DNA of 64,000 bases from Stagnimonas aquatica (GTDB taxonomy: Bacteria; Pseudomonadota; Gammaproteobacteria; Nevskiales; Nevskiaceae), in contig NZ_RJVO01000001.1 in NCBI RefSeq assembly GCF_003730135.1, forward strand, positions 582,001 to 646,000, given 5' to 3'. Positions 1 to 64,000 of the stretch are shown piece by piece (within the stretch, counting starts at the first letter, position 1; each line of letters opens with the position of its first letter). A program made the position numbers and the translations under genes. Below the pieces are notes generated by a model. It ran no database searches and was not told where the DNA came from. It worked only from the letters and a program-made list of their open reading frames with translations.

Positions 1-443
1 ACCACGAAGGTCGGGTCCAGCCCGCCCTCGGCGAGCACGCTGGCGACCAGGCTGGTGGTGGTGGTCTTGCCGTGGGTGCCGGCGATGGCGAGGCCGAAGC
101 GGAAGCGCATCAGCTCGGCCAGCATCTCGGCGCGGCGCACCACCGGGATGCGGTGGGCGCGCGCATGCACCAGCTCGGGGTTGTCGGCCTTCACCGCCGT
201 CGATACCACGATGGCGTCGGCGCCCTCGGCGTTTTCGGCCTGATGACCGAAGTAGAGCTTCGCTCCAAGCTGTTCGAGCCGCCGGGTGGCGGCCGAGGGC
301 TTGAGGTCGGTGCCGCTCACCGCGTAGCCCAGGTTGATCAGCACCTCGGCGATGCCGGACATGCCGGAGCCGCCGATGCCGAGCATGTGGATACGGCGCA
401 CGCGGTGCATGGGCGCCCTGGCCATTTCACCGGGATTCATCAT
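1..443 (-). CDS. murC: UDP-N-acetylmuramate--L-alanine ligase, N-terminal part (cut by window edge)
   Basis: MurC adds L-alanine to UDP-MurNAc, the first amino acid of the peptidoglycan stem peptide, in the cytoplasm. Only the first ~147 residues are present; the gene runs off the left edge. The N-terminus has the glycine-rich UDP-binding loop ([15 protein letters not shown]) and, near the cut, the Mur-ligase ATP loop GTHGKTTTT. It is the last visible gene of the minus-strand division and cell-wall operon. The start ATG at 443-441 overlaps the murG TGA at 442-440; a second ATG follows immediately at 440, so the exact start is uncertain by one codon. The family assignment is secure from the two motifs and the position after murG. 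Confidence 0.95.
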
Positions 444-1498
444 GGGCGCGCTCCTGCGGCGAGCAGACGCTCGACGATGTCTTCGGTGGCGCGCGGATGC
501 GCGGCGGCACGTGCCTTTTCGGCGCGAGCCAGGCAGTCGGCGCGGCTGGCGTCGCGCAGCACCGCCGCCAACCGCTCGGCGGAAAGGTCGCGCTCCTGGA
601 TCAGCTCGGCGGCGCCCACCTGCACCAGCGCGCCGGCGTTGGCGGTCTGGTGGTCGTCCACGGCGTAGGGGAAGGGCACCAGCACGCTGGCCACCCCGGC
701 CGTCGCCAGTTCGGCAACGGTGGAGGCACCGGAGCGGCACACCACCAGATCGGCCCAGGCGTAGGCGCCGGCCATGTCCTGGATGAACGGCGTCACCTCG
801 GCCTGCACGCCGTGCTGGGCATAGGCCGCCTGCGCCAGCTCGACGGTGCGGCCGCCCTGGTGGCGCACCTGCGGACGCTGCGCCGGCGGAATCAGCGCCA
901 GCGCCGCCGGCAACTTCTCGTTGAGCGCCTTCGCACCCTGGCTGCCGCCGACCACCAGCAGGTTCAGCGGGCCGCTGCGGCCGGCGTAACGCTGCGCCGG
1001 CGGCGGCAGCGCGGCGACTTCCGCCCGCACCGGATTGCCGACGGTGATGCCGCCGGCCAGTGCGCCGTCGAAGCCTTGCAGGGCCTGCCGGGCCAGCTTG
1101 GCGAGCTGGCGGTTGGTGTAGCCGGCGGTGGCGTTCTGCTCATGCACGAACAAGGGGATGCGCCGCAGCCAGGCGGCAACGCCACCGGGGCCGGCGGCGA
1201 AGCCGCCCATGCCCAGCACCGCGTCCGGCCGCACCCGCGACAGCACGCCCAGCGCCTGACGGATCGCCCGCAGGATCAGCAGCGGCGCGGTCAGCAGCTT
1301 GAGCAGGCCCTTGCCGCGCAGGCCGCTGACCTGCACGTATTCCATGGCGATGCCCTGCGCGGGGACGGTGCGCGACTCGAAGCTCTCCGGCGCGCCCAGC
1401 CAGACCACCTCGTGGCCGCGCGCGCGCAGGGCGTGGGCGACGGCGAGGCCGGGGTAGACGTGGCCGCCGGTGCCACCGGCCATGATCAGCACTTTCAT
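440..1498 (-). CDS. murG: MurG, lipid II-forming N-acetylglucosaminyltransferase
   Basis: This peripheral membrane glycosyltransferase (352 aa) transfers GlcNAc from UDP-GlcNAc to lipid I, giving lipid II, on the inner face of the cytoplasmic membrane. The N-terminal glycine loop GGTGGH (residues 8-13), the second glycine-rich stretch [16 protein letters not shown] in mid-protein and [12 protein letters not shown] in the UDP-GlcNAc domain are all intact, and the length is normal for the family. It lies between ftsW and murC. Unlike every other junction in this operon except murD/mraY it does not overlap its upstream neighbour: about 190 bp of repeat separates it from ftsW. A degenerate copy of its first 20 bases sits at the far end of that insert (1673-1692), so the present start appears to be a regenerated one. 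Confidence 0.97.
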
Positions 1499-1692
1499 GG
1501 CTTACCTCCGCCGTCCATGGCGAGACGGAGCGCCATCGGGAGAGCCCTGGGCGCGAATGGCCTAACGGGGACTGACATTGAGTCAGTCCCCGCCCAAGCC
1601 ATTCGCCCATGTGCGCCCGCGCAGCGGGGCCGAATGCCATTCAAGGCATTCGTCCTGCTTCCGTCGCGCCCCGCCATGATCAAAATCTTCAT
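1499..1692. repeat. Hairpin-rich insertion between ftsW and murG
   Basis: This 190-bp non-coding stretch is packed with inverted repeats: a perfect 10-bp stem GGGGACTGAC/GTCAGTCCCC (1567-1576/1582-1591, 5-nt loop), an outer CGAATGGC/GCCATTCG pair (1554-1561/1598-1605), and a hairpin CGAATGCC/GGCATTCG (1631-1638/1645-1652). The last 20 bases (1673-1692) match the first 20 bases of murG at 16 of 20 positions. In the minus-strand reading this gives an ATG overlapping the ftsW TGA and encoding MKILIMAG, against MKVLIMAG in MurG. The simplest reading is an inserted palindromic element that displaced the original coupled murG start and left or duplicated it. A mobile origin is inferred. Confidence 0.7.
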
Positions 1693-2936
1693 GCGCCCGC
1701 CCTCCCCGCGCCCAGGCTGCGGCGCAGGCCGGCCAGCCAGTCGCGCAGGCCCAGGGGCGCGGTCTGCACCGCCTTGCCGGACAGGGTGCGGCCACGCGGC
1801 TTGGGCAGCATCGCCAGCGCCGCGCGGTTTTCGTAGTCGACGCGCAGCATCAGGCCCAGCATCAGGCTCACCGTCACCAGCGAGCTGCCGCCGTAGCTGA
1901 TCAGCGGCAGGGTCAGGCCCTTGGTCGGCAGCGCGCCCATGTTCACCGCCATGTTGATCAGCGCCTGCAGGCCCAGCCAGCCGGCCAGGCCGTAGCAGAG
2001 GTAGGCGGCGAAGCGGCGGTCGAGCTGCTCGGCCTGCTGGCCGATCTTGAAGCCGCGCCAGACCACCACGCCGAACAGGGCGATCAGGCTCAGCACCCCG
2101 AGCAGGCCGAACTCTTCGGCGAGGATCGCGAAGATGAAGTCGGTGTGCATTTCCGGCAGGTACATGAGCTTCTGCACGCTGTTGCCAAGGCCGACGCCGG
2201 TCCACTCGCCACGGCCGACGGCGATCAGCGACTGGGTGAGCTGAAAGCCCGAACCCAGCGCGTCTTCCCAGGGATTGGTGAACGAAAGCACCCGCTTCAT
2301 GCGGTAGGCGACGGTCATCACCAGCACGCTCAGCACGCCGCCGGCGAGCAGGCCGAGGCCGGCGACATATAGCAGCCGGGCGCCGCCCAGGAACAGCATC
2401 AGGAAGGTGACCGCGAGCAGGATCACCGTCGCCCCGAGGTCCGGCTCCAGCAGGAACAGCACCAGGATCGGGAACAGGAACACCAGGGGATTCAGGAAGC
2501 CGGCCAGCGAGGTCTGCAACTCCAGCTGCCGCTTCACGATGTAGCCGGCCAGCCAGACGATGAAGGCCAGGCGCACCGGCTCCGAGGCCTGCAGGCGGAA
2601 GAAGCCGGCGATGTCCAGCCAGCGCTTGGCGCCGTTCACCCGTACGCCGGCGAGCAGCACGGTCAGCAGCAGCAGCATCGCACCCAGCAACAGCCACCAG
2701 CGCTGCTTCTCCCAGAAGCCGGTGGGCACGCAGAACATGCCCCAGCAGGCAACCAGACCGACGCCGATGAACACCAGCTGGCGCCAGAAGAAATACATCG
2801 AGGAACCGCCCAGCTTCTCGCCGACGGCGACGCTGGCCGAGGCCACCATCACCAGCCCCCAGGCCAACAGCGCCGCGACGGCGCCGCAGAACAGGCCGTC
2901 GAGGCCGTACTTGGGATTGGGCAGTTCCAGGTTCAC
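1689..2936 (-). CDS. ftsW: FtsW, septal peptidoglycan glycosyltransferase (SEDS family)
   Basis: FtsW is a polytopic membrane protein that polymerises lipid II at the division septum together with the transpeptidase FtsI. The 415-aa product has about ten hydrophobic segments and SEDS family signatures, including a long periplasmic loop with NPWEDALGSGFQLTQSLIAVGRG and, near the C-terminus, INMAVNMGALPTKGLTLPLISYGGSS. The start at 2936 overlaps the murD stop by four bases. The end overlaps an ATG at 1692-1690 that probably marks the former murG start. The C-terminal tail after the last membrane segment is basic and cytoplasmic. Position in the dcw cluster and the motifs make the assignment secure. 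Confidence 0.97.
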   Translation of the reverse strand: MNLELPNPKYGLDGLFCGAVAALLAWGLVMVASASVAVGEKLGGSSMYFFWRQLVFIGVGLVACWGMFCVPTGFWEKQRWWLLLGAMLLLLTVLLAGVRVNGAKRWLDIAGFFRLQASEPVRLAFIVWLAGYIVKRQLELQTSLAGFLNPLVFLFPILVLFLLEPDLGATVILLAVTFLMLFLGGARLLYVAGLGLLAGGVLSVLVMTVAYRMKRVLSFTNPWEDALGSGFQLTQSLIAVGRGEWTGVGLGNSVQKLMYLPEMHTDFIFAILAEEFGLLGVLSLIALFGVVVWRGFKIGQQAEQLDRRFAAYLCYGLAGWLGLQALINMAVNMGALPTKGLTLPLISYGGSSLVTVSLMLGLMLRVDYENRAALAMLPKPRGRTLSGKAVQTAPLGLRDWLAGLRRSLGAGRAGA

Positions 2937-4285
2937 GGACGCCCTCCCGCCGCCAGTTCGCGCACCGCCGCCTCGAACTGCTGGCCGCGGTCCACATAGC
3001 TCTTGAACTGATCGAAGCTGGCGCAGGCCGGCGACAGCAGCACCGAGGCGCCGGGCAGGGTCAGCGTCCGCGCGCGGCGCAGCGCGTCGGCCATGCTCGC
3101 TTCGCGGTACACCGGCAGGGCGCCGTCGATGGCGGCCTCGATCTTGTCGGCGTCTTCGCCGAACAGCACCGCGGCACTGCCCTTGGCGGCCAGCGCGCCA
3201 GCGAGCGGCGAAAAGTCCTGGCCTTTGCCCTGACCACCGCCCAGCCAGATCAGCGGCGACGGCAGTCCGCGCACCGCCGCCAGCGTCGAGCCGACATTGG
3301 TGCCCTTGCTGTCGTTGTAGTAGCGGGCACCGTCGATCTCGGCGACGAAGGCGCAGCGGTGCGGCAGGCCACGGAAGTCCTGCAGGGCGCGCAGCACGGT
3401 GGCGCGCGGAATGTCGGCGGCCTCGATCAGCGCCAGCGCCGCCAGCACATTGGCGGCGTTGTGCAGGCCGGCGATCTTCAGCGCCGACAGCGGCAGGATG
3501 CGGTCGCGGGCGGTGGCCAGCCAGAGCTCGCCGCGCTGTTCGATCAGGCCGTACTCGCCGGGTGCGCGCGGCGCGTCCAGGCCAAAGCTGAGGCGGCGGC
3601 GGGCGGCATCGCTGTTGAGCCGGGTGGCGACATCGTCGCGGTTGACCACCGCCACCTGGCAGCCGTTGAAGATGCGTGCCTTGGCGGCGCCGTAGGCGGC
3701 CATCGAGCCGTGGCGGTCGAGATGGTCTTCCGAAAGATTCAGCACCGCCGCCGCCCGGCAGCGCAGCGTGTGGGTGGTCTCCAACTGGAAGCTCGACAGC
3801 TCCAGCACGTAGAGCTGGGCGCTGTCGGAGAGCACGTCCAGCGCCGGCGGCGCCAGATTGCCGCCGACCCCGACCTTGAGGCCTGCCGCCTTCGCCATCT
3901 CGCCGACCAGGGTGGTGACGGTGGACTTGCCATTGCTGCCGGTGATGCCGATGACCGGCACCTTGGCGTGGCGGGCGAACAGCTCGATGTCGCCGATGAT
4001 CGGCACTCCGGCGGCGCGCAGAGCCTGCACGAAAGGTTCATTCAGCGAGACCCCGGGCGATACCACCGCCTCGCTGAACTGGTTCAGCGGCTCCGGCGCG
4101 GCGAAGCCGCCCAAACGGAACTCGAAGCGGCCGAACTCGGCGGTGAGCTGCTGGTGTCCGGCCGGCTCGGCGCGGGAATCGGTGATGACCAGGTCGGCAT
4201 CCTCGCGCGCGAGGTAGCGCAGCGCCGAGACTCCGGAGAGTCCCAGCCCCACCACCAGCATGCGCTTACCCGAGTAGCGGCCCAT
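2933..4285 (-). CDS. murD: UDP-N-acetylmuramoyl-L-alanine--D-glutamate ligase
   Basis: MurD adds D-glutamate to UDP-MurNAc-L-Ala in the cytoplasm, the second amino-acid step of peptidoglycan precursor synthesis. The 450-aa protein shows the N-terminal nucleotide-binding fold (MLVVGLGLSGVSALRYLA), the ATP loop GSNGKST at residues 116-122, a central Mur-ligase domain with HLDRHGSMAAYGAAKARIF, and a C-terminal domain containing YNDSKGTNVGST. Length is typical. It follows mraY after a 13-bp gap and overlaps ftsW by four bases, so it is probably co-translated with ftsW. Nothing unusual is seen in the sequence. Confidence 0.97.
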   Translation of the reverse strand: MGRYSGKRMLVVGLGLSGVSALRYLAREDADLVITDSRAEPAGHQQLTAEFGRFEFRLGGFAAPEPLNQFSEAVVSPGVSLNEPFVQALRAAGVPIIGDIELFARHAKVPVIGITGSNGKSTVTTLVGEMAKAAGLKVGVGGNLAPPALDVLSDSAQLYVLELSSFQLETTHTLRCRAAAVLNLSEDHLDRHGSMAAYGAAKARIFNGCQVAVVNRDDVATRLNSDAARRRLSFGLDAPRAPGEYGLIEQRGELWLATARDRILPLSALKIAGLHNAANVLAALALIEAADIPRATVLRALQDFRGLPHRCAFVAEIDGARYYNDSKGTNVGSTLAAVRGLPSPLIWLGGGQGKGQDFSPLAGALAAKGSAAVLFGEDADKIEAAIDGALPVYREASMADALRRARTLTLPGASVLLSPACASFDQFKSYVDRGQQFEAAVRELAAGGRP

Positions 4286-4298
4286 GGTCAGTGCGTCC

Positions 4299-5384
4299 TC
4301 ACCGGATCTTCAGCGTGGACAGGCCGATCAGCACCAGAATCAAGGTGATGATCCAGAAGCGGACGATGATCTTCGGCTCCGCCCAGCCCTTGAGTTCGTA
4401 GTGGTGGTGCAGCGGCGCCATGCGGAAGATGCGCTTGCCGCCCGAGTACTTGAAGTAGCCCACCTGCAGCGCCACCGAGATGGTCTCGGCGACGAACACG
4501 CCGCCCATGATCGCCAGCACCAGCTCCTGACGGACCAGCACCGCCACCACGCCCAGCGCCGCGCCCAGCGCCAGCGCGCCGACATCGCCCATGAACACCT
4601 GCGCCGGGTAGGCGTTGAACCAGAGGAAGCCCAGGCCGGCGCCGGCGATGGCGGTGCAGAACACCGCCAGCTCACCGACGCCGGCGATGTAGGGGATTCC
4701 CAGGTACTGCGCGAACTTCACATTGCCGGTGCAGTAGGCGAATACCGCCAGCGCCGAGGCGACCAGCACGGTCGGCATGATCGCCAGACCGTCGAGGCCG
4801 TCGGTGAGATTCACCGCGTTGGAGCTGCCGACGATCACCAGATAGGTCCAGACCACGAAGAACACCCCGAGCGGGATCGACACGCCCTTCAGGAAGGGCA
4901 CGATCAGCGCGGTCTCCACCGGGGTCTTGGCGGTGAGATAGATCGCCAGCGATACCGAGAAGCCGGTGAGCGACAGCCAGAAGTACTTCTTGCGGGCGAT
5001 CAGACCCTTGGGGTTCTTGTGCTTGATCTTGATGTAGTCGTCGGCAAAGCCGACCGCGCCGAACGCCAGGGTCACCGCCAGCGCGAACCAGACGAACTTG
5101 CTGGTGAGGTTGGCCCAGAGCAGGGTCGCCACCGTGATCGCCGCCAGGATCAGCAGACCACCCATGGTCGGCGTGCCGGTCTTTTTCAGGTGCGAGGCCG
5201 GGCCGTCGTCGCGGATCGGCTGGCCGAACTTGAACTGGTAGAGCCGCTCGATCAGCAGCGGCCCGAACACGAAGCTGAAGATCAGCGCCGTGAGGATGCC
5301 CAGCACCGCCCGCACGGTGAGATAGTTGAACAGGCGCAGGAAGGAGTAGTCCGCCTGTAGCCATTGCGCGAGGTGATAGAGCAT
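4299..5384 (-). CDS. mraY: Phospho-N-acetylmuramoyl-pentapeptide-transferase (lipid I synthase)
   Basis: MraY is an integral membrane enzyme that moves phospho-MurNAc-pentapeptide from UDP onto undecaprenyl phosphate, making lipid I. The 361-aa product has ten predicted hydrophobic helices. The acidic catalytic region [15 protein letters not shown], the [13 protein letters not shown] loop and the conserved cytoplasmic histidine motif [13 protein letters not shown] near the C-terminus are all present. Its start codon overlaps the murF stop in a TGATG arrangement, implying coupled translation. Length and motif spacing match well-studied proteobacterial MraY enzymes. Confidence 0.97.
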
Positions 5385-6763
5385 CAGTGACTCCCCTCGG
5401 CGAGCGTGGCGCCGGGTTTTTCGTTGTTGTTGTCGGTGAGCGCGGCGACGACGCGCTCCATGCGCGCCGAGCGTGAGCCTTTAACCAGGATCGTGGTGCC
5501 GGCCGTGAGCTGGCTGCGCAGAGCGGCGATCAGTGCGTCCAGCTCGCTGTGCGATTGCGCGGCGCCGCCGAAAGTGCCTGCCGCCTCGGCCGACAGGCGG
5601 CCCAGCGTGTAGAGGCCATCGAGTCCCAGCGTGCGGGCCCGCAGGCCCGCGTCGGCATGCAGACGCGCCGCGTCCGGACCCAGTTCAGCCATGTCGCCCA
5701 GCACCAGCAGGCGTCGGCCGGACTCGCGCGCCAGCAGTTCCATCGCGGCGTTGAGCGAGGTCGGGTTGGCGTTGTAGCTGTCGTCGATCAGTCGCGCGCC
5801 GCTGACGTGGGTCTTCACGGCGACCCGGCCCTTGGGCGCCTCGACCTTCGCGAGCCCGGCTGCGATCACCGCCGGCTCCAGGCCCAGCGCGAACCCGGTC
5901 GCCGCCGCCGCCAGCGCGTTGGCGACGTTGTGGCGGCCGGGCAGTGGCAGCTGTACCTCGGCCTCGCCAGCCGGCGTGACCAGGAGGAAGCGGCTTTCGT
6001 CGGCGCCAGCCACCAGGCGCTCGGCACGCACGTCGGCGTGGCCGGCAAAGCCGAAGCTGACGATGCGGTTGTCGGCGGCGAGCTTGACCCAGAGGCCGGC
6101 ATAAGCGTCGTCGGCGTTGATGACGGCGACGCCGCCATTGAGCGCAGCGAACATCTCGCCCTTGGCCTTGGCCACCCCCTCGCGCGAGCCAAAGCCTTCC
6201 AGGTGCGCGTCGCCAGCCTGGGTGACGATGCCGACGCCGGGGCGGGCGAGCCGGGCCAGCGCGGCGATCTCGCCGGCATGGTTGGCGCCCATCTCGATGA
6301 CCGCCGTGCGGTGCTCGCGGCGCAGCCGGCACAGCGTCAGCGGCACGCCGATATGGTTGTTGAGATTGCCCTCGGTGTAGAGCACCGAGCCGCGCGCCGC
6401 GAACACCGCCGCCAGCAACTGCTTGGTGGTGGTCTTGCCATTGCTGCCGGTGACGCCGATCACCGGCCCGCCGAAGTGCCGCCGCCAGCTCGCGGCATAG
6501 CGTTGCAGCGCCACCAGGGTATCGGGCACCAGCAGTTGCGCGATGGGCGCATCCACCGAACGCGACACCAGCGCCCCGACCGCGCCCTTGGCGGCCGCCT
6601 CGGCGAGAAAGTCGTGGGCATCGAAGCGCTCGCCGGCAAGCGCCACGAACAGATCGCCCGGCTGCAACGCGCGGGTATCGGTGACCACGCGCGAGAACGG
6701 CGCGTCGTCGCCCTGCAAGGGCACACCGAGACGGCGCGCGGCGTCGGACAGGCGTTCCATCAT
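5384..6763 (-). CDS. murF: UDP-N-acetylmuramoyl-tripeptide--D-alanyl-D-alanine ligase
   Basis: MurF adds the D-Ala-D-Ala dipeptide to the UDP-MurNAc tripeptide, completing the cytoplasmic pentapeptide precursor. The 459-aa protein has the N-terminal UDP-binding domain with [17 protein letters not shown], the ATP loop GSNGKTT at residues 106-112, the central motif [13 protein letters not shown] and a C-terminal domain with [16 protein letters not shown]. It overlaps murE by four bases upstream and mraY by one base downstream, in the usual dcw order. The family assignment is firm; D-Ala-D-Ala rather than a depsipeptide as substrate is assumed. Confidence 0.97.
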
Positions 6764-8247
6764 GAGCCCGCTCCTACCAAGGCAGCGACAAAGGCGCGAT
6801 CACTGAACGGCCGCACGTCCTTGCCATAGGTCTGGGTGGTCTCGTGGCCCTTGCCGGCGACTACCACCACGTCGTCGGCACCGGCCTCGGCGACGGCGGC
6901 GCGGATCGCCTCGGCACGGTCGTGGATGACACGGGTGCCGGCGCCCGCACCTGCGAGGATGTCGGCGACGATGGCGGCCGGGCTTTCGCTGCGCGGATTG
7001 TCGTCGGTGACGATCGCGAGGTCGGCGCCCCGCACTGCCGCCGCGCCCATCAGCGGCCGCTTGCCGCGGTCGCGGTCGCCGCCGCAGCCGAACACGCAGA
7101 TCAGCCGGCCTGCGGTATGCGCGCGCACGGCTTTCAGAATCTGCTCCAGCGCCTCCGGCGTGTGGGCGTAGTCGACCACCACCAGGGGCTTCGCGGCCGG
7201 ACCGCGATAGCCCTCGATACGTCCGGGCACGGTGTGCACCTGCGCCATCGCGCGCAGCGCATCCGGCAGGCTCGCGCCGCGATGCAGCAGCGCGGCGAGC
7301 GCGGCCAGCAGGTTGTAGGCGTTGAAGCGGCCGAGCAGACGGGTCTCCAGCCGGCCTTTACCCCAGCTGCTGTCGATCTCCATCGCCAGGCCATGGCTGG
7401 AGAGCTGGAGCTGGCGGCCGAGCAGATAACGCCCGGCGCTGGGGATCTCGCCATCGAGGCCATAGACCGTCACCGCGCGCCCCTCGGCGAGCAGTGCCGC
7501 CGCCCAGGCGGCGCCAGTGGCGTCGTCGCGGTTGAGCACCGCCATGCCACGGCAGTAGTCGCTGAACAGCCGGCGCTTGGCCGCCGCGTAGGCCTCGACC
7601 GTACCGTGGTAGTCGAGGTGGTCGCGGGTGACATTGGTGAGGATGGCCAGGTCGTAGCCAATACCGGAAACACGGGCCTGATCCAGGGCGTGGCTGGACA
7701 CTTCCATCGCGCAGGCCTGCAAGCCCTCGGCGACGAAACCGGCTAGCAGCTCTTGCAGGCGGATCGGGTCGGGCGTGGTGTGGCTGGCTTCGCGCAGCGC
7801 ACCCAGGCGGCCGAAGCCAATGGTGCCGAGGTAGGCGCAGCTGTCACCCAGGGCTTCCAGCCCCTGCGCGACCAGATAGGCGCTGGAGGTCTTGCCGTCG
7901 GTGCCGGTGACCCCGACCGTGAACAACTGGCGCGCCGGCTCGCGGTGGAAGCGCGCGGCGATCTCGCCGACGCGGCGCGACAGGCCAGGCACGGCGACCT
8001 GCGGCACCGGCAGATCGGCCGGCTCGGCGATGCCCGGCGCCGGCTCCCAGACCACCGCCGTGGCGCCGCGCGCCAGCGCGGTCTCGACGTGCGCCAGACC
8101 GTGGCCGGCGACACCCTTCACCGCCAGGAAGGCATCGCCCGGTTCCACCCGGCGGGAGTCGGTCTCGACGCCAGTGACTTCCAGCTCGGGGTTGTCGCTG
8201 GGCGCGGGCGCGAGGCCGGCCAGCAAGTCCTTCAGCAGGCGGCTCAT
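6760..8247 (-). CDS. murE: UDP-N-acetylmuramoyl-tripeptide synthetase, meso-diaminopimelate-adding type
   Basis: MurE adds the third residue to the peptidoglycan stem peptide. The 495-aa protein carries the ATP loop GTDGKTS at residues 115-121, the VSSHALDQ region of the central domain and the DNPRSE motif near residue 415. DNPR is the established signature of enzymes that use meso-diaminopimelate, so a Gram-negative-type DAP wall is expected. The stop overlaps murF by four bases. The start ATG at 8247-8245 is overlapped by the TGA of a 36-codon ORF in the tandem repeat upstream, and a GTGGAGG ribosome-binding sequence supplied by that repeat lies about 8 nt ahead of it. The repeat therefore now provides the translation signal for murE. 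Confidence 0.97.
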   Translation of the reverse strand: MSRLLKDLLAGLAPAPSDNPELEVTGVETDSRRVEPGDAFLAVKGVAGHGLAHVETALARGATAVVWEPAPGIAEPADLPVPQVAVPGLSRRVGEIAARFHREPARQLFTVGVTGTDGKTSSAYLVAQGLEALGDSCAYLGTIGFGRLGALREASHTTPDPIRLQELLAGFVAEGLQACAMEVSSHALDQARVSGIGYDLAILTNVTRDHLDYHGTVEAYAAAKRRLFSDYCRGMAVLNRDDATGAAWAAALLAEGRAVTVYGLDGEIPSAGRYLLGRQLQLSSHGLAMEIDSSWGKGRLETRLLGRFNAYNLLAALAALLHRGASLPDALRAMAQVHTVPGRIEGYRGPAAKPLVVVDYAHTPEALEQILKAVRAHTAGRLICVFGCGGDRDRGKRPLMGAAAVRGADLAIVTDDNPRSESPAAIVADILAGAGAGTRVIHDRAEAIRAAVAEAGADDVVVVAGKGHETTQTYGKDVRPFSDRAFVAALVGAGS

Positions 8248-8354
8248 GCGCGCGCCTCCACGAATTCATCCCCAGACTCAAGCGCAGCCGAGTCGGCGCG
8301 CGGCGCGCATTCCCGCACCCACGCTCGCAAAAAACGCTCGCGGCACCGTGTCAT
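8244..8354 (-). CDS. 36-residue micro-ORF, repeat copy B, coupled to murE
   Basis: This ORF occupies one 107-bp repeat unit. It starts MTRCRERFLRAWVREC, ends GDEFVEARA, and its TGA overlaps the murE ATG (ATGA). A GTGGAGG Shine-Dalgarno-like sequence precedes its ATG at 8354-8352, which in turn overlaps the stop of copy A. It differs from copy A by one Glu-to-Asp change. The peptide is arginine-rich with two cysteines. I recognise no family. It may be a real small protein, or only a bridge that lets ribosomes pass from ftsI to murE without a gap. The open frame and start/stop spacing are seen directly; expression is inferred. Confidence 0.4.
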   Translation of the reverse strand: MTRCRERFLRAWVRECAPRADSAALESGDEFVEARA

Positions 8355-8457
8355 GCGCGCGCCTCCACGAATTCTTCCCCAGACTCAAGCGCAGCCGAGT
8401 CGGCGCGTGGCGCGCATTCCCGCACCCACGCTCGCAAAAAACGCTCGCGGCACCGTG
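8244..8457. repeat. Two-unit 107-bp tandem repeat between ftsI and murE
   Basis: Two adjacent 107-bp units (8244-8350 and 8351-8457) differ at only two bases. A partial third start (TCATGCGCGCG) begins at 8458 at the ftsI stop. Each unit ends in the same GTGGAGG...ATGA start signal, so duplication kept the ATGA overlap at every junction. One difference is silent and the other changes Glu to Asp in the encoded 36-residue ORF. Confidence 0.9.
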
Positions 8458-8461
8458 TCAT
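8351..8461 (-). CDS. 36-residue micro-ORF, repeat copy A, coupled to ftsI
   Basis: The ATG at 8461-8459 overlaps the ftsI TGA and the ORF's own TGA overlaps the ATG of copy B, giving a four-gene ATGA chain ftsI-A-B-murE. The product starts MTRCRERFLRAWVREC and ends GEEFVEARA (36 aa). It has no signal peptide or membrane segment and no recognised family. In related bacteria ftsI usually runs directly into murE, so this ORF is an addition. Whether the peptide matters or only the reading-through of ribosomes cannot be told from sequence. Confidence 0.4.
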   Translation of the reverse strand: MTRCRERFLRAWVRECAPRADSAALESGEEFVEARA

Positions 8462-10227
8462 GCGCGCGGCTCCAGTGTGGCCGCCGAGGGCGGTAGGGAG
8501 ACGGTCTGCGGCGCGGCGGCGTCCACTGGCTGGTCCTGCGGAATCTGCAGCAGGCGGGCAGCGCCGCCCATCACCGCCGAGAACACCGGCGCGGCAACCT
8601 TGCCGCCGTAGTACTGCCCGGCGGTGGGCTCGTCGACGAACACCAGCCCGACCAGACGCGGCGACTGCGCCGGCAGCACGCCGACGAAGGCCGACCAGTG
8701 ACGACGGTCTTCATAGCCGCCGCTGGTCTTGAGCTTGCGCACGGTGCCGGTCTTGCCGGCAACGCTATAGCCCGGCACCGCCGCCTTGATGGCGGTGCCG
8801 TCGATGCTGACCACGCCGCGCATCATCGCCAGCACCTGGTCGGCGCTGCTGGCGCTGATCGCCCGGCGCGGCGGCGGCAAATGGTCGCGCTTGAGCAGCG
8901 AGAGCTGTGGCATCAGGCCGCCATTGGCCAAGCCAGCGTAAGCGCGCACCAGATGCAGGGCGCTCATCGACACCCCGTAGCCGTAGGCGGCGGCGGCGGT
9001 GTCGGACTGCCGCCATTTCTGCGGCATGCGCAGGGTGCCGGTGACCTCGCCGGGGAAGCCGAGCTGGATCGGCTCGCCGATGCCGAAGTTCTGGTAGCCG
9101 GTCCACAGCGCCTCCGGCCCCATCTTCAGGCCCATGATCGCGGCGCCGACATTGCTGGACTTGGCGAGCAGCTTGGCGAGGTCGACCACGCCCTCGGCGT
9201 GCACGTCGTGCACGGTCCAGGGGCCCACCGCCAGCTCGCCGTTGCCGGTGTCGATCAGGCTGCTCGCGGTGTAGGTGCCGGTTTCCAGCGCCTGGGCGAC
9301 CATCAGGGGCTTGATGGTGGAGCCCGGCTCCAGGCGGTCGGTGATCGCGCGGTTGCGCAGTCCGACCTTGCGATCCTCCGGATTGTTGGGGTTGTAGGCC
9401 GGCTGCGCGGCGACCGCGAGGATGTCGCCGGTCTGCACGTCGGCGACCACGATCATGCCGCCGCTGGCCTTGTTGCGCTCCACCGCCGCCGCCAGTTCGC
9501 GGTAGGCGAGATATTGCAGGCGCAGGTCGAGCGTGAGTTGCAGATCGGCGCCGGCACGCGCGGCCTTCTCGCTGCCGCCATCCTCGACGATGCGGCCGTC
9601 GCGCGAGCGGATCACGCGGCGAAAGCCCTTCTCGCCTTCGAGCATGGTGTCGTGGGCCTTTTCCAGGCCTTCCAGGCCGTGACCCTCGGTGCCGCAGAAA
9701 CCGACCACCTGGCCCACCACCTCGCCCGCCGGGTAGTAGCGCGAGTAGCCGCGCTCGGCGAACACGCCCGGCGCCTTGATCTTCAGCAGGCGCGCGACCA
9801 CTTCCGGGTTCTGGTTCTTGAGCAGGTAGACGAACTTCTTCTCGCCCTGCGCCTTGAGGAACTTCTCGAAGTCCTTGGGCTTGCGTTCGAGCAGTTGCGC
9901 CAGCGCCTCGCGGTAGGGCGCGGCCTCGGGCGTGAGCAGTTCCGACGGCACCGCCCACAGCGAGTCCACCGGCGCCGACAGCGCCAGCGGCTGTCCGTTG
10001 CGGTCGAGGATGGCGCCGCGATGACCGATCAGCTCGACGGTGCGGATGTGGCGCTTGTCGCCCTCGGTGACCAGAAACTCGCGGTCCAGCACCTGTAGGT
10101 AGAAGGCGCGTCCGAGCACCGCCAGCGAGGCGGCCGCGAGCAAGCCGAGCACTGCCTGGCGGCGCCAGGGCGAGACCGGTTGCACGCCCGGCGGCGGCGC
10201 GGAGGTACGGCGACCGGGGACGCTCAT
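8458..10227 (-). CDS. ftsI: FtsI (PBP3), septal peptidoglycan transpeptidase
   Basis: FtsI cross-links septal peptidoglycan in the periplasm as partner of FtsW. From the ATG at 10227 the protein has 589 aa. It has a short cytoplasmic tail, one membrane helix at about residues 24-46, a dimerisation region, and a transpeptidase domain with the active-site serine tetrad STIK at residues 303-306, SSN, and KTG (KTGTVRK). The ATG at 10227 is preferred to upstream in-frame starts because it overlaps the ftsL TGA by four bases, the rule in this operon. The stop runs into the 107-bp tandem repeat. The C-terminus is proline/alanine rich with no further domain. Confidence 0.96.
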   Translation of the reverse strand: MSVPGRRTSAPPPGVQPVSPWRRQAVLGLLAAASLAVLGRAFYLQVLDREFLVTEGDKRHIRTVELIGHRGAILDRNGQPLALSAPVDSLWAVPSELLTPEAAPYREALAQLLERKPKDFEKFLKAQGEKKFVYLLKNQNPEVVARLLKIKAPGVFAERGYSRYYPAGEVVGQVVGFCGTEGHGLEGLEKAHDTMLEGEKGFRRVIRSRDGRIVEDGGSEKAARAGADLQLTLDLRLQYLAYRELAAAVERNKASGGMIVVADVQTGDILAVAAQPAYNPNNPEDRKVGLRNRAITDRLEPGSTIKPLMVAQALETGTYTASSLIDTGNGELAVGPWTVHDVHAEGVVDLAKLLAKSSNVGAAIMGLKMGPEALWTGYQNFGIGEPIQLGFPGEVTGTLRMPQKWRQSDTAAAAYGYGVSMSALHLVRAYAGLANGGLMPQLSLLKRDHLPPPRRAISASSADQVLAMMRGVVSIDGTAIKAAVPGYSVAGKTGTVRKLKTSGGYEDRRHWSAFVGVLPAQSPRLVGLVFVDEPTAGQYYGGKVAAPVFSAVMGGAARLLQIPQDQPVDAAAPQTVSLPPSAATLEPRA

Positions 10228-10568
10228 TGCCCACCCCCGGCCGGCGCCGGCGCGCCGCTGCGCCCGGACACCATCACCGTCTCGCGCGGCTCGATCATCT
10301 TCAGCTGCTCGCGGGCGATCTGCTCGATGCGCGCGTGACTGCTGTGCGCGGCTTCTTCCAGCTGCAACTGCGACCACTCCACTTCAAGGTGGTCGGCCTC
10401 GTCGCGCAGGCGGCTCTGCTCGTTGGTGAGCGCGCGGTTGCCATGCTTGATCTGCACCACCCAGACCGCCGACACCAGGGCGGCGATGGTCAGCAGCAAG
10501 GGCAGCATCAGGCCGCCACCGGTCGGGGCGGTGCGCGGCGGCAGGCGCCGGGTCATCGGCGCGCTCAC
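10224..10568 (-). CDS. ftsL: FtsL, divisome assembly protein
   Basis: FtsL is a small bitopic membrane protein of the divisome that complexes with FtsB and FtsQ. It has a short basic N-terminus, one membrane segment (LMLPLLLTIAALVSAVWVVQI) and a periplasmic coiled-coil of leucine/glutamine-rich heptads (NEQSRLRDEADHLEVEWSQL), ending in the usual region with IARxxLKMI and the ERET-like patch. I chose the GTG at 10568, giving 114 aa, because it overlaps the rsmH stop (GTGA). An ATG four codons later (10556) is the alternative. Sequence similarity in this family is weak; the assignment rests on topology, coiled coil and position. Confidence 0.9.
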   Translation of the reverse strand: MSAPMTRRLPPRTAPTGGGLMLPLLLTIAALVSAVWVVQIKHGNRALTNEQSRLRDEADHLEVEWSQLQLEEAAHSSHARIEQIAREQLKMIEPRETVMVSGRSGAPAPAGGGQ

Positions 10569-11509
10569 GCCGGCACCTCGGTGCGCTCGGCCAAGCGCAG
10601 CACGGCGCTGCGCGCGCGCGGGTTGCGGGCGCACTCGGCGGTGCTGGGGAACACCCGCTCCAGCTCGCGCAGCGGCGCGCTGGAAGCCGCCGGCGCCTCC
10701 TTCAAGTGCGCGTACTTGTCGCGCGCCAGGCGCGGGCCGGCGTGATCGCGGATGAACTGCTTGACGATGCGGTCTTCCAGGGAATGGAAGCTGATCACCG
10801 CCAGCCGGCCTCCGGGAGCCAGCACCGCGAGGCTGGCCTGCAGCACCTGCTGCAAAACCTCCAGCTCGCCGTTGATATAGATGCGGACGGCCTGGAAGCT
10901 GCGCGTCGCCGGGTTGATCTTGTGACTGCGCGGGCCGGGCACCGAGGCGATCAGGCTGGCGAGCTGGGCGGTGCGGGTGATCGGGGTCTCGGCGCGGGCT
11001 TCCACCAGCTTCTTGGCAATGCGCCGGCTGTTGCGCTCCTCGCCGTAGACGAACAGCACGTCGGCGATCTCCTCTTCCTTGGCGCGCGCCAGCCAGTCGG
11101 CGGCCGAGAGACCGGCGCGCGGGTTCATGCGCATGTCCAGCGGGCCGTCGTGGGAAAACGAGAAGCCACGCTCGGCGTCGTCGAGCTGCGGGCTGGAGAC
11201 CCCGAGGTCGAGCAGGATGCCGTCGACCTTGCCGGCAAAGCCTTCGGACGCCGCAACCTCGGCCAGCGCCGAGAAATTGCGGGCGTGAAAGTGAAAGCCG
11301 GGACGCGCTGCAAAGTGGACGCGGGCGCTGGCCTCGGCTTCCGGGTCCTGGTCGAAGGCATGCAGGCTGCCGCCGCGCAGGGCGTCGAGGATGGCGCCGG
11401 AGTGGCCGCCGCGGCCGAAAGTGCCATCGACATAGAGCCCCTGCGGGCGCGCAGAGACACCGAGGCCGGTGAGCGCCTCGTCGAGCATCACCGGCCGGTG
11501 CGCGTGCAT
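10565..11509 (-). CDS. rsmH: 16S rRNA (cytosine1402-N4)-methyltransferase
   Basis: RsmH (MraW) methylates N4 of C1402 in the 16S rRNA P-site. The protein shows the SAM-binding DGTFGRGGHS motif near the N-terminus, LLDLGVSSPQLD, FSFSHDGPLDMRMNP, and a C-terminal SFHSLEDRIVKQF, all characteristic. I placed the start at the ATG at 11509 (MHAHRPVMLDEAL, 314 aa) because family members begin a few residues before this conserved stretch and a GGGGG run lies about 11 nt upstream. An in-frame ATG at 11560 would add 17 residues (MDGASFP...) and sits 12 nt after the mraZ stop; either is possible. The stop overlaps the GTG chosen for ftsL. Confidence 0.94.
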   Translation of the reverse strand: MHAHRPVMLDEALTGLGVSARPQGLYVDGTFGRGGHSGAILDALRGGSLHAFDQDPEAEASARVHFAARPGFHFHARNFSALAEVAASEGFAGKVDGILLDLGVSSPQLDDAERGFSFSHDGPLDMRMNPRAGLSAADWLARAKEEEIADVLFVYGEERNSRRIAKKLVEARAETPITRTAQLASLIASVPGPRSHKINPATRSFQAVRIYINGELEVLQQVLQASLAVLAPGGRLAVISFHSLEDRIVKQFIRDHAGPRLARDKYAHLKEAPAASSAPLRELERVFPSTAECARNPRARSAVLRLAERTEVPA

Positions 11510-11572
11510 ATCGCTATTGACCCCCGGCGTGGTCGCGCGGGGAAAGCTGGCTCCGTCCATGGCGCGCGAGCA

Positions 11573-11998
11573 TCAGATGTCGAGCGCCGCGAAGGCGGCG
11601 GAATAGTCGTCGGCGACCGCGCTCCTGCGCGCCGCCCAGCCGGCTTCGCTGTACAGCGCGAAGAAATCGACCTGACCCACCAGAACCGCCGAGGAGCCGA
11701 GTTCGGCGCGGTACTGCGCCGGCACCAGCACACGGCCCTGGGCATCCATCTCGACCGCCATCGCCTCACCGACGAACTGCAGGCGCAGGGCGGCGCGCTG
11801 TTTCAGGTCGTGGTGATTGGGGATGACGTTCTTGGCGATGTGCTCGAACACCGGCTGCGGGTACAGCCGAAGTCCATCGGGCGTGCGCGTCAGGCTGAGC
11901 TGGCCCTGCGCCTCGGACAACAGCGCCGCGCGAAAACGAGCCGGGACGGCCATGCGCCCCTTCTCGTCGATCGTCACCGCGTGGTTGCCCGAAAACAT
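11573..11998 (-). CDS. mraZ: MraZ, transcriptional regulator of the division/cell-wall operon
   Basis: MraZ is a DNA-binding protein with two tandem SpoVT/AbrB-like domains that represses the operon it heads. The 141-aa product has FSGNHAVTIDEKGRMAVPARFR at its start and a second half-repeat, AVEMDAQGRVLVPAQYR, matching the duplicated D-x-x-G-R-x-x-x-P-x-x-x-R signature. It is the first gene of the cluster and candidate recognition boxes lie just upstream at 12030-12080. Length and both repeat signatures match the family. Autoregulation is the known role in other proteobacteria and is inferred here. Confidence 0.96.
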   Translation of the reverse strand: MFSGNHAVTIDEKGRMAVPARFRAALLSEAQGQLSLTRTPDGLRLYPQPVFEHIAKNVIPNHHDLKQRAALRLQFVGEAMAVEMDAQGRVLVPAQYRAELGSSAVLVGQVDFFALYSEAGWAARRSAVADDYSAAFAALDI

Positions 11999-12029
11999 CG
12001 TCGTCGCCCTGGCAGAGAGTGGAGCCCCG

Positions 12030-12080
12030 GTAGCTCCATTTCACTCCCTTTCATGGGCGATTATCCCACTTTCAACCACT
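12030..12080 (-). promoter_or_regulatory. Candidate MraZ boxes and mraZ promoter region
   Basis: On the minus strand TGGTT and TGGGA occur exactly 10 bp apart (12074-12078 and 12064-12068), with further related pentamers AGGGA (12045-12049) and ATGGA (12035-12039) also 10 bp apart. MraZ is known to bind TGGGN pentamers repeated every 10 bp upstream of its own gene. The first box is imperfect, so this is a candidate only; no clean -35/-10 pair was picked out. Confidence 0.4.
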
Positions 12081-12387
12081 TGCGCAAGCGATTTGCCGCA
12101 AAATTTTGTTTGTCGGCAATGACTTAGCTCAAGCTCATCATTTGTTTTTCAACATCATCAATAATCAATGAGTTACGAAACATTCTTAATGTTGAAGATT
12201 AAAAATAAATCGGAACCTGAATGCCCGCTGAGCGGACTTAGTTTGGTTTTTTGACACCGGCGCAGCTCCGCCAGGCCGTACCCCGGCCCAGCCCCGGCAG
12301 CCGGCCCGGAACGGTGATTTTTCATCCGGACCGACAGCCGCATGCGGCAGCCCGGTGCGGGCCGGCGCCTTCATGCCGTCGAAAAAA
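12081..12387. other. AT-rich intergenic region between rnpB and mraZ
   Basis: About 300 bp with no convincing gene. The part from roughly 12100 to 12260 is far richer in A+T than its surroundings. It contains the hairpin AACATT-CTT-AATGTT near 12180 and a TTCAACAT/ATGTTGAA inverted pair around it. The region next to rnpB (12261-12381) returns to high G+C. It probably holds the mraZ operon promoter, as AT-rich DNA upstream of strong promoters commonly does. Confidence 0.5.
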
Positions 12388-12786
12388 GTGGGAGCCGGCC
12401 TATAAGCCGGGTTCTGTCATAACCGCCGCCGCTTGCGCGACCACGGCCGGGACAACCATTCCTCTAGACCCACCGTCACCGGTGGGTTCCAGCAGCCTAC
12501 CCGGAAGGGACGTGGGCCACGCCTGCTGTCTTGCGACAGCTCCTTCCCTATTTGGCCTTGCTCCGTGTGGGGTTTGCCGTGCCGGTCTGTTGCCAGACTC
12601 GCGGTGCGCTCTTACCGCACCGTTTCACCCTTGCCTGATCCCCTTGCGGGGCCATCGGCGGTTTGCTCTCTGTTGCACTTTCCGTCGGCTCGCGCCGCCC
12701 AGCCGTTAACTGGCACACTGCCCTGCGGAGCCCGGACTTTCCTCCCCCGTGACCGTCACGGCGGCGGTTGTCTGACCGGCTCCCAC
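12388..12786 (-). ncRNA. rnpB: RNase P RNA, bacterial class A
   Basis: This is the catalytic RNA of ribonuclease P, which matures tRNA 5' ends. The minus strand shows the universal core elements: GAGGAAAGTCCGGGCTCC near the 5' end, the P4 partner, CAGGGTGAAACGGTGCGGTAAGAG-like core split over the centre (12600-12640), the CTAGAGGAATGG region, and the closing AGAACCCGGCTTATAG near the 3' end. The extreme ends pair with each other (GTGGGAGCCGGTC with GGCCGGCTCCCAC). A run of six T residues (12387-12382) follows the 3' end, consistent with intrinsic termination. rnpB next to mraZ is also the arrangement in Pseudomonas. End positions are accurate to a few bases. Confidence 0.97.
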
Positions 12787-12845
12787 GCGCATTATCGCCC
12801 ATTGGCGCAGACCAAGGGCCATCAAACAATCTGGAGGAGATCCCC

Positions 12846-13316
12846 ATGGGACAGAAGAAATCCCAGCGCAGCCTGCGCTTCAGCCGCCAGTTTTCGGCGC
12901 CGCGCGGCAAGGTGTTCGCGCTGTTCGCCAGTCACGAACGCTTCGGCGCCGCGCTCGGCGGGCCGGCCGGCGTCAAGCTCGGCGCCCTGCGCCGGATCAA
13001 GACCAGCGAGGACGCCGGCAATCCCGATGGCATCGGCTCGGTGCGCCGCATCGGTTTCGGCCCCAGCGCCTTCGAGGAAACCATCGTCGGCTTCGAGCCC
13101 GGCAAGCGCATCGAGTACCGCATCAGCCGTGGCAGCCCGCTGAAGAACCACCTCGGCCAGATCGAGTTCCGCGACGTGCCGGGCGGCACCCAGGTGGACT
13201 ACACCATCCGCTTCGAGCCACGCATCCCCGGCACCGGCACCGCCTTCGCGCTGCTGCTGCACAGCCTGATCTCCAGCGGCCTCAACCGCATCGAGAACGA
13301 ATTCGGCGCCCTTTAA
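12846..13316 (+). CDS. SRPBCC/START-like ligand-binding family protein
   Basis: This 156-aa soluble protein is a member of the polyketide cyclase/START-like fold. The pattern RFSRQFSAPRGKVFALFASHERFGAALG at the N-terminus, a central IVGFEPGKRIEYRI strand pair and a long C-terminal helix are typical of helix-grip hydrophobic-ligand-binding proteins. I chose the ATG at 12846 because CTGGAGGAGATCCCC gives a strong ribosome-binding site immediately before it. It is divergent from rnpB and 9 bp ahead of the next gene, so the two probably share a transcript. No catalytic residues are evident, and the ligand is unknown. Confidence 0.85.
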   Translation: MGQKKSQRSLRFSRQFSAPRGKVFALFASHERFGAALGGPAGVKLGALRRIKTSEDAGNPDGIGSVRRIGFGPSAFEETIVGFEPGKRIEYRISRGSPLKNHLGQIEFRDVPGGTQVDYTIRFEPRIPGTGTAFALLLHSLISSGLNRIENEFGAL

Positions 13317-13325
13317 AGCGCCGCC

Positions 13326-14093
13326 ATGCGGATCGTCTCGCACACCTGCTCGAACACCGAGATCGTCTGCGCGCTCGGCGCGGCGGACTTGCTGGTGGGC
13401 GTCGATGCCGATTCCGACCACCCTGCCGAAGTGGTCGCCGGCCTGCCGAAGCTGGGCCGCGACCTGTCGCTGGACATCGCCGCCGTGCTGGCGCTGAAGC
13501 CCGATCTGGTGCTGAGCTCGCGCACCCTGCCCGGCCACGATCCGCTGGTGCAGGCGCTGGAAGCCGCCGGACTGCGCACCCTGGTCTGCGAGCCGCTGCG
13601 CCTCGCCGACGTCTATACCGACATCGCCCGCATCGCCGAGGCCATCGGCCGCGCCGAGGAAGGCCAGCGCCTGGTCGCGCGGCTGCGCGAGGAGCTGAAA
13701 CCCCACCCGCTGCGCGGCCGTCGTCCGCGCGTGCTGCTGGAATGGTGGCCCAAGCCGGTGATCGCGCCGACGCGCGACTCCTGGGCCACCGAGCTGATCG
13801 AACTCGCCGGCGGCGAGAACCCCTGGGGCCAGCGCCCGGGCAAGAGCAGCCCGCTGAGCGAAGCGGAGATTCTGGAAGCCGCGCCCGAGCTGGTGGTGAT
13901 GAGCTGGTGCGGGGTGAAGGTGGAGAACTACCGCGCCGAGCTGGTGCGGCGGCGCCCGGGCTGGCAGTCCGTGCCGGCGGTGCGCGCGGGACAGATCCAC
14001 GCCATCAGCGAGGAATTTCTCGGCCGCCCGGGGCCAAGGCTGGTGCAGGGCTACCACGCGCTGCGCCGCCTGATTGAGCAACACGTCCAGTAA
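13326..14093 (+). CDS. BtuF-like periplasmic-binding-fold protein, no signal peptide
   Basis: The 255-aa product has the class III periplasmic binding protein fold used for vitamin B12 and iron-siderophore capture. It includes the N-terminal CSNTEIVCALGAADLLVGVDADSDHPAEV, the PDLVLSS helix boundary, a central rigid helix and SAEDLxRPGPRLVQGYHALRRLI-like C-terminal features. It begins directly with the mature-type sequence MRIVSHTCSNTEIV and shows no signal peptide or lipobox. Either it is cytoplasmic or the true start was missed; no better upstream start is visible. There are no BtuC/BtuD transporter genes nearby. Proteins of this kind are often annotated cobalamin-binding. The ligand is an inference from family only. 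Confidence 0.8.
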   Translation: MRIVSHTCSNTEIVCALGAADLLVGVDADSDHPAEVVAGLPKLGRDLSLDIAAVLALKPDLVLSSRTLPGHDPLVQALEAAGLRTLVCEPLRLADVYTDIARIAEAIGRAEEGQRLVARLREELKPHPLRGRRPRVLLEWWPKPVIAPTRDSWATELIELAGGENPWGQRPGKSSPLSEAEILEAAPELVVMSWCGVKVENYRAELVRRRPGWQSVPAVRAGQIHAISEEFLGRPGPRLVQGYHALRRLIEQHVQ

Positions 14094-14104
14094 GCCCTGA
14101 AATC

Positions 14105-15856
14105 ATGACGACCCCCAAGCATCCTGGGCCCAGCTTCGCGTCCCCGGCCTCGCACCGACGCTGGCATCGACCTCTGGGGCCGCTGCTGCTCGCCTCCAGC
14201 CTCTGGCTGGTGGCCTGCGAGTCCGGCGAGGCGCCGAGCACGGACGACGGCCCCGGCGCAGTCGCCGAACGCGCGGCACCGACGCTGGAGTCGCGCCTGC
14301 CCGGCATCCGCACCGTGCCCGACCCACTGTGTCTGGAGGAGTACGCCGGCACCACCGGGCTGCTGACGCCCTCGCTGCTCGATGCCGATCAGTACAACGC
14401 GCTCGAAGGCGGCGCCGAGGCGGCGCCGGAAGTCGCCCGCGAGCTGCCTGGCGTGGTGCATCTGCGCGGCCGCCAGCAGTCCTTTGACGGCGAGCACTAC
14501 TACGCGGTGCACGAAGGCCGCATCTACCTGAAGGCAAACCGCGAGACCACCGGCATCGACCAACCCTGGCGCGCCTTGCGGCTGCCGCGCTGCCTGGACG
14601 GCCAGGTGAGCGAGATCTCCGCCGACGGCAGCGTGTTGCTGGCGCTCAACCAGGCGCGGCAGATCTACACTCTGGACTACGCCAACGGCGCGATCGGCGC
14701 CGGCGGCTGGACCCGGCGCTGGGGGCCGTTCTTCTGGACCGACCTCGGCGGCTGGATCTTCGAGGACGTGCGCGACTGGGCCACCACCCATTTCACCGGC
14801 AGCGATGAGTACTTCGTCGATGGCGGCGGCTACAAGCAGGCGCCGGCCGGCATCCTCAATGTCTTCCTGCTGCGCGGCGACGGCCTGCGCATCACCTATC
14901 TCGACCCCTGGCTGCCGATGGATCAGAGCCGCGAGGTCTGCGGCCCCGAGCGCGGCACCACGGTAATGGCGGGCCTGAGCGGCAGCGGTTCGACCGCGAT
15001 GGTGGTCGCCGCCGACGGCGAGATCTACACCCGCCTCTACGAATTCGATGTCTCCGGCGGCAACGCCATCTTCCTCGACTACAGTTGGCAGGATCAGCGC
15101 GAGCTGGCGCAGCCGAAGATCCAGTTGCCGCCGCCGGACTGGATACACCATCCGCGCGTACCGGGCCGCATCACCGACCGCATCAGCCTGCGCAAGCTGC
15201 CGCCCGGCAGCGAGCACCGCCTGATGCGCGTCGAGGGCCTGGATGCCAGCGGCAACAGCGGCTACTGGGAAAAGGATCAGGCCGACAGCAGCGCCCGCGC
15301 CTGGCGCTTTGTCGCCACCGGCGAACCCCTGCAAGGGCGCCTGCTGCCCCTGCCGCAACCGCATCGCGGCCAGGCCGAGGACTACCAGTATCAGGGCAGG
15401 CTCGACGGCTATTCGGCCGAACTGCTCGACTTCAACCCCTATTGCTCGCCGGCCCGGCTGCGCGTCGATGTCGCTGGCGAGGCGGTGGAACTGGAGCTGC
15501 ACAGCACCGACGGCCTGCGCCAGGAACGCCGCGCGCGGGGGCTGGATCTCTACCCACGCTATTACCGCGCGGCGGTGAAGGTGCCCGAGCCACTCTGGCA
15601 GACGCGCAGCCAGCGCTCGGCGGCGGTGCAGGCCTTCCTGAACAAGCACTTCGCCGAGCGACCGGTGCTGGAAACCGAGCTGTACGCAACGCTGGGGCAA
15701 GTCCGCATCGCCCAGGCCTGCTGGACGCTGAGCCGCGACCCGGGGAACCTGCTCGACGCACTCACCCAGCCACCGCTGCTCGACCCTGGCACCGTGCTGG
15801 CGATTCTGCTGGCGCAGCAGGAAGACGGCCGTCAGCCGCCACTCTGCCTGCTCTAG
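14105..15856 (+). CDS. Large lipoprotein of unknown function
   Basis: A 583-aa protein with a basic N-terminus, a hydrophobic stretch (PLLLASSLWLVAC) and a lipobox ending in Cys about residue 38, so it is likely a lipoprotein. The mature part is rich in aromatic and acidic residues and contains beta-strand-like repeats such as ISADGSVLLALNQARQIYTLDYANG and MVVAADGEIYTRLYEF, suggesting a beta-propeller-like core. I cannot name a family. It starts 12 bp after the BtuF-like gene and is probably co-transcribed. It converges on hisD, with about 100 bp and a hairpin between the two genes. No catalytic signature is seen. Confidence 0.75.
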   Translation: MTTPKHPGPSFASPASHRRWHRPLGPLLLASSLWLVACESGEAPSTDDGPGAVAERAAPTLESRLPGIRTVPDPLCLEEYAGTTGLLTPSLLDADQYNALEGGAEAAPEVARELPGVVHLRGRQQSFDGEHYYAVHEGRIYLKANRETTGIDQPWRALRLPRCLDGQVSEISADGSVLLALNQARQIYTLDYANGAIGAGGWTRRWGPFFWTDLGGWIFEDVRDWATTHFTGSDEYFVDGGGYKQAPAGILNVFLLRGDGLRITYLDPWLPMDQSREVCGPERGTTVMAGLSGSGSTAMVVAADGEIYTRLYEFDVSGGNAIFLDYSWQDQRELAQPKIQLPPPDWIHHPRVPGRITDRISLRKLPPGSEHRLMRVEGLDASGNSGYWEKDQADSSARAWRFVATGEPLQGRLLPLPQPHRGQAEDYQYQGRLDGYSAELLDFNPYCSPARLRVDVAGEAVELELHSTDGLRQERRARGLDLYPRYYRAAVKVPEPLWQTRSQRSAAVQAFLNKHFAERPVLETELYATLGQVRIAQACWTLSRDPGNLLDALTQPPLLDPGTVLAILLAQQEDGRQPPLCLL

Positions 15857-15937
15857 AGAGCTTTAACGCCACGGGGAATAGTTGCGGCGGAAGGCGCCTC
15901 GCGAAGCGCTCCTGCACAGAAACGCCGCGATCACCGC

Positions 15938-15959
15938 AGCGCCAAGGGATCCTGGCGCT
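15938..15959. terminator. Inverted repeat between convergent lipoprotein gene and hisD
   Basis: A perfect 7-bp stem AGCGCCA/TGGCGCT (15938-15944/15953-15959) with an 8-nt loop sits between the ends of two convergent genes and overlaps the hisD stop codon. There is no T run, so it may be a weak or Rho-assisted terminator, or a processing stem. Confidence 0.35.
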
Positions 15960-17262
15960 AGCTGCGGTCGCGAGCGCTGGCGGCGTGCGCCTGCAGGCCC
16001 TCGGCATCGGCGAGCGCGCCGGCGATCACCGCCAGCGGCTTGGCGCCGGAAGGCGTGCAACGGATCAGGCTGCTGCGCTTCTGGAATTCGTAGACGCCCA
16101 GCGGATTGCTGAAGCGCGCGGCGCGGCTGGTCGGCAGTACATGGTTGGGGCCGGCGCAGTAGTCACCGAAGGCCTCGGGCGTGTGGCGGCCCAGGAAGAT
16201 CGCGCCGGCGTGGCGGATCAGCGGCAGCAGCGCCTCGGGCTCGGCCACCGAGAGTTCCAGATGTTCGGCGGCGACGCGGTTGGCGAGCGCAGCCGCCTCG
16301 GCGAGATCGCGCACCCGCACCAGGGCGCCGCGCTCGCGCAGGGCGGCACGGGCGATCTCCGCGCGCGGCAGCTCGGCAATACGCGCGTCCAGCGCCGCCT
16401 GCACGGCATCGAGAAAAGCCGCGTCCGGCGACAGCAGGATCGACTGCGCGTCCTCGTCGTGCTCGGCCTGGCTGAACAGGTCCATGGCGATCCAGGCCGG
16501 ATCGGTCTGGCCATCGCAGATCACCAGAATCTCCGAAGGCCCGGCGATGGCGTCGATGCCGACGCGGCCGAACACCAGCCGCTTGGCGGCGGCGACATAG
16601 GCGTTACCAGGGCCGAATATCTTGTCCACCGCCGGCACCGTCGCAGTGCCATAGGCCAAGGCCGCCACCGCCTGGGCGCCGCCGATGGTGAACACCCGGT
16701 CCACGCCCGCGAGATGCGCCGCCGCCAGCACCGTGGCATTGGCTTCACCGCCCGGCGTGGGGGTGACCATCACCAGCTCGCCGACGCCGGCGACCTTGGC
16801 CGGGATGGCGTTCATCAGCACGCTGGAGGGATACGCCGCCTTGCCGCCCGGCACGTAAAGACCGGCACGGTCCAGCGCGGTGACCCGCTGGCCGAGCGTG
16901 TTGCCGTGCTCGTCCTCGAAACTCCATTCGGCGATCTTCTGGCGCTCGGCGTAGGCGCGGATGCGCGCGGCGGCGGCTTCCAGCGCCTGCTTCAACTCGG
17001 GCGCCAGGCCGTCCCAGGCCGCCTTCAGCGCCGCCTTCGGCAGCTCCAGCTCGGCGGCACCGGCCAGCGTGCGGCGGTCGAAGCGGGCGGTGTACTCCAC
17101 CAGCGCGGCATCGCCGCGCAGGCGGATCGCTTCGACGATCTCGGCGCTGCGCGCGGCAACCTCCGGCGAGGACTCGGGCGCGCGATCCAGCAGCGCTGCG
17201 AACGCGGCTTCGAAGCCGGCCTTGGCGCTGTCGAGACGGCGGATGGCGACCGCTTCAGCCAC
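15958..17262 (-). CDS. hisD: Histidinol dehydrogenase
   Basis: HisD oxidises L-histidinol to L-histidine in two NAD-dependent steps, the last of histidine biosynthesis, and is a zinc enzyme in the cytoplasm. The 434-aa protein carries [18 protein letters not shown], the [12 protein letters not shown] loop, [10 protein letters not shown] and the zinc-binding region [15 protein letters not shown]. These are hallmark stretches at their usual positions, with normal length. It overlaps hisG by eight bases, so the two genes are co-translated. In several gammaproteobacteria hisG-hisD follow murA; here other genes have been placed between them. Confidence 0.96.
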
Positions 17263-17890
17263 GGACCGTCGCCTCGAACTGCACCAGCAGCTCGCGGATG
17301 CGGGCGTGCTTCATCTTCATCGAGGCCTTGTTGACCACCAGCCGCGAGGTCACCGGGCCGATCTGCTCGATCTCCACCAGGCCGTTGGCGAGCAGGGTCT
17401 TGCCGGTGGCGACCAGATCGACGATCACGTCCGACAGGCCGACCAGCGGCGCCAGCTCCATCGAGCCGTAGAGCTTGATGATCTCCACCTGCTCGCCGCG
17501 CGCCGCGTAGTGGCGCTTGGTGATTTCCGGGTACTTGGTCGCCACCCGCAGACGCTTGCCCGGCGTCGGGACATAGCCCTTGGGCGCAGCCACCGAGAGA
17601 CGGCAGCGGGCGATGTTGAGATCCAGCGGCTCGTAGAGCGCGGCGCCGCCGTGCTCCATCAGGATGTCCTTGCCGACGATGCCCATGTCGGCCGCGCCGT
17701 ATTCCACGTAGGTGGGCACGTCGGTGGGGCGGATGATGAGGAACTGCACGTCCGCCGCCTTGCTCGGCACCCGCAGCAGGCGGTCGATGTCGCCCGCCGG
17801 CTCCAGGCCCAGGGCCGACAGCAGCGGCAGCGACTCTTCGAGGATGCGGCCCTTGGAGAGCGCGATGGTGACGACGTTGGCGGAGTTCAT
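17255..17890 (-). CDS. hisG: ATP phosphoribosyltransferase catalytic subunit, short form
   Basis: HisG joins ATP and PRPP in the first committed step of histidine synthesis. At 211 aa this is the short form (HisG-S), which lacks the C-terminal regulatory domain and in known cases needs HisZ for activity and feedback inhibition. Conserved stretches include [16 protein letters not shown] at the N-terminus, [13 protein letters not shown], and the PRPP loop [18 protein letters not shown]. No hisZ is present in the window, so it must lie elsewhere if the rule holds. The gene overlaps hisD by eight bases. No leader peptide rich in histidine is visible upstream. Confidence 0.95.
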
Positions 17891-18028
17891 GGCGCGCGCA
17901 TTTTAGGTAGCTAGTCCCGGAATGTCTCATGCGGAAGCTTCACCCCGCCGATTACCGGCGGCTATCGCGGCCCGGCACGGCCCTTGCGCCCCTTACACTT
18001 CCTGCCTAGTCAGATTCCGGAGTCCGGC

Positions 18029-18679
18029 ATGAAACTGGTCATCGGCAACAAGAACTACTCGTCCTGGTCGCTGCGCCCCTGGCTGCTGATGCGGGCGCTG
18101 GATCTGCCCTTCGAGGAGGAGCTGGTCCCGCTCTACCGGGAAGACTCCAAGCCGCGCCTGCTGCAGCACGCACCCTCCGGCCGGGTGCCGGCACTGCACG
18201 ACGGCACCCTGGTGGTCTGGGATTCCCTGGCGATCGTCGAATACCTCGCCGAGCAGTACCCGGGCGTGGCGGTCTGGCCGCGCGATACCGAGGCCCGCGC
18301 GCATGCGCGCAGCATCTGCGCCGAGATGCACTCGGGCTTCACCGCGCTGCGCAGCCACATGCCGATGAACCTGCGCGCCTCGCATCCCGGCAAGGGCCAG
18401 ACGCCAGCGGTGCTCGCCGACATCGCCCGCATCGACGACATCTGGCAGGACTGCCGGCGCCGCCACGCCCTGGAAGGCCCCTATCTGTTCGGCGAGTTCA
18501 GTGCCGCCGATGCCTTTTATGCGCCAGTGGTGACGCGCTTTGTCACCTACCAGGTGCCGCTCACCGAACTGGGCGACGAATACGTGGAAACCCTGCGCGG
18601 CCTGCCGGCCATGCAGGAGTGGTACACCGCCGCGCTGCAGGAAACCGAGCGCATCGAGGCCAGCGAGCCCTACGCCTGA
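18029..18679 (+). CDS. Glutathione S-transferase family protein
   Basis: This 216-aa protein has an N-terminal thioredoxin-like domain (MKLVIGNKNYSSWSLRPWLLMRAL) with the SSW-S active-site region, the cis-proline segment GRVPAL followed by VWDSLAIVEYL (the glutathione gamma-glutamyl-binding E-S/S-x motif), and an all-helical C-terminal domain. The ATG at 18029 is used because the conserved NKNYSSWS start follows immediately and a GGAG lies 9 nt upstream. It is divergent from hisG and overlaps the end of the ygiD-like gene by 10 bp tail to tail. The substrate is unknown. Confidence 0.88.
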   Translation: MKLVIGNKNYSSWSLRPWLLMRALDLPFEEELVPLYREDSKPRLLQHAPSGRVPALHDGTLVVWDSLAIVEYLAEQYPGVAVWPRDTEARAHARSICAEMHSGFTALRSHMPMNLRASHPGKGQTPAVLADIARIDDIWQDCRRRHALEGPYLFGEFSAADAFYAPVVTRFVTYQVPLTELGDEYVETLRGLPAMQEWYTAALQETERIEASEPYA

Positions 18680-19473
18680 GGCGCCGCCGGCGCGCCGATG
18701 CGGACCGCCATCATGCTGATCGAGCCCATCTCGATGCCGTCGGTGACGATCTCCGCCGCTTCTCCGGGCCGCTGCGCGCCGAGCACCGGCAGCAGCGGCC
18801 AGTAGTGCTCGGTGGTGGGCACCGACAGGCGCCCGGCTTCGCCCTGGCTGCGCCAGTCGATCAGGGCCTGGTGCTCGCCAGCGAGTATCCGCGCCCGCGC
18901 CCAGTCGTTGAACTGCGCGGCCCAGTCATAGGCCGCGCCGCCGTGCCAGTGGAGCGTGCGCAGGTTGTGCACGACGTTGCCGCTGCCGAGGATCAGCACG
19001 CCTTCCTCGCGCAGCGCAGACAGTTTTTGTCCCAAGGCGTAATGGAAGGCTTCGGGCTGGCTGGCGTCGAGGCTCAGTTGCAGCACCGGAACCTGGGCGT
19101 CCGGGAACAGATGCACGAGCACCGACCAGGCGCCGTGGTCCAGGCCCCAGGACTCGTCCAGCGCCACCGGCAGCGGCGCCAGCCGTTCGGCCACCCGCGC
19201 GGCCAGTGCCGGCGCACCCGGCGCCGGGTACTGCACCGCGAACAGCTCGCGCGGGAAACCACCGAAATCGTGGATGGTGCGCGGCTGCGGCATGGCAGTC
19301 ACCGCCAGCCCGCGCGTCAGCCAGTGCGCGGAAACACAGAGCACCGCCTTCGGGCGCGGCAGCGACTCGCCCAGCCGCCGCCAGGCCTCGGTGTAGGCAT
19401 TGCGCTCCAGGGCATTCATCGGCGAACCGTGGCCGATGAACAGCGCGGGCATGAGGGCGGCGGGCTGGGGCAT
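18670..19473 (-). CDS. ygiD: Class III extradiol ring-cleavage dioxygenase, YgiD/4,5-DOPA dioxygenase type
   Basis: Members of this family are iron- or zinc-dependent LigB-fold enzymes; E. coli YgiD cleaves L-DOPA at the 4,5 bond in vitro. The 267-aa protein starts MPQPAALMPALFIGHGSPMNALE, with the metal-binding histidine in GHGSPMN, and has WGLDHGAWSVLVHLFPDA with a second metal histidine, then GSGNVVHNLR and a C-terminal TEHYWPLL histidine. The start at 19473 has a GAGGAA sequence 6 nt ahead. A true DOPA substrate is not implied. It converges on the GST gene. Confidence 0.88.
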   Translation of the reverse strand: MPQPAALMPALFIGHGSPMNALERNAYTEAWRRLGESLPRPKAVLCVSAHWLTRGLAVTAMPQPRTIHDFGGFPRELFAVQYPAPGAPALAARVAERLAPLPVALDESWGLDHGAWSVLVHLFPDAQVPVLQLSLDASQPEAFHYALGQKLSALREEGVLILGSGNVVHNLRTLHWHGGAAYDWAAQFNDWARARILAGEHQALIDWRSQGEAGRLSVPTTEHYWPLLPVLGAQRPGEAAEIVTDGIEMGSISMMAVRIGAPAAPQA

Positions 19474-19517
19474 GAGGTTTCCTCGGGATCGGATCAACTC
19501 AATTTGGGGGCGCGCGC

Positions 19518-19826
19518 TCAGTTTTCAGCCGACGGCCGGCGCTCGCTATGCCCCAGGTCGCGGTCCGGGGCGATGCGGTCCCGCAGACGCTGCTTGAGCT
19601 GCGCGAGATCGGGGAAGCCGCCGTCGGCCTTGCGGTCGCAGAGCAGCTCGCCATTGAGCCGCACCAGGAACACCCCGCCCTGCCCCGGCTTCAGGGCCAC
19701 CTCGCCCAGCTCCTCGGCGAAGGTGGTCAGCAGCTCCTGCGCGACCCAGCCGGCGCGCAGGAGCCAGCGGCACTGGGTGCAGTATTCGATTTCGACGCGC
19801 GGTCTGCCGGACTGAGTCTGTTCCAT
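19518..19826 (-). CDS. SelT/SelW/SelH family redox protein (Rdx)
   Basis: A 102-aa thioredoxin-like protein of the Rdx group, the bacterial cysteine relatives of selenoprotein W. The N-terminal strand is followed by the CxxC pair C16-T-Q-C19, and the central KPGQGGVFLVRLNGELLCDRKADGGFPD matches the family's strand-loop and F-P-D/E motif. The tail after residue 85 is charged and variable. It lies 8 bp downstream of the HipA-like gene on the same strand, so the two may be co-transcribed; a functional link is not obvious. A redox role is inferred from the motif. Confidence 0.88.
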   Translation of the reverse strand: MEQTQSGRPRVEIEYCTQCRWLLRAGWVAQELLTTFAEELGEVALKPGQGGVFLVRLNGELLCDRKADGGFPDLAQLKQRLRDRIAPDRDLGHSERRPSAEN

Positions 19827-19834
19827 AACTGGGC

Positions 19835-21202
19835 CTAAGCCAGACGCTCCGCGAGCCGCCGTAGCTCAAGGTGATTTTCGGCGGCGATGGTTCTGAATCC
19901 GCTGGAAACCCGCGCGTCGTTCGCCAGCCGCTGCCAGAAGTCCTGGGCCAGCGGCAACATCTCGCGATACGCGGACTCCAGTCCGCTCAATGGCGCCGGC
20001 GGCGCGAACCGGGGCGTCAACACCTCGCCCGCGCGCGGCACATACAGCATTGGCAGCATGTCGTAGACCGGCGCCAGAACGAACTGCCCATAGCCCGGCC
20101 GGGCAGGATCGTCATGGTGCAGACCCAGATTGCCGTTGTGCATGTCGGTGTTGGCGATCAGATAGCCAAAGGCGGCGATGCGCTCGATCCGCGCGCCGTC
20201 CTCCGCAGCCAGCCTTTGCCCCGCAACGAGGGCGCGGGCAATCGCCGGCCAGGCGCCACCGAGGCCGACGAACTCGGCATCGACGGCTTCCAGGCTGACC
20301 AGACTGCGTCGGCCATGCGCGCCGACGCGGTCGAAGCGCTCGACTTCCAGAAAGGCCCGCCCCCCGCACTCCAGCCATTCGCTGCCGGCGGCGGCGATCC
20401 CGGCTTCACGCAGCGTCATGAGCGCCAGATGCTCGGCGCGGAGCAGGTCGGCCCAACGCAGACCGATGGATTCCGAAACCGGCGGCGAGAACTTGACCAG
20501 CACGTCGAGTCCGTCCGCCCCTCGCCGCCGCCGGAGCAGGAACTTCGCCTGTTCGCCAGCCGCCGACGAACCGGCGGGCTGCCCCTGCATGGTCTGGTCG
20601 GCGAACTGCGGGTAGAGCGCCGGGCGCTGCGCGTCGTCCACCCCAGGCCGCGCGCCACTGGGCTCCAGGCTGGCGTCCCACCAGCGGCGGTAGGCGACCT
20701 CGCCCAGCAGGAGATCGCCTTGCAGATCGTCGCCGCGCATGCACAGGGCATAGAGGGTGGTCGCGGCATCCCATTGGCGGACATCGGCGGGCAGCCGCAG
20801 CTCGGGGTAGCGCTGCGGGAACAGGCGTCCCAGGAATCCCTGCGGGCGCAGATCGTGGATCCACCAGGGCAAGTCGGAGTAGAGCCGGGTGGCGGCGCGA
20901 TCTCCGAGCGCGGATTCGAACCAGAACTCGCCGGCAGCGAGGCTGTGCAAAGTGCCGAGACGAATCGCCTCCCCCGCCCCGCTGACCCGGTAGATGGGAA
21001 TCCCGCTGCCGAGATCGCGGACGGTCGCCAGCAGGCCGTAGCGCCGCGCCCTCGCCGCGCCCATGGGCAGCACCTGAGCGCGCAGGGCGGTCAGTCGCCG
21101 GGATAGCGTCGGCTGGCTCAGGCCGGAGAGCTCGGCAAGCTCCCTCGCGCTAGCCGTACCGAGCCCCAGCCGGCGGAGCAGATTGGAGGAAACGGCGTCC
21201 AT
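19835..21202 (-). CDS. HipA-like kinase with N-terminal winged helix (HipH/YjjJ type)
   Basis: This 455-aa protein joins a MarR-like winged-helix DNA-binding region (residues ~5-60, ELAELSGLSQPTLSRRLTAL) to a HipA-type Ser/Thr kinase fold. The C-terminal half has the catalytic/metal region NTDMHNGNLGLH and LAPVYDMLPMLY, which match the HipA D-x-x-x-x-N and DxD-type active-site motifs, and a lysine in FLLRRRRGADGLDVLVKFSPP that could bind ATP. Unlike classic HipBA there is no separate HipB gene; the antitoxin-like DNA-binding part is fused, as in E. coli YjjJ. A 20-bp palindrome 14 bp upstream is a likely operator. Toxicity and kinase targets are unknown. Confidence 0.85.
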   Translation of the reverse strand: MDAVSSNLLRRLGLGTASARELAELSGLSQPTLSRRLTALRAQVLPMGAARARRYGLLATVRDLGSGIPIYRVSGAGEAIRLGTLHSLAAGEFWFESALGDRAATRLYSDLPWWIHDLRPQGFLGRLFPQRYPELRLPADVRQWDAATTLYALCMRGDDLQGDLLLGEVAYRRWWDASLEPSGARPGVDDAQRPALYPQFADQTMQGQPAGSSAAGEQAKFLLRRRRGADGLDVLVKFSPPVSESIGLRWADLLRAEHLALMTLREAGIAAAGSEWLECGGRAFLEVERFDRVGAHGRRSLVSLEAVDAEFVGLGGAWPAIARALVAGQRLAAEDGARIERIAAFGYLIANTDMHNGNLGLHHDDPARPGYGQFVLAPVYDMLPMLYVPRAGEVLTPRFAPPAPLSGLESAYREMLPLAQDFWQRLANDARVSSGFRTIAAENHLELRRLAERLA

Positions 21203-21212
21203 GAATGCATCA

Positions 21213-21304
21213 ATGAATGGATTCTCGAATCCATTATTGACGCAACCACCATTTCAAAACAATTAGTTACTTATTTTCAGCGAGCGATGATGAATGGATT
21301 CTCG
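21213..21304. promoter_or_regulatory. Palindromic operator and direct repeat upstream of the HipA-like gene
   Basis: AATGGATTCTCGAATCCATT (21216-21235) is a palindrome with 9-bp arms around a TC centre. A 15-bp direct repeat ATGAATGGATTCTCG occurs at 21213-21227 and again at 21290-21304. The second copy is one arm of the same site, next to the murA stop. The DNA between is AT-rich. This is the expected layout for self-repression by the winged-helix domain of the HipA-like protein, which is an inference. Confidence 0.6.
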
Positions 21305-21305
21305 C

Positions 21306-22571
<1,266 letters not shown>

Positions 22572-22910
22572 TCAATCCACCACGTAGAAATAAAAGTACT
22601 TCGGACGTTCACGTCCGGGGCCGAAAACCACGCTCGTCGCGACTCCCCGCTGTGAAACAGTAATATTCCAATCGAGAGTGTCCCCAAATTTCTCAACAAG
22701 ACCGAGGTAACCCCCAACACCTTCGCGTCGAGTATCGGAATTAAGCTTGAAGAGCAGCCCCATGTCTTCGACAAAAATCCAAGGAGTCCTTCCTTGCTGC
22801 TCAGGGTCGCCAACGACGGTGTCTCGCCCACTCATCCACCAATCAAACAAAAGCTGATGAAATTCAGACTTGGTTAGCGCCGAGTCTCGTCCTATCTTTG
22901 GTAGTGGCAT
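22572..22910 (-). CDS. Unknown 112-residue protein of lower G+C between ibaG and murA
   Basis: The product starts MPLPKIGRDSALTKSEFHQLL and ends with the aromatic PKYFYFYVVD. It has no signal peptide or membrane segment; the middle looks alpha/beta (WIFVEDMGLLFKLNS, LDWNITVSQRG). By eye the DNA is about half G+C, clearly below neighbours that exceed 65%, and codon choice is correspondingly different. It sits inside the conserved ibaG-murA junction: 27 bp after ibaG and its TGA touching the murA ATG. This looks like an acquired gene that landed in frame with operon translation. The overall size and aromatic C-terminus resemble small immunity-type proteins, but I see no motif and make no functional claim. 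Confidence 0.75.
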   Translation of the reverse strand: MPLPKIGRDSALTKSEFHQLLFDWWMSGRDTVVGDPEQQGRTPWIFVEDMGLLFKLNSDTRREGVGGYLGLVEKFGDTLDWNITVSQRGVATSVVFGPGRERPKYFYFYVVD

Positions 22911-22937
22911 GACGCCAATTAGCCTCCAACGGTTACT

Positions 22938-23159
22938 TCAAGGCGTTCGGGTCTTGAGCTGAAGCGCGTGGATCTCACGACCCATCTTGTCCCCCAGCGT
23001 GGCGTAAACCAAACGATGCTGAGCAATCGGCATCTTGCCGGCGAACTGGGCCGAGACCACTTCGGCCTCGAAGTGCTGGCCGTCGTCGCCTTTCACCGTC
23101 ACCTGGGCGTCCGGCAAGCCGGCCTGGATCAGGGCGGCGATCTGTTCTTTGGTCATCAT
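22938..23159 (-). CDS. ibaG: BolA family iron-metabolism protein IbaG
   Basis: IbaG is a small BolA-family protein; in E. coli it works with the monothiol glutaredoxin GrxD in Fe-S handling. The 73-aa product (MMTKEQIAALIQAGLPDAQV) ends with the family signature HRLVYATLGDKMGREIHALQLKT, including the conserved histidines. Two consecutive ATG codons (23159 and 23156) make the start uncertain by one residue. ibaG next to murA is a classic gammaproteobacterial arrangement; here the unknown lower-G+C ORF now separates them. It follows the ABC permease gene by 17 bp. Confidence 0.92.
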   Translation of the reverse strand: MMTKEQIAALIQAGLPDAQVTVKGDDGQHFEAEVVSAQFAGKMPIAQHRLVYATLGDKMGREIHALQLKTRTP

Positions 23160-23176
23160 TGGGGTTGGCCTTGGTC

Positions 23177-23947
23177 TTACTTGCGCATCCGGTAGCCGGT
23201 CATCAGCATCCACAGCGCCACGCCGGAGCAGACGATGAAGAAGCCGCTCATCCACAACAGGCTCTGCAGGATCGGCACGTCGGCGTGGCCGAAGAAGCCG
23301 TAGCGGAAGCCGTCGATCATGTAGAAGAAGGGATTGAGGTGACTGGCGGTGAACCAGAATTTCGGCAGCGAGTGCACCGAGTAGAACACGCCGGACAGGA
23401 AGGACAGCGGCGTGATCAGGAAGTTGGTGAAGGCGGCGATGTGGTCGAACTTCTGCGCCCAGATGCCGGCGATCAGACCCAGCGCCGCGAGGCTGCCGCC
23501 GGCGAGCAGGAATACGCCGACCAGGGCGAGCGGCTCGGCCACCGGCAGCGGCACGAACACCAGCGCGGTACCCAGCATCGCCACCGCCACCAGCAGGGCG
23601 CGCACCAGCGCTGCGAGGATGTAGGCGCCGAACCATTCCAAGGGGGAGAGCGGGGCCATCAGGGTGAACACGATGTTGCCCATCACCTTGCTCTGGATCA
23701 GCGAGGACGAGGTGTTGGCGAAGGCGTTCTGGATCACCGTCATCATCACCAGGCCCGGCACCAGGAACTGGGTGTAGGTGATGCCGTCGTAGCCCGGCAC
23801 CAGGCGCCCCTGCAGGGCCTGGGCGAACACCAGCAGGTACAGCAGCGCGGTAATCACCGGCGCCGACACGGTCTGCCCGAGCACGGCCCAGAAGCGCATG
23901 ACCTCCTTCTTCAGGAGGGTGACAAAGCCGATCTGGTCGGGGCTCAT
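23177..23947 (-). CDS. ABC-2 type exporter permease (YadH-like)
   Basis: A 256-aa inner-membrane protein with six hydrophobic segments of the ABC-2 family. MSPDQIGFVTLLKKEVMRFWAVLGQTVSAPVITALLYLLVF is a typical amphipathic-plus-first-helix start, and the mid-protein motif NAFANTSSSLIQSKVMGNIVFTLMAPLSPLEWF is characteristic of YadH. It pairs with the ATPase encoded just upstream on the same strand. Its start codon lies two bases outside a 269-bp foldback element that now separates the two transporter genes. The transported substrate is unknown; relatives of this pair are annotated as drug or polysaccharide exporters. Confidence 0.9.
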   Translation of the reverse strand: MSPDQIGFVTLLKKEVMRFWAVLGQTVSAPVITALLYLLVFAQALQGRLVPGYDGITYTQFLVPGLVMMTVIQNAFANTSSSLIQSKVMGNIVFTLMAPLSPLEWFGAYILAALVRALLVAVAMLGTALVFVPLPVAEPLALVGVFLLAGGSLAALGLIAGIWAQKFDHIAAFTNFLITPLSFLSGVFYSVHSLPKFWFTASHLNPFFYMIDGFRYGFFGHADVPILQSLLWMSGFFIVCSGVALWMLMTGYRMRK

Positions 23948-23948
23948 A

Positions 23949-24217
23949 AAGGCCTGTTAACACTATGGGAGTCGCTGCGGCCGAAGGCTGTTTTGGCGCA
24001 GCGCAAGGAAGGGAGGCCGCGCGATGGTTGATGCCATCGAAGGACTCGCTGACGCCGCGATGCGCCAAAACAGTCCGGCCCCGAAGGGTTGCTGACCCAA
24101 AGGCCGCCATGCGGCGTTGCCGGCCTCGCCAAGGCTCCAGCCTTGGCGTCGTTCGGCGCCTTGCCTGGCGACCTTTGGGTTAGCAACGCAGCGATTCCCA
24201 TAGCGTTAACAGGCCTT
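23949..24217. mobile_element. 269-bp foldback element (MITE-like) able to form a three-way junction
   Basis: Ends are 31-bp inverted repeats (23949-23979 and 24187-24217) differing at two positions, beginning AAGGCCTGTTAAC. Inside are two further closed hairpin arms. Arm A is CTGTTTTGGCGCA/TGCGCCAAAACAG (23988-24000/24061-24073, perfect 13 bp). Arm B is GTTGCTGACCCAAAGG/CCTTTGGGTTAGCAAC (24088-24103/24172-24187, 15 of 16), capped by GCCAAGGCT/AGCCTTGGC (24128-24136/24139-24147). The layout is an outer stem with two inner arms. The right end supplies the last codons and TAA of the ATPase gene. No transposase ORF is inside, so movement would need help in trans; mobility is inferred. Confidence 0.8.
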
Positions 24218-25129
24218 AGTCAGCTCCAGGAAGATGTCTTCCAGATCGGGGTCGCGGGTGTGTACGTCCTCGATGTCGAGGCCGGCGGCACGCAAGGCGG
24301 CGAACACGCTGCCGATCGGGTGCTTGGAGGTTTCCAGCTTCAGCTCGAGGGTGCCGCCGGGAAGCTCGCTGGCGACCAGCGGCCGCAGTGCCTCCGGCAG
24401 TGCGCCACCGTTGCCCAGCTTCAGGCGCAGGAAGCGGAACGGATGGCGCGCCAGCAGTTGCGGCGTGGTCTCCAGCGCCTTGATCTCGCCCTTGTCGAGG
24501 ATGGCGATGCGGCTGCACATCTCCTGGGCTTCTTCGAGGTAGTGCGTGGTCAGCACCACGGTGGTGCCTTTCGAATGCAGGTCGCGCATGAAGGTCCACA
24601 GCGTGCGGCGCAGTTCGACGTCGACACCGGCGGTGGGCTCGTCGAGGATCACCACCGGCGGCTTGTGCACCAGCGCCTGGGCGATCAGCACCCGGCGCTT
24701 CATGCCGCCGGACAGCGCCCGCATCGAGACATCGCGCTTGGCCTTGAGATCGAGCCGCTCCAGCATCTCGTCGATCCAGGGCCAGACCTCCTCGCCACAG
24801 CCGTAGTAGCCGGCCTGGATGCGCAGCATGTCGACGACGTTGAAAAACGGGTCGAACACCAGCTCCTGCGGCACCACGCCCAGCCGGCGGCGGGCCTGGC
24901 GGAAATCACTGACGGTGTCGTGGCCGAGCACCGCGATCCTGCCCGAGCTGGCGCGGCTCAGACCGGCGATGATGCTGATGAGGGTGGACTTGCCGGCGCC
25001 GTTGGGGCCGAGCAGGCCGAAGAACTCGCCGCGCCGGATGCTGAAGCTGACGCCCTTGAGCGCCTGCAAGGAACCGTAGGATTTGCGGACCTGGTCGATG
25101 ACCAGCGCGTCCGGGGAGGGGGTATTCAT
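24206..25129 (-). CDS. ABC exporter ATP-binding protein (YadG-like)
   Basis: The 307-aa ATPase partner of the adjacent ABC-2 permease. Walker A is GPNGAGKST, the signature motif is LSGGMKRR and Walker B is VVILDEPTAGVD, followed by the H-loop TTHYLEEA. The ATG at 25129 (MNTPSPDALVID) is chosen because homology starts there and the upstream in-frame sequence is on the far side of the divergent phrB promoter. The last three codons (Lys-Ala-Cys) and the TAA come from the terminal repeat of the inserted 269-bp element, so the original C-terminus has probably been replaced by a few bases. The insertion also separates it from its permease by 258 bp. Confidence 0.93.
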   Translation of the reverse strand: MNTPSPDALVIDQVRKSYGSLQALKGVSFSIRRGEFFGLLGPNGAGKSTLISIIAGLSRASSGRIAVLGHDTVSDFRQARRRLGVVPQELVFDPFFNVVDMLRIQAGYYGCGEEVWPWIDEMLERLDLKAKRDVSMRALSGGMKRRVLIAQALVHKPPVVILDEPTAGVDVELRRTLWTFMRDLHSKGTTVVLTTHYLEEAQEMCSRIAILDKGEIKALETTPQLLARHPFRFLRLKLGNGGALPEALRPLVASELPGGTLELKLETSKHPIGSVFAALRAAGLDIEDVHTRDPDLEDIFLELTKAC

Positions 25130-25207
25130 TTCGGCGCGGATTATACGGGTGGCCGAGTGGCCGCTCGCGCCGCATCCAGACCTTTTAAGCCGCCGTAGAA
25201 CGCTTTC

Positions 25208-26668
25208 ATGCACTCCACCGACACCGCCATCGTCTGGCTCCGCCGCGACCTGCGCCTGGCCGACCAACCCGCCCTCCACGCCGCCGCCCAGCGCCACGCC
25301 CGGGTGCTGCCGCTGTACCTGCACGCCCCGGAGGAGGAGTCGCCCTGGCTGCCGGGCGCGGCCAGCCGCTGGTGGCTGCACCATTCCCTGAGCGCCCTGG
25401 CCGAGAGCCTGGCGGCACTCGGCAGTCCGCTGCTGATCCGCCGTGGCCCCAGCACGGAGGCGCTGCGTCAGCTGGCGCGCGAGACCGGTGCCGGCGCCGT
25501 CTACTGGACCCGGCTATACGAGCCCACCGGCATCGCCCGCGACCGGATGGTGAAGGAGGCCCTGCGCGCCGACGGTCTGCTGGCCGAGAGTTTCAATGCC
25601 GCCCTGCTGTTCGAGCCCTGGGAGTTGAAGACCGGCGGCGGCGAGCCCTACCGGGTGTTTTCCCCGTTCTGGCGCAATGCCGAGGCGCGACTGGACCACT
25701 TGCCGGCGCCACTGCCGGCACCGGCGCGTCTCAGCCCACCCGAACGCAGCGTCGCCGGTCTCAGCATCGCCGAGCTGAACCTGCTGCCGCGCATCCCCTG
25801 GGATGAAGGCTTCTACCCGCACTGGACGCCCGGCGAGGCCGGCGCCCGGCAGCGTCTGGAACAGTTCGCCGCCAGCGCCATCGGTCGCTACAAGGAGCAG
25901 CGCGATCAGCCTGCGGTGCCCGCCACCTCCGGCCTGTCGCCGCATCTGCACTTCGGCGAGCTGAGCCCGCGCAGCGCTCTGCTCGCGGCCCGCGAGGCGG
26001 CGCGCACTGCCAGCCCCGGCTGGCTGGCCAGCGCCGAGCACTTCGTCCGCGAGCTGGGCTGGCGCGAGTTTTCCCACCACCTGCTGTTCCACTACCCGGC
26101 CACCGACCGGCTGCCGATGTACGACAAGTTCGCCGCCTTCCCCTGGCGCCAACCGGACGACTACGCCAGCGACCTCGCCGCCTGGCAGCAGGGACGCACC
26201 GGCATCCCCATCGTCGATGCCGGCATGCGTCAGCTCTGGCAGAGCGGCTGGGTGCACAACCGGGTACGGATGATCGTCGCCAGCCTGCTGACCAAAAACC
26301 TGCTGATCCCCTGGCAGGAAGGCGCGCAGTGGTTCTGGGACACGCTCGTCGACGCCTCGTTGCCGCAGAACAGCCTCGGCTGGCAGTGGAGCGCCGGCTG
26401 CGGCGCCGACGCCGCGCCCTACTTCCGCATCTTCAACCCGGTGCTGCAGGGCGAGAAGTTCGATCCCGAAGGCAGCTATACCCGGCGCTGGTTGCCGGAA
26501 CTGGCGCGGCTGCCGGCCAAGTACCTGCACCGCCCCTGGGAGGCTCCCTCGGAAATCCGCCGGGCCGCCGGCCTCGGCCTGGACAGCGTCTACGCCCGCC
26601 CGATCGTCGATCTCGCCCGCTCGCGCGACCGGGCGCTGGCGGCTTACGAGCAGATCAAGGCCGGCTAG
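25208..26668 (+). CDS. phrB: Deoxyribodipyrimidine photolyase (CPD photolyase)
   Basis: PhrB uses blue light and FAD to split cyclobutane pyrimidine dimers in DNA. The 486-aa protein has the N-terminal antenna-binding Rossmann domain (IVWLRRDLRLADQPALHAA) and the helical FAD domain with WREFSHHLLFHYP, GIPIVDAGMRQLWQSGWVHNRVRM and NSLGWQWSAGCGADAAPYFRIFNP. All of these are class I CPD photolyase landmarks. It is transcribed away from the ABC ATPase with a 78-bp gap. It appears complete; it heads a long plus-strand run but is not functionally related to the genes after it. Confidence 0.95.
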   Translation: MHSTDTAIVWLRRDLRLADQPALHAAAQRHARVLPLYLHAPEEESPWLPGAASRWWLHHSLSALAESLAALGSPLLIRRGPSTEALRQLARETGAGAVYWTRLYEPTGIARDRMVKEALRADGLLAESFNAALLFEPWELKTGGGEPYRVFSPFWRNAEARLDHLPAPLPAPARLSPPERSVAGLSIAELNLLPRIPWDEGFYPHWTPGEAGARQRLEQFAASAIGRYKEQRDQPAVPATSGLSPHLHFGELSPRSALLAAREAARTASPGWLASAEHFVRELGWREFSHHLLFHYPATDRLPMYDKFAAFPWRQPDDYASDLAAWQQGRTGIPIVDAGMRQLWQSGWVHNRVRMIVASLLTKNLLIPWQEGAQWFWDTLVDASLPQNSLGWQWSAGCGADAAPYFRIFNPVLQGEKFDPEGSYTRRWLPELARLPAKYLHRPWEAPSEIRRAAGLGLDSVYARPIVDLARSRDRALAAYEQIKAG

Positions 26669-26728
26669 CCGGGGCGGGGCGGTCGTGGACGCCGGCCTGC
26701 GTCCAACCTGCCACGTAAACTGTCGGCG

Positions 26729-27952
26729 ATGAGCGACTCCCCCTCCTACCGCCGCGCCCACGTGGCCCGCGCCCGCGCCGCCCTGGCCGACATCGCCAGC
26801 GGCGGCCGCCCGGCCGACCAGATCCTCGACGCCCTGTTCCGCAGCCACCGCGAGATGGGCAAGCGCGACCGCGCCCAGGTCAGCGCCCTGGTCTACGGCG
26901 TGTTGCGCGACGCGCTGCGTCTGCAGGTGCTGACCGGCACCGAACCGGCCGCCTGGCTGGCGCGCCATCTCGCCGACCTCGGCGCCGACCCGAGTGCGTA
27001 TGAGCTGCCGGCGGCTGCGGCACTGGCGCCGGTCTCGGCCGCCGCCGAGGCGAATCTGCCAGAGCCCATCCACGCGGCATTCCTTGCACAGTACGGCGAG
27101 GACGAAACCCGGGCGCTGGCCCAGGCACTCAACCGCGAAGCCCCGGCCGACCTGCGCGCCAATACGCTCAAGCTCGGCCGCGACGCGCTGCTGGCGCAGC
27201 TCGCCGACGAAGGCATCGCCGCGACCGCGACGCCGCTCTCGCCCTGGGGCATCCGGCTAAGCAAGCGCATTGCCAGCGGCGCGCGGGTGTTCGCCGAAGG
27301 CCTGGCCGAACCGCAGGACGAGGGCAGCCAGCTGCTGGCCCTGCTGGTGGCGGCGCAGCCGGGCGAGACGGTGATCGACTTCTGCGCCGGCGCGGGCGGA
27401 AAGACGCTCGCGCTCGCCGCCGCCATGCGCGACCGAGGCCGGCTGGTCGCCGCCGACAGCGCCACCGGCCGGCTGGCACGGCTTTCGCCCCGACTGGAAC
27501 GGGCCGGCGTGGCCGGCGTCGAAGCCCGGCCGCTGGCCGCCGACGACCCCGAGCCCTTTCCCGATCTGGTCGGGCAGGCCGACGCGGTACTGGTCGACGC
27601 CCCCTGCTCCGGCACCGGCACCTGGCGGCGCAACCCGGAACTGCGCCTGCGCCCGGTCGATACGGCGGCGCTCGCCGGCCAGCAACTGGCCATCCTGGAG
27701 CGCGCGGCACGGCTGGTACGCCCGGGCGGGCGGCTGGTCTACGCGACTTGCAGCCTGCTGGCCGCCGAGAACGAGGCGGTGGTCGATGCCTTTCTCGCCC
27801 GGCATCCGGACTACGCCCCCGACCCCGCCGCCGGCCAACACTGGCCGCCGCTGGCCGCCCTGCTGGGCGCCGACCGGCGCCTGCGGCTGCTGCCGCACCG
27901 GCACGGCAGCGACGGCTTCTTCGCCGCGCCGCTGCGACGCCAGCCAGCCTGA
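26729..27952 (+). CDS. RsmB/NOP-family rRNA cytosine-5 methyltransferase
   Basis: A SAM-dependent RNA m5C methyltransferase (407 aa). It has an N-terminal NusB-like helical region (RARAALADIASGGRPADQILDALF), then the methyltransferase core with SAM-binding DFCAGAGGKTLALAAAM, motif IV DAPCSGTGTWRRNPELR and motif VI YATCSLLAAENEAVV. The two cysteines (PCS and TCS) are the catalytic pair of m5C enzymes. It resembles RsmB but is not obviously the fmt-linked orthologue, so the exact rRNA site is left open. It ends 35 bp before kdsD. Confidence 0.9.
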   Translation: MSDSPSYRRAHVARARAALADIASGGRPADQILDALFRSHREMGKRDRAQVSALVYGVLRDALRLQVLTGTEPAAWLARHLADLGADPSAYELPAAAALAPVSAAAEANLPEPIHAAFLAQYGEDETRALAQALNREAPADLRANTLKLGRDALLAQLADEGIAATATPLSPWGIRLSKRIASGARVFAEGLAEPQDEGSQLLALLVAAQPGETVIDFCAGAGGKTLALAAAMRDRGRLVAADSATGRLARLSPRLERAGVAGVEARPLAADDPEPFPDLVGQADAVLVDAPCSGTGTWRRNPELRLRPVDTAALAGQQLAILERAARLVRPGGRLVYATCSLLAAENEAVVDAFLARHPDYAPDPAAGQHWPPLAALLGADRRLRLLPHRHGSDGFFAAPLRRQPA

Positions 27953-27987
27953 GGGGTGCCCGGGCGAGCGCCTACAATAGCCACCCC

Positions 27988-28959
27988 ATGAACTCCGAAA
28001 CCCTGCTCGCCAGCGCCCGCCGCACGCTGGAAATCGAACGCGACGCCGTCGCCGCGCTGCTCCCCCGGATCGGTGCGGATTTCACCCGCGCCTGCGCCGC
28101 CGTGCTCGCCTGCAAGGGCCGGGTGGTGGTGACCGGCATGGGCAAGAGCGGCCATATCGGCGGCAAGATCGCCGCCACCCTCGCCTCCACCGGCACGCCG
28201 AGCTTCTTCGTGCACCCCGGCGAGGCCAGCCACGGTGACCTCGGCATGATCACCCGCCAGGACGTGGTGATCGCCATCAGCAACTCCGGCGAAACCGCCG
28301 AGGTGCTGACCATCCTGCCGCTGATCAAGCGCCTGGGCGTGCCGCTGATCGCGATGACCGGCAAGCCCGGCTCCACCCTGGCCAAGGCCGGCGACGCGCA
28401 TCTGGATGTCTCGGTAACACAGGAAGCCTGCCCGCTCAACCTCGCCCCCACCGCCAGCACCACCGCCACCCTGGCGATGGGCGATGCGCTGGCGGTGGCG
28501 CTGCTGGAGGCGCGCGGCTTCACCCCCGAGGACTTCGCCTTCTCGCACCCGGGCGGCGCGCTCGGCCGGCGCCTGCTGCTGACCGTCGAGAACCTGATGC
28601 AGAAGGGCGAGCGCCTGCCGCAGGTGAGCCGCGAGGTGCCGCTCACCGCCGCCCTGCTGGAGATGACCCGCAAGGGCCTGGGCATGACTGCGGTGATCGA
28701 CGCCGACGGCGTGGTCCAGGGTGTGTTCACCGACGGTGATCTGCGCCGGGTGCTGGACAGCGGCGTGGACGTGCGCACGGTGCCCATCGCCCAGGTGATG
28801 ACGCCGGGCGGCAAGCGCATCGCCGCCGGTGCGCTGGCCGCCGAGGCGGTGCAGAAGATGGAAGCCGCCAAGATCACCTCGCTGATGGTGACCGACGCCG
28901 CCGGCAGGCTGATCGGCGTGATCCACCTGCAGGATCTGCTGCGCGCCGGGGTGGTCTGA
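27988..28959 (+). CDS. kdsD: D-arabinose 5-phosphate isomerase
   Basis: KdsD converts ribulose 5-phosphate to arabinose 5-phosphate, the first dedicated step towards Kdo of lipopolysaccharide. The 323-aa protein has an N-terminal SIS domain (VVVTGMGKSGHIGGKIAATLASTGTPSFFVHPGEASHGDLGMI) and two C-terminal CBS domains (LMQKGERLPQV..., VMTPGGKRIAAGAL...). The ATG at 27988 is used because homology begins with MNSETLLASARRTLEIE; a TACAAT hexamer lies 10 bp upstream of it. Its TGA overlaps the kdsC ATG in a TGATG junction, and the pair head the LPS-transport cluster. Confidence 0.96.
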   Translation: MNSETLLASARRTLEIERDAVAALLPRIGADFTRACAAVLACKGRVVVTGMGKSGHIGGKIAATLASTGTPSFFVHPGEASHGDLGMITRQDVVIAISNSGETAEVLTILPLIKRLGVPLIAMTGKPGSTLAKAGDAHLDVSVTQEACPLNLAPTASTTATLAMGDALAVALLEARGFTPEDFAFSHPGGALGRRLLLTVENLMQKGERLPQVSREVPLTAALLEMTRKGLGMTAVIDADGVVQGVFTDGDLRRVLDSGVDVRTVPIAQVMTPGGKRIAAGALAAEAVQKMEAAKITSLMVTDAAGRLIGVIHLQDLLRAGVV

Positions 28960-29474
28960 TGAACGCCCCCGCACTGCCCCCGAGCGCCGAGGAGCGCGCC
29001 CGCCAGATCCGCTGCGTGATCTTCGACATCGACGGCGTGATGACCGATTGCAAGCTCTACCTCACCCACGACGGCGAGGAGATCAAGGCGGTCAACGTCC
29101 GCGACGGCCTCGGCATCAAGCTGCTGATGAAGAACGGCATCGAGGTGGCGGTGATCTCCGGGCGGCCCAGCGTGGCCATGCAGAAGCGGCTGGAATTCCT
29201 GGACGTGAAGCACATCTGGCTCAACACCGAGGACAAGCTGCCGGCCTACCGCAAGCTGCTCGACACCGTCGGCATCAGCGATGCCCAGTGCGCGCACATG
29301 GGCGACGACGTCCCCGATCTGCCACTGTTCCTGCGCGTCGGCCTGGCGCTGGCGCCGGGCGACGCCCACCCCAAGGCCAAGGCGGCGGCGCACTGGATCA
29401 GCCAGGCACGTGGCGGCGATGGCGCGATCCGCGAGGCGGTGGACTTCATCCTCGCCTGCCAGGGCAAGGACTAA
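28959..29474 (+). CDS. kdsC: 3-deoxy-D-manno-octulosonate 8-phosphate phosphatase
   Basis: KdsC, a HAD-family phosphatase, releases phosphate from Kdo 8-phosphate. The 171-aa protein shows the catalytic motif FDIDGVMTD with the two aspartates, NVRDGLGIKLLMKNGIEVAVISGRPS in the second motif region, and the MGDDVPDLPLF motif with metal-binding aspartates. No cap domain is present, as is normal for this tetrameric family. It overlaps kdsD by one base and is 6 bp from lptC, so the group is an operon. Confidence 0.96.
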   Translation: MNAPALPPSAEERARQIRCVIFDIDGVMTDCKLYLTHDGEEIKAVNVRDGLGIKLLMKNGIEVAVISGRPSVAMQKRLEFLDVKHIWLNTEDKLPAYRKLLDTVGISDAQCAHMGDDVPDLPLFLRVGLALAPGDAHPKAKAAAHWISQARGGDGAIREAVDFILACQGKD

Positions 29475-29480
29475 TCCGGC

Positions 29481-30032
29481 ATGGCCGCGCGCCTGCTGCT
29501 GGGCCTGCTGGCCTTGGCGCTGTCGGCCTGGCTGCTGGTCGGCGACTTCCACGCGCCGGTCGATCCGGTGGCGGAAGCCGCCCAGGGCTTTGCGCCGCGC
29601 TACAGCCTCGACCAGCTGAAGCTGTTGCGCACCGATGAAACCGGGCAGCCGGTGCTGGCCCTGAGCGCCGCCCACGCCGACTACTTCGACGACGGCTCGG
29701 CGGAACTGAAGACCATCGAGGCGCGCGGGCTGAGCGGTCTGGCGGCGCCCTGGCAGCTGCAATCGCCGCGCGGCCTGGTGCCGGTGGGCGAGCAGCGCCT
29801 GCAATTGCAGGCGCCGGTCACCGGCCTCGGCCGCTGGCCGGACGGCGAGCCGCTGAAGCTCTCGGCGAGCCAGGTCTGGATCGACGATCAGCACAAGCGC
29901 ATTGAATCGGCGCAGCCGGTCGCCATAGAAAGCGAGTCGCGGTCGGCCACGGCGCGGAGCTTCAGCGCGCCTTTCAATGCCGCTTCGCTGCAACTGAATT
30001 CAGTGGAGATGCGCTATGCGCTACGCGATTAG
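29481..30032 (+). CDS. lptC: LptC, LPS transport inner-membrane bitopic protein
   Basis: LptC is anchored in the inner membrane and passes lipopolysaccharide from the LptBFG extractor to LptA. The 183-aa product has one N-terminal membrane helix (LLLGLLALALSAWLLVGDF) followed by a beta-jellyroll periplasmic domain (TDETGQPVLALSAAHADYFDDGSAELKTIEARGL). Conservation is weak in this family, but size, topology and position between kdsC and lptA are diagnostic. It overlaps lptA by 17 bp. Confidence 0.92.
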   Translation: MAARLLLGLLALALSAWLLVGDFHAPVDPVAEAAQGFAPRYSLDQLKLLRTDETGQPVLALSAAHADYFDDGSAELKTIEARGLSGLAAPWQLQSPRGLVPVGEQRLQLQAPVTGLGRWPDGEPLKLSASQVWIDDQHKRIESAQPVAIESESRSATARSFSAPFNAASLQLNSVEMRYALRD

Positions 30033-30554
30033 TTTCCTGCTGCTGGCGCTGACCGCCGGCCTGGCCCAGGCCCAGAGCCCGGTGCGTCCCAGCGGCCCGA
30101 TCACCATCACCGCCAAGAGCGGCGAGTGGCAGGACGGGGTGATGATCTACAGCGGCGACGTGCTGATGAAGTCCAAGACCCTGGAACTGCGCGGCGCCCG
30201 GCTGGAACTGCGCCAGCCGGGCGGCAACCGCGCGCCCTACGAGATCACCCTCACCGGCGAGCCGGCGTCCCTGCTGCACGCCAGCGAGACGCCGGCGGAG
30301 CTGCCGGTGGAGGCGCGCGCCAGCCGCATCGTCTACCGCTCGGCCAACCAGGACGTAGAGCTGTCCGGCAGCGCCCGGCTGCTGCGCGGCAAGGACGAGA
30401 TCAACGGCGAGAAGGTGCGCTACAACGTGCCGAGCCGGCGGGTGCAGGCCGACGGCGGCGACGCCGGTCAGGTGCGGATCGTCATCGACGTGCCGGAGGA
30501 GGGCGCCGCCATCAGCCCGCCGAAGCCGGACAAGTCCAGCCCGGCGCCGCAGCC

Positions 30555-30558
<4 letters not shown>
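30016..30558 (+). CDS. lptA: LptA, periplasmic LPS transport protein
   Basis: LptA forms the periplasmic bridge that carries LPS to the outer membrane. The 180-aa product has a signal peptide ([20 protein letters not shown]) and an OstA-type beta-jellyroll with [37 protein letters not shown] and [20 protein letters not shown]. The C-terminus is proline and lysine rich. It overlaps lptC and shares an ATGA junction with lptB. It is complete and typical in length. Confidence 0.94.
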
Positions 30559-31295
<737 letters not shown>

Positions 31296-31381
31296 CAGCC
31301 TGGAGTCTGGCCCACCGAGCTTGACATGCAAAACCTGTACCGCCGTTACAATGCGGCCATGAAGATGGACAGGGACACCCC

Positions 31382-32854
31382 ATGAGGCAGGCGCTAGGAC
31401 TGCGCACCGGTCAGGCGCTGACCATGACGCCGGCTTTGCAGCAGGCGATCCGCATGTTGCAGCTCTCGACCCTGGATCTGAAGCAGGAGATCCAGCAGGC
31501 CATCGAATCCAATGTGATGCTAGAGCTGGACGAGGACGCTGCCGGCGAGTCGCCGGACGACCTGGCGCCGGAGATGCAATCGCAGGATGGCGGCGGCGAA
31601 GATCACGACTCCGGCGAGGTCTCCGACCTGCGGGTCAGCGAGGACAACATCCCCGAGGAGATGCCAGTCGATGCCGACTGGAGCGACATCTACGACACCG
31701 CCCCCAGCCGCGAGAGCGGCGGCGAGGACGAAGAGGACCTGGCCGAGTTCCGTCGCGCCAACCTGCGCGAAAGCGAGACCTTGCAGGAACACCTGCGCTG
31801 GCAGGCGCGGCTGGCGCCGTTCAGTGAATGGGAAGCCGAAGTCGCCGACTACCTGATCGACGCCGTCAACGAAGACGGCTACCTGGAGAACTGGGACGAG
31901 GCCTGCGTGCATTTCCGCGAGACCATGGGCCTGGACCCGCGCCGGATCGAGAAGGTGCTGCGGGTGGTGCAGGACTTCGATCCGCCGGGTGTCGCCGCCC
32001 GCGATCTCGGCGAATGCCTCACGCTGCAATTGCACCTGCTGCCGGCCAACACCCCGGGCCGGGCGGCGGCACTGGCCCTGGTCGCCAAGCATCTGATGCT
32101 GATCGCCCGCCGCGATCTCGGCGCCCTGCGCCGCGCCTCGGGTTACGACGAGGCGGAGCTGAAAGTGGCGCTGGCGCTGATCCGCAGCCTGCAACCGCAT
32201 CCGGGCCGGCCCTACGCGGCGCACGAGAGCGACTACATCGAGCCGGACGTGTTCGTCACCAAGCACCAGGGCCGCTGGAAGGTCAGCCTCAACCGCGAGG
32301 CCTCGCCCTCGGTGCGGATCAATCCGCACTACCTGGCGATGGTCAAGCGCGCCGACAGTTCGCGCGACCAGGTGACGCTGAAGACGCATCTGCAGGAGGC
32401 CCGCTACTTCCTGCACAGCCTGCAATCCCGCAACGATACGCTACTTCGGGTTGCCCAATGCATAGTTGAAGAGCAGCGCGCTTTTCTGGAATATGGGCAC
32501 GAAGCCATGCGCCCGCTGGTGTTGCGGGATGTGGCCAGTCAGCTGGGGATACACGAATCAACCGTATCGCGCGCCACTGCCAACAAGTACCTGCTCACGC
32601 CCCGTGGGCTGTTCGAGCTCAAGCACTTTTTCTCCAGCCATGTGCAGACGGTCGGCGGCGGCGTGGCCTCGGCCACCGCCATCCAGGCCATGCTCAAGCG
32701 CCTGATCTCCGGCGAGCAGCCCAACCAGCCGCTGTCCGACGCCACTCTGGCCGAACTCTTGCAGAAAGAGGGCATCCAAGTAGCGCGGCGTACGGTTGCC
32801 AAGTACCGGGAAGCCCTGGGCATTCCGCCCTCACACGAAAGGAGGCCGCTGTAG
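31382..32854 (+). CDS. rpoN: RNA polymerase sigma-54 factor
   Basis: Sigma-54 directs RNA polymerase to -24/-12 promoters that need enhancer-binding activators. The 490-aa protein has the glutamine/leucine-rich region I (TGQALTMTPALQQAIRMLQLSTLDLKQEIQQAIESN), an acidic region II (residues ~55-125), the core-binding region III and the helix-turn-helix SQLGIHESTVSRATANKYLLTPRGLFELKHFFS. It ends with the RpoN box ARRTVAKYRE near the C-terminus. A TTGACA at 31321 and TACAAT at 31347 lie upstream but are 20 bp apart, too far for a confident sigma-70 promoter. It is probably transcribed with the lpt genes. Confidence 0.97.
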   Translation: MRQALGLRTGQALTMTPALQQAIRMLQLSTLDLKQEIQQAIESNVMLELDEDAAGESPDDLAPEMQSQDGGGEDHDSGEVSDLRVSEDNIPEEMPVDADWSDIYDTAPSRESGGEDEEDLAEFRRANLRESETLQEHLRWQARLAPFSEWEAEVADYLIDAVNEDGYLENWDEACVHFRETMGLDPRRIEKVLRVVQDFDPPGVAARDLGECLTLQLHLLPANTPGRAAALALVAKHLMLIARRDLGALRRASGYDEAELKVALALIRSLQPHPGRPYAAHESDYIEPDVFVTKHQGRWKVSLNREASPSVRINPHYLAMVKRADSSRDQVTLKTHLQEARYFLHSLQSRNDTLLRVAQCIVEEQRAFLEYGHEAMRPLVLRDVASQLGIHESTVSRATANKYLLTPRGLFELKHFFSSHVQTVGGGVASATAIQAMLKRLISGEQPNQPLSDATLAELLQKEGIQVARRTVAKYREALGIPPSHERRPL

Positions 32855-32869
32855 TCGAGTAAGCAGAAC

Positions 32870-32914
32870 CGGTTCGTGAGCCGCTGTGCCAGCGGCGACT
32901 GACGAACCGCTTTT
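32870..32914 (+). terminator. Nested hairpin after rpoN, probable terminator
   Basis: An outer 8-bp stem CGGTTCGT/ACGAACCG (32870-32877/32902-32909) encloses a perfect inner stem CCGCTG-TGC-CAGCGG (32881-32895). A CTTTT follows. The position between rpoN and hpf suggests a partial intrinsic terminator or processing site that separates hpf expression from rpoN. Confidence 0.5.
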
Positions 32915-32977
32915 GCGCCAAGCGCAGGAACCGTCAGGGGCTCCGGTTTGTAGGGCACCCACCTGAAGGAGTGAACG

Positions 32978-33301
32978 ATGAATCTCACCATCTCCGGCCA
33001 CCATCTCGACCTGACCGCGCCGATCCGCGCGTACACCAAGGAAAAGATGAAACGACTCGAACGCCACTTCGATCACCTCATCGACGCACAGGTGATCCTC
33101 TCGGTGGAAAAAGAGCGGCAGAAGGCGGAGGCGACGATCCGTTGTTCCGGTGCCACCCTGCATGCGGAGGCCATCCACAGCGACCTCTACGCGGCCATCG
33201 ACCTGCTCGCCGACAAGCTCGACCAGCAGACCCGCAAGCACAAGGACAAGCGCCGCGACCACCACGCCAGCGAGGTGGTGCATCACCAAGCCAGCCTCTG
33301 A
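32978..33301 (+). CDS. hpf: Ribosome hibernation promoting factor, short form
   Basis: HPF binds the 30S decoding region and promotes 100S ribosome dimers in stationary phase. The 107-aa protein is the short form: MNLTISGHHLDLTAPIRAYTKEKMKRLERHFDH, then ILSVEKERQKAEATIR and the lysine/histidine-rich tail DKLDQQTRKHKDKRRDHH. A GAAGGAG ribosome-binding site is 8 nt upstream. hpf lies between rpoN and ptsN as in many proteobacteria and is followed by a strong intrinsic terminator. Confidence 0.95.
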   Translation: MNLTISGHHLDLTAPIRAYTKEKMKRLERHFDHLIDAQVILSVEKERQKAEATIRCSGATLHAEAIHSDLYAAIDLLADKLDQQTRKHKDKRRDHHASEVVHHQASL

Positions 33302-33321
33302 GCCCGGCGCTTAGACCAAGG

Positions 33322-33348
33322 ACGGGACGCTCAAGCGTCCCGTTTTTG
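33322..33348 (+). terminator. Intrinsic terminator after hpf
   Basis: ACGGGACGCT (33322-33331) and AGCGTCCCGT (33334-33343) form a perfect G+C-rich stem followed directly by TTTTTG. This is a textbook Rho-independent terminator 20 bp past the hpf stop. Confidence 0.85.
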
Positions 33349-33418
33349 TTGGCGGCACCGCTATCATGTGCGCCTGAGCCAATAGAGCCCTGCCACAAGC
33401 CTTTCTGGAAGACCCACG

Positions 33419-33871
33419 ATGAAACTCGCTGAAATCCTCTCCGCCAGCCGCGTCGTCGCCGGCGTCACCGTCACCAGCAAGAAGCGCGCGCTGGAAGAAA
33501 TGAGCAAGCTGCTCGCCAAGGGCGCCGGCACGGTCACCGACGCCGAAATCTTCACCAGCCTCACCTCGCGCGAGAAGCTGGGCTCGACCGGCCTTGGCCA
33601 TGGCGTCGCCATCCCGCACGGCCGCATGAGCGGCGTCGAGAACAGCATTGGCGCGCTGATCCGCCTCAAGCATCCGGTGGACTACGACGCCCATGACGGT
33701 CAGACCGTCGATCTGCTGTTTGGCCTGGTGGTGCCGCAGCAGGCCACCGAAACCCATCTCAAGCATCTGGCCGCCATCGCCGAGCTGTTCTCCGACGAAG
33801 CTTTCTGCAAGCAGGCGCGGGCAGCGGCAGACGATGCCGCGCTCTATGCGCTGGTCACCAGCCGCAGCTAA
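33419..33871 (+). CDS. ptsN: PTS EIIA-Ntr regulatory protein
   Basis: PtsN is the end acceptor of the nitrogen-related phosphotransfer chain and regulates potassium uptake and other targets rather than moving sugar. The 150-aa protein has the fructose/mannitol-type EIIA domain with the phosphorylated histidine in GLGHGVAIPHGR (His67) and FGLVVPQQATETHLKHLAAIAELFSD. It follows the hpf terminator and precedes hprK by 15 bp, so it probably starts its own transcript. Neighbouring hprK, EIIA, HPr and EI genes complete the regulatory system. Confidence 0.95.
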   Translation: MKLAEILSASRVVAGVTVTSKKRALEEMSKLLAKGAGTVTDAEIFTSLTSREKLGSTGLGHGVAIPHGRMSGVENSIGALIRLKHPVDYDAHDGQTVDLLFGLVVPQQATETHLKHLAAIAELFSDEAFCKQARAAADDAALYALVTSRS

Positions 33872-33886
33872 GTCAGCGCACGCACC

Positions 33887-34717
33887 ATGACGGCTGCGCA
33901 GGCGGCCGTCGGCCTGTTCGATCCAGTACACCCCGCCCGCACCCTGGTGTTGGGCGAAGCGGCGTCTGCCTGGTGGCACAAGGCCGACGCCCAGACCCGG
34001 GAAGTGTTGCCCGCACACCTGGCCAGCGCCGGCGTCCGCGAGGTCTATCGCTGCCGTGGCGCCCCGCTCCTGGATGCGCCGACCTGGCAGCAGGCTGGCA
34101 TCGGTCTGCACCAAGATCCCGGAACCGCCGCCCAGCAGCGGCTGGCGCGGCTGCGCGCGACCTGCGCCGACGCCTCACCGGGCATCACCCTGCACGGCGT
34201 GTTCCTCAGTGTGCTCGGGCTGGGCGTGCTGATCACCGGGCCGTCCGGCGTCGGCAAGAGCGAACTGGCGCTGGATCTGATTTCGCGCGGACACGCCCTG
34301 GTCGCCGACGACGCGGTGGAATTGCAGCGCCGCGCGGCGGACCTGCTGGTCGGCCGCAGCAGCCCCCTGCTGGCCGGCTTCATGGAGGCCCGTGGCCTGG
34401 GCGTGCTCGACATCGGTCGCTGCCACGGCCCCGGCGCGGTGAAGGCCCGCGAGCGCCTGGATCTGATCGTCCACCTCGACGACTCGCCGCGCCCGGGCTT
34501 TTCCGGCGAGGAGCGACTGCGCGGCCGTCGGTCCCTGCGCACGGTGCTGGAGGTCGCGGTACCGGAAATCTTCCTGGCGCGCGGCCTCGGGCATAATCTG
34601 GCCCCGATGGTGGAAACCGCCTGCCGCGACCACTGGCTGCGACTCACCGGATACCACGCCGCCGACGCCTTCGAGGCCCGGCAACAACTGCAGATCCTCG
34701 ACCCGCCCACGCCATGA
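33887..34717 (+). CDS. hprK: HPr kinase/phosphorylase
   Basis: HprK phosphorylates HPr on a regulatory serine and can reverse the reaction, tuning the PTS. The 276-aa protein has an N-terminal variable domain and a C-terminal P-loop domain with GPSGVGKS (residues 118-125) and LVADDAVELQRR. MEARGLGVLDIGRCHGPGAVK holds the HprK signature, and an LRGRRSLRTVLEV segment lies near the end. It is shorter than Firmicute enzymes at the N-terminus, as in other proteobacteria. It overlaps rapZ by four bases. The HPr encoded downstream keeps the target serine. Confidence 0.94.
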   Translation: MTAAQAAVGLFDPVHPARTLVLGEAASAWWHKADAQTREVLPAHLASAGVREVYRCRGAPLLDAPTWQQAGIGLHQDPGTAAQQRLARLRATCADASPGITLHGVFLSVLGLGVLITGPSGVGKSELALDLISRGHALVADDAVELQRRAADLLVGRSSPLLAGFMEARGLGVLDIGRCHGPGAVKARERLDLIVHLDDSPRPGFSGEERLRGRRSLRTVLEVAVPEIFLARGLGHNLAPMVETACRDHWLRLTGYHAADAFEARQQLQILDPPTP

Positions 34718-35592
34718 GCGAGACGCCCGCGCGCATGAAGCTCACCATCGTCAGCGGCCTGTCCGGGGCCGGCAAGACGGTGGCGCTGCGCCAGTACGAA
34801 GACCTCGGCTGGTTCTGCATCGACAACATTCCGCTGGGCTTGATCGAGCCCTTGCTGGTGCATGCCCTGCACAGCGGCGATGCCCGCTACAACCGGGTGG
34901 CCATCGGCGTCGATGCCCGCGCCGCACCGGCCGAAATCGAGGATTTCCCGCGCAGTGTCGAAGAACTGCGCGGCCGCGACATTGATGTCGACGTGCTGTT
35001 CCTGCAATGCGACGAGCAGGTGCTGCTGAAGCGCTACAACGAAACCCGCCGCAAGCATCCGCTGTCCGACGCCGAGACCTCCCTGGTCGAGGCCCTGCAA
35101 CGCGAGCGGCGGCTGCTGAAACCAGTATCCGACGCCGCCGACAGCGTGCTCGATACCACCGGCCTCAACCTGCACGAGCTGCGCGAGGCCATCCACCGGC
35201 GCTTGCCGGAGGCACGCGCCGGCCGGCTGTCGGTGCTGTTCCTGTCGTTCGGTTTCAAGAACGGCGTGCCGGACGGCGTCGACTTCGTGTTCGACGCCCG
35301 CTGCCTGCCCAACCCGCACTGGGATCCGAACCTGCGTCCGCTCAGCGGCCGCGATGCCGCCGTCGCCGGCTGGCTGCGCGGCCAGGCCGGCGTGCTCGAC
35401 TTCGAGCGCGACGTCGGCGGCTTCCTGTCCAGCTGGCTGCCGCGCTTCCAGGAGCAGGACCGCGCCTACGTCACCATCGCCGTCGGCTGTACCGGCGGCC
35501 AGCACCGCAGCGTCTATCTGGTCGAAGCCCTGGGACAGCAGTTCCGCGAGCGCTTCGGCCAGGTCATCGTCAAGCACCGGGATCTGGGCTGA
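34714..35592 (+). CDS. rapZ: RapZ, RNase adapter / nucleotide-binding protein
   Basis: RapZ in enterobacteria directs RNase E to the small RNA GlmZ and so controls glucosamine-6-phosphate synthase. The 292-aa product has Walker A GLSGAGKT near the N-terminus, WFCIDNIPLGLIEPLL, the LSFGFKNGVPDGVDFVFDARCLPNPHW motif and the C-terminal VAVGCTGGQHRSV-like sequence (IAVGCTGGQHRSVYLVE). The start at 34714 overlaps hprK; an in-frame ATG seven codons later (34735) is the alternative. Whether GlmZ exists in this organism is not known, so the role here may differ. Confidence 0.94.
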   Translation: MSETPARMKLTIVSGLSGAGKTVALRQYEDLGWFCIDNIPLGLIEPLLVHALHSGDARYNRVAIGVDARAAPAEIEDFPRSVEELRGRDIDVDVLFLQCDEQVLLKRYNETRRKHPLSDAETSLVEALQRERRLLKPVSDAADSVLDTTGLNLHELREAIHRRLPEARAGRLSVLFLSFGFKNGVPDGVDFVFDARCLPNPHWDPNLRPLSGRDAAVAGWLRGQAGVLDFERDVGGFLSSWLPRFQEQDRAYVTIAVGCTGGQHRSVYLVEALGQQFRERFGQVIVKHRDLG

Positions 35593-35990
35593 TGGCCGCC
35601 GGCATCCTCCTGGTCACCCACGGCAAGCTCGGGCATTTCCTGCTCGACACCCTGCGCGACATGATGGGCGAGCTGCCCAGCAAGGCCGACGTGCTGGAAG
35701 TACGGCGGGTGCAATCGCACGAGGCGCTGCTGCTGCAGGGCCAGCGCATGCTCGACAACCTCGACAGCGGCGATGGCGTGCTGCTGCTCACCGACGCCTA
35801 CGGCTCCACGCCCAGCAACATCGCCAACAAGCTGGGCGCGCTGCGCAGCGAGCGCAGCCTGGTGGTGGCCGGCGTCAACCTGCCGATGCTGATGAAAGTC
35901 TTCAATTACCCGCAGCTGCCGCTGGACAAGCTGGCCACCGCCGCCATCGAAGGCGGCCAGCGCGGGGTCACCCTCTGCCCGCGCCCCTAA
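35592..35990 (+). CDS. PTS EIIA component, mannose family
   Basis: A 132-aa EIIA domain of the mannose/fructose/sorbose superfamily. It begins MAAGILLVTHGKLGHFLLDTLRDMMG, with the phosphoacceptor histidine in THGKLG, and contains GVLLLTDAYGSTPSNIANKLG and VVAGVNLPMLMKVFNY, typical of the family. No EIIB, EIIC or EIID genes are adjacent, so it is likely a regulatory or terminal phosphate acceptor. Its start overlaps the rapZ stop (TGATG). HPr and EI follow directly and can supply the phosphate. Confidence 0.93.
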   Translation: MAAGILLVTHGKLGHFLLDTLRDMMGELPSKADVLEVRRVQSHEALLLQGQRMLDNLDSGDGVLLLTDAYGSTPSNIANKLGALRSERSLVVAGVNLPMLMKVFNYPQLPLDKLATAAIEGGQRGVTLCPRP

Positions 35991-36001
35991 GGAGAATCCC
36001 C

Positions 36002-36277
36002 ATGCCCGCCCTCGAACGCACGGTCGAAATCGTCAACCGCCTGGGCCTGCACGCGCGCGCCTCGGCCAAGCTGGTGACGCTGGCCAGCAAGTTCACCGCC
36101 GACGTGCGTCTGCGCAAGGATGGCCGCGAGGTCTCCGCCAAGTCGATCATGGGAGTGATGATGCTGGCTGCCGCCAAGGGCAGTTCCGTGACCCTGATCG
36201 CCGAGGGCGAGGACGCCCCGCAGGCTTTGGACGAGCTGGCGCAGCTGATCGCCGAGCGGTTTGGCGAGGAGGCCTGA
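36002..36277 (+). CDS. HPr phosphocarrier protein
   Basis: HPr relays phosphate from EI to EIIA domains. The 91-aa protein has the active-site histidine in GLHARASAKLV (His17) and a regulatory serine in VSAKSIMGVMMLAA (Ser48), the site phosphorylated by HprK in known systems. A GGAG ribosome-binding sequence precedes the ATG, and the gene starts 11 bp after the EIIA stop. It is followed by a 32-bp-arm palindromic repeat before the EI gene. Because sugar permeases are absent, it is likely part of a signalling PTS. Confidence 0.95.
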   Translation: MPALERTVEIVNRLGLHARASAKLVTLASKFTADVRLRKDGREVSAKSIMGVMMLAAAKGSSVTLIAEGEDAPQALDELAQLIAERFGEEA

Positions 36278-36286
36278 GGTGAAGCA

Positions 36287-36376
36287 ATTGCGGATTGCGG
36301 ATGGCGGATGGCGGATTGGAAAGCCGGCGCGCGTCGACGCCGGTCAATCCGCCATCCGCCATCCGCAATCCGCAAT
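36287..36376. repeat. Perfect 32-bp inverted repeat between HPr and EI genes
   Basis: Arms 36287-36318 and 36345-36376 are perfectly complementary over 32 bases, built from iterated GCGGAT(T/G) units. The 26-bp centre itself contains CCGGCG/CGCCGG. Transcribed, this is an extremely stable hairpin between two genes of one operon. It stays open in frame with the EI gene upstream of its start. It looks like an interspersed repeat of the ATTGCGGATGGCGG type; copies elsewhere cannot be checked here. Confidence 0.9.
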
Positions 36377-36394
36377 CGTCTGCCGGAGCCCGGC

Positions 36395-38140
36395 ATGAGC
36401 CTCTGGCTCAACGGCATCGGCGTCTCGCGGGGCGTTGCCATCGGCCGCGCACTGCGGCTGCACGCCAGCGATCTGGAGATTCCCGAACGCAGGCTGGCGG
36501 CCGGCGACATCGAGCACGAGATCACCCGGTTCTACGGCGCCCAGCGCCGCGCCCGCGACGAACTGCGCTCGGTACGCGAGCAGATTCCGCTCGGCACGCC
36601 CGGCGACATCGCCGCCTTCATCGACACCCATCTGCTGATGATGGACGACCGCTCCATCGTCGATACCACCGTCGCCAACATCCGCAGCCACCAGATCAAC
36701 GCCGAGGCAGCGCTGAAGAAGAGCCGCGATGTGCTGGTGGCGGTGTTCGAGCAGATGGACGATCCCTATCTGAAGACCCGCAAGGACGATGTCGAGCACG
36801 TCGTCGCACGCATCCAGCGGGTGCTGATGAAGCAGGCGCAACCGAGTGCGCCGGCCGAGGGAGCGCCGAAATTCGACATCGCCGAGCCGACCGTGATCGT
36901 CGCCGACGACATCACTCCGGCCGACATCATCCTGCTCAGCCAGCAGCAGGTGGTGGCCTTCATCACCGAATTCGGTGGTCCGCTCTCGCACACGGCCATT
37001 CTTGCGCGCAGCCTCGGCATCCCGGCCATCGTCGGCCTGCGCGACGCCCGCCGCTGGCTGCGCGAAGGCGAGACGGTCATCGTCGACGGCGAGCAGGGCC
37101 ATGCCCTCGCCGACCCCGACGCCCAGGCACTGGACTTCTTCCGCGCCAAGCAGCAGCGCCTGGCCGCCGAGCGTGCGCAGCTGGACCTGATCCGCGACCA
37201 GCCGCCGGTATCACGCGACGGCGTGAAGATCCGCCTGCTGGCCAACATCGAGCTTCCCGAGGACGCCGCCCACGCGGCCGGCATGGGCGCCGAGGGCGTC
37301 GGCCTGTACCGCACCGAATTCCTGTACATGAACCGCAAGGACCTGCCCGGCGAGGAGGAGCAGTACGACGCCTACGCCAAGGTGGTCAGCGCGGTGCAGG
37401 GGCCGATCACGATCCGCACGCTCGACCTGGGCGCCGACAAGCAGGTCGACTCCGGCGCGCGGCTCGGCCCCACGCCCAACAACCCGGCACTCGGCCTGCG
37501 CGCGATCCGCCTGTGCCTGAAGGAGCCGGAGCTGTTCCGCACCCAGGTCCGCGCGCTGCTGCGCGCCAGCCGTTTCGGGCAGATGAAGATCATGCTGCCG
37601 ATGATCTCCAGCGTCGGCGAGTTCCGGCAGGCACTGGCGGTGATCGAATCGGCGCGCGCGCAATTGCTGCGCGAAGGCCAGGTGCTGGCCGACGACGTGC
37701 CGGTGGGCGCGATGATCGAAGTGCCGGCGGCCGCGCTTGCCGCGCCGATGCTGGCGCGGGTGGCGCGCTTCTTCTCGATCGGCACCAACGACCTGATCCA
37801 GTACACCCTCGCCATCGACCGCGTCGACGACGAGGTGAACTACCTCTACGACCCTTTGCACCCGGCGGTGCTGCAACTGATCCAGCGCACCATCGAAGCC
37901 GGCGTGCGCGCCGGCATCCCGGTGACCATGTGCGGTGAAATGGCCGGCGACGTGCGCTACACCCGGCTGCTGCTGGGTCTGGGGCTGCAGGAGTTTTCCA
38001 TGCACCCGGCCAACGTGCTGGAAGTGAAGCGCGCGGTACTCGACGCCGATCTGCGCGAACTGCACGCCAAGGCCCTGCGCATGCTGGCCTCGGCGGATGT
38101 CGAGGAACAGCAGTCGCTGATCGCCGCGATTGGCCGCTAG
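36395..38140 (+). CDS. ptsI: PTS Enzyme I (phosphoenolpyruvate-protein phosphotransferase)
   Basis: Enzyme I takes phosphate from PEP and passes it to HPr. The 581-aa protein has the HPr-binding N-terminal domain (GIGVSRGVAIGRAL), the phosphorylated histidine in GGPLSHTAILAR (His199), and the PEP-binding C-terminal domain with GVGLYRTEFLYMNR, LDLGADKQ, FFSIGTNDLIQYTLAIDR and the cysteine motif TMCGEMAGD. It lacks an N-terminal GAF domain, so it is PtsI-like rather than PtsP. The ATG at 36395 has a GGAG 8 nt ahead. The large palindrome just upstream may reduce its translation relative to HPr. Confidence 0.95.
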   Translation: MSLWLNGIGVSRGVAIGRALRLHASDLEIPERRLAAGDIEHEITRFYGAQRRARDELRSVREQIPLGTPGDIAAFIDTHLLMMDDRSIVDTTVANIRSHQINAEAALKKSRDVLVAVFEQMDDPYLKTRKDDVEHVVARIQRVLMKQAQPSAPAEGAPKFDIAEPTVIVADDITPADIILLSQQQVVAFITEFGGPLSHTAILARSLGIPAIVGLRDARRWLREGETVIVDGEQGHALADPDAQALDFFRAKQQRLAAERAQLDLIRDQPPVSRDGVKIRLLANIELPEDAAHAAGMGAEGVGLYRTEFLYMNRKDLPGEEEQYDAYAKVVSAVQGPITIRTLDLGADKQVDSGARLGPTPNNPALGLRAIRLCLKEPELFRTQVRALLRASRFGQMKIMLPMISSVGEFRQALAVIESARAQLLREGQVLADDVPVGAMIEVPAAALAAPMLARVARFFSIGTNDLIQYTLAIDRVDDEVNYLYDPLHPAVLQLIQRTIEAGVRAGIPVTMCGEMAGDVRYTRLLLGLGLQEFSMHPANVLEVKRAVLDADLRELHAKALRMLASADVEEQQSLIAAIGR

Positions 38141-38408
38141 ACGCGGCGCCTGATTCGGCGCCTCACCCGGCCCTGGATGCCCGGCCGACCGGAACTCGGC
38201 GCCCGGCAGCCCCCCCGGATAATCGTCCCCGCAGAGGCTGCACACGCCGGCGTTCGACGGGCGCCTGACCCGCGCCATTCGGAGACAGCGCCGGCCCGGC
38301 CTTGTCCGCAACAGCGCTACCCCAGGGCCGGATCATCGAGCCGTGGCTCCCAGATAGACACGGTGGTGCGCCCGGACCAATCCCGCGATGGCGGGACGAA
38401 ACCCAAGG
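38141..38408. other. Intergenic region between convergent EI and esterase genes
   Basis: No gene is seen in these 268 bp. A hairpin TCCCGC-GATG-GCGGGA (38381-38396) lies just past the esterase stop and may terminate that minus-strand transcript, though no T run follows. A short direct repeat CGGCGCCTGATTCGGCGCCT lies directly after the EI stop. Confidence 0.4.
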
Positions 38409-39242
38409 CTAGTGGCTGCGCACCCAGTCGAGCACTTCCTGCGGCGCGGAAGGCAGGATCGAGTGCCGCACGCCCGGCTCCAGGCGCTGCCGAACTTCCA
38501 CACCCATCGCCCGCAGGCGGTCGTAGTAGAGCTGCATGGTGGCGGGCGGGACGATGCTGTCGTCGGCCCCGTGCAGGAACAGCGTCGGCGGATGATTGGC
38601 GGGCAGCTGCGCCGGCAAGGTGCAGGTGCTGCCATTGCAGGTGGCGTAGGAGGCCGACTGGATGATCAGCGCCCGGAACCGCCCCGGGAAGCTCACGGCC
38701 ATGCGCGAGGTGTTGTAACCGCCGCTGGACATGCCGGTGGCGTACAACCGGCGGGTGTTGATTGGCCCGAACTGGCCGGCACCCAGACCGTCGAACACCG
38801 CAGTCAGCACCCGGTAGTCCTCGGTATCGGTGTAGGGCTGGCTGACATCGACGCCGTAGGCGTTGGTGTCCCAATACTGCAGCAGGCGCGCCTGGTTGAC
38901 AGTCGGCGCGATCACCGCGTAACCGGCATCCAGCAACTTGGCGAACAGCTGTGATTCGTACTGGAGGCCGGCGAGCATGGTGCTATTGCCGTTCCAGTAG
39001 TTGGGAAAGACGCCGGTCTGGTACCAGAGCACCGCCGGCCAGCCGCCGGCGGGCGGCGTGCCGTCCGGCAGCTGGTATTCCACCGTGCGGGTTCCGAGCC
39101 CGCCGGTCGGCACCTGCTGGGTGCGGTATTGGCAGCGCAGGCTGTCGATGCCGAGGAAACTGGAGGCTTTGCAGGACGAACTCGCCTGCGCCACCGGCGC
39201 AGCCAGCAGGGCCAGAATCAGCAGCAGAGGGCGTGCGCGCAT
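38409..39242 (-). CDS. Secreted alpha/beta hydrolase, PHB depolymerase/feruloyl esterase-like
   Basis: A 277-aa exported hydrolase. The signal peptide is MRARPLLLILALLAAPVAQA and the mature protein starts around Ser21. The nucleophile elbow is G-M-S172-S-G, the likely acid is Asp in FLHGADDSIVP and the histidine is in GVRHSILP, completing a catalytic triad. Several cysteines (SSSCKASS, RCQYR, CNGSTC) suggest disulfides, in keeping with a periplasmic or extracellular enzyme. The sequence resembles the polyhydroxybutyrate depolymerase and feruloyl esterase group, but the substrate cannot be fixed. Upstream in-frame sequence is not coding-like, so the ATG at 39242 was chosen. Confidence 0.85.
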   Translation of the reverse strand: MRARPLLLILALLAAPVAQASSSCKASSFLGIDSLRCQYRTQQVPTGGLGTRTVEYQLPDGTPPAGGWPAVLWYQTGVFPNYWNGNSTMLAGLQYESQLFAKLLDAGYAVIAPTVNQARLLQYWDTNAYGVDVSQPYTDTEDYRVLTAVFDGLGAGQFGPINTRRLYATGMSSGGYNTSRMAVSFPGRFRALIIQSASYATCNGSTCTLPAQLPANHPPTLFLHGADDSIVPPATMQLYYDRLRAMGVEVRQRLEPGVRHSILPSAPQEVLDWVRSH

Positions 39243-39333
39243 CGGAGTTCCCGGTAAACCATGCCGGCACCGAAGAGCGCTGGCTGCGCATATTTTCACC
39301 GGACCTGAACCGGATTGCACGTTTCTCCGTCGT

Positions 39334-40398
39334 TCACCAGGCGCGCTGATACTGCGGCGGCGACGCCAGCGCCTGGCCCAGGGCCTTGGCGGCGTGGTAG
39401 GGCCAGTAGGGGTCGCGCAGCAGTTCGCGCGCCAGCAGCACCAGATCCGCTTCGCCAGCAGCGACGATCCGCTGCGCCTGCTCCGGCTCGGTAATGAGAC
39501 CGACCGCAGCGGTGGCGATGCCCGCCTCCCGACGGATACGCGCCGCGAACGGCACCTGGAAACCCGGCGCCACCGGGATCGTCGCGCGCGCCAGCGTACC
39601 GCCGCTGGAAACATCGATCAGATCCACGCCCAGCTCCCCGAGCTGCCGTGCCAGCGCGATGCTCTGCTCGATCTCCCAGCCGTCGGAATCCGCCCAGTCG
39701 GTGGCGGAGAGCCGCACCAGCAGCGGCAGCCGCTCCGGCCAGACCGCGCGCACCGCCGTCACGATCTCGCGCAGCAGCCGCGTGCGATTGTCGAAGCTGC
39801 CCCCGTAGAAGTCCTCGCGCCGGTTGCTGAGCGGCGACAGGAACTGGTGCAGCAGATAGCCGTGCGCCGCGTGCAGTTCCACCAACTCGAAGCCGGCGGC
39901 CAGGGCCCGCTGCGCCGCCTGCACGAAAGCCGCCTTGATCGCTTCGATGCCGGCCAGGTCCAGCGCCTGCGGGGTTTGCGAGGCCTCGTTGAAGGCCAGG
40001 GCACTGGCCGCCAGCAGCGGCGACCAGCCACCGGCCTCGGCGCCGACCGGCCGGCCGCCCTCCCAGGGCGCGGCGGTGCTGGCCTTGCGGCCGGCATGCG
40101 CGAGCTGCACGCCCGGCACCGCGCCTTGAGCGCGGATGAAGGCGGTGACCGGCGCCCAGGCAGCGACGTGTTCCTCGCGGTAGAGCCCGGCGTCGGCCGG
40201 CGAGATGCGGCCCTCGGGACTCACCGCGCTGGCCTCGGCGATCACCAGGCCGGCACCACCGACGGCGCGACTGCCCAGATGCACCAGATGCCAGTCGTTG
40301 ACCCGGCCATCGACGCAGGAATACATGCACATCGGCGAGACGGCGATGCGGTTGCGCAGGCTCAGTCCGCGCAGCTTGAATGGGTCGAACAGGTTCAA
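39334..40398 (-). CDS. NADH:flavin oxidoreductase, old yellow enzyme (YqjM-like)
   Basis: An FMN ene-reductase of the old yellow enzyme family (354 aa). Key stretches are LRNRIAVSPMCMYSCVDGRVNDWH with the YqjM-type regulatory cysteine, QLAHAGRKAS, the FMN/substrate pair HAAHGYLLHQFLSPLSNRR and a C-terminal FMN phosphate site with GLITEPEQAQRIVAAGEADLVLLAREL. I chose a TTG start at 40398 because homology begins at NLFDPFKLRGL, no ATG is nearby, a GGAG lies about 8 nt upstream and the TTG overlaps the acpH stop (TTGA). It probably reduces activated C=C bonds; the physiological substrate is unknown. Confidence 0.9.
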   Translation of the reverse strand: MNLFDPFKLRGLSLRNRIAVSPMCMYSCVDGRVNDWHLVHLGSRAVGGAGLVIAEASAVSPEGRISPADAGLYREEHVAAWAPVTAFIRAQGAVPGVQLAHAGRKASTAAPWEGGRPVGAEAGGWSPLLAASALAFNEASQTPQALDLAGIEAIKAAFVQAAQRALAAGFELVELHAAHGYLLHQFLSPLSNRREDFYGGSFDNRTRLLREIVTAVRAVWPERLPLLVRLSATDWADSDGWEIEQSIALARQLGELGVDLIDVSSGGTLARATIPVAPGFQVPFAARIRREAGIATAAVGLITEPEQAQRIVAAGEADLVLLARELLRDPYWPYHAAKALGQALASPPQYQRAW

Positions 40399-41018
40399 AC
40401 GACAGTCTCCAGGGAAGAGGGGCGGGACTCGCGCAGGCCCTGCGCGAGCAGTTGTAGCGCCGACTGCCGCAGGTCGGCGAGCAGCTCGGCGAGATGCGGC
40501 CGCAGCGCCTCGGCGGCGGCCGGCCAATGCGCCGCCGCCGCCAGCAGCGGCTCCGGCTTGCGCAACCGCGCGGCGGTGCGGCGGATCGCCAGATCGATGC
40601 CGGCCGGCTCGCCGTAGGAGCGCAGCAGCGCGGCGAAACCAGCAGCGCTGCTGCTGCGGCCACCGGCGAGCAGGAACCACGCGCTGGCGTCCTCGATGGC
40701 CTGGCCGGCGCGGTCGCAGAACGCCGCCAGCGGCTCGTTCGAGTAATGCGACCAGTCCTGCACCAGCGCGTAGTCGGCGACCAGATCGAGCAGGATGCCG
40801 GCGTAGCGACGGCCGCCGTCCGGCCAGGCCGCGCGCAGGGCGAGGCTGCGCGGGTGCTGGTCGGTCAGCGCGTCGATGCGCCGGTGCAGCCGGATGCCCT
40901 CGGCGATCTCTAGCGGATAGGCGGAGAGCTCCGCCCCGTGCACGACATCGCCCAGCACCGAACCGGCGAGCGAGGTGCCGGTCTGGTCGGCGAGCCAGAG
41001 GTGGGCGAGAAAATTCAC
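40395..41018 (-). CDS. acpH: Acyl carrier protein phosphodiesterase AcpH family
   Basis: AcpH-type enzymes remove the 4'-phosphopantetheine arm from acyl carrier protein. The 207-aa protein begins with the diagnostic MNFLAHLWLADQTGTSLAGSVLGDVV, followed by GIRLHRRIDALTDQHP and the acidic/histidine metal residues in GILLDLVADYALVQDW. This matches the HD-like AcpH (DUF479) family in length and motif order. It overlaps the downstream old yellow enzyme gene by four bases and is 3 bp from the crotonase gene upstream, so the three form one operon. A functional connection among them is not clear. Confidence 0.9.
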   Translation of the reverse strand: MNFLAHLWLADQTGTSLAGSVLGDVVHGAELSAYPLEIAEGIRLHRRIDALTDQHPRSLALRAAWPDGGRRYAGILLDLVADYALVQDWSHYSNEPLAAFCDRAGQAIEDASAWFLLAGGRSSSAAGFAALLRSYGEPAGIDLAIRRTAARLRKPEPLLAAAAHWPAAAEALRPHLAELLADLRQSALQLLAQGLRESRPSSLETVV

Positions 41019-41021
41019 CGC

Positions 41022-42035
41022 TCAGTCCTCGATGGCATCGACCAGGCCCCAGGCCAGCGCCGTGGCGGCGTCGATCCGCCGCCCGGACAAGACCCAGCCG
41101 GCCAGCCGCTGACGGCCGATGCGGCGGGCGATGCTCACCGTGCCGCCGGCGCCGGGGATCAGTCCGAACTTCAGCTCCGGCAACTGGAACCAGGCGTCCG
41201 GCGTGGCCACCAGCCGACCGGCGAAGGCCGGAAACTCGATGCCCGAGCCGACGCAGGCGCCGTGCAGACGCACCGTCGTGCGCGGCGCGCAGGCCGCCAG
41301 CAGGCGCCCCGGCAGGGCGAGGCTGCGCACCAGATGCGCGGTCGCCGGGTCCGGCGCCGTACCGAACTCGCTGAGATCACCGCCGGTGGAAAAGCACTTG
41401 CCCTCGCCGCCCAGCGAGACCGACTCCAGGCTGTCGTCGGCCAATACCAGTTGCAGGGCCTCGATGAGCGCGTCGCGCATCTCCACGCTCATGCCGTTGC
41501 GCAGGCTGGGGCGATTGAGCCTGAGGCGCAGCACGCCGCTCTCGCGTTCGATCAGCACCGCCGGCCCGAGGTCACGGTGCCGCAGGGGCTCCGGCGCGCG
41601 ATGCGTCCGCAGCCAGGCGCCGAACTCCGGTCCGGTCTGCAAGGTCGAGTAGGCCAGCGACTCGGCGAACAGCGCCGCCTCCAGCGGCAGGCCCTCACTG
41701 GCGCGCAGCAACTGCACCAGTACCGTCGCGGCCAGCGGCGTCCGGCGGATACCCGCGACCAGCGACTCGGCTTCGGCCAGCGTCGCCACCCGGGCATCGC
41801 AGGCCGCCGCCCAGGGCCCATCGCCGGAGCCGACCGCGATGCTTGGCCCCGGCAGCGCACGCAGCCAGTCCAGCAGCGCCGCGTACGGCGCGTGCGCGGC
41901 GTCGCCAGTCAGGTCCAGCAGCAGGAAGGGCGTCCCGCCCAACGCGGAGATCGCGGAGCGCGCGCCCGGATCCCGCGCCAGCAAACCCAGTTCGGCGAGG
42001 GAGGTCAGTGGCGGCATCGGCAGGGGATCGGACAT
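41022..42035 (-). CDS. Enoyl-CoA hydratase/isomerase family protein with N-terminal extension
   Basis: A 337-aa protein whose C-terminal ~190 residues form a crotonase domain. These include RESGVLRLRLNRPSLRNGMSVEMRDALIEAL, the oxyanion-hole region LGGEGKCFSTGGDLSEFG, RLHGACVGSGIEFPAFAGRLVATPDAWFQLPELKFGLIPGAGGT, and a C-terminal GWVLSGRRIDAATALAWGLVD. The glutamate pair used by hydratases appears partly kept. The first ~150 residues are not a recognised crotonase part and may be a degenerate second domain. It is the first gene of a three-gene minus-strand operon. The reaction is not assignable. Confidence 0.85.
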   Translation of the reverse strand: MSDPLPMPPLTSLAELGLLARDPGARSAISALGGTPFLLLDLTGDAAHAPYAALLDWLRALPGPSIAVGSGDGPWAAACDARVATLAEAESLVAGIRRTPLAATVLVQLLRASEGLPLEAALFAESLAYSTLQTGPEFGAWLRTHRAPEPLRHRDLGPAVLIERESGVLRLRLNRPSLRNGMSVEMRDALIEALQLVLADDSLESVSLGGEGKCFSTGGDLSEFGTAPDPATAHLVRSLALPGRLLAACAPRTTVRLHGACVGSGIEFPAFAGRLVATPDAWFQLPELKFGLIPGAGGTVSIARRIGRQRLAGWVLSGRRIDAATALAWGLVDAIED

Positions 42036-42502
42036 GTCGCGAGCTTAATGCAGGCGGTCTGCGGAACAGCGCGCCGACGGAGCCACGATGACAGGCGCAG
42101 CGACATCAGCGGGTGCGCGGGCGCCTCGGCAGCGACCTGCGCCAGGTCGGCTTGCCACCGATCCAGGCCGCGACACAGGAGCGGTGGCTCAGCGGGCGGT
42201 ACTCGGCCCGGCCTCGTTGAAATACCGGAGGGGCTTCCATGCGCGCGCGACCCCGCTTAGATTGGGTCACGGGAAAAAATCTTCGTCACACCGACGAAGC
42301 CAGAAAATCAGCAAGGGATGCATTCGCCCGAGAACGGGCAGGTTGTGGGGATCGTCGTAGTGACGCGCCGGGAGTGCTGCACACCCCGGCAGACCGCCGC
42401 TGTCTGCGGAGTCGGCGTCATCGCGGGCGACGGCCCCGCTGCGCGGATCCATCTCCATGAATGGAATCAACCGGCCGCAAGGTCATTCAACGGAGAGGGC
42501 GC
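42036..42502. other. Long intergenic leader upstream of the L11-like gene
   Basis: About 470 bp without a convincing gene on either strand. It contains hairpins CGACCTG-CGC-CAGGTCG (42133-42149) and CTTCGTC-ACACC-GACGAAG (42281-42299), and GCCCG-AGAA-CGGGC near 42327. The segment 42260-42315 is more AT-rich than the surroundings. It could hold the promoter and a structured 5' leader for the gene at 42503, which would be unusually long; this is inference. Confidence 0.5.
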
Positions 42503-42727
42503 ATGTCGAGAAAAGTGCAGGGAATCGTCACCTTGGTTCTGGTCGCGGGCAACGCGGGGTTGTCGGAAGTCCTCGGGGCGGCGCTGGGGGCCTTCGGCGT
42601 CAACATCGAGTCCTTCATCAAGGACTTCAATGCCGCCACCGGCACCGGCTACTTGCCCGGCACGCTGTTGGCAACGACGGTGACCATCTACGACGACTAC
42701 TCCTACACCTTCGTCACCATGCCCTGA
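42503..42727 (+). CDS. Stand-alone paralogue of the ribosomal protein L11 (uL11) N-terminal domain
   Basis: The 74-aa product aligns along its whole length with the N-terminal domain of ribosomal protein L11. MSRKVQGIVTLVLVAGNAG matches MAKKVQAYVKLQVAAGMAN; GVNIESFIKDFNAAT matches GVNIMEFCKAFNAKT; VTIYDDYSYTFVT matches ITVYADRSFTFVT. In L11 this domain touches the GTPase-associated centre, RelA, release factors and thiopeptide antibiotics. Here the proline helix (NPSPPVGPALGQ) reads GLSEVLGAALGA, with every proline lost and no gap. The C-terminal rRNA-binding domain is absent, and the stop is clean. GGAGAGGG just before the ATG is a good ribosome-binding site. It stands alone, far from rpl genes. 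The fold is secure; the function is unknown. Confidence 0.88.
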   Translation: MSRKVQGIVTLVLVAGNAGLSEVLGAALGAFGVNIESFIKDFNAATGTGYLPGTLLATTVTIYDDYSYTFVTMP

Positions 42728-42733
42728 GAGGCC

Positions 42734-42770
42734 GGGCACGCCAGGGGAGCAGCACTCCCCTGGCGTGCCC
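42734..42770. terminator. Perfect 16-bp hairpin after the L11-like gene
   Basis: GGGCACGCCAGGGGAG (42734-42749) pairs perfectly with 42755-42770 across a CAGCA loop. It starts 6 bp after the L11-like stop and lies between convergent genes, so it could terminate or protect both transcripts. There is no T run on either side. Confidence 0.65.
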
Positions 42771-42794
42771 CGACACAGCACGAAGCGGGGCTGA

Positions 42795-44078
42795 CTAAAC
42801 CGCCGCCAGCGCCTGGTCGAGATCGGCGATCAGGTCGTCGATATGCTCGATGCCAATCGACAGCCGGATGGTGTCCTCGGTGACGCCCGCCTTCACCAGT
42901 TCCTCGGGCGAGAGCTGGCGATGGGTGGTGGAGGCCGGGTGCGCCGCCAGCGACTTGGCATCGCCGATGTTGACCAGCCGGGTGAACAGCTGCAGCGCGT
43001 CCTGGAAGCGCGCCCCGCCCTCGCGCCCACCCTGCACCCCGAAGGTGAGCAGGCCCGACGGCCGGCCGCCGAAGTAGCGCTGCGCCAGCGCGTGGCTGGG
43101 ATGATCGGCCAGGCCGGCGTAGTTGACCCAGCGCACGCGCGGATGGCTCTGCAGATGCTTGGCCACGCGCAGCGCGTTTTCGGTGATCCGCTCCATGCGC
43201 AGCGCCAGCGTCTCGATGCCGGTCAGGATCTGGAAGGCGTTGAACGGCGACAGCGCCGCGCCGGTATTGCGCAGCGGCACCACCCGCGCCCGGCCGATGT
43301 AGGCCGCCGGCCCCAGGGCCTGGGTGTAGACCACGCCGTGGTAGCTGGGGTCGGGCTCGTTGAGCTGCGGGAAGCGCGCGGCGTGCTCGGCCCAGGGGAA
43401 CTTGCCGGAATCGACAATCGCGCCGCCCAGGCTGGTGCCGTGGCCGCCGAGGTACTTGGTGAGCGAGTGGATCACGATGTCGGCGCCGTGCTCGAAGGGT
43501 CGCAGCAGATAGGGCGTGGCCACCGTGTTATCGACGATCAGCGGCACCCCGGCGGCGTGCGCGATCTTGGCCAGCGCGGCGATGTCGGTGATGTTGCCCA
43601 GCGGGTTGCCGATCGACTCCACGAACAACGCCTTGGTGCGCGCGTCGATCAGGCCGGCGAAACTTTCCGGCGCGCGCGGATCGGCGAAGCGCACCTCGAT
43701 GCCGAACTGCGGCAGGGTGTGCGCGAACAGGTTGTAGGTGCCGCCGTAGAGGGTGCTGGCCGAGACGATGTTGTCGCCGGCGCGGGCGATGGTCTGGATC
43801 GCATAGGTCACCGCCGCCTGCCCCGAGGCCAGCGCCAGCGCCGCGATGCCGCCTTCGAGCGCGGCCAGCCGCTGCTCCAGCACATCGTTGGTCGGGTTCA
43901 TGATGCGACTGTAGATATTGCCGGCCACCTTCAGATCGAAGAGATCGGCGCCGTGCTGGGTGTCGTCGAAGGAGAACGCCACCGTCTGGTAGATCGGCAC
44001 CGCCACCGCGTGGGTGGTCGGGTCCGGCTTGTAGCCGGCGTGGACGGCGAGGGTTTCAAACTTGTGCGGGTTCGACAT
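42795..44078 (-). CDS. metY: O-acetylhomoserine aminocarboxypropyltransferase / cysteine synthase
   Basis: MetY is a PLP enzyme that makes homocysteine directly from O-acetylhomoserine and sulfide in methionine synthesis. The 427-aa protein starts [35 protein letters not shown], and has the long-form family segments [20 protein letters not shown] and [13 protein letters not shown]. The PLP lysine is in [36 protein letters not shown] is present near the end. The length and these inserts separate MetY from MetB/MetC. The ATG at 44078 is preferred to one three codons upstream. A terminator-like hairpin lies 25 nt ahead in the leader. Confidence 0.95.
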
Positions 44079-44102
44079 GGTCGTCACTGGGCCTGCGGTC
44101 GT

Positions 44103-44134
44103 GAAGAAAACCGGCTCCTGCGAAGGCAGGAGCC
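44103..44134 (-). promoter_or_regulatory. Terminator-like hairpin in the metY leader
   Basis: On the minus strand GGCTCCTGC-CTTC-GCAGGAGCC (44134-44113) is a perfect 9-bp stem followed by GGTTTTCTTC, ending 25 nt before the metY ATG. A second stem CCCCGA-GGT-TCGGGG lies just upstream. No gene lies upstream on this strand, so the hairpin must be in the metY 5' leader. Attenuation is possible, but no known SAM riboswitch core was recognised; a REP-like repeat is the alternative. Confidence 0.4.
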
Positions 44135-44360
44135 ACCGCCCCGAACCTCGGGGAGCGCCGCACTCTAAGCGTCCATCGACCTGAATGCCTATGCAGTCCA
44201 CTAGACCGATTTTGTCTTTGCTCAGTCCCGCTCGGGATCAGCCGCGGACGGCTGCCCGCAACGCGCCATCCACTGCGCCGCCGGCGGCTCCCATAAATGG
44301 GTGAGGCCGACTCACCAGGCTTGCCTCAGGCTTGCAGCCACTCTGAAGGAGAGCCTGCGA

Positions 44361-45143
44361 ATGTCCGAGCAAGTCCTGATCGAGCGCCGTGGCGCTGTGC
44401 AGTGGATCATCATCAATCGCGAAGAGCGCCGGAACGCGCTCAACGAGGACGTGGTCCGCACCATTGATCGCGGCATCAAGGAGGCGGTCGAGGGCGGCGA
44501 GGTGAAAGCCATCGTCATCACCGGGGCCGGCGACAAGGCCTTCTGCGCCGGCGCCGATCTCGCCAAGGGCACCAAGGGGTTTGCCTTCGCGGTCGACTTC
44601 TCGCGGCCCAAGCACTACATCGTCGATCTGTTCAAGCGCCTGCAGGAATGCACCCTGCCGGTGATCGCGCGGGTGAATGGCCATGCGATGGCGGGCGGCT
44701 TCGGCCTGCTCTGCGCCTGCGACATGGCGATTGCCGCCGACGACATCCGCATCGGCACCACCGAATCGAAGATCGGCGTGACGCCGATGATGATCCTGCC
44801 CTACATGCTGCGCGTGCTGCCGCCGCGCAAGTTGCAGGAGATGTGCATCACCGGCGAGCAGTTCAGCGCGCGGGAAGCCTACGACTGGGGCCTGCTCAAC
44901 TACCTAGTGCCGCGCGCCGAACTCGACAGCAAGCTTGACTGGTTGCTGGCGCGCATCACCGACAAGTCGCCGACCGCGATCCGGCTCGGCAAGCAGGCCT
45001 TCAACGCCACCCGCGACATGGGCCTGCGCGAGGCGCTGGAGTATGCGCAGGCGATGGTGCCGGTGATGTCCAGCACCAACGACGCGAAGGAAGGCATGGC
45101 GGCCTTCCAGGAAAAGCGTGCGCCGAACTTCACAGGGACGTGA
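44361..45143 (+). CDS. Enoyl-CoA hydratase, probable isohexenylglutaconyl-CoA hydratase (AtuE-like)
   Basis: A 260-aa crotonase-family hydratase. It has VQWIIINREERRNALNEDVVRTIDRGI, the oxyanion-hole segments GAGDKAFCAGADLAKG and RVNGHAMAGGFGLLCACDMAIAADD, and TESKIGVTPMMILPYML. In the acyclic terpene (Atu) pathway such an enzyme hydrates isohexenylglutaconyl-CoA, the product of geranyl-CoA carboxylase. Neighbouring atuA-like and carboxylase genes support that role, but a leucine-pathway methylglutaconyl-CoA hydratase is the alternative. The ATG at 44361 follows a GAAGGAGA ribosome-binding region. It begins the plus-strand operon. Confidence 0.85.
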   Translation: MSEQVLIERRGAVQWIIINREERRNALNEDVVRTIDRGIKEAVEGGEVKAIVITGAGDKAFCAGADLAKGTKGFAFAVDFSRPKHYIVDLFKRLQECTLPVIARVNGHAMAGGFGLLCACDMAIAADDIRIGTTESKIGVTPMMILPYMLRVLPPRKLQEMCITGEQFSAREAYDWGLLNYLVPRAELDSKLDWLLARITDKSPTAIRLGKQAFNATRDMGLREALEYAQAMVPVMSSTNDAKEGMAAFQEKRAPNFTGT

Positions 45144-45144
45144 A

Positions 45145-45202
45145 CGTAGGGTGGGCTTAAGCCCACCGGACCAGCGACGCGTGGGCTGAAGCCCACCCTA
45201 CG
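45145..45202. repeat. GTAGGGTGGGC-type palindromic repeat
   Basis: Arms 45145-45166 and 45181-45202 are inverted copies of a 22-mer (one mismatch), each starting CGTAGGGTGGGCTT and itself containing GTGGGCTT/AAGCCCAC. It lies right after the hydratase stop (TGA at 45141-45143) and before the atuA-like start. It is an intergenic repeat of the widely scattered GTAGGGTGGGCTTCAGCCCACC kind. Confidence 0.85.
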
Positions 45203-45220
45203 ATGCAAAGGAAATTGGCA

Positions 45221-47065
45221 ATGAGAGAACAGGTTCGTATTGGTTGTGGCGCCGGCTTCTGGGGCGACTCGGCCGAAGGCCCAAAGCAGCTCGTCGACTC
45301 CGGCGAGATCGACTACCTAGTGCTCGACTACCTGGCCGAGATCACCATGAGCCTCCTGGCACGCGCCCGGGCCAAGGACCCGGCCGCCGGCTACGCCACC
45401 GATTTCCCCTCGCTGGTCGCGGCGCTGGCGCCGAAGCTCAAGGAGCGCGGCATCAAGGTCGTCACCAATGCCGGCGGCGTCAACCCACAGGCCTGCAAGG
45501 CGGCCATCGAGGACAAGCTGCGCGAGAAGGGCATTGATCTGAAGGTCGCCATCATCACCGGTGATGACCTGCTGCCGCGCGCCGCCGAGTTTGCCGACAC
45601 GAAAGAGATGTTCAGCGGCGAGACCCTGCCCGCCAAGCTGTGGAGCATGAACGCCTATCTCGGCGCCTTCCCCATCGCCCAGGCGCTGGATGGCGGCGCC
45701 GACATCGTGCTCACCGGCCGCTGCGTTGACAGCGCGGTGGTGCTCGGCCCCCTGATCCACGAGTTCGGCTGGCAGGCGACCGACTACGACCAGCTTTCCG
45801 CCGGCAGTCTCGCCGGCCATGTGATCGAGTGCGGCGCCCAGGCCACCGGCGGCGTCAGCACCGACTGGCAACTGGTGAGCGCCGACTGGGACCGCATGGG
45901 CTTTCCCATCGCCATCTGCAAGCCGGACGGGAGCTTCGTCGCCACCAAGCCGGTCGGCACCGGCGGCCGCGTCACGCCGGAGACCGTGGCCGAACAGATC
46001 GTCTACGAGATCGGCGACCCGGCCAGCTACATCCTGCCGGACGTGGTCTGCGACTGGCGCGAGCTGAAGCTCACCCAGCTCGGCGACAACCGCGTTGAAG
46101 TCCGTGGTGCCAAGGGCCGTGCGCCGACCACGCACTACAAGGTCTCGGCGACCTACCAGGACGGCTTCCGCAGCACCGGCACGATGATGATCGGTGGCGT
46201 CGATGCGGTGGCGAAGGCCGAGGCCGTCGCCGCCGCCATCCTCAAGCGCACCCGCGCGCTGATGACCAAGCGCGGGCTCGCCGACTACCTGCGTACCGAC
46301 ATCGAGGTGCTGGGTAGCGAGGCCAACTGGGGGGCGAATGCCCGCCGCCGCGACACGCGGGAGGTGATCCTGAAGCTGTCGGTGCACCACGCCGACAAGA
46401 ACGCACTGGAAATCTTCGGCCGCGAGTTCATTCCGCCGGCGACGGCGATGGCGCAGGGCATCACCGGCTTTTCCGGCGGCCGGCCTTCGCCCACACCGCT
46501 GGTGCGGCTGTTCTCCTGCCTGGTGCCGAAGACGGCTGTTTCCATCGAGGTGGATGGACAGAGTTTTTCCCCCTCCCCCCTCGCGGGGGAGGGGCGGGGA
46601 GAGGGGGGCGTGCGCGAAGCGCAGGTGGAGACCTCACCCGAGAGCGCCCCGCCCCCTCTCCCACAAGGGGAGAGGGGACTGAGCGCACAAGAAGCGGGGA
46701 GTGTGTCGGTTCCCCTGATCGCCCTCGCCTACGGCCGCAGCGGCGACAAGGGCGATGCCGCCAACATCGGCGTGCTCGCTCGCAAGCCCGAGTTTCTGCC
46801 GCTGCTGCGCGCCCAGCTCACGCCGGAAGCAGTCGCCGCCTACTTCGCGCACTACATGCCGAGCAAGGTCGAGCGCTTCGAGATTCCGGGCCTGAGTGGC
46901 TTCAACTTTCTGCTCCACAACGCGCTCGGCGGCGGCGGCATGGCCAGCCTGCGCTACGACCCGCAGGGCAAGATGATGGCGCAGATCCTGATGGATTTCG
47001 CCGTGCAGATTCCGGCCCATCTCCTCCCCCCGCAAGCGGGGGGAGGTCGGGAGAGGGGCGGTTAG
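45221..47065 (+). CDS. atuA: AtuA-like protein of acyclic terpene utilisation, with translated repeats
   Basis: AtuA (DUF1446 family) is required for citronellol/geraniol catabolism in Pseudomonas; its reaction is unknown. The 614-aa product has the long N-terminal domain (VRIGCGAGFWGDSAEGPKQLV, VTNAGGVNPQACKAAI, LTGRCVDSAVVLGPLIHEFGW). A shorter C-terminal domain begins VPLIALAYGRSGDKGDAANIGVLARKPEF. The linker between them, about residues 449-490, is encoded by a palindromic repeat (46569-46678) read in frame (SPSPLAGEGRGEGG, PPPLPQGERG). The last ~13 residues (LPPQAGGGRERGG) come from a second repeat. The ATG at 45221, with AGGAA 9 nt ahead, is preferred to one at 45203. Confidence 0.9.
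   Translation: MREQVRIGCGAGFWGDSAEGPKQLVDSGEIDYLVLDYLAEITMSLLARARAKDPAAGYATDFPSLVAALAPKLKERGIKVVTNAGGVNPQACKAAIEDKLREKGIDLKVAIITGDDLLPRAAEFADTKEMFSGETLPAKLWSMNAYLGAFPIAQALDGGADIVLTGRCVDSAVVLGPLIHEFGWQATDYDQLSAGSLAGHVIECGAQATGGVSTDWQLVSADWDRMGFPIAICKPDGSFVATKPVGTGGRVTPETVAEQIVYEIGDPASYILPDVVCDWRELKLTQLGDNRVEVRGAKGRAPTTHYKVSATYQDGFRSTGTMMIGGVDAVAKAEAVAAAILKRTRALMTKRGLADYLRTDIEVLGSEANWGANARRRDTREVILKLSVHHADKNALEIFGREFIPPATAMAQGITGFSGGRPSPTPLVRLFSCLVPKTAVSIEVDGQSFSPSPLAGEGRGEGGVREAQVETSPESAPPPLPQGERGLSAQEAGSVSVPLIALAYGRSGDKGDAANIGVLARKPEFLPLLRAQLTPEAVAAYFAHYMPSKVERFEIPGLSGFNFLLHNALGGGGMASLRYDPQGKMMAQILMDFAVQIPAHLLPPQAGGGRERGG
46569..46678. repeat. Palindromic repeat R1, read in frame inside the atuA-like gene
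   Basis: Two C-rich hairpins (CCCTCCCC...GGGGAGGG near 46571-46594 and CCCTCTCCC-ACAA-GGGGAGAGGG near 46653-46677) flank a G-rich/C-rich outer pair (GGGGAGAGGGG with CCCCCTCTCC). The number of bases keeps the host gene open. It encodes the low-complexity linker between the two AtuA domains. Confidence 0.85.
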
Positions 47066-47116
47066 GTGCTACGCCAAACGCCCCCACCCCAACCCTCCCC
47101 CGCAAGCGGGGGCGGG
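47023..47116. repeat. Palindromic repeat R2, spanning the atuA 3' end and the gap to tetR
   Basis: Left hairpin CCTCCCCCCGC-AA-GCGGGGGGAGG (47023-47046, perfect 11 bp); right hairpin CCCTCCCCCGC-AA-GCGGGGGCGGG (47093-47116). The segment ACGCCCCCACCCCAACC before the right hairpin matches ACGCCCCCATCCCAACC in repeat R4, so the two belong to one family. Confidence 0.85.
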
Positions 47117-47127
47117 AGTCAAAGCCC

Positions 47128-47841
47128 ATGAGCAGCGCCAAGCCCGCCCGCGTACATGCCCCGCGCCTGGCGCGCGAGCAGCGCGTGGACGAGATCCTGC
47201 TGGCCGCCCGCGACTTGTTCTGCGAAAAGGGTTACGAGCTGACCGCCGTCGCCGAGATCGCGCTCAAGCTGGGCGTGGTCGAGGGCACCATCTACAAGTA
47301 CTTCGCCACCAAGCGCGAGTTGCTGCTGAAGGTGCTGGAGTACTGGTACGAGGAGATGTTCGGGGACTACGCCCGCGACCTCGCCGGGCAGTCCAGCCAC
47401 CGTGCGCGCCTGCACCTGTTGATCTGGCGTCACCTGCGCTCAGTGCGCGACTTTCCGCGCCTGTGCCGACTGATGTTCCGGGAAGTGCAGTCCGAGCACG
47501 ACTACCGTGGCTCCCTGCTGCACGACCTCAACCGTCGCTATACCCAGCTGCTGGTCGATGTGATCGAGGCCGGCATCGCCGGCGGCGAGTTCCGCGCCGA
47601 CCTGCCGGCGCCACTGCTGCGCTCGCTGGTCTATGGCGGAATCGAACACCACAGTTGGGCCTACATCATGAACGCGACCGTCAAGAACGGTCGCAACGTC
47701 TGCGGACGCGGGGCGCTCGACATCGACAGCCTGGCCGAACAGCTCACCACCCTGGTCTGCGAGGGCATCGCAGTCCGTCATTCCCATCCCTCCTCCGCCC
47801 CGATCCGGGGCGAGGACATTCCGCGCGGAGCCAGTGCATGA
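47128..47841 (+). CDS. TetR family transcriptional regulator
   Basis: A 237-aa TetR-type regulator with an N-terminal helix-turn-helix (RVDEILLAARDLFCEKGYELTAVAEIALKLGVVEGTIYKYFATKRELLLKVLEYW) and an all-helical ligand domain. It lies inside the acyl-CoA carboxylase operon and overlaps the biotin carboxylase gene by four bases (ATGA), so it is co-translated with its probable targets. The likely effector is a CoA thioester of the pathway. No palindromic operator for it was identified with confidence, because the surrounding gaps are filled with repeat elements. Confidence 0.9.
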   Translation: MSSAKPARVHAPRLAREQRVDEILLAARDLFCEKGYELTAVAEIALKLGVVEGTIYKYFATKRELLLKVLEYWYEEMFGDYARDLAGQSSHRARLHLLIWRHLRSVRDFPRLCRLMFREVQSEHDYRGSLLHDLNRRYTQLLVDVIEAGIAGGEFRADLPAPLLRSLVYGGIEHHSWAYIMNATVKNGRNVCGRGALDIDSLAEQLTTLVCEGIAVRHSHPSSAPIRGEDIPRGASA

Positions 47842-49340
47842 GTGCAGTCCCCGATACCTCACAATGGCCGTTCAAGTCGGTGCTGGTCGCCAACCGTGGC
47901 GAGATCGCGGTGCGCGTGCTGCGCACCGTGCAGCAGCTCGGCCTGAAGGGCATCGTCGTCTACCACGCGGCGGATCGCGGCACCGCCGCAGTGAAGATGG
48001 CCGATGAGGCCATCGAGATCACCGGCGCCACGCCGGTCGCCAGCTACCTCGACGGCGCGCAGATCATCGCCGCCGCGAAAGCCAGCGGCGCCGGCGCGAT
48101 CCACCCCGGCTACGGCTTTCTCTCCGAGAACAAGGGCTTCTGCCAGGCTGTCGAGGCGGCCGGCATCCGCTTCATCGGCCCGACGCCGGAGCAGATCGAC
48201 CTGATGGGCGACAAGGTGCGCGCGCGCAACTTCGTCGAGAAGGCCGGCTTTCCGGTCGCGCCCTCGGCCATCGAGGACGACGATCCCAAGACCTTCGTCG
48301 AGCGCTCGCGCAAGGTCGGCGCGCCGCTCTTGATCAAGCCCAGCGCCGGCGGTGGCGGCAAGGGCATGCGCATCGTCCGCGACCTCGCCCTGCTGGAGCA
48401 GGAGATCGAGCGCGGCCGCAGCGAGGGTCAGCGCTACTTCGGCGACGGTCGTCTGTATTGCGAGCGCTACATCGAGAACCCGCGCCACATCGAGGTGCAG
48501 GTGCTGGGCGACGGCCAGGGCGGTGTCGTGCACGTGTTCGAGCGCGAGTGCTCGGTGCAGCGGCGCTTCCAGAAGATCGTCGAGGAAACCCCCTCGCCGG
48601 CGCTCAGCCCCGAGCTGCGCGAGAAGATCTGCGAGACCGCCGCCGGCATCGCCCGCTCCATTGGCTACCGCAACGCCGGCACGGTCGAGTTCATCTTCGG
48701 CCAGCAGGGCGAGTTCTATTTCCTCGAAATGAACACCCGCCTGCAGGTCGAGCACCCGGTCACCGAGCAGATCACCGGCATCGACCTGGTGCTGCAGCAA
48801 TTGCGTGTCGCCGCTGGCGAAAAGCTCGGCTTTGGCCAGGGCGATGTGAAGTCCAAGGGCCATTCCATCGAGTTCCGCATCTACGCCGAAGACGCCGCGC
48901 GCGGCTACACGCCCACCACCGGCCCGGTGCTGGTGCTGCATCCGCCGCAGGGCGAGGGCGTGCGCTGGGACAGCGGCATCCTCCAGGGCGGCGAGGTGAC
49001 CTCGGCCTTCGACCCGATGATCGCCAAGCTGATCGTCACCGGCAGCGACCGCGCCGACGCCATCGCCAAGGGCGACGCCGCGCTGCGCGACACCGTGCTG
49101 CTCGGCTGCAAGACCAACACCGCCTTCCTGCGCCGGCTGATCGCCCATCCGGCCTTCGTCAGTGGCGATGTGCACACCGGTTTTCTCGACGCCAACCCGC
49201 AGATTGCCGCCGAGCCGGAGCTGCCGGGCGGCACCTTGCAAGCCCTGCTCGCCGCTTCCGCGCTGAGCACCCGGCCTATGCGCGACATCGCCGACGCAGT
49301 GCCGGACATGCATGCCGCCATGGGCGGCTGGAGGAATTGA
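47838..49340 (+). CDS. Biotin carboxylase subunit of an acyl-CoA carboxylase (AtuF/LiuD alpha N-terminal part)
   Basis: This 500-aa protein is the ATP-dependent biotin carboxylase part of an acyl-CoA carboxylase. It has FKSVLVANRGEIAVRVLRT at the start, HPGYGFLSENKGF, the glycine-rich ATP loop KPSAGGGGKGMRIV, ERECSVQRRFQKIVEE, FLEMNTRLQVEHPVTE with catalytic residues, and a complete BC C-terminal domain to about residue 470. In AtuF and LiuD the same chain continues into a biotin-transfer domain and carrier. Here it stops at MGGWRN, and those parts are a separate gene 157 bp on, beyond repeat R3. BC-only subunits exist elsewhere, so this is functional in principle. Confidence 0.92.
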   Translation: MSAVPDTSQWPFKSVLVANRGEIAVRVLRTVQQLGLKGIVVYHAADRGTAAVKMADEAIEITGATPVASYLDGAQIIAAAKASGAGAIHPGYGFLSENKGFCQAVEAAGIRFIGPTPEQIDLMGDKVRARNFVEKAGFPVAPSAIEDDDPKTFVERSRKVGAPLLIKPSAGGGGKGMRIVRDLALLEQEIERGRSEGQRYFGDGRLYCERYIENPRHIEVQVLGDGQGGVVHVFERECSVQRRFQKIVEETPSPALSPELREKICETAAGIARSIGYRNAGTVEFIFGQQGEFYFLEMNTRLQVEHPVTEQITGIDLVLQQLRVAAGEKLGFGQGDVKSKGHSIEFRIYAEDAARGYTPTTGPVLVLHPPQGEGVRWDSGILQGGEVTSAFDPMIAKLIVTGSDRADAIAKGDAALRDTVLLGCKTNTAFLRRLIAHPAFVSGDVHTGFLDANPQIAAEPELPGGTLQALLAASALSTRPMRDIADAVPDMHAAMGGWRN

Positions 49341-49375
49341 TATGAAGCATCAGAAGCACTCGCGCGATGCGCTCG

Positions 49376-49490
49376 CCCCCCTCTCCCTTAATCCCTCCCC
49401 CACGAGGGGGGAGGGAGACGAGGGGCGCGGCCTCGCGGTTGTTTGTCTCCTCTCCCCCCTCGTGGGGGAGAGGTCGGGAGAGAGGGGGAG
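49376..49490. repeat. Palindromic repeat R3 between the biotin carboxylase and biotin carrier genes
   Basis: Hairpins CCCTCCCCC-ACGA-GGGGGGAGGG and CTCTCCCCC-CTCGT-GGGGGAGAG sit inside an outer inverted pair (CCCCCTCTCCC at 49376-49386 with GGGAGAGAGGGGG at 49476-49488). It fills most of the gap at which the usual single alpha-subunit gene is divided into two. Confidence 0.85.
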
Positions 49491-49497
49491 CCTCTAA

Positions 49498-50085
49498 ATG
49501 CAACACGCCTTCAAGCTCGGCGATGCCGAGCACAACACCGCGCTGTCGCGCTCCGCCAGCGCCTACCGTCTGCACTTCGGCGAGCAGGTGCTCAATGTCG
49601 ATCTCAAGACCGGCGCCGACGGCCGCGCCTGGCTGACTGTCGGCGAGCGCCACCTCGAGGTCGTGATCGCCACGCGCGGCGACGATGTCTTCGTGCATTT
49701 CGACGGCGAGGCCTACCAGCTCCGCTACCGCCATCCGCTGGATCGTCTCGCGGCGGCCGGCGGCGGCAGCGCCGAAGACCACATCCGGGCGCCGATGCCG
49801 GGCAGCATCGTCAGCGTCTCGGTCAAGCCCGGCGATGCCGTGACCAAGGGCCAGACCCTGCTGGTGATGGAGAGCATGAAGATGGAAACCACCATCGCCG
49901 CGCCGCGCGACGGCGTGGTCGCCGTCGTCACTTACGAAAAAGCGCAGACCTTCGACCGCGATGCGCTGTTGCTGTCTCTGGTTTCCCTCCCCCGCGATGC
50001 GGGGGAGGGCCAGGGTGGGGGCGGTTCGACCCCCAAGAAAACGCCCCCATCCCAACCTTCCCCCGCGAGCGGGGGAAGGAGCTAA
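49498..50085 (+). CDS. Biotin-transfer/biotin carboxyl carrier subunit, with repeat-encoded tail
   Basis: The 195-aa product corresponds to the C-terminal third of an AtuF/LiuD alpha subunit. Residues ~1-85 form a beta-rich biotin-transfer-like region (YRLHFGEQVLNVDLKTGADGRAWLTVGERHLEVVIATRGDD). Residues ~95-162 are a biotinyl domain with the biotinylation site MESMKME (Lys128). From about residue 163 the sequence (LPRDAGEGQGGGGS, PSQPSPASGGRS) is read from repeat R4 and is not part of any domain. It lies between the biotin carboxylase and carboxyltransferase genes, 3 bp before the latter. Its frame differs from that of the BC gene, so a simple read-through fusion is not possible. Confidence 0.9.
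   Translation: MQHAFKLGDAEHNTALSRSASAYRLHFGEQVLNVDLKTGADGRAWLTVGERHLEVVIATRGDDVFVHFDGEAYQLRYRHPLDRLAAAGGGSAEDHIRAPMPGSIVSVSVKPGDAVTKGQTLLVMESMKMETTIAAPRDGVVAVVTYEKAQTFDRDALLLSLVSLPRDAGEGQGGGGSTPKKTPPSQPSPASGGRS
49985..50079. repeat. Palindromic repeat R4 overlapping the 3' end of the biotin carrier gene
   Basis: Perfect hairpins CCCTCCCCCGC-GAT-GCGGGGGAGGG (49985-50009) and CCTTCCCCCGC-GA-GCGGGGGAAGG (50056-50079) flank an inverted pair, GGGTGGGGGCG with CGCCCCCATCCC. Same family as R2. It encodes the last ~33 residues of the carrier protein. Confidence 0.88.
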
Positions 50086-50088
50086 GCC

Positions 50089-51696
50089 ATGAAACGCATC
50101 GAATCCAAACTCAACACCGCGTCCGCCGACTTCCAGGCCAATGCCGAGCACAACCGCCGTCTTGCCGAAGAGTTCAAGGCCAAGCAGGAAGCCGTCCGCC
50201 ACCGGCGTCCGCAGCGCGACATCGACCGCCTGCGCCAGCAGAAGAAGCTCTTGGTGCGCGAGCGACTGGAGCTGCTGCTCGACCCGGGCACGCCGTTCAT
50301 GGAGCTGTCCTCGCTGGCCGCCAACGAGGCCTACGACGGCGAGGTGCCGGGCGCGGCCTGCGTCACCGGCATTGGCATCGTCTCCGGCCGCGAAGTGGTC
50401 ATCAACGCCGGTGACGCGAGTGTGAAGGGCGGCGCCTGGTATCCGCTGACGGTGAAGAAGACCGTGCGCGCGCTCGACATCGCCATCGAGAACCGCCTGC
50501 CGGTGGTGCACCTCTGCGACTCCGCCGGCGGCTTCCTGCCCTTGCAGGCCGATCTATTCGCCGACAAGTACATGGCCGGCCGCATCTTCCGCAACCAGTG
50601 CATGCTCTCGAAGATGGGCGTGCAGCAGGTCTCGGTGGTGCTCGGCCACTGCACGGCGGGCGGCGCCTATGTGCCGGGCCTCTCCGACTACAACGTGATC
50701 GTGCGCGGCACCGGCGCGATCTTTCTCGCCGGCCCGCCGCTGGTGAAGGCGGCGACCGGCGAGGACGTCAGCGTCGATGAACTCGGCGGCTGCGACATGC
50801 ACACCAGCGTCTCCGGCACTGCCGACTACCCGGCCGGCTCGGAGGAAGAAGCGATTGCCATCGCCCGCGACATCGTCGCGCAATTCAAGCGTCCCCAGAA
50901 ATCGCACATCGAATGGCAGGCGCCGGAGTCGCCCTACTACGACGGCCGCGAGCTGTATGGAATCTTGCCGCGCGACATCAAGGCGCAGTTCGACATGAAG
51001 GAAGTGATCGCGCGCCTGGTCGACGGCTCGCGCTTCCACGAATACCAGCCCAATTACGGCAAGACCCTGATCTGCGGCTACGCGCATCTCTGGGGCTACA
51101 AGGTCGGCATCCTCGCCAACAACGGCGTGCTCTTTAACGACAGCGCGCTGAAGGGCGCGCACTTCATCGAGCTCTGCAACCAGGCGCGCACGCCGATCAT
51201 CTTCCTGCAGAACATCACCGGCTTCATGGTCGGCAAGGAATACGAGCGCCGCGGCATCACCAAGGACGGCGCCAAGATGATCATGGCGGTCAGCAACTGC
51301 GAGGTGCCGAAGTTCACCGTGATGTGCCACGGCAGCTTCGGCGCCGGCAACTACGGCATGAGCGGCCGCGCCTTCGACAGCCGCTTCCTGTTCAGCTGGC
51401 CGCAGTCGCAGACCAGCGTGATGGGCGCCGAACAGGCCGCCAACACGCTGGCGGACGTGAAGATCCGCCAGCTCGCCAAGCAGGGCAAACAGCTCAGCCA
51501 GGCCGACATCGACGCCATCCGCGACCCGGTGCTCGGCGAGTTCAAGCGCAAGCAGAGCGCCTGGTACACCACCTCCGAAATCTGGGACGACGGCATGCTC
51601 GATCCGGTGGATACCCGCAATGCGCTCGGCATCGCGATCTCGGCGGCGCTGAATACGCCCATCGGCGATCCGCGTTACGGGGTGTTCCGGATGTAA
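50089..51696 (+). CDS. Acyl-CoA carboxylase carboxyltransferase subunit, probable geranyl-CoA carboxylase beta (AtuC-like)
   Basis: This 535-aa subunit moves the carboxyl group from biotin to an acyl-CoA. Crotonase-type carboxyltransferase motifs are present: LVRERLELLLDPGTPFMELSSLA, LCDSAGGFLPLQADLF, GHCTAGGAYVPGLSDY, and in the C-terminal half NNGVLFNDSALKGAHFIELCNQARTPIIFLQNITGFMVG and GSFGAGNYGMSGRAFDSRFLF. It is the beta partner of the two preceding genes. With atuA next door, geranyl-CoA carboxylase (AtuC) is the best call; methylcrotonyl-CoA carboxylase (LiuB) is close in sequence and cannot be excluded. It ends the operon. Confidence 0.88.
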   Translation: MKRIESKLNTASADFQANAEHNRRLAEEFKAKQEAVRHRRPQRDIDRLRQQKKLLVRERLELLLDPGTPFMELSSLAANEAYDGEVPGAACVTGIGIVSGREVVINAGDASVKGGAWYPLTVKKTVRALDIAIENRLPVVHLCDSAGGFLPLQADLFADKYMAGRIFRNQCMLSKMGVQQVSVVLGHCTAGGAYVPGLSDYNVIVRGTGAIFLAGPPLVKAATGEDVSVDELGGCDMHTSVSGTADYPAGSEEEAIAIARDIVAQFKRPQKSHIEWQAPESPYYDGRELYGILPRDIKAQFDMKEVIARLVDGSRFHEYQPNYGKTLICGYAHLWGYKVGILANNGVLFNDSALKGAHFIELCNQARTPIIFLQNITGFMVGKEYERRGITKDGAKMIMAVSNCEVPKFTVMCHGSFGAGNYGMSGRAFDSRFLFSWPQSQTSVMGAEQAANTLADVKIRQLAKQGKQLSQADIDAIRDPVLGEFKRKQSAWYTTSEIWDDGMLDPVDTRNALGIAISAALNTPIGDPRYGVFRM

Positions 51697-51746
51697 GGCC
51701 GGAGCCAATTGCGGCGAGTCTTGATGGGCGCTCACTCTCGTCGTCC

Positions 51747-51835
51747 TTATCCAAGATTGGAGGCCGAACATTGGATAAGAACCACGAAGCGAGGCGCACT
51801 GGACCAATAACTTGACTGATACTGGACCAATAACT
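51747..51835. promoter_or_regulatory. Candidate operator cluster upstream of the Fic gene
   Basis: ACTGGACCAATAACT occurs twice, at 51798-51812 and 51821-51835 (23-bp period, about two helical turns). Just upstream TTATCCAA/TTGGATAA form a perfect 8-bp inverted pair (51747-51754/51771-51778). The region is more AT-rich than its neighbours. The layout suggests binding of a dimeric regulator, possibly the Fic protein itself through its C-terminal winged helix; this is inferred. Confidence 0.5.
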
Positions 51836-51846
51836 AAGGTCCGGTC

Positions 51847-52866
51847 ATGGCCTACCAGCCCCACTTCGAGATCACTCCGCCGCTGCTCTCGCGCGTCGAG
51901 CAGATTGCCGCGCTGCGCGAGCGCATCCTGGCGGCGGCAATCCAGGTCTCCTGGATTCCGGCGTTGCAGCGCGACAGCCGTTCGCGCAACGTCCACGCCT
52001 CGACCGCCATCGAAGGCAACCCGCTGACCCTGGAGCAGGTCCGCGCTCTGGAGGAAGGACGCGCCCTCTCCACCCCTGGAGAACGCTCGCGCCGCGAGGT
52101 GCTGAACTACTTCGCCGGCCTGCGCTACGTCGAGAAGCACGCCAAGCTCGACCGCATCGGTCACGACGATCTGTTCGAGCTGCACCTGATCCTCGCCGGC
52201 GAAGTCATGGACCAGGGGCAGGCGGGCCGCTACCGCACCATCAACGTCCGTGTCGGCAATTACGTACCGCCACCGCCGGCCGAGGTCTCGGGCCTGATGT
52301 TCGAGCTGCTGGATTGGTGGAACCGCCAGTCCAGCCAACTATCGCCGGTGCTGAGTTCAGCGATTCTCCACTACCGCTTCGAGGCCATCCATCCGTTCGC
52401 GGACGGCAACGGCCGAACCGGCCGGGCGCTCGCCCTGTGGGAGCTGTACCGGCGCGGCTTCGACACCCACCACATCTTCTCGGTGGACGAGTACTACTGG
52501 GAGGACCGCCCTGGCTACTACCGTGCGCTCAATGCCGTCCGTAAACAGGGCGAAGACCTCAGCGACTGGCTGGAGTACTGCGCCGACGGCTTGTTGAAGA
52601 CCCTGGAACGGGTCTGGCTGCGTATCCAGAGCCTGAATACCGCCCGACCCGAGCGGCTAGTACTCAAGCCAAGGCAAGAGGAGCTGCTGCACCTGCTACG
52701 CGATCACGACGGCCTCGCGCCCGCTGAAATCTGGGCCGCGATGAAGCTGTCGCGACAGGGCGCGCTGGACCTGCTGCGGCCGCTGATCGAGGCCGGGCTC
52801 GTCGAGAAGCGCGGAACCCAGAAGAGCGGGCGATACTTTCTGAAACCGATTCGACCTTCCCCCTAG
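51847..52866 (+). CDS. Fic family protein with N-terminal inhibitory helix and C-terminal winged helix
   Basis: Fic enzymes attach AMP (or related groups) from a nucleotide to a hydroxyl of a target protein. The 339-aa product has the catalytic motif HPFADGNGRTGR at residues 182-193. Before it lies an intramolecular inhibitory helix of the (S/T)xxxE(G/N) type, STAIEGN, at residues 52-58, so it is a class II, self-inhibited Fic protein. The C-terminal ~70 residues (QEELLHLLRDHDGLAPAEIWAAMKLSRQGALDLLRPLIEAGLVEKRG) form a winged helix that could bind DNA. No FicA-type antitoxin gene is adjacent. Repeats just upstream may be its operator. Targets are unknown. Confidence 0.93.
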   Translation: MAYQPHFEITPPLLSRVEQIAALRERILAAAIQVSWIPALQRDSRSRNVHASTAIEGNPLTLEQVRALEEGRALSTPGERSRREVLNYFAGLRYVEKHAKLDRIGHDDLFELHLILAGEVMDQGQAGRYRTINVRVGNYVPPPPAEVSGLMFELLDWWNRQSSQLSPVLSSAILHYRFEAIHPFADGNGRTGRALALWELYRRGFDTHHIFSVDEYYWEDRPGYYRALNAVRKQGEDLSDWLEYCADGLLKTLERVWLRIQSLNTARPERLVLKPRQEELLHLLRDHDGLAPAEIWAAMKLSRQGALDLLRPLIEAGLVEKRGTQKSGRYFLKPIRPSP

Positions 52867-52871
52867 GACCC

Positions 52872-52943
52872 ATGCCCACACTCAACTGGATCGGCAAGGA
52901 AGCGCAGGCGCCGCGATTGATCACGGCGTATCCCGCCAGTTGA
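52872..52943 (+). pseudogene. Short gene relic, methyltransferase-like start joined to an unrelated end
   Basis: The 23-codon frame begins MPTLNWIGKEA, which I recognise as the usual start of a class of site-specific DNA methyltransferases/type III modification enzymes. It then runs at once into RLITAYPAS and a stop, the kind of ending seen on small toxin-like proteins. Nothing of a methyltransferase body remains. It looks like the two ends of a deleted segment joined after the Fic gene. The identification is from recall of the N-terminal motif and needs a database check. Confidence 0.4.
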
Positions 52944-52952
52944 GCAGGGCGC

Positions 52953-54269
52953 ATGACCACCCTGCGCTGCACCGCCAAGCTACTCAAGGCACTCAAGGCC
53001 ACGCCGGTCGAGTCACCGCCACCGCCTGACAACCGTCTGGGCGAGTGGACAGCGAATCTCGTCCGCTACGGCCGCAAGGCCTTCGTGCTGGCGGTGAACG
53101 AGCCAACGCGGCTGGGGCTGATGATCGACGCTGCTCCCTACGCCAGCCTCGGTGAGCGCTTCACCGAGCAGTTGCTCAACAGCCTGCTGTGGCTGGGCAT
53201 ACCGCCCGAGCAGGCTCTGGCCGAGGCCGAGGCGAGCTGCCCGAGGGGTTTCGCGCGCAGCAACTCGGCCTCGGTGCTCGCGACCATCAACCGCTACTGC
53301 TTCGATATGGAGGCGCACTACCACTACGACCGCGAGTTGACGGCGATCGACCTAAGCCGGCGTCTGCTGAATGAGGTGGTGTTGAGCCCGGCGCATATCC
53401 GCTTTCCGGCCGACCGGGTGCGCGAAGCCTTTGACCTGCCGCCCGAGCGTCCTCGTCGCGTCGCCTTCGTCGAGCCGCCGCCCGACCAGCCTGGCGCGAC
53501 TCGCCTGCTCCGGCCGGAGCCGCGCCCATCGGCCGGTGTGTCCGGCGGATACGGGGCCGGGATACCCAAGCCACCCGCCGGCTTCGTTGATCCGGGCGCG
53601 TCACTCACCGCCGGCGAGCTGGACGAGCTGAGCGCTTTTCTCGCCCAACCCCGCCTGCGCGAGCGGGCGATGGACCTCGCCATGCTGGAGGGTTACGCCG
53701 CTGCGGTGGTGATTGCGCCGGAGGTCGTGCTGCCCTCCGACTGGCTGCCCTGGGTCTGGGACCTCGACGACGGCGCCGAGCCGGCCGACTTCGAGACCGA
53801 GGCCGAAGCGCAGCGCATCCTCGGCCTGGTGATGCGCCTCTACAACGGCGTGGCCCGCGCGTTCACGCACGAGCCGGTCGACTTCAAGCCGCTCTATCTG
53901 CGCGACAGCCGCTGGGACGCCCGCCGTTGGTGCGAGGGCTTTCTGATCGGCCTCGACTTCGACGAGGCGCAATGGTTGTCGCTGATGGACCAGGAGCGGA
54001 CCTGGTTCACGCCCTTCGCGCTGCTGGGCAACGGCGAGGAAATCCTTCAGGAGGAGTACGACTGCGGCAATGTCGAGCGCTGGAAGGCGATCATTCCGCA
54101 GCGGCTGGTGCAGATGCGCGACCACTGGCGCCGGCATCGTCCCGAGCCGGAACCACCACCACCGCCAATGCGCAGAAGCGAGCCCAAGGTCGGTCGCAAC
54201 GATCCCTGTACCTGCGGTAGCGGCAAGAAGTTCAAGAAGTGCTGCGGCGCGCCGCAGACCCTGCATTGA
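52953..54269 (+). CDS. DUF6933 - UPF0149 (YecA-like) - SEC-C fusion protein
   Basis: A 438-aa three-part protein. Residues 1-~150 ([71 protein letters not shown]) match the small stand-alone DUF6933 family. After a proline-rich linker, residues ~225-400 match UPF0149/YecA ([56 protein letters not shown]). The C-terminus is a SEC-C zinc motif ([20 protein letters not shown]), as in SecA. YecA proteins interact with SecA and ribosomes in E. coli; the DUF6933 function is unknown. The fusion is unusual to my knowledge. It follows the relic by 9 bp. Confidence 0.85.
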
Positions 54270-54388
54270 GCTTAACGCCATGCACGACCGTTCCTTGCCT
54301 GCTGATCGTTCCCCTGCTGGAGGCCGCGCCTGCTCCCACAGGCCGCCCCGACTACTCACATCTCGGCGATGCCGAACTTCAGCACAGC

Positions 54389-54568
54389 ATGTCCGCAGTC
54401 AGTTGCTGGCTGGCGGCGATGGCACTGCTGGGCCTCTACGCCTGGTGGCGCTATCGGCGCAGTTACCGGCCGGCAAAGGGAGGCTTCACGCCGCGACCGG
54501 CATTGCGGCTCGTCGTCGTCGTCGCGGCCGCCGCCACGGAGGCGCTGGTCAAGCTCGGGTTGCTCTGA
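54389..54568 (+). CDS. Possible small membrane protein
   Basis: A 59-codon frame (MSAVSCWLAAMALLGLYAWWRYRRSYRPAKGG...) with two hydrophobic stretches, WLAAMALLGLYAWW and LRLVVVVAAAATEALV, separated by a basic loop. The same frame stays open upstream to 54239 and could use a far earlier start (up to 109 aa), but no ribosome-binding site marks either. It lies between the DUF6933 fusion and the DUF1697 gene. The membrane-like composition and open frame give some support. No family is recognised. Confidence 0.4.
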   Translation: MSAVSCWLAAMALLGLYAWWRYRRSYRPAKGGFTPRPALRLVVVVAAAATEALVKLGLL

Positions 54569-54578
54569 GCCGATAGCC

Positions 54579-55136
54579 ATGACGCGCTGGATCGCTCTGC
54601 TCCGCGCCGTCAACGTCGGCGGCACCGGCAAGCTGCCGATGGCGGAGCTAAAGGCGATGGCCGAGGCGCTGGGCTTCGCGCAGGTGCGCACCTACATCGC
54701 CAGCGGCAACCTGCTGTTCGAGAGCCACCTGAGCGAGGCGGCGATCAAGGCGGCGCTGGAATCGCGCCTGGCGCAATACGCCGGCAAGCCGGTCGGCGTG
54801 TTGGTGCGCACGGTGGCGGAGATGGCCGCAGTGGCAGCGGCGAATCCCTTCGCGGACGCGCCGGGCAACCGCGTGGTGGCGATCTTTCTCGACGCTCCGC
54901 CCGGCGCTGAAACGCTCGCGCAGGTCCGGCACCAGAAGGACGAGCGGTTGGCGCTGGGCGCGCGCGAAATCTACGTGCACTACGGCGCGGGCATGGCCGA
55001 CTCCAAGCTGGTGATCCCGGCGGCGAAGAGCGGCACCGCGCGCAACCTGAACTCCGTCGCCAGGCTGGCGGCGATGGCCGCTGAACCCGGCTGGAGCCGT
55101 GCCGGGCCGGACCAGCTGCCCGCCCCACTCGCCTGA
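54579..55136 (+). CDS. DUF1697 family protein
   Basis: A 185-aa soluble protein of the DUF1697 family. It starts MTRWIALLRAVNVGGTGKLPMAELKAMAEALGF, then VRTYIASGNLLFES, and ends with YVHYGAGMADSKLV and GTARNLNSVARLAAMA, all characteristic of the family, which has a known fold but no assigned biochemical activity. The length is normal. It begins 10 bp after the small membrane ORF and lies on the same strand as the Fic and DUF6933 genes. No functional inference is possible from context. Confidence 0.9.
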   Translation: MTRWIALLRAVNVGGTGKLPMAELKAMAEALGFAQVRTYIASGNLLFESHLSEAAIKAALESRLAQYAGKPVGVLVRTVAEMAAVAAANPFADAPGNRVVAIFLDAPPGAETLAQVRHQKDERLALGAREIYVHYGAGMADSKLVIPAAKSGTARNLNSVARLAAMAAEPGWSRAGPDQLPAPLA

Positions 55137-55178
55137 ACGGACGACGCCCGCACCGCGCGGCGGCCTAGACTGCCGGGC

Positions 55179-56204
55179 ATGCGCAATCCCGACTCCGCCG
55201 CCATCCCCGCCCAATCCAGCGCCCCCGATGCGCCCCAGCCTCTGGGCCCAGGCCCGGTACGGCTGAAAGCGGTGCGGGTCAGCCTGCGCAGCCGGCTGAT
55301 CGTCTGGCTGCTGCGCAAGCTGCTGCGGCCGCTGGTGGGCTGGGCCGCCAACGGCTCCTACGCGCGCATCGCCAGGGTGCAGTTGCTGCTGGCTTCCCAG
55401 GCCTGCAAGGACAGCAGCGGCCTGCCGCTGGACTACCGCGTGCTCGGCCAGGTGCCGGGGCATGTGGTCGGCGACATCCAGGACCGCAGCCAGCCGGTGA
55501 TCCTCTATCTGCACGGCGGCGGCTTTCTGGCGCCGGCGGTGCCGGCCACCCATGTCTGGCTGCTGGCGCGGATGTGCGCGGAGCTGGGCGCCTCCGGCTT
55601 CATGGCCGACTACCGGCTGGCGCCGTTCAACAAGTTCCCCGCCGCGCTCGACGATTGCGAGCGCGCCTACCAGGCGCTGCTGGACCTCGGCCATGACCCG
55701 CGCCGCATCGTGGTCATGGGCGAGTCGGCCGGCGGCAATCTCACCCTCGGCACCCTGCAACGCATCAAGAAGCGCGGCTGGGCGATGCCGGCCTGCGCGA
55801 TTCCGATCTCGCCGGTCACCGAGATGGGCCGCGTGCACGCGCCGCCGTCGCGGGCGCTGAAGATGAAGCGCGACCCGATCCTGCCGATCGACACTCTGCA
55901 GCGGGTGGACGAGCTGTATGCCGGCGGCTGGGACGCCTCCGATCCCGAGCTGTCACCGCTGTACATGGATTGCAGCGGCCTGCCGCCGCTGTACTTCCTG
56001 GCCTCCGACAACGAGGTGCTGCTCGACGACACCGTGTTGCTGGCGCGGCGCGCGCAGGCCGCCGGCGCGCTGGTACAGCTGGATGTCTGGCCGGTGTTCC
56101 CGCACGCCTTCCCGCTGTTCGGGCAGCTGTTCCCGGAAGTGCGCGCGGCGCGGGCGGACATGCTGGCCTTCATGCGCAAGCACCTGGCGAAAACGGCGGC
56201 GTGA
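55179..56204 (+). CDS. Alpha/beta hydrolase, hormone-sensitive-lipase-type esterase
   Basis: A 341-aa carboxylesterase. The oxyanion-hole motif HGGG is at residues 112-115 and the nucleophile motif GESAGG has Ser183; the acid is in ASDNEVLLDD and the histidine in VFPHAFPLFG. This is the HSL (type IV) family pattern. The N-terminal ~60 residues are basic and partly hydrophobic (SRLIVWLLRKLLRPLVGW), perhaps a membrane-associated cap, with no cleavable signal. It lies 45 bp before the propionyl-CoA synthetase-like gene and is likely co-transcribed with it. A lipid or acyl ester substrate is plausible but unproved. Confidence 0.9.
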   Translation: MRNPDSAAIPAQSSAPDAPQPLGPGPVRLKAVRVSLRSRLIVWLLRKLLRPLVGWAANGSYARIARVQLLLASQACKDSSGLPLDYRVLGQVPGHVVGDIQDRSQPVILYLHGGGFLAPAVPATHVWLLARMCAELGASGFMADYRLAPFNKFPAALDDCERAYQALLDLGHDPRRIVVMGESAGGNLTLGTLQRIKKRGWAMPACAIPISPVTEMGRVHAPPSRALKMKRDPILPIDTLQRVDELYAGGWDASDPELSPLYMDCSGLPPLYFLASDNEVLLDDTVLLARRAQAAGALVQLDVWPVFPHAFPLFGQLFPEVRAARADMLAFMRKHLAKTAA

Positions 56205-56249
56205 AGCCGGTCTCCCGGTCACCGGGAGCAGAACAAGAATGGAGGACCG

Positions 56250-58151
<1,902 letters not shown>

Positions 58152-58156
58152 GGCAC

Positions 58157-58256
58157 CCCCTTCCGTCGCTACGCGCCACCTCCCCTGCAAGCAGGGGAGG
58201 CACCGATACGCCTCCCCTACGTCGTAGGGGAGGTGGCGCCGAAGGCGACGGAGGGG
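58157..58256. repeat. Palindromic repeat R5 after the acyl-CoA ligase gene
   Basis: An outer inverted pair (CCCTTCCGTCGC with GCGACGGAGGGG) encloses two perfect hairpins, CCTCCCCTGC-AA-GCAGGGGAGG and CCTCCCCTAC-GTC-GTAGGGGAGG. It has the same two-hairpin architecture as R1-R4 but its own sequence. It sits between two same-strand genes. Confidence 0.85.
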
Positions 58257-58300
58257 TCGCCGTCAAAGCTTCGGAGAATCCGCAATCAGGAGCAGCCACC

Positions 58301-59230
58301 ATGAGCCACACAGCCTGGACCCGCGCCCACCTGCCCTCGCTGGCCGGCCGGCAGGCCATCGTCACCGGCGCCAACAGCGGCCTTGGCCTGGAGACCGCCG
58401 TCGGCCTCGCAGCGGCTGGCGCGCACCTGGTGCTGGCCTGCCGCAGCCCCGAGCGTTCCAGCGCCGCGCTCGCCGAACTGCGGCGGCGGGTGCCGGGCGC
58501 CAGCGCCGAGCTGATGCGGCTGGATCTCTCCGACCTCGCCTCGGTGCGCGCCTTCGCCGACCAGTACGGTGGGCGGCGGCTGGACATCCTGGTCAACAAC
58601 GCCGGTGTCATGGCGCTGCCCTATGCGACCACCAAGGATGGCTTCGAGCTGCAGATCGGCACCAACCATCTCGGCCATTTCGCGCTCACCGGCCTGCTGC
58701 TGCCGCGCCTGCTGGCGACGCCCGGCGCGCGGGTGGTGACGGTGGCCAGCATCGCCCACCGCGCCGCCAGCGGCTTCGCGCTGGATGACCTCCACTGGCA
58801 ACAGCGCCCCTACAACAAGGCGCAGGCCTATGCCTGCAGCAAGCTCGCCAACCTGCTGTTCAGCCTGGAGCTGGACCGCCGCCTGCGCGCCGCCGGCCAC
58901 GGCCTGATCGCGGTCGCCGCGCACCCCGGCTATGCCGCCACCAACATCGGCCTCAACACCGCCGACGGCGAGCGCAATGCCCTGGAGAAACTGGCGATCC
59001 GCATCGGCAACGCGCTGTTCGCGCAGTCCGCCGCAGGCGGCGCCCTGCCCAGCCTGCGCGCGGCCGGCGACCCGGCGGTACGGGGCGGCGAGTACTACGG
59101 CCCGCGCGGCCTGTTCCAGTTCGTCGGAGCGCCGGTGAAGGTGGGCCATCACCCGCGCGCCGGCGACCCGGAGCTGGCTCGCAGGCTCTGGCAGCAGTCG
59201 GAGCAAGTCACCGGCCTGCGCTACCTCTAG
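58301..59230 (+). CDS. Short-chain dehydrogenase/reductase, retinol-dehydrogenase-like
   Basis: A 309-aa NAD(P)-dependent SDR. It shows the cofactor loop TGANSGLGLETA, the acidic/neutral LDLSDLASVRAF segment, NNAGVMALPYATTKDGFELQIGTNHLGHFALTGLLLP, the catalytic serine in TVASIAHRAA and the Tyr-Lys pair in AYACSKLAN. This subgroup includes retinol dehydrogenases, WW-domain oxidoreductases and protochlorophyllide reductase relatives, usually acting on lipophilic alcohols or ketones. The ATG at 58301 has AGGAG 8 nt upstream; the longer open frame through R5 is not used. It ends 39 bp from the convergent TonB receptor gene. Confidence 0.9.
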   Translation: MSHTAWTRAHLPSLAGRQAIVTGANSGLGLETAVGLAAAGAHLVLACRSPERSSAALAELRRRVPGASAELMRLDLSDLASVRAFADQYGGRRLDILVNNAGVMALPYATTKDGFELQIGTNHLGHFALTGLLLPRLLATPGARVVTVASIAHRAASGFALDDLHWQQRPYNKAQAYACSKLANLLFSLELDRRLRAAGHGLIAVAAHPGYAATNIGLNTADGERNALEKLAIRIGNALFAQSAAGGALPSLRAAGDPAVRGGEYYGPRGLFQFVGAPVKVGHHPRAGDPELARRLWQQSEQVTGLRYL

Positions 59231-59269
59231 GGCGAACGGGGGCGCTGCGTCGGCGATGCGACCGGGCGC

Positions 59270-61462
59270 TCAGAAGCTCAGCGCAAGCTGTATCCCGATC
59301 CGGCGCGGATCGCCCTGGCGCGCATACAGCGTGCCCAGGGTGGCGCGGTTGAGGCTCTCGACGTAGCGCTCGTCCAGCAGGTTGTCGGCATAGAGCGTCC
59401 ACTCGACACGGCCGCCGGCGTCGGCCAGCGACAGTTGCGCGCCCAGCAGCGAGCGCGCGTCGGCACGAAAGCTCGGCAGATTCGAGGGCTGGGTGAAGAA
59501 GGAGCTGCGCCAGTCGTAGAGCAACTCGCCACGCAGGGTATCGAGCCCCAGCCAGGCCTGCGCCAGACGGCGCCGGTAGTCCAGCGAGGCCGAGCCGCTC
59601 CAGGCCGGCGCGAACTCGCTGCGACGGCCGGAAAAATCGACGCCCGCACCGCCACCGTCCTTGAACTCCCGGTACTCGGCGTGCAGCCAGGCGGCGGACA
59701 GCCGGCCGCCGAAGCCATGCCAGCCGGACCCCGCCAGCTCCAGCTCCGGGCCCCAGATCCGCACCTTGCCGGCGTTGGCCATCACCGGCACCACGAAGCT
59801 GCCGTTCGGCTGGAACTGCGAGACCTGGAAGTCGCGGTACTCCGACACGAACAGCGCCGCGTTGGCGCGCAGCCGGCGCGCCAGCCAGTCGCTCTTGAAG
59901 CCGAGTTCGAGGCTGTCCACGGTTTCCGCCTCGAACCGCGCCGGCTGGGTCCGGGGCGCGAACTGGGTGTCGACGTCGTAGCCGCCGTCCTTCACCCCCC
60001 GGGCATAGCGCAGGTACAGGCGCGCCTGCGACCAGGGGCGATAGCTCAGCGCCAGATCGGGCGATAGCGACAGCGCCTCGTCGCGGTCGAGCGCCTGCGG
60101 AATCGCCGACACCCCCAGCGACTGGTAGCCGCCGCTGACCTCGGAGCGGTAGCGCAGCCGTTGCGCCAGCCAGGTGGCGCGCACCCCGGCATCGAGCCGC
60201 CAGTCCGCCGCCAGCCGGTAGCCGAGCGTGCCGAACAGCGCCAGCGAGCGGGTGTGCACTTCCGGGTAGAGGTCGACGAAGTCACCCGGCGCCAGCGCCG
60301 GCACCACCGCGCCGATCTCCGACAAGGCCAGCAGCTGCCGCTCCGAGTGCGGCCGCTGGTCGTAGTAGTAGAGCCCGAGCAGGCCGTCCAGACCCAGGCC
60401 GGGCCAGTCCCGGCGCAGCCGCAGTTCCTGGCTCAGGCGCGGGTAGCGGTCGGTGTAGTCGATGAGGTTGTAGTCGCGCGGCGAGTAGTCGAGATCCACC
60501 CGCCAGTGCCGCACGGCGTAGCGGTAGGCGCTGATCGAGGTCAGCTCCACCGGGCCCGGCGTCCAGTGCAGAGTGGCGGCGAGGCCGCCGTTGCGGTTCT
60601 GATCGGTCTGCGGGGTGTTGAGCGCGACCTGGAACAGCGCCGGTGGCAGCGCCGGCCCAGTGCCAAAGGTGCCGCTCAGCGACTCGCCGGTGGGCATCTG
60701 CGAGGCCTGCAAGGCGAGATCGCCGGCGAGGTCGAGCCGCAGCTCCGGGTCCGGCTGCCAGCGCAGGCGCCAGCGGCCAGCGGCCTCGCGGTTCTGGTCC
60801 AGCTCGCGGCCGTCGACCTGGTTCAGCGTATAGCCCTGGCGCCCCGCCAGCGACAGGCTGGCACGCATGCGCAGGGCCGGGCCCGCCAGCGGCGCGTCGA
60901 GCGCCGCCGCCAGCCGGCCGTAGCCGCCGTCGCCGTAACCGGCGCGGACCTGCAAGGCGGTGTCCTCGCCGGGTTCGCGGGTCATCAGGCTGATCGCGCC
61001 GGAGACGGTGTTCTGGCCGAACAGACTGCCCTGCGGGCCGCGGATCACCTCCACCCGGTCCAGATCAAGCAACAGCGCATTGGCCGAGGGCGGCGTGCTC
61101 AGCAGCACCCCGTCCACATAGAGCCCGGCGCGCGGCTCGAAGCCCACCTGCCGGCCGCCGCCACCGACGCCGCGCAGGTACACCGCGCGCACGCCGTTGA
61201 GGTCGCCGAGTTGCAGGTTGGCGACCCGGCGACTCAGCTGGCCGACGCTGGTGAGCCGCTGGCTTTCCAGCGTCTCGCCGTCGAGCACGCTCAGCGAGGC
61301 CGGCACCTGCTGCTCGGGCGCGTCCTGCGGGTGGGCAAGGACCACCACCGGGTCCAGCCGCAGCGCCAGCGGGTCGGCGGCCAGTGCCGCGCCGGCCACG
61401 CAGAGCCCGGCGCCGGCCAGCAGCAGGCGGGGGGCACGGCTACGCCGGGTCTTTCTGGGCAT
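59270..61462 (-). CDS. TonB-dependent outer-membrane receptor
   Basis: A 730-aa outer-membrane receptor that takes up a substrate using TonB energy. A basic signal peptide (RAPRLLLAGAGLCVAGAALAADP) precedes a TonB-box-like DPVVVLA stretch and a plug domain with LRGVGGGGRQVGFEPRAGLYVDGVLL and RVEVIRGPQGSLFGQNTVSGAI. A 22-stranded barrel follows, ending in an aromatic C-terminal residue (IGIQLALSF). Its type resembles the group found beside terpenoid, steroid or aromatic catabolic genes rather than classic siderophore receptors. An MFS permease gene lies 79 bp upstream on the same strand and may share its substrate. The ligand is unknown. Confidence 0.92.
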   Translation of the reverse strand: MPRKTRRSRAPRLLLAGAGLCVAGAALAADPLALRLDPVVVLAHPQDAPEQQVPASLSVLDGETLESQRLTSVGQLSRRVANLQLGDLNGVRAVYLRGVGGGGRQVGFEPRAGLYVDGVLLSTPPSANALLLDLDRVEVIRGPQGSLFGQNTVSGAISLMTREPGEDTALQVRAGYGDGGYGRLAAALDAPLAGPALRMRASLSLAGRQGYTLNQVDGRELDQNREAAGRWRLRWQPDPELRLDLAGDLALQASQMPTGESLSGTFGTGPALPPALFQVALNTPQTDQNRNGGLAATLHWTPGPVELTSISAYRYAVRHWRVDLDYSPRDYNLIDYTDRYPRLSQELRLRRDWPGLGLDGLLGLYYYDQRPHSERQLLALSEIGAVVPALAPGDFVDLYPEVHTRSLALFGTLGYRLAADWRLDAGVRATWLAQRLRYRSEVSGGYQSLGVSAIPQALDRDEALSLSPDLALSYRPWSQARLYLRYARGVKDGGYDVDTQFAPRTQPARFEAETVDSLELGFKSDWLARRLRANAALFVSEYRDFQVSQFQPNGSFVVPVMANAGKVRIWGPELELAGSGWHGFGGRLSAAWLHAEYREFKDGGGAGVDFSGRRSEFAPAWSGSASLDYRRRLAQAWLGLDTLRGELLYDWRSSFFTQPSNLPSFRADARSLLGAQLSLADAGGRVEWTLYADNLLDERYVESLNRATLGTLYARQGDPRRIGIQLALSF

Positions 61463-61541
61463 GCCCGTTTCTCCTCCGGGAATTCGCGAGCGGCAGATTA
61501 GCGGCTTGGCGGCATTTGCGGCGTGCCGCCGGACTCGCCGC

Positions 61542-62837
61542 TCAATGGACGGCCGTGGCCTCGGCGGCCGGCGGCCGCGCCGCCCGCAGGGCGGCCCTCA
61601 GCAGCAGGGCAGCGAGCAGCTGTGCGCCGCCGCAGACGATGAACATGGACTTGTCCAGCGCCTGGTCGTCGTTGAACACGGCGTGGTTGAGCACCCCGAC
61701 CAGGGTGGGCCCGAGCCCGAGCCCGAGCAGGTTGGTGAGCATCAGGTTGAGCGCGACGGCGCGGCCGAGCACCTCCACCGGCAGCAGCCGCTGCAGCGCC
61801 GCCGGCCAGAGCACCGAGGGCATGGACAGCAGGAAGGCGGCCGGCACCACGCCGGCCATCGCCAGCCGGCTATCCACCGGCAGCAGATAGCCGAGACCGA
61901 ACAGCAGGCTGGCGACGGCGGTGTAGACGCCCAGCCGCAGGGGGGCGGCGGCGTCGCCACGGTGGCGCGGCCGGTCGGCCAGCCAGCCGGCAAACAGCAC
62001 GCCCGCGCCGCCGGCGAGCATGACGCTGAGGCCGTAGGCGAGGCCGAAGGCGCCGGGCGTCCAGCCGTGATTGCGGATGAAGTAGCTGGGCAGCCAGGCG
62101 GCGCTGGCGTAGGCCGAGAGCGCGAACATGGCAAAGCCCAGGTTGTGCAGCAGCAGCAGACGCCGGTGCGCCCATAGCAGGCGCAGACCGGGCCGGCGGC
62201 CGCCGGCCGGTGCCGGGCGGGGCGGTTCGCGCACGGTCAGCAGCAACAGGGCGAGTAGCGGGCCGGCCAGGGCCAGCAGCACCAGCACGTACTGCCGGGG
62301 CCGCAACTCGCCGAGCAGCGGCAGCGTGGTCGCTCCGGGCTGGACGCTGACCTGGGTCAGCAGGCCGCCAATGGCGACGGCGGCGCCCACCCCCAGGCAG
62401 ACGCCCAGGGCGTAGATGCTGTTGGCGCGGGCCACCTGGTGCGGCGGGAAGCTGCTGGCGATCAGCGAATAGGCGGCCGGGGCCAGGGCGGCCTCGCCGA
62501 CCGCCACGGCGGCGCGGGCGATGAGCAGATCGCCATAGCCGCGCGCGTAGGCCAGCGCCGCCACCGCGCCGCTCCAGAACAGCAGCCCGGCGATGATCAG
62601 ATTGCGCCGGTTGCCACGGTCGGCGAGCGCGCCCAGGGGCAGACCCGCCACCGAGTAGGCCACCGCGAAGCAGAGGCCGAGCAGCAGGCCGACCTGGCTG
62701 TCGTTGATGCCGAAGTCGGCACGCAGCGAGCCGACCAGCAGGTTGAGAATCTGGCGGTCGAGCAGCGACAGCGTCGAGGCGAGCATCAAAACGCCAACGA
62801 CGTACCAGGGGTAGTAGCGAGAAAGGGGCTGGGGCAT
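61542..62837 (-). CDS. Major facilitator superfamily transporter (spinster-like)
   Basis: A 431-aa permease with about 12 hydrophobic segments. The first loop has LLDRQILNLLVGSLRADFGINDSQVGLLLGLCFAVAYSVAGLPLGALADRGNRRNLI, which carries the MFS motif G-x-L-x-D-R-x-x-R-R and matches the spinster-like subgroup. Upstream in-frame sequence is not coding-like, so the ATG at 62837 (MPQPLSRYYPWY) was chosen. It probably cooperates with the TonB receptor encoded just downstream, carrying the same compound over the inner membrane. Substrate not known. Confidence 0.9.
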   Translation of the reverse strand: MPQPLSRYYPWYVVGVLMLASTLSLLDRQILNLLVGSLRADFGINDSQVGLLLGLCFAVAYSVAGLPLGALADRGNRRNLIIAGLLFWSGAVAALAYARGYGDLLIARAAVAVGEAALAPAAYSLIASSFPPHQVARANSIYALGVCLGVGAAVAIGGLLTQVSVQPGATTLPLLGELRPRQYVLVLLALAGPLLALLLLTVREPPRPAPAGGRRPGLRLLWAHRRLLLLHNLGFAMFALSAYASAAWLPSYFIRNHGWTPGAFGLAYGLSVMLAGGAGVLFAGWLADRPRHRGDAAAPLRLGVYTAVASLLFGLGYLLPVDSRLAMAGVVPAAFLLSMPSVLWPAALQRLLPVEVLGRAVALNLMLTNLLGLGLGPTLVGVLNHAVFNDDQALDKSMFIVCGGAQLLAALLLRAALRAARPPAAEATAVH

Positions 62838-63082
62838 ATCCCGCCAGCTTAGCGGTGCAGCTCCGCCTTTGGCGGCTGGCTTAAAGAGACGCGACCGGCG
62901 ACGGCCGCCCCGGCGTCGTGCTGGAACTGGGCGATGCAGGGCGGTCCGGAAACCCCGAGAACACCTCAAGGCGCGCAATCCCCTCCCCAAATGGGGACTG
63001 CCCGGCGTCGCCCCCGCGCACCACCATCGCTCCCGACCTGTCACAGCCCCCCGTGGCAGGCGCTCACCGCCTCGGGAACCAC

Positions 63083-64000
63083 ATGGACGACCTCATTCAC
63101 ACCGCTGCGGCCCACCGGCCGCACCAGCCCGGGCGCCGTCACTGGCTGAGCCTGGCCCTGCTGCTCAGCGCCGGCCTCGCCGCCTGTGGCAGTGACCAAG
63201 CCAGCGTCGATCTCACGCCGCCGGTGACACCCACCACCTTTACCGCCAGCGCCAGCGCCGGCAGCGGCGGCCGCATCAGCCCGGCGAGCCAGACGGTGAA
63301 CGCCGGCAGCACCGCCAGCTTCACGGTGAGTGCCGACAGCGGCTTTCACCTGCTCGGCGTCAGCGGCTGCGGCGGCAGCCTGAGCGGCAGCAGCTACACC
63401 ACGGCGCCGATGAACGCCAACTGCGCGATCAGCGCCAGCTTCGAGGCGGACGTGGTCACGCCCAGCCGCTACACCATCAGCACCAGCGCCGGCGCTGGCG
63501 GCAGCATCAGCCCGACCAGCCAGGTCGTGGATGCCGGCGCGGTGGCGAGCTTCACCATCACTCCCGACAGCGGCTTCGTCGTGCAGGATGCCAGCGGCTG
63601 CGGCGGCGCCCGTGACACCAGCAACGTCTACACCACCGCCGCGATCAATGCCGACTGCACCATCACCGCGAGCTTCGTCGCCGAACCGCCGGCGCCGCTG
63701 GTGACGGTCACCGCCAGCGCCGGCGCGGGCGGGCAGATCAGCCCCGCCAGCCAGCAGGTCCGGCGCGGCGGAACCACCGTCTTCACCGTCACCGCCGATA
63801 GCGGCTTTCGCATCCGCGCGGTCAGCGGCTGCGGCGGCAGCCTCGCCGGCAACAGCTACACCACCGGCGCGATCATCGACGCCTGCGAGGTGAGCGCCAG
63901 CTTCGAGGCCGAGGCGCCGACGGCGGCGGCGCGCAAGCTCAACGACACCGGCGTGGTCTACTGCGCCCGCGAGGTCGGTCGCAACGACGGCGACAATCGC
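63083..64000 (+). CDS. Lipoprotein with three InlB-like B-repeats, start of a DUF1566-like domain (cut by window edge)
   Basis: The first 306 codons of a longer gene. A basic N-terminus and hydrophobic run (LSLALLLSAGLAAC) end in a lipobox cysteine, so it is a lipoprotein. Then come three ~77-residue repeats (from about residues 52, 130 and 207), each with SAGxGGxISPxSQ, FTVxADSGF, SGCGG, YTT and a second cysteine before SASF. This is the divergent InlB B-repeat pattern, with one likely disulfide per repeat. After the repeats KLNDTGVVYCAREVGRNDGDN resembles the start of DUF1566/Lcl-type domains. The downstream end is missing. A surface-exposed binding role is inferred. Confidence 0.85.
   Translation, partial: MDDLIHTAAAHRPHQPGRRHWLSLALLLSAGLAACGSDQASVDLTPPVTPTTFTASASAGSGGRISPASQTVNAGSTASFTVSADSGFHLLGVSGCGGSLSGSSYTTAPMNANCAISASFEADVVTPSRYTISTSAGAGGSISPTSQVVDAGAVASFTITPDSGFVVQDASGCGGARDTSNVYTTAAINADCTITASFVAEPPAPLVTVTASAGAGGQISPASQQVRRGGTTVFTVTADSGFRIRAVSGCGGSLAGNSYTTGAIIDACEVSASFEAEAPTAAARKLNDTGVVYCAREVGRNDGDNR
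63236..63937 (+). repeat. Three 231-bp coding repeats in the lipoprotein gene
   Basis: Units begin at about 63236, 63470 and 63701. Each encodes an InlB-like module with a conserved S-G-C-G-G and a second cysteine. The nucleotide period is close to 231 bp; sequence divergence between copies is moderate, so they are old duplications. Confidence 0.75.

Follow-up and report, generated by a model that had tools for sequence, protein, structure and literature searches.

A multi-armed, MITE-like element family with IS5-type ends, probably moved in trans, in Stagnimonas aquatica and its relatives

In Stagnimonas aquatica, two genes of an ABC transporter are parted by a non-coding, strongly palindromic sequence of about 270 bp. 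Is it an inserted mobile element or a regulatory element fixed between the two genes, and what keeps its arms complementary? The window analysed here is a stretch of 64,000 nucleotides, in which the following features were placed.

23949-24217, no strand: whole element, non-coding, predicted three-way junction; the element proper is 23950-24216 by alignment with other copies
23949-23979, no strand: left terminal inverted repeat; comprises the IS5-type end GGCCTGTTAACACTA and, further in, the conserved block TCGCTGCG
23980-24085 (limits approximate), no strand: arm B, with the 13-bp perfect stem CTGTTTTGGCGCA
24088-24187, no strand: arm A, GTTGC...GCAAC stem with inner hairpin
24187-24217, no strand: right terminal inverted repeat, complement of the left one with 2 mismatches
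24217-24218, no strand: right copy of the target dinucleotide TA; the left copy (23948-23949) reads AA and is degraded
23177-23947, - strand: ABC-2 type permease gene, its start codon (23945-23947) adjoining the element
24206-25129, - strand: gene for the ABC transporter ATPase; the final codons and the TAA stop fall inside the element

An inverted-repeat search extended the terminal repeat to 41 nt (23939-23979/24187-24227, 85%); its 31-nt core, 23949-23979 against 24187-24217, differs at two positions. Arm B gave a repeat of 17 nt (23988-24004/24057-24073, 94%) with 13 bp perfect, and arm A one of 25 nt (24088-24112/24163-24187, 88%). The end motif matched twice within the 64-kb window, as compared to a mean of 0.00 over 100 shuffles. 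Folded as RNA, both strands yielded a three-way junction, at -189.3 kcal/mol for the + strand (z -12.7) and -179.6 kcal/mol for the - strand (z -14.8), neither being equalled by any of 200 shuffles. Using DNA parameters, z was -12.2 for the - strand. The initial annotation had described a 31-bp terminal inverted repeat with two mismatches around two long arms, one with 13 bp perfect, and had predicted the three-way junction; all of this was borne out, far beyond chance. A search of the element against Rfam gave no family at the gathering cut-off and nothing near one.

The ATPase gene runs into the element on the - strand with its 3′ codons AAG GCC TGT TAA, the stop lying at 24206-24208. The element therefore supplies the last codons and the stop of this gene, as had been annotated. 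BolA and EPSP_synthase (MurA-like) genes are found beyond the ATPase/permease pair. These two genes overlap in congener G003, where the stop of the first shares letters with the start of the second (ATGA); in the window, the insertion has separated them. At the same junction, the relatives G006 and G014 (L079, L087) have gaps of 197 and 170 nt, which hold another palindromic sequence, one containing ATGTCCA..GGACAT. Elsewhere in the window, a 455-aa frame (19835-21202, - strand) has, by eye, the look of a HipA-type kinase with a winged-helix start.

Further copies with matching ends, a search for which the initial annotation had proposed, were indeed found. The 3.80-Mb genome (15 contigs), searched by BLAST and with an end pattern, holds 18 complete copies, of which 14 are two-armed (the window copy, L002 and L004-L015) and four three-armed (L003, L016, L017, L018). 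Four fragments add to these: L034 and L035, each half an element, L029, a single end, and L061:1256-1323, a deletion derivative that measures about 66 bp and retains both ends. In the four three-armed copies, as in L102 and L109, the third arm lies between B and A and is itself a long inverted repeat. Judged by their length, L119, L103 and L139 are probably one-armed forms.

Using a covariance model built from the 14 two-armed own copies, the family was detected in 71 of 100 genomes, own included (E<=1e-3), the figure for the 'same class' genomes being 2 of 15; copy numbers per genome are lower bounds, since 19 candidates were scored in each. An exact arm-B pattern run over the genome_contigs collection returned 56 stretches of named genomes, in which the conservation of arm B is by construction because the pattern demanded it. 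Two Stagnimonas MAGs account for 19 and 3 of them, two Nevskiaceae MAGs for 15 and 9, Sinimarinibacterium flocculans for 3, Solimonas aquatica for 2, Parachitinimonas caeni for 3, and Sphingomonas pruni and a Pseudomonadaceae MAG for 1 each. Paired ends surround most arm-B places (59 printed; 7 at an edge and unscored; one, L142, without a real pair). The same pattern had no match in viral contigs, and the whole element gave three partial matches on plasmids (two Azotobacter, one Variovorax). Many dispersed copies with terminal inverted repeats and without a transposase gene are what is expected of a MITE.

We then compared the insertion sites with the corresponding sites in relatives. At the window site, the flanks are at most 45 nt apart in 23 of 29 relatives' loci, 89-197 nt apart in 5 and unresolved in 1, the left alignment ending short of the permease start in several of them; scanning these 29 loci revealed no full element copy. 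Four congeners were also searched for the joined flanks of 12 more own copies. This revealed empty sites for L002, L004, L007, L009, L010, L011, L013 and L015, although the case of L004 is weaker because its left alignment ended 50-53 nt before the element. L012 and L014 gave one-sided flank matches only, and L006 and L008 were not resolved. Overall, congeners show an empty site at 9 of the 13 insertion sites searched. Together with the duplicated TA described below, this is the insertion polymorphism with target duplication expected of a MITE. According to the initial annotation, the absence of a second copy and the same intergenic region in relatives would have spoken for a fixed regulatory element; copies were found and congener sites are empty. 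These sequence comparisons support a mobile element family, not a fixed regulatory element.

Where does the element insert? Both ends carry TA in 54 of 87 copies, and 50 of these 54 show it in a Y-TA-R setting. The target site of the copies is YTAR, mostly CTAG, with TA duplicated. Duplication of the four letters CTAG was considered and dropped: in none of the 22 copies that do not have CTAG on both sides do the four letters agree between the two ends, and 21 are consistent with a TA-only duplication beside a fixed terminal G. CTAG stands at neither end in 23 of 88 copies.

IS630 elements duplicate TA with a preference for CTAG. The TA duplication and CTAG preference of our copies fit this habit, and a MITE derived from IS630, or from some other family that duplicates TA, was considered. 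However, a DDE_3 transposase (PF13358), present in 23 of 84 genomes, had no match at E<=1e-5 in any of five genomes of the genus (G000-G004), and the insertion sequences sharing ends with the element carry IS5-family transposases (see below). An IS630 MITE was therefore rejected, its chances being very slim. A relative, G018, has 18 IS630-type (DDE_3) matches, several of them equal in score.

CTAG is about nine-fold under-represented in the window (21 occurrences as compared to 181 expected from base composition); 7 of the 21 are at predicted stop codons, 9 in genes and 5 intergenic. With genes called by a codon-usage-based finder, not taken from annotation, an end coincides exactly with a predicted stop codon in 15 of the 18 copies of the own genome and in 41 of all 84 copies with two callable neighbours. 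Neighbouring genes are tandem for 10 own copies, convergent for 8 and divergent for none, and tandem, convergent and divergent for 48, 18 and 18 of the 84. A targeting of stop codons as such is not needed, because YTAR targeting and loss of harmful insertions suffice. A CTAG-like site may form a stop codon on both strands and is re-formed at each end. In consequence, insertions at gene ends, whose positions are observed, would leave genes intact and persist.

These positions also bear on another explanation, namely that the element is a fixed intergenic feature of the host, a regulatory RNA or a terminator kept because its RNA fold acts on mRNA ends. Such an RNA would account for the fold (z -14.8) and for the 15 own copies ending on a stop codon. 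It would also suit the orientation in tandem contexts, where the sense strand reads arm A before arm B in all 10 own copies and in 17 of 23 among L096-L151. However, this bias is missing in the loci of other relatives (7 of 15), 18 of 84 copies lie between divergent genes, congeners have empty sites and Rfam gave no family at the cut-off. The base pairs that bear on an RNA role are considered together with the covariation below.

Which transposase may recognize the ends of the family? The initial annotation had proposed a search for one with the same 31-bp ends. Insertion sequences with matching ends were found, the match covering 18-23 nt, not 31, and none being in the own genome. Three end types of the family match the terminal repeats of IS5-family (DUF4096) insertion sequences of 0.81-0.86 kb, found on plasmids and in relatives. 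On the Enterobacter cloacae plasmid CP071789.1, an insertion sequence measuring 811 bp with CTAG has 19-nt perfect repeats, CTAGGGCCTGTTAACACTA, on either side of an annotated IS5 family transposase; the query was an end of congener copy L100, and GGCCTGTTAACACTA is common to this copy and the one in the window. Plasmids of Acinetobacter lwoffii (NZ_CP032290.2) and Psychrobacter (NZ_MK422609.1) hold insertion sequences of 819 and 842 bp that end in TAGGGYGTGTCATCAATTA, as own copies L014-L018 do. In a profile search, the first frames of the plasmid insertion sequences matched DUF4096 and NCBIfam transpos_IS5_3, the E. cloacae frame piece scoring 109.2 against transpos_IS5_3, just under the cut-off of 110. 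Within genus g17, TAGGGCGTGTTGCCGTTT forms the ends of an 860-bp insertion sequence in G041, of an 859-bp one in G083 and of family members of about 270 bp in G055 (L288) and G060 (L316), that is, in different genomes of one genus. An end resembling those of own copies L012 and L013 (17 of 20 letters) was found on an insertion sequence in G070.

Among 30 DUF4096 loci from relatives, at least four (L260, L269, L271, L273) have paired ends of matching form; L265 has ends of another form, and most loci are unresolved or cut. An element and a same-ended insertion sequence were seen together in a single genome, G055. Of this insertion sequence only the left end was located, and the elements that carry exactly the same end (L302, L312) fit the model in part (E ~1e-7 to 1e-6). 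Five end types were tried against plasmids, two of which gave no match and one only five short matches. A Thioclava plasmid end match was discarded: its neighbouring transposase is annotated IS481 and a matching second end was not found. On the Acinetobacter plasmids L255 and L257, which carry one end of the second type, the script found no clear second end.

DUF4096 was detected in 21 of 84 genomes, as compared to 71 of 100 for the element family. At E<=1e-5, PF01609 and PF13340 (DUF4096) had no match in the own genome, G001, G003 or G004, and within the genus PF01609 was present only in G002; a co-resident IS5 transposase, as an IS5-MITE might have, was thus not found in the window's genome by profile search. 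Inspection by eye of G000, G003 and G004 revealed no pair of like ends at the spacing of an insertion sequence; one pair about 980 bp apart in G004 consists of the far ends of two adjacent elements whose end types differ. The IS5 partner is absent from the own genome, lost, or hidden in assembly gaps. Ends are nevertheless shared, over 18-23 nt and outside the own genome, with an autonomous element, and they match those around an IS5-type DDE transposase. Because three end types match the ends of IS5-family (DUF4096) insertion sequences, the element is probably an IS5-type MITE moved in trans.

Another partner could be the REP-associated tyrosine transposase (Y1_Tnp), which would make the element a REP/REPIN-type repeat. 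Being palindromic, multi-copy and near stop codons, the element resembles such repeats, and the own genome has one Y1_Tnp match at E<=1e-5. However, this gene (L236) is flanked by its own GTAG-type repeats with no element copy, and the copy-rich genomes G004 and G066 have no Y1_Tnp match at the same threshold. The association of the repeat with a Y1 gene is therefore not seen, and we rejected a Y1/RAYT partner, whose probability is next to nil. The Y1_Tnp match itself (L236:2078-2740, own C1:327077-327739) is RAYT-like and lies between two GTAG-type REP doublets, a separate family.

Overall, copies, empty sites, TA duplication and insertion sequences with matching ends support the inserted mobile element of the initial annotation. 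The window copy is very probably a member of a non-autonomous MITE-like family moved by an IS5-family transposase encoded elsewhere. From the matching ends, this transposase, of the DUF4096 (transpos_IS5_3) type, would recognize the terminal repeats and move the element into Y-TA-R with duplication of TA.

In a second step, we studied how the arms and ends vary among copies. For this purpose, 57 two-armed copies were aligned without regard to structure; the structure used was the consensus fold of the same copies, which favours the share of paired cells, and copies of other genera, which keep the layout, had been chosen by arm B. Paired cells amounted to 96.9%, as compared to 79.5% after shuffling. 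Changes on both sides were found in 71 of 102 stem pairs and in eight of nine helices, with 912 two-sided cells as compared to 250 expected, while in all six sliding controls pairing dropped to 35-41%. Over the 13 variable columns of the ends, complementarity within a copy is 92%, whereas identity between different copies is 40%.

Distances were compared over 51 copies, the six of other genera being excluded. The correlation is 0.93 between the distances of left ends and those of right ends. Between ends and cores it is weak, at 0.24, a value unreached in 2,000 permutations. Among the 41 copy pairs whose cores differ by at most 6%, the ends differ by at least 25% in 23. L100 and L146, from one MAG, share 98.6% of the core, and their left ends differ at 8 of 22 positions, matched on the right. 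Near-identical cores thus carry different end pairs, showing that the end pair is exchanged as a unit on a conserved core. Such exchange would permit the use of different IS5 transposases.

Where cores are more than 96% identical, 19 arm differences are one-sided and 2 two-sided; older pairs differ mostly on both sides, and below 93% core identity two-sided changes outnumber one-sided ones, copy pairs not being independent. Private decay is one-sided, and spreading lineages keep their arms complementary. In the youngest class (cores >96% identical), paired arm sites change five-fold less than unpaired ones (0.010 versus 0.052), which favours a constraint on the stems. In older classes, they change at 0.34 to 0.93 of the unpaired rate, pointing to fast paired change.

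We also counted mismatched pairs by strand. Among pairs common to the folds of both strands (Watson-Crick majority), G-T occurs 72 times and A-C 56 times. Pairs of the arm-B-first fold alone have 27 G-T and no A-C, those of the other fold alone 2 G-T and 19 A-C. Because G-T and A-C are nearly balanced where both folds agree, selection on an RNA strand is little supported. For the regulatory RNA discussed above, the arm-B-first strand offers two stem positions that are G-T in 42 and 55 of 57 copies and, in its own fold, an excess of G-T over A-C in all three parts (29/20, 77/8, 89/29). The near balance of 72 to 56 stands against it, however, as does the fact that, in tandem copies of the own genome, the strand richer in G-T is antisense. 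With the empty sites and divergent contexts, this makes a fixed regulatory RNA or terminator highly improbable.

The initial annotation had also held that the nested symmetry exceeds the needs of a simple MITE and hints at selection for folding, as DNA or RNA. The suspicion was a good one, since changes on both sides of the stems preserve the shape across the family, probably by way of the DNA. Selection may or may not lie behind this, G-T and A-C being nearly balanced in the pairs that both strands' folds share. Template switching between the arms of inverted repeats is a process described in passages of the literature (PMC8604942; PMC7202029), and it could explain much of the covariation without selection. 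The alternative to template switching, that the arms stay complementary through selection because transposition requires a folded DNA (or RNA), has a probability not far short of even. The 71 covarying stem pairs, the layout retained in other genera within a set chosen by arm B, and the low rate at paired sites between the closest cores argue for it. The rate at paired sites in older pairs (0.78-0.93 of that at unpaired ones), the predominance of two-sided changes below 93% core identity, the pairs not being independent, and the few G-T or A-C intermediates argue against it. More tentatively, and clearly below an even chance, the folded chassis and not the ends may be what is conserved. The family would then be a parasite of parasites, whose multi-helix core persists across genera and repeatedly swaps its whole pair of IS5-type ends, which would let it ride on different transposases. 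Palindrome-templated copying of the DNA would both mend the arms and transfer a new end to the opposite side.

Elements of this kind are already known. MITEPsy1, from Pseudomonas syringae pv. phaseolicola, has been shown to transpose in vivo and is assigned to IS5 with a question mark in Table 1 of its description (PMC3189936). Likewise targeting CTAG or YTAA, MITEPsy1 differs in being 100 nt long, with 18-nt ends of another sequence and a reported 4-nt duplication. In contrast, the present family measures about 270 bp, is multi-armed, duplicates TA, has many end types and shows end exchange and covariation through its structure. The IS5 insertion sequences (transpos_IS5_3, NF033580/DUF4096, 0.81-0.86 kb) share the terminal 18-23 nt and YTAR with three end types, but carry a transposase, and the inner block TCGCTGCG is in none of those read. 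MITEAba12 is gene-less and has ends in common with an insertion sequence; it is 113 bp long, with ends GGCTTTGTTGC and a 9-bp duplication, as given in passages of PMC6382973. REPs and REPINs with their RAYTs, as presented in parts of PMC3733652 and PMC3116915, are likewise palindromic dispersed repeats but have other ends and another partner; the GTAG-type repeats of the own genome are separate. Among open-access papers, a literature search found no description of the present family. With its several arms, paired arm changes and exchanged ends, it looks new.

MITEs are generally described as keeping their ends and losing their middle, a pattern that this family nearly reverses. As a natural data set, it allows the exchange of ends and the homogenisation of palindrome arms to be traced over many copies. 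It is also a warning that strong covariation, usually taken to mark a functional RNA, is possible in mobile DNA that shows little sign of preference for an RNA strand. Finally, a CTAG-like target makes the element gather at stop codons where CTAG is rare, and an insertion can part genes that overlap in a congener.
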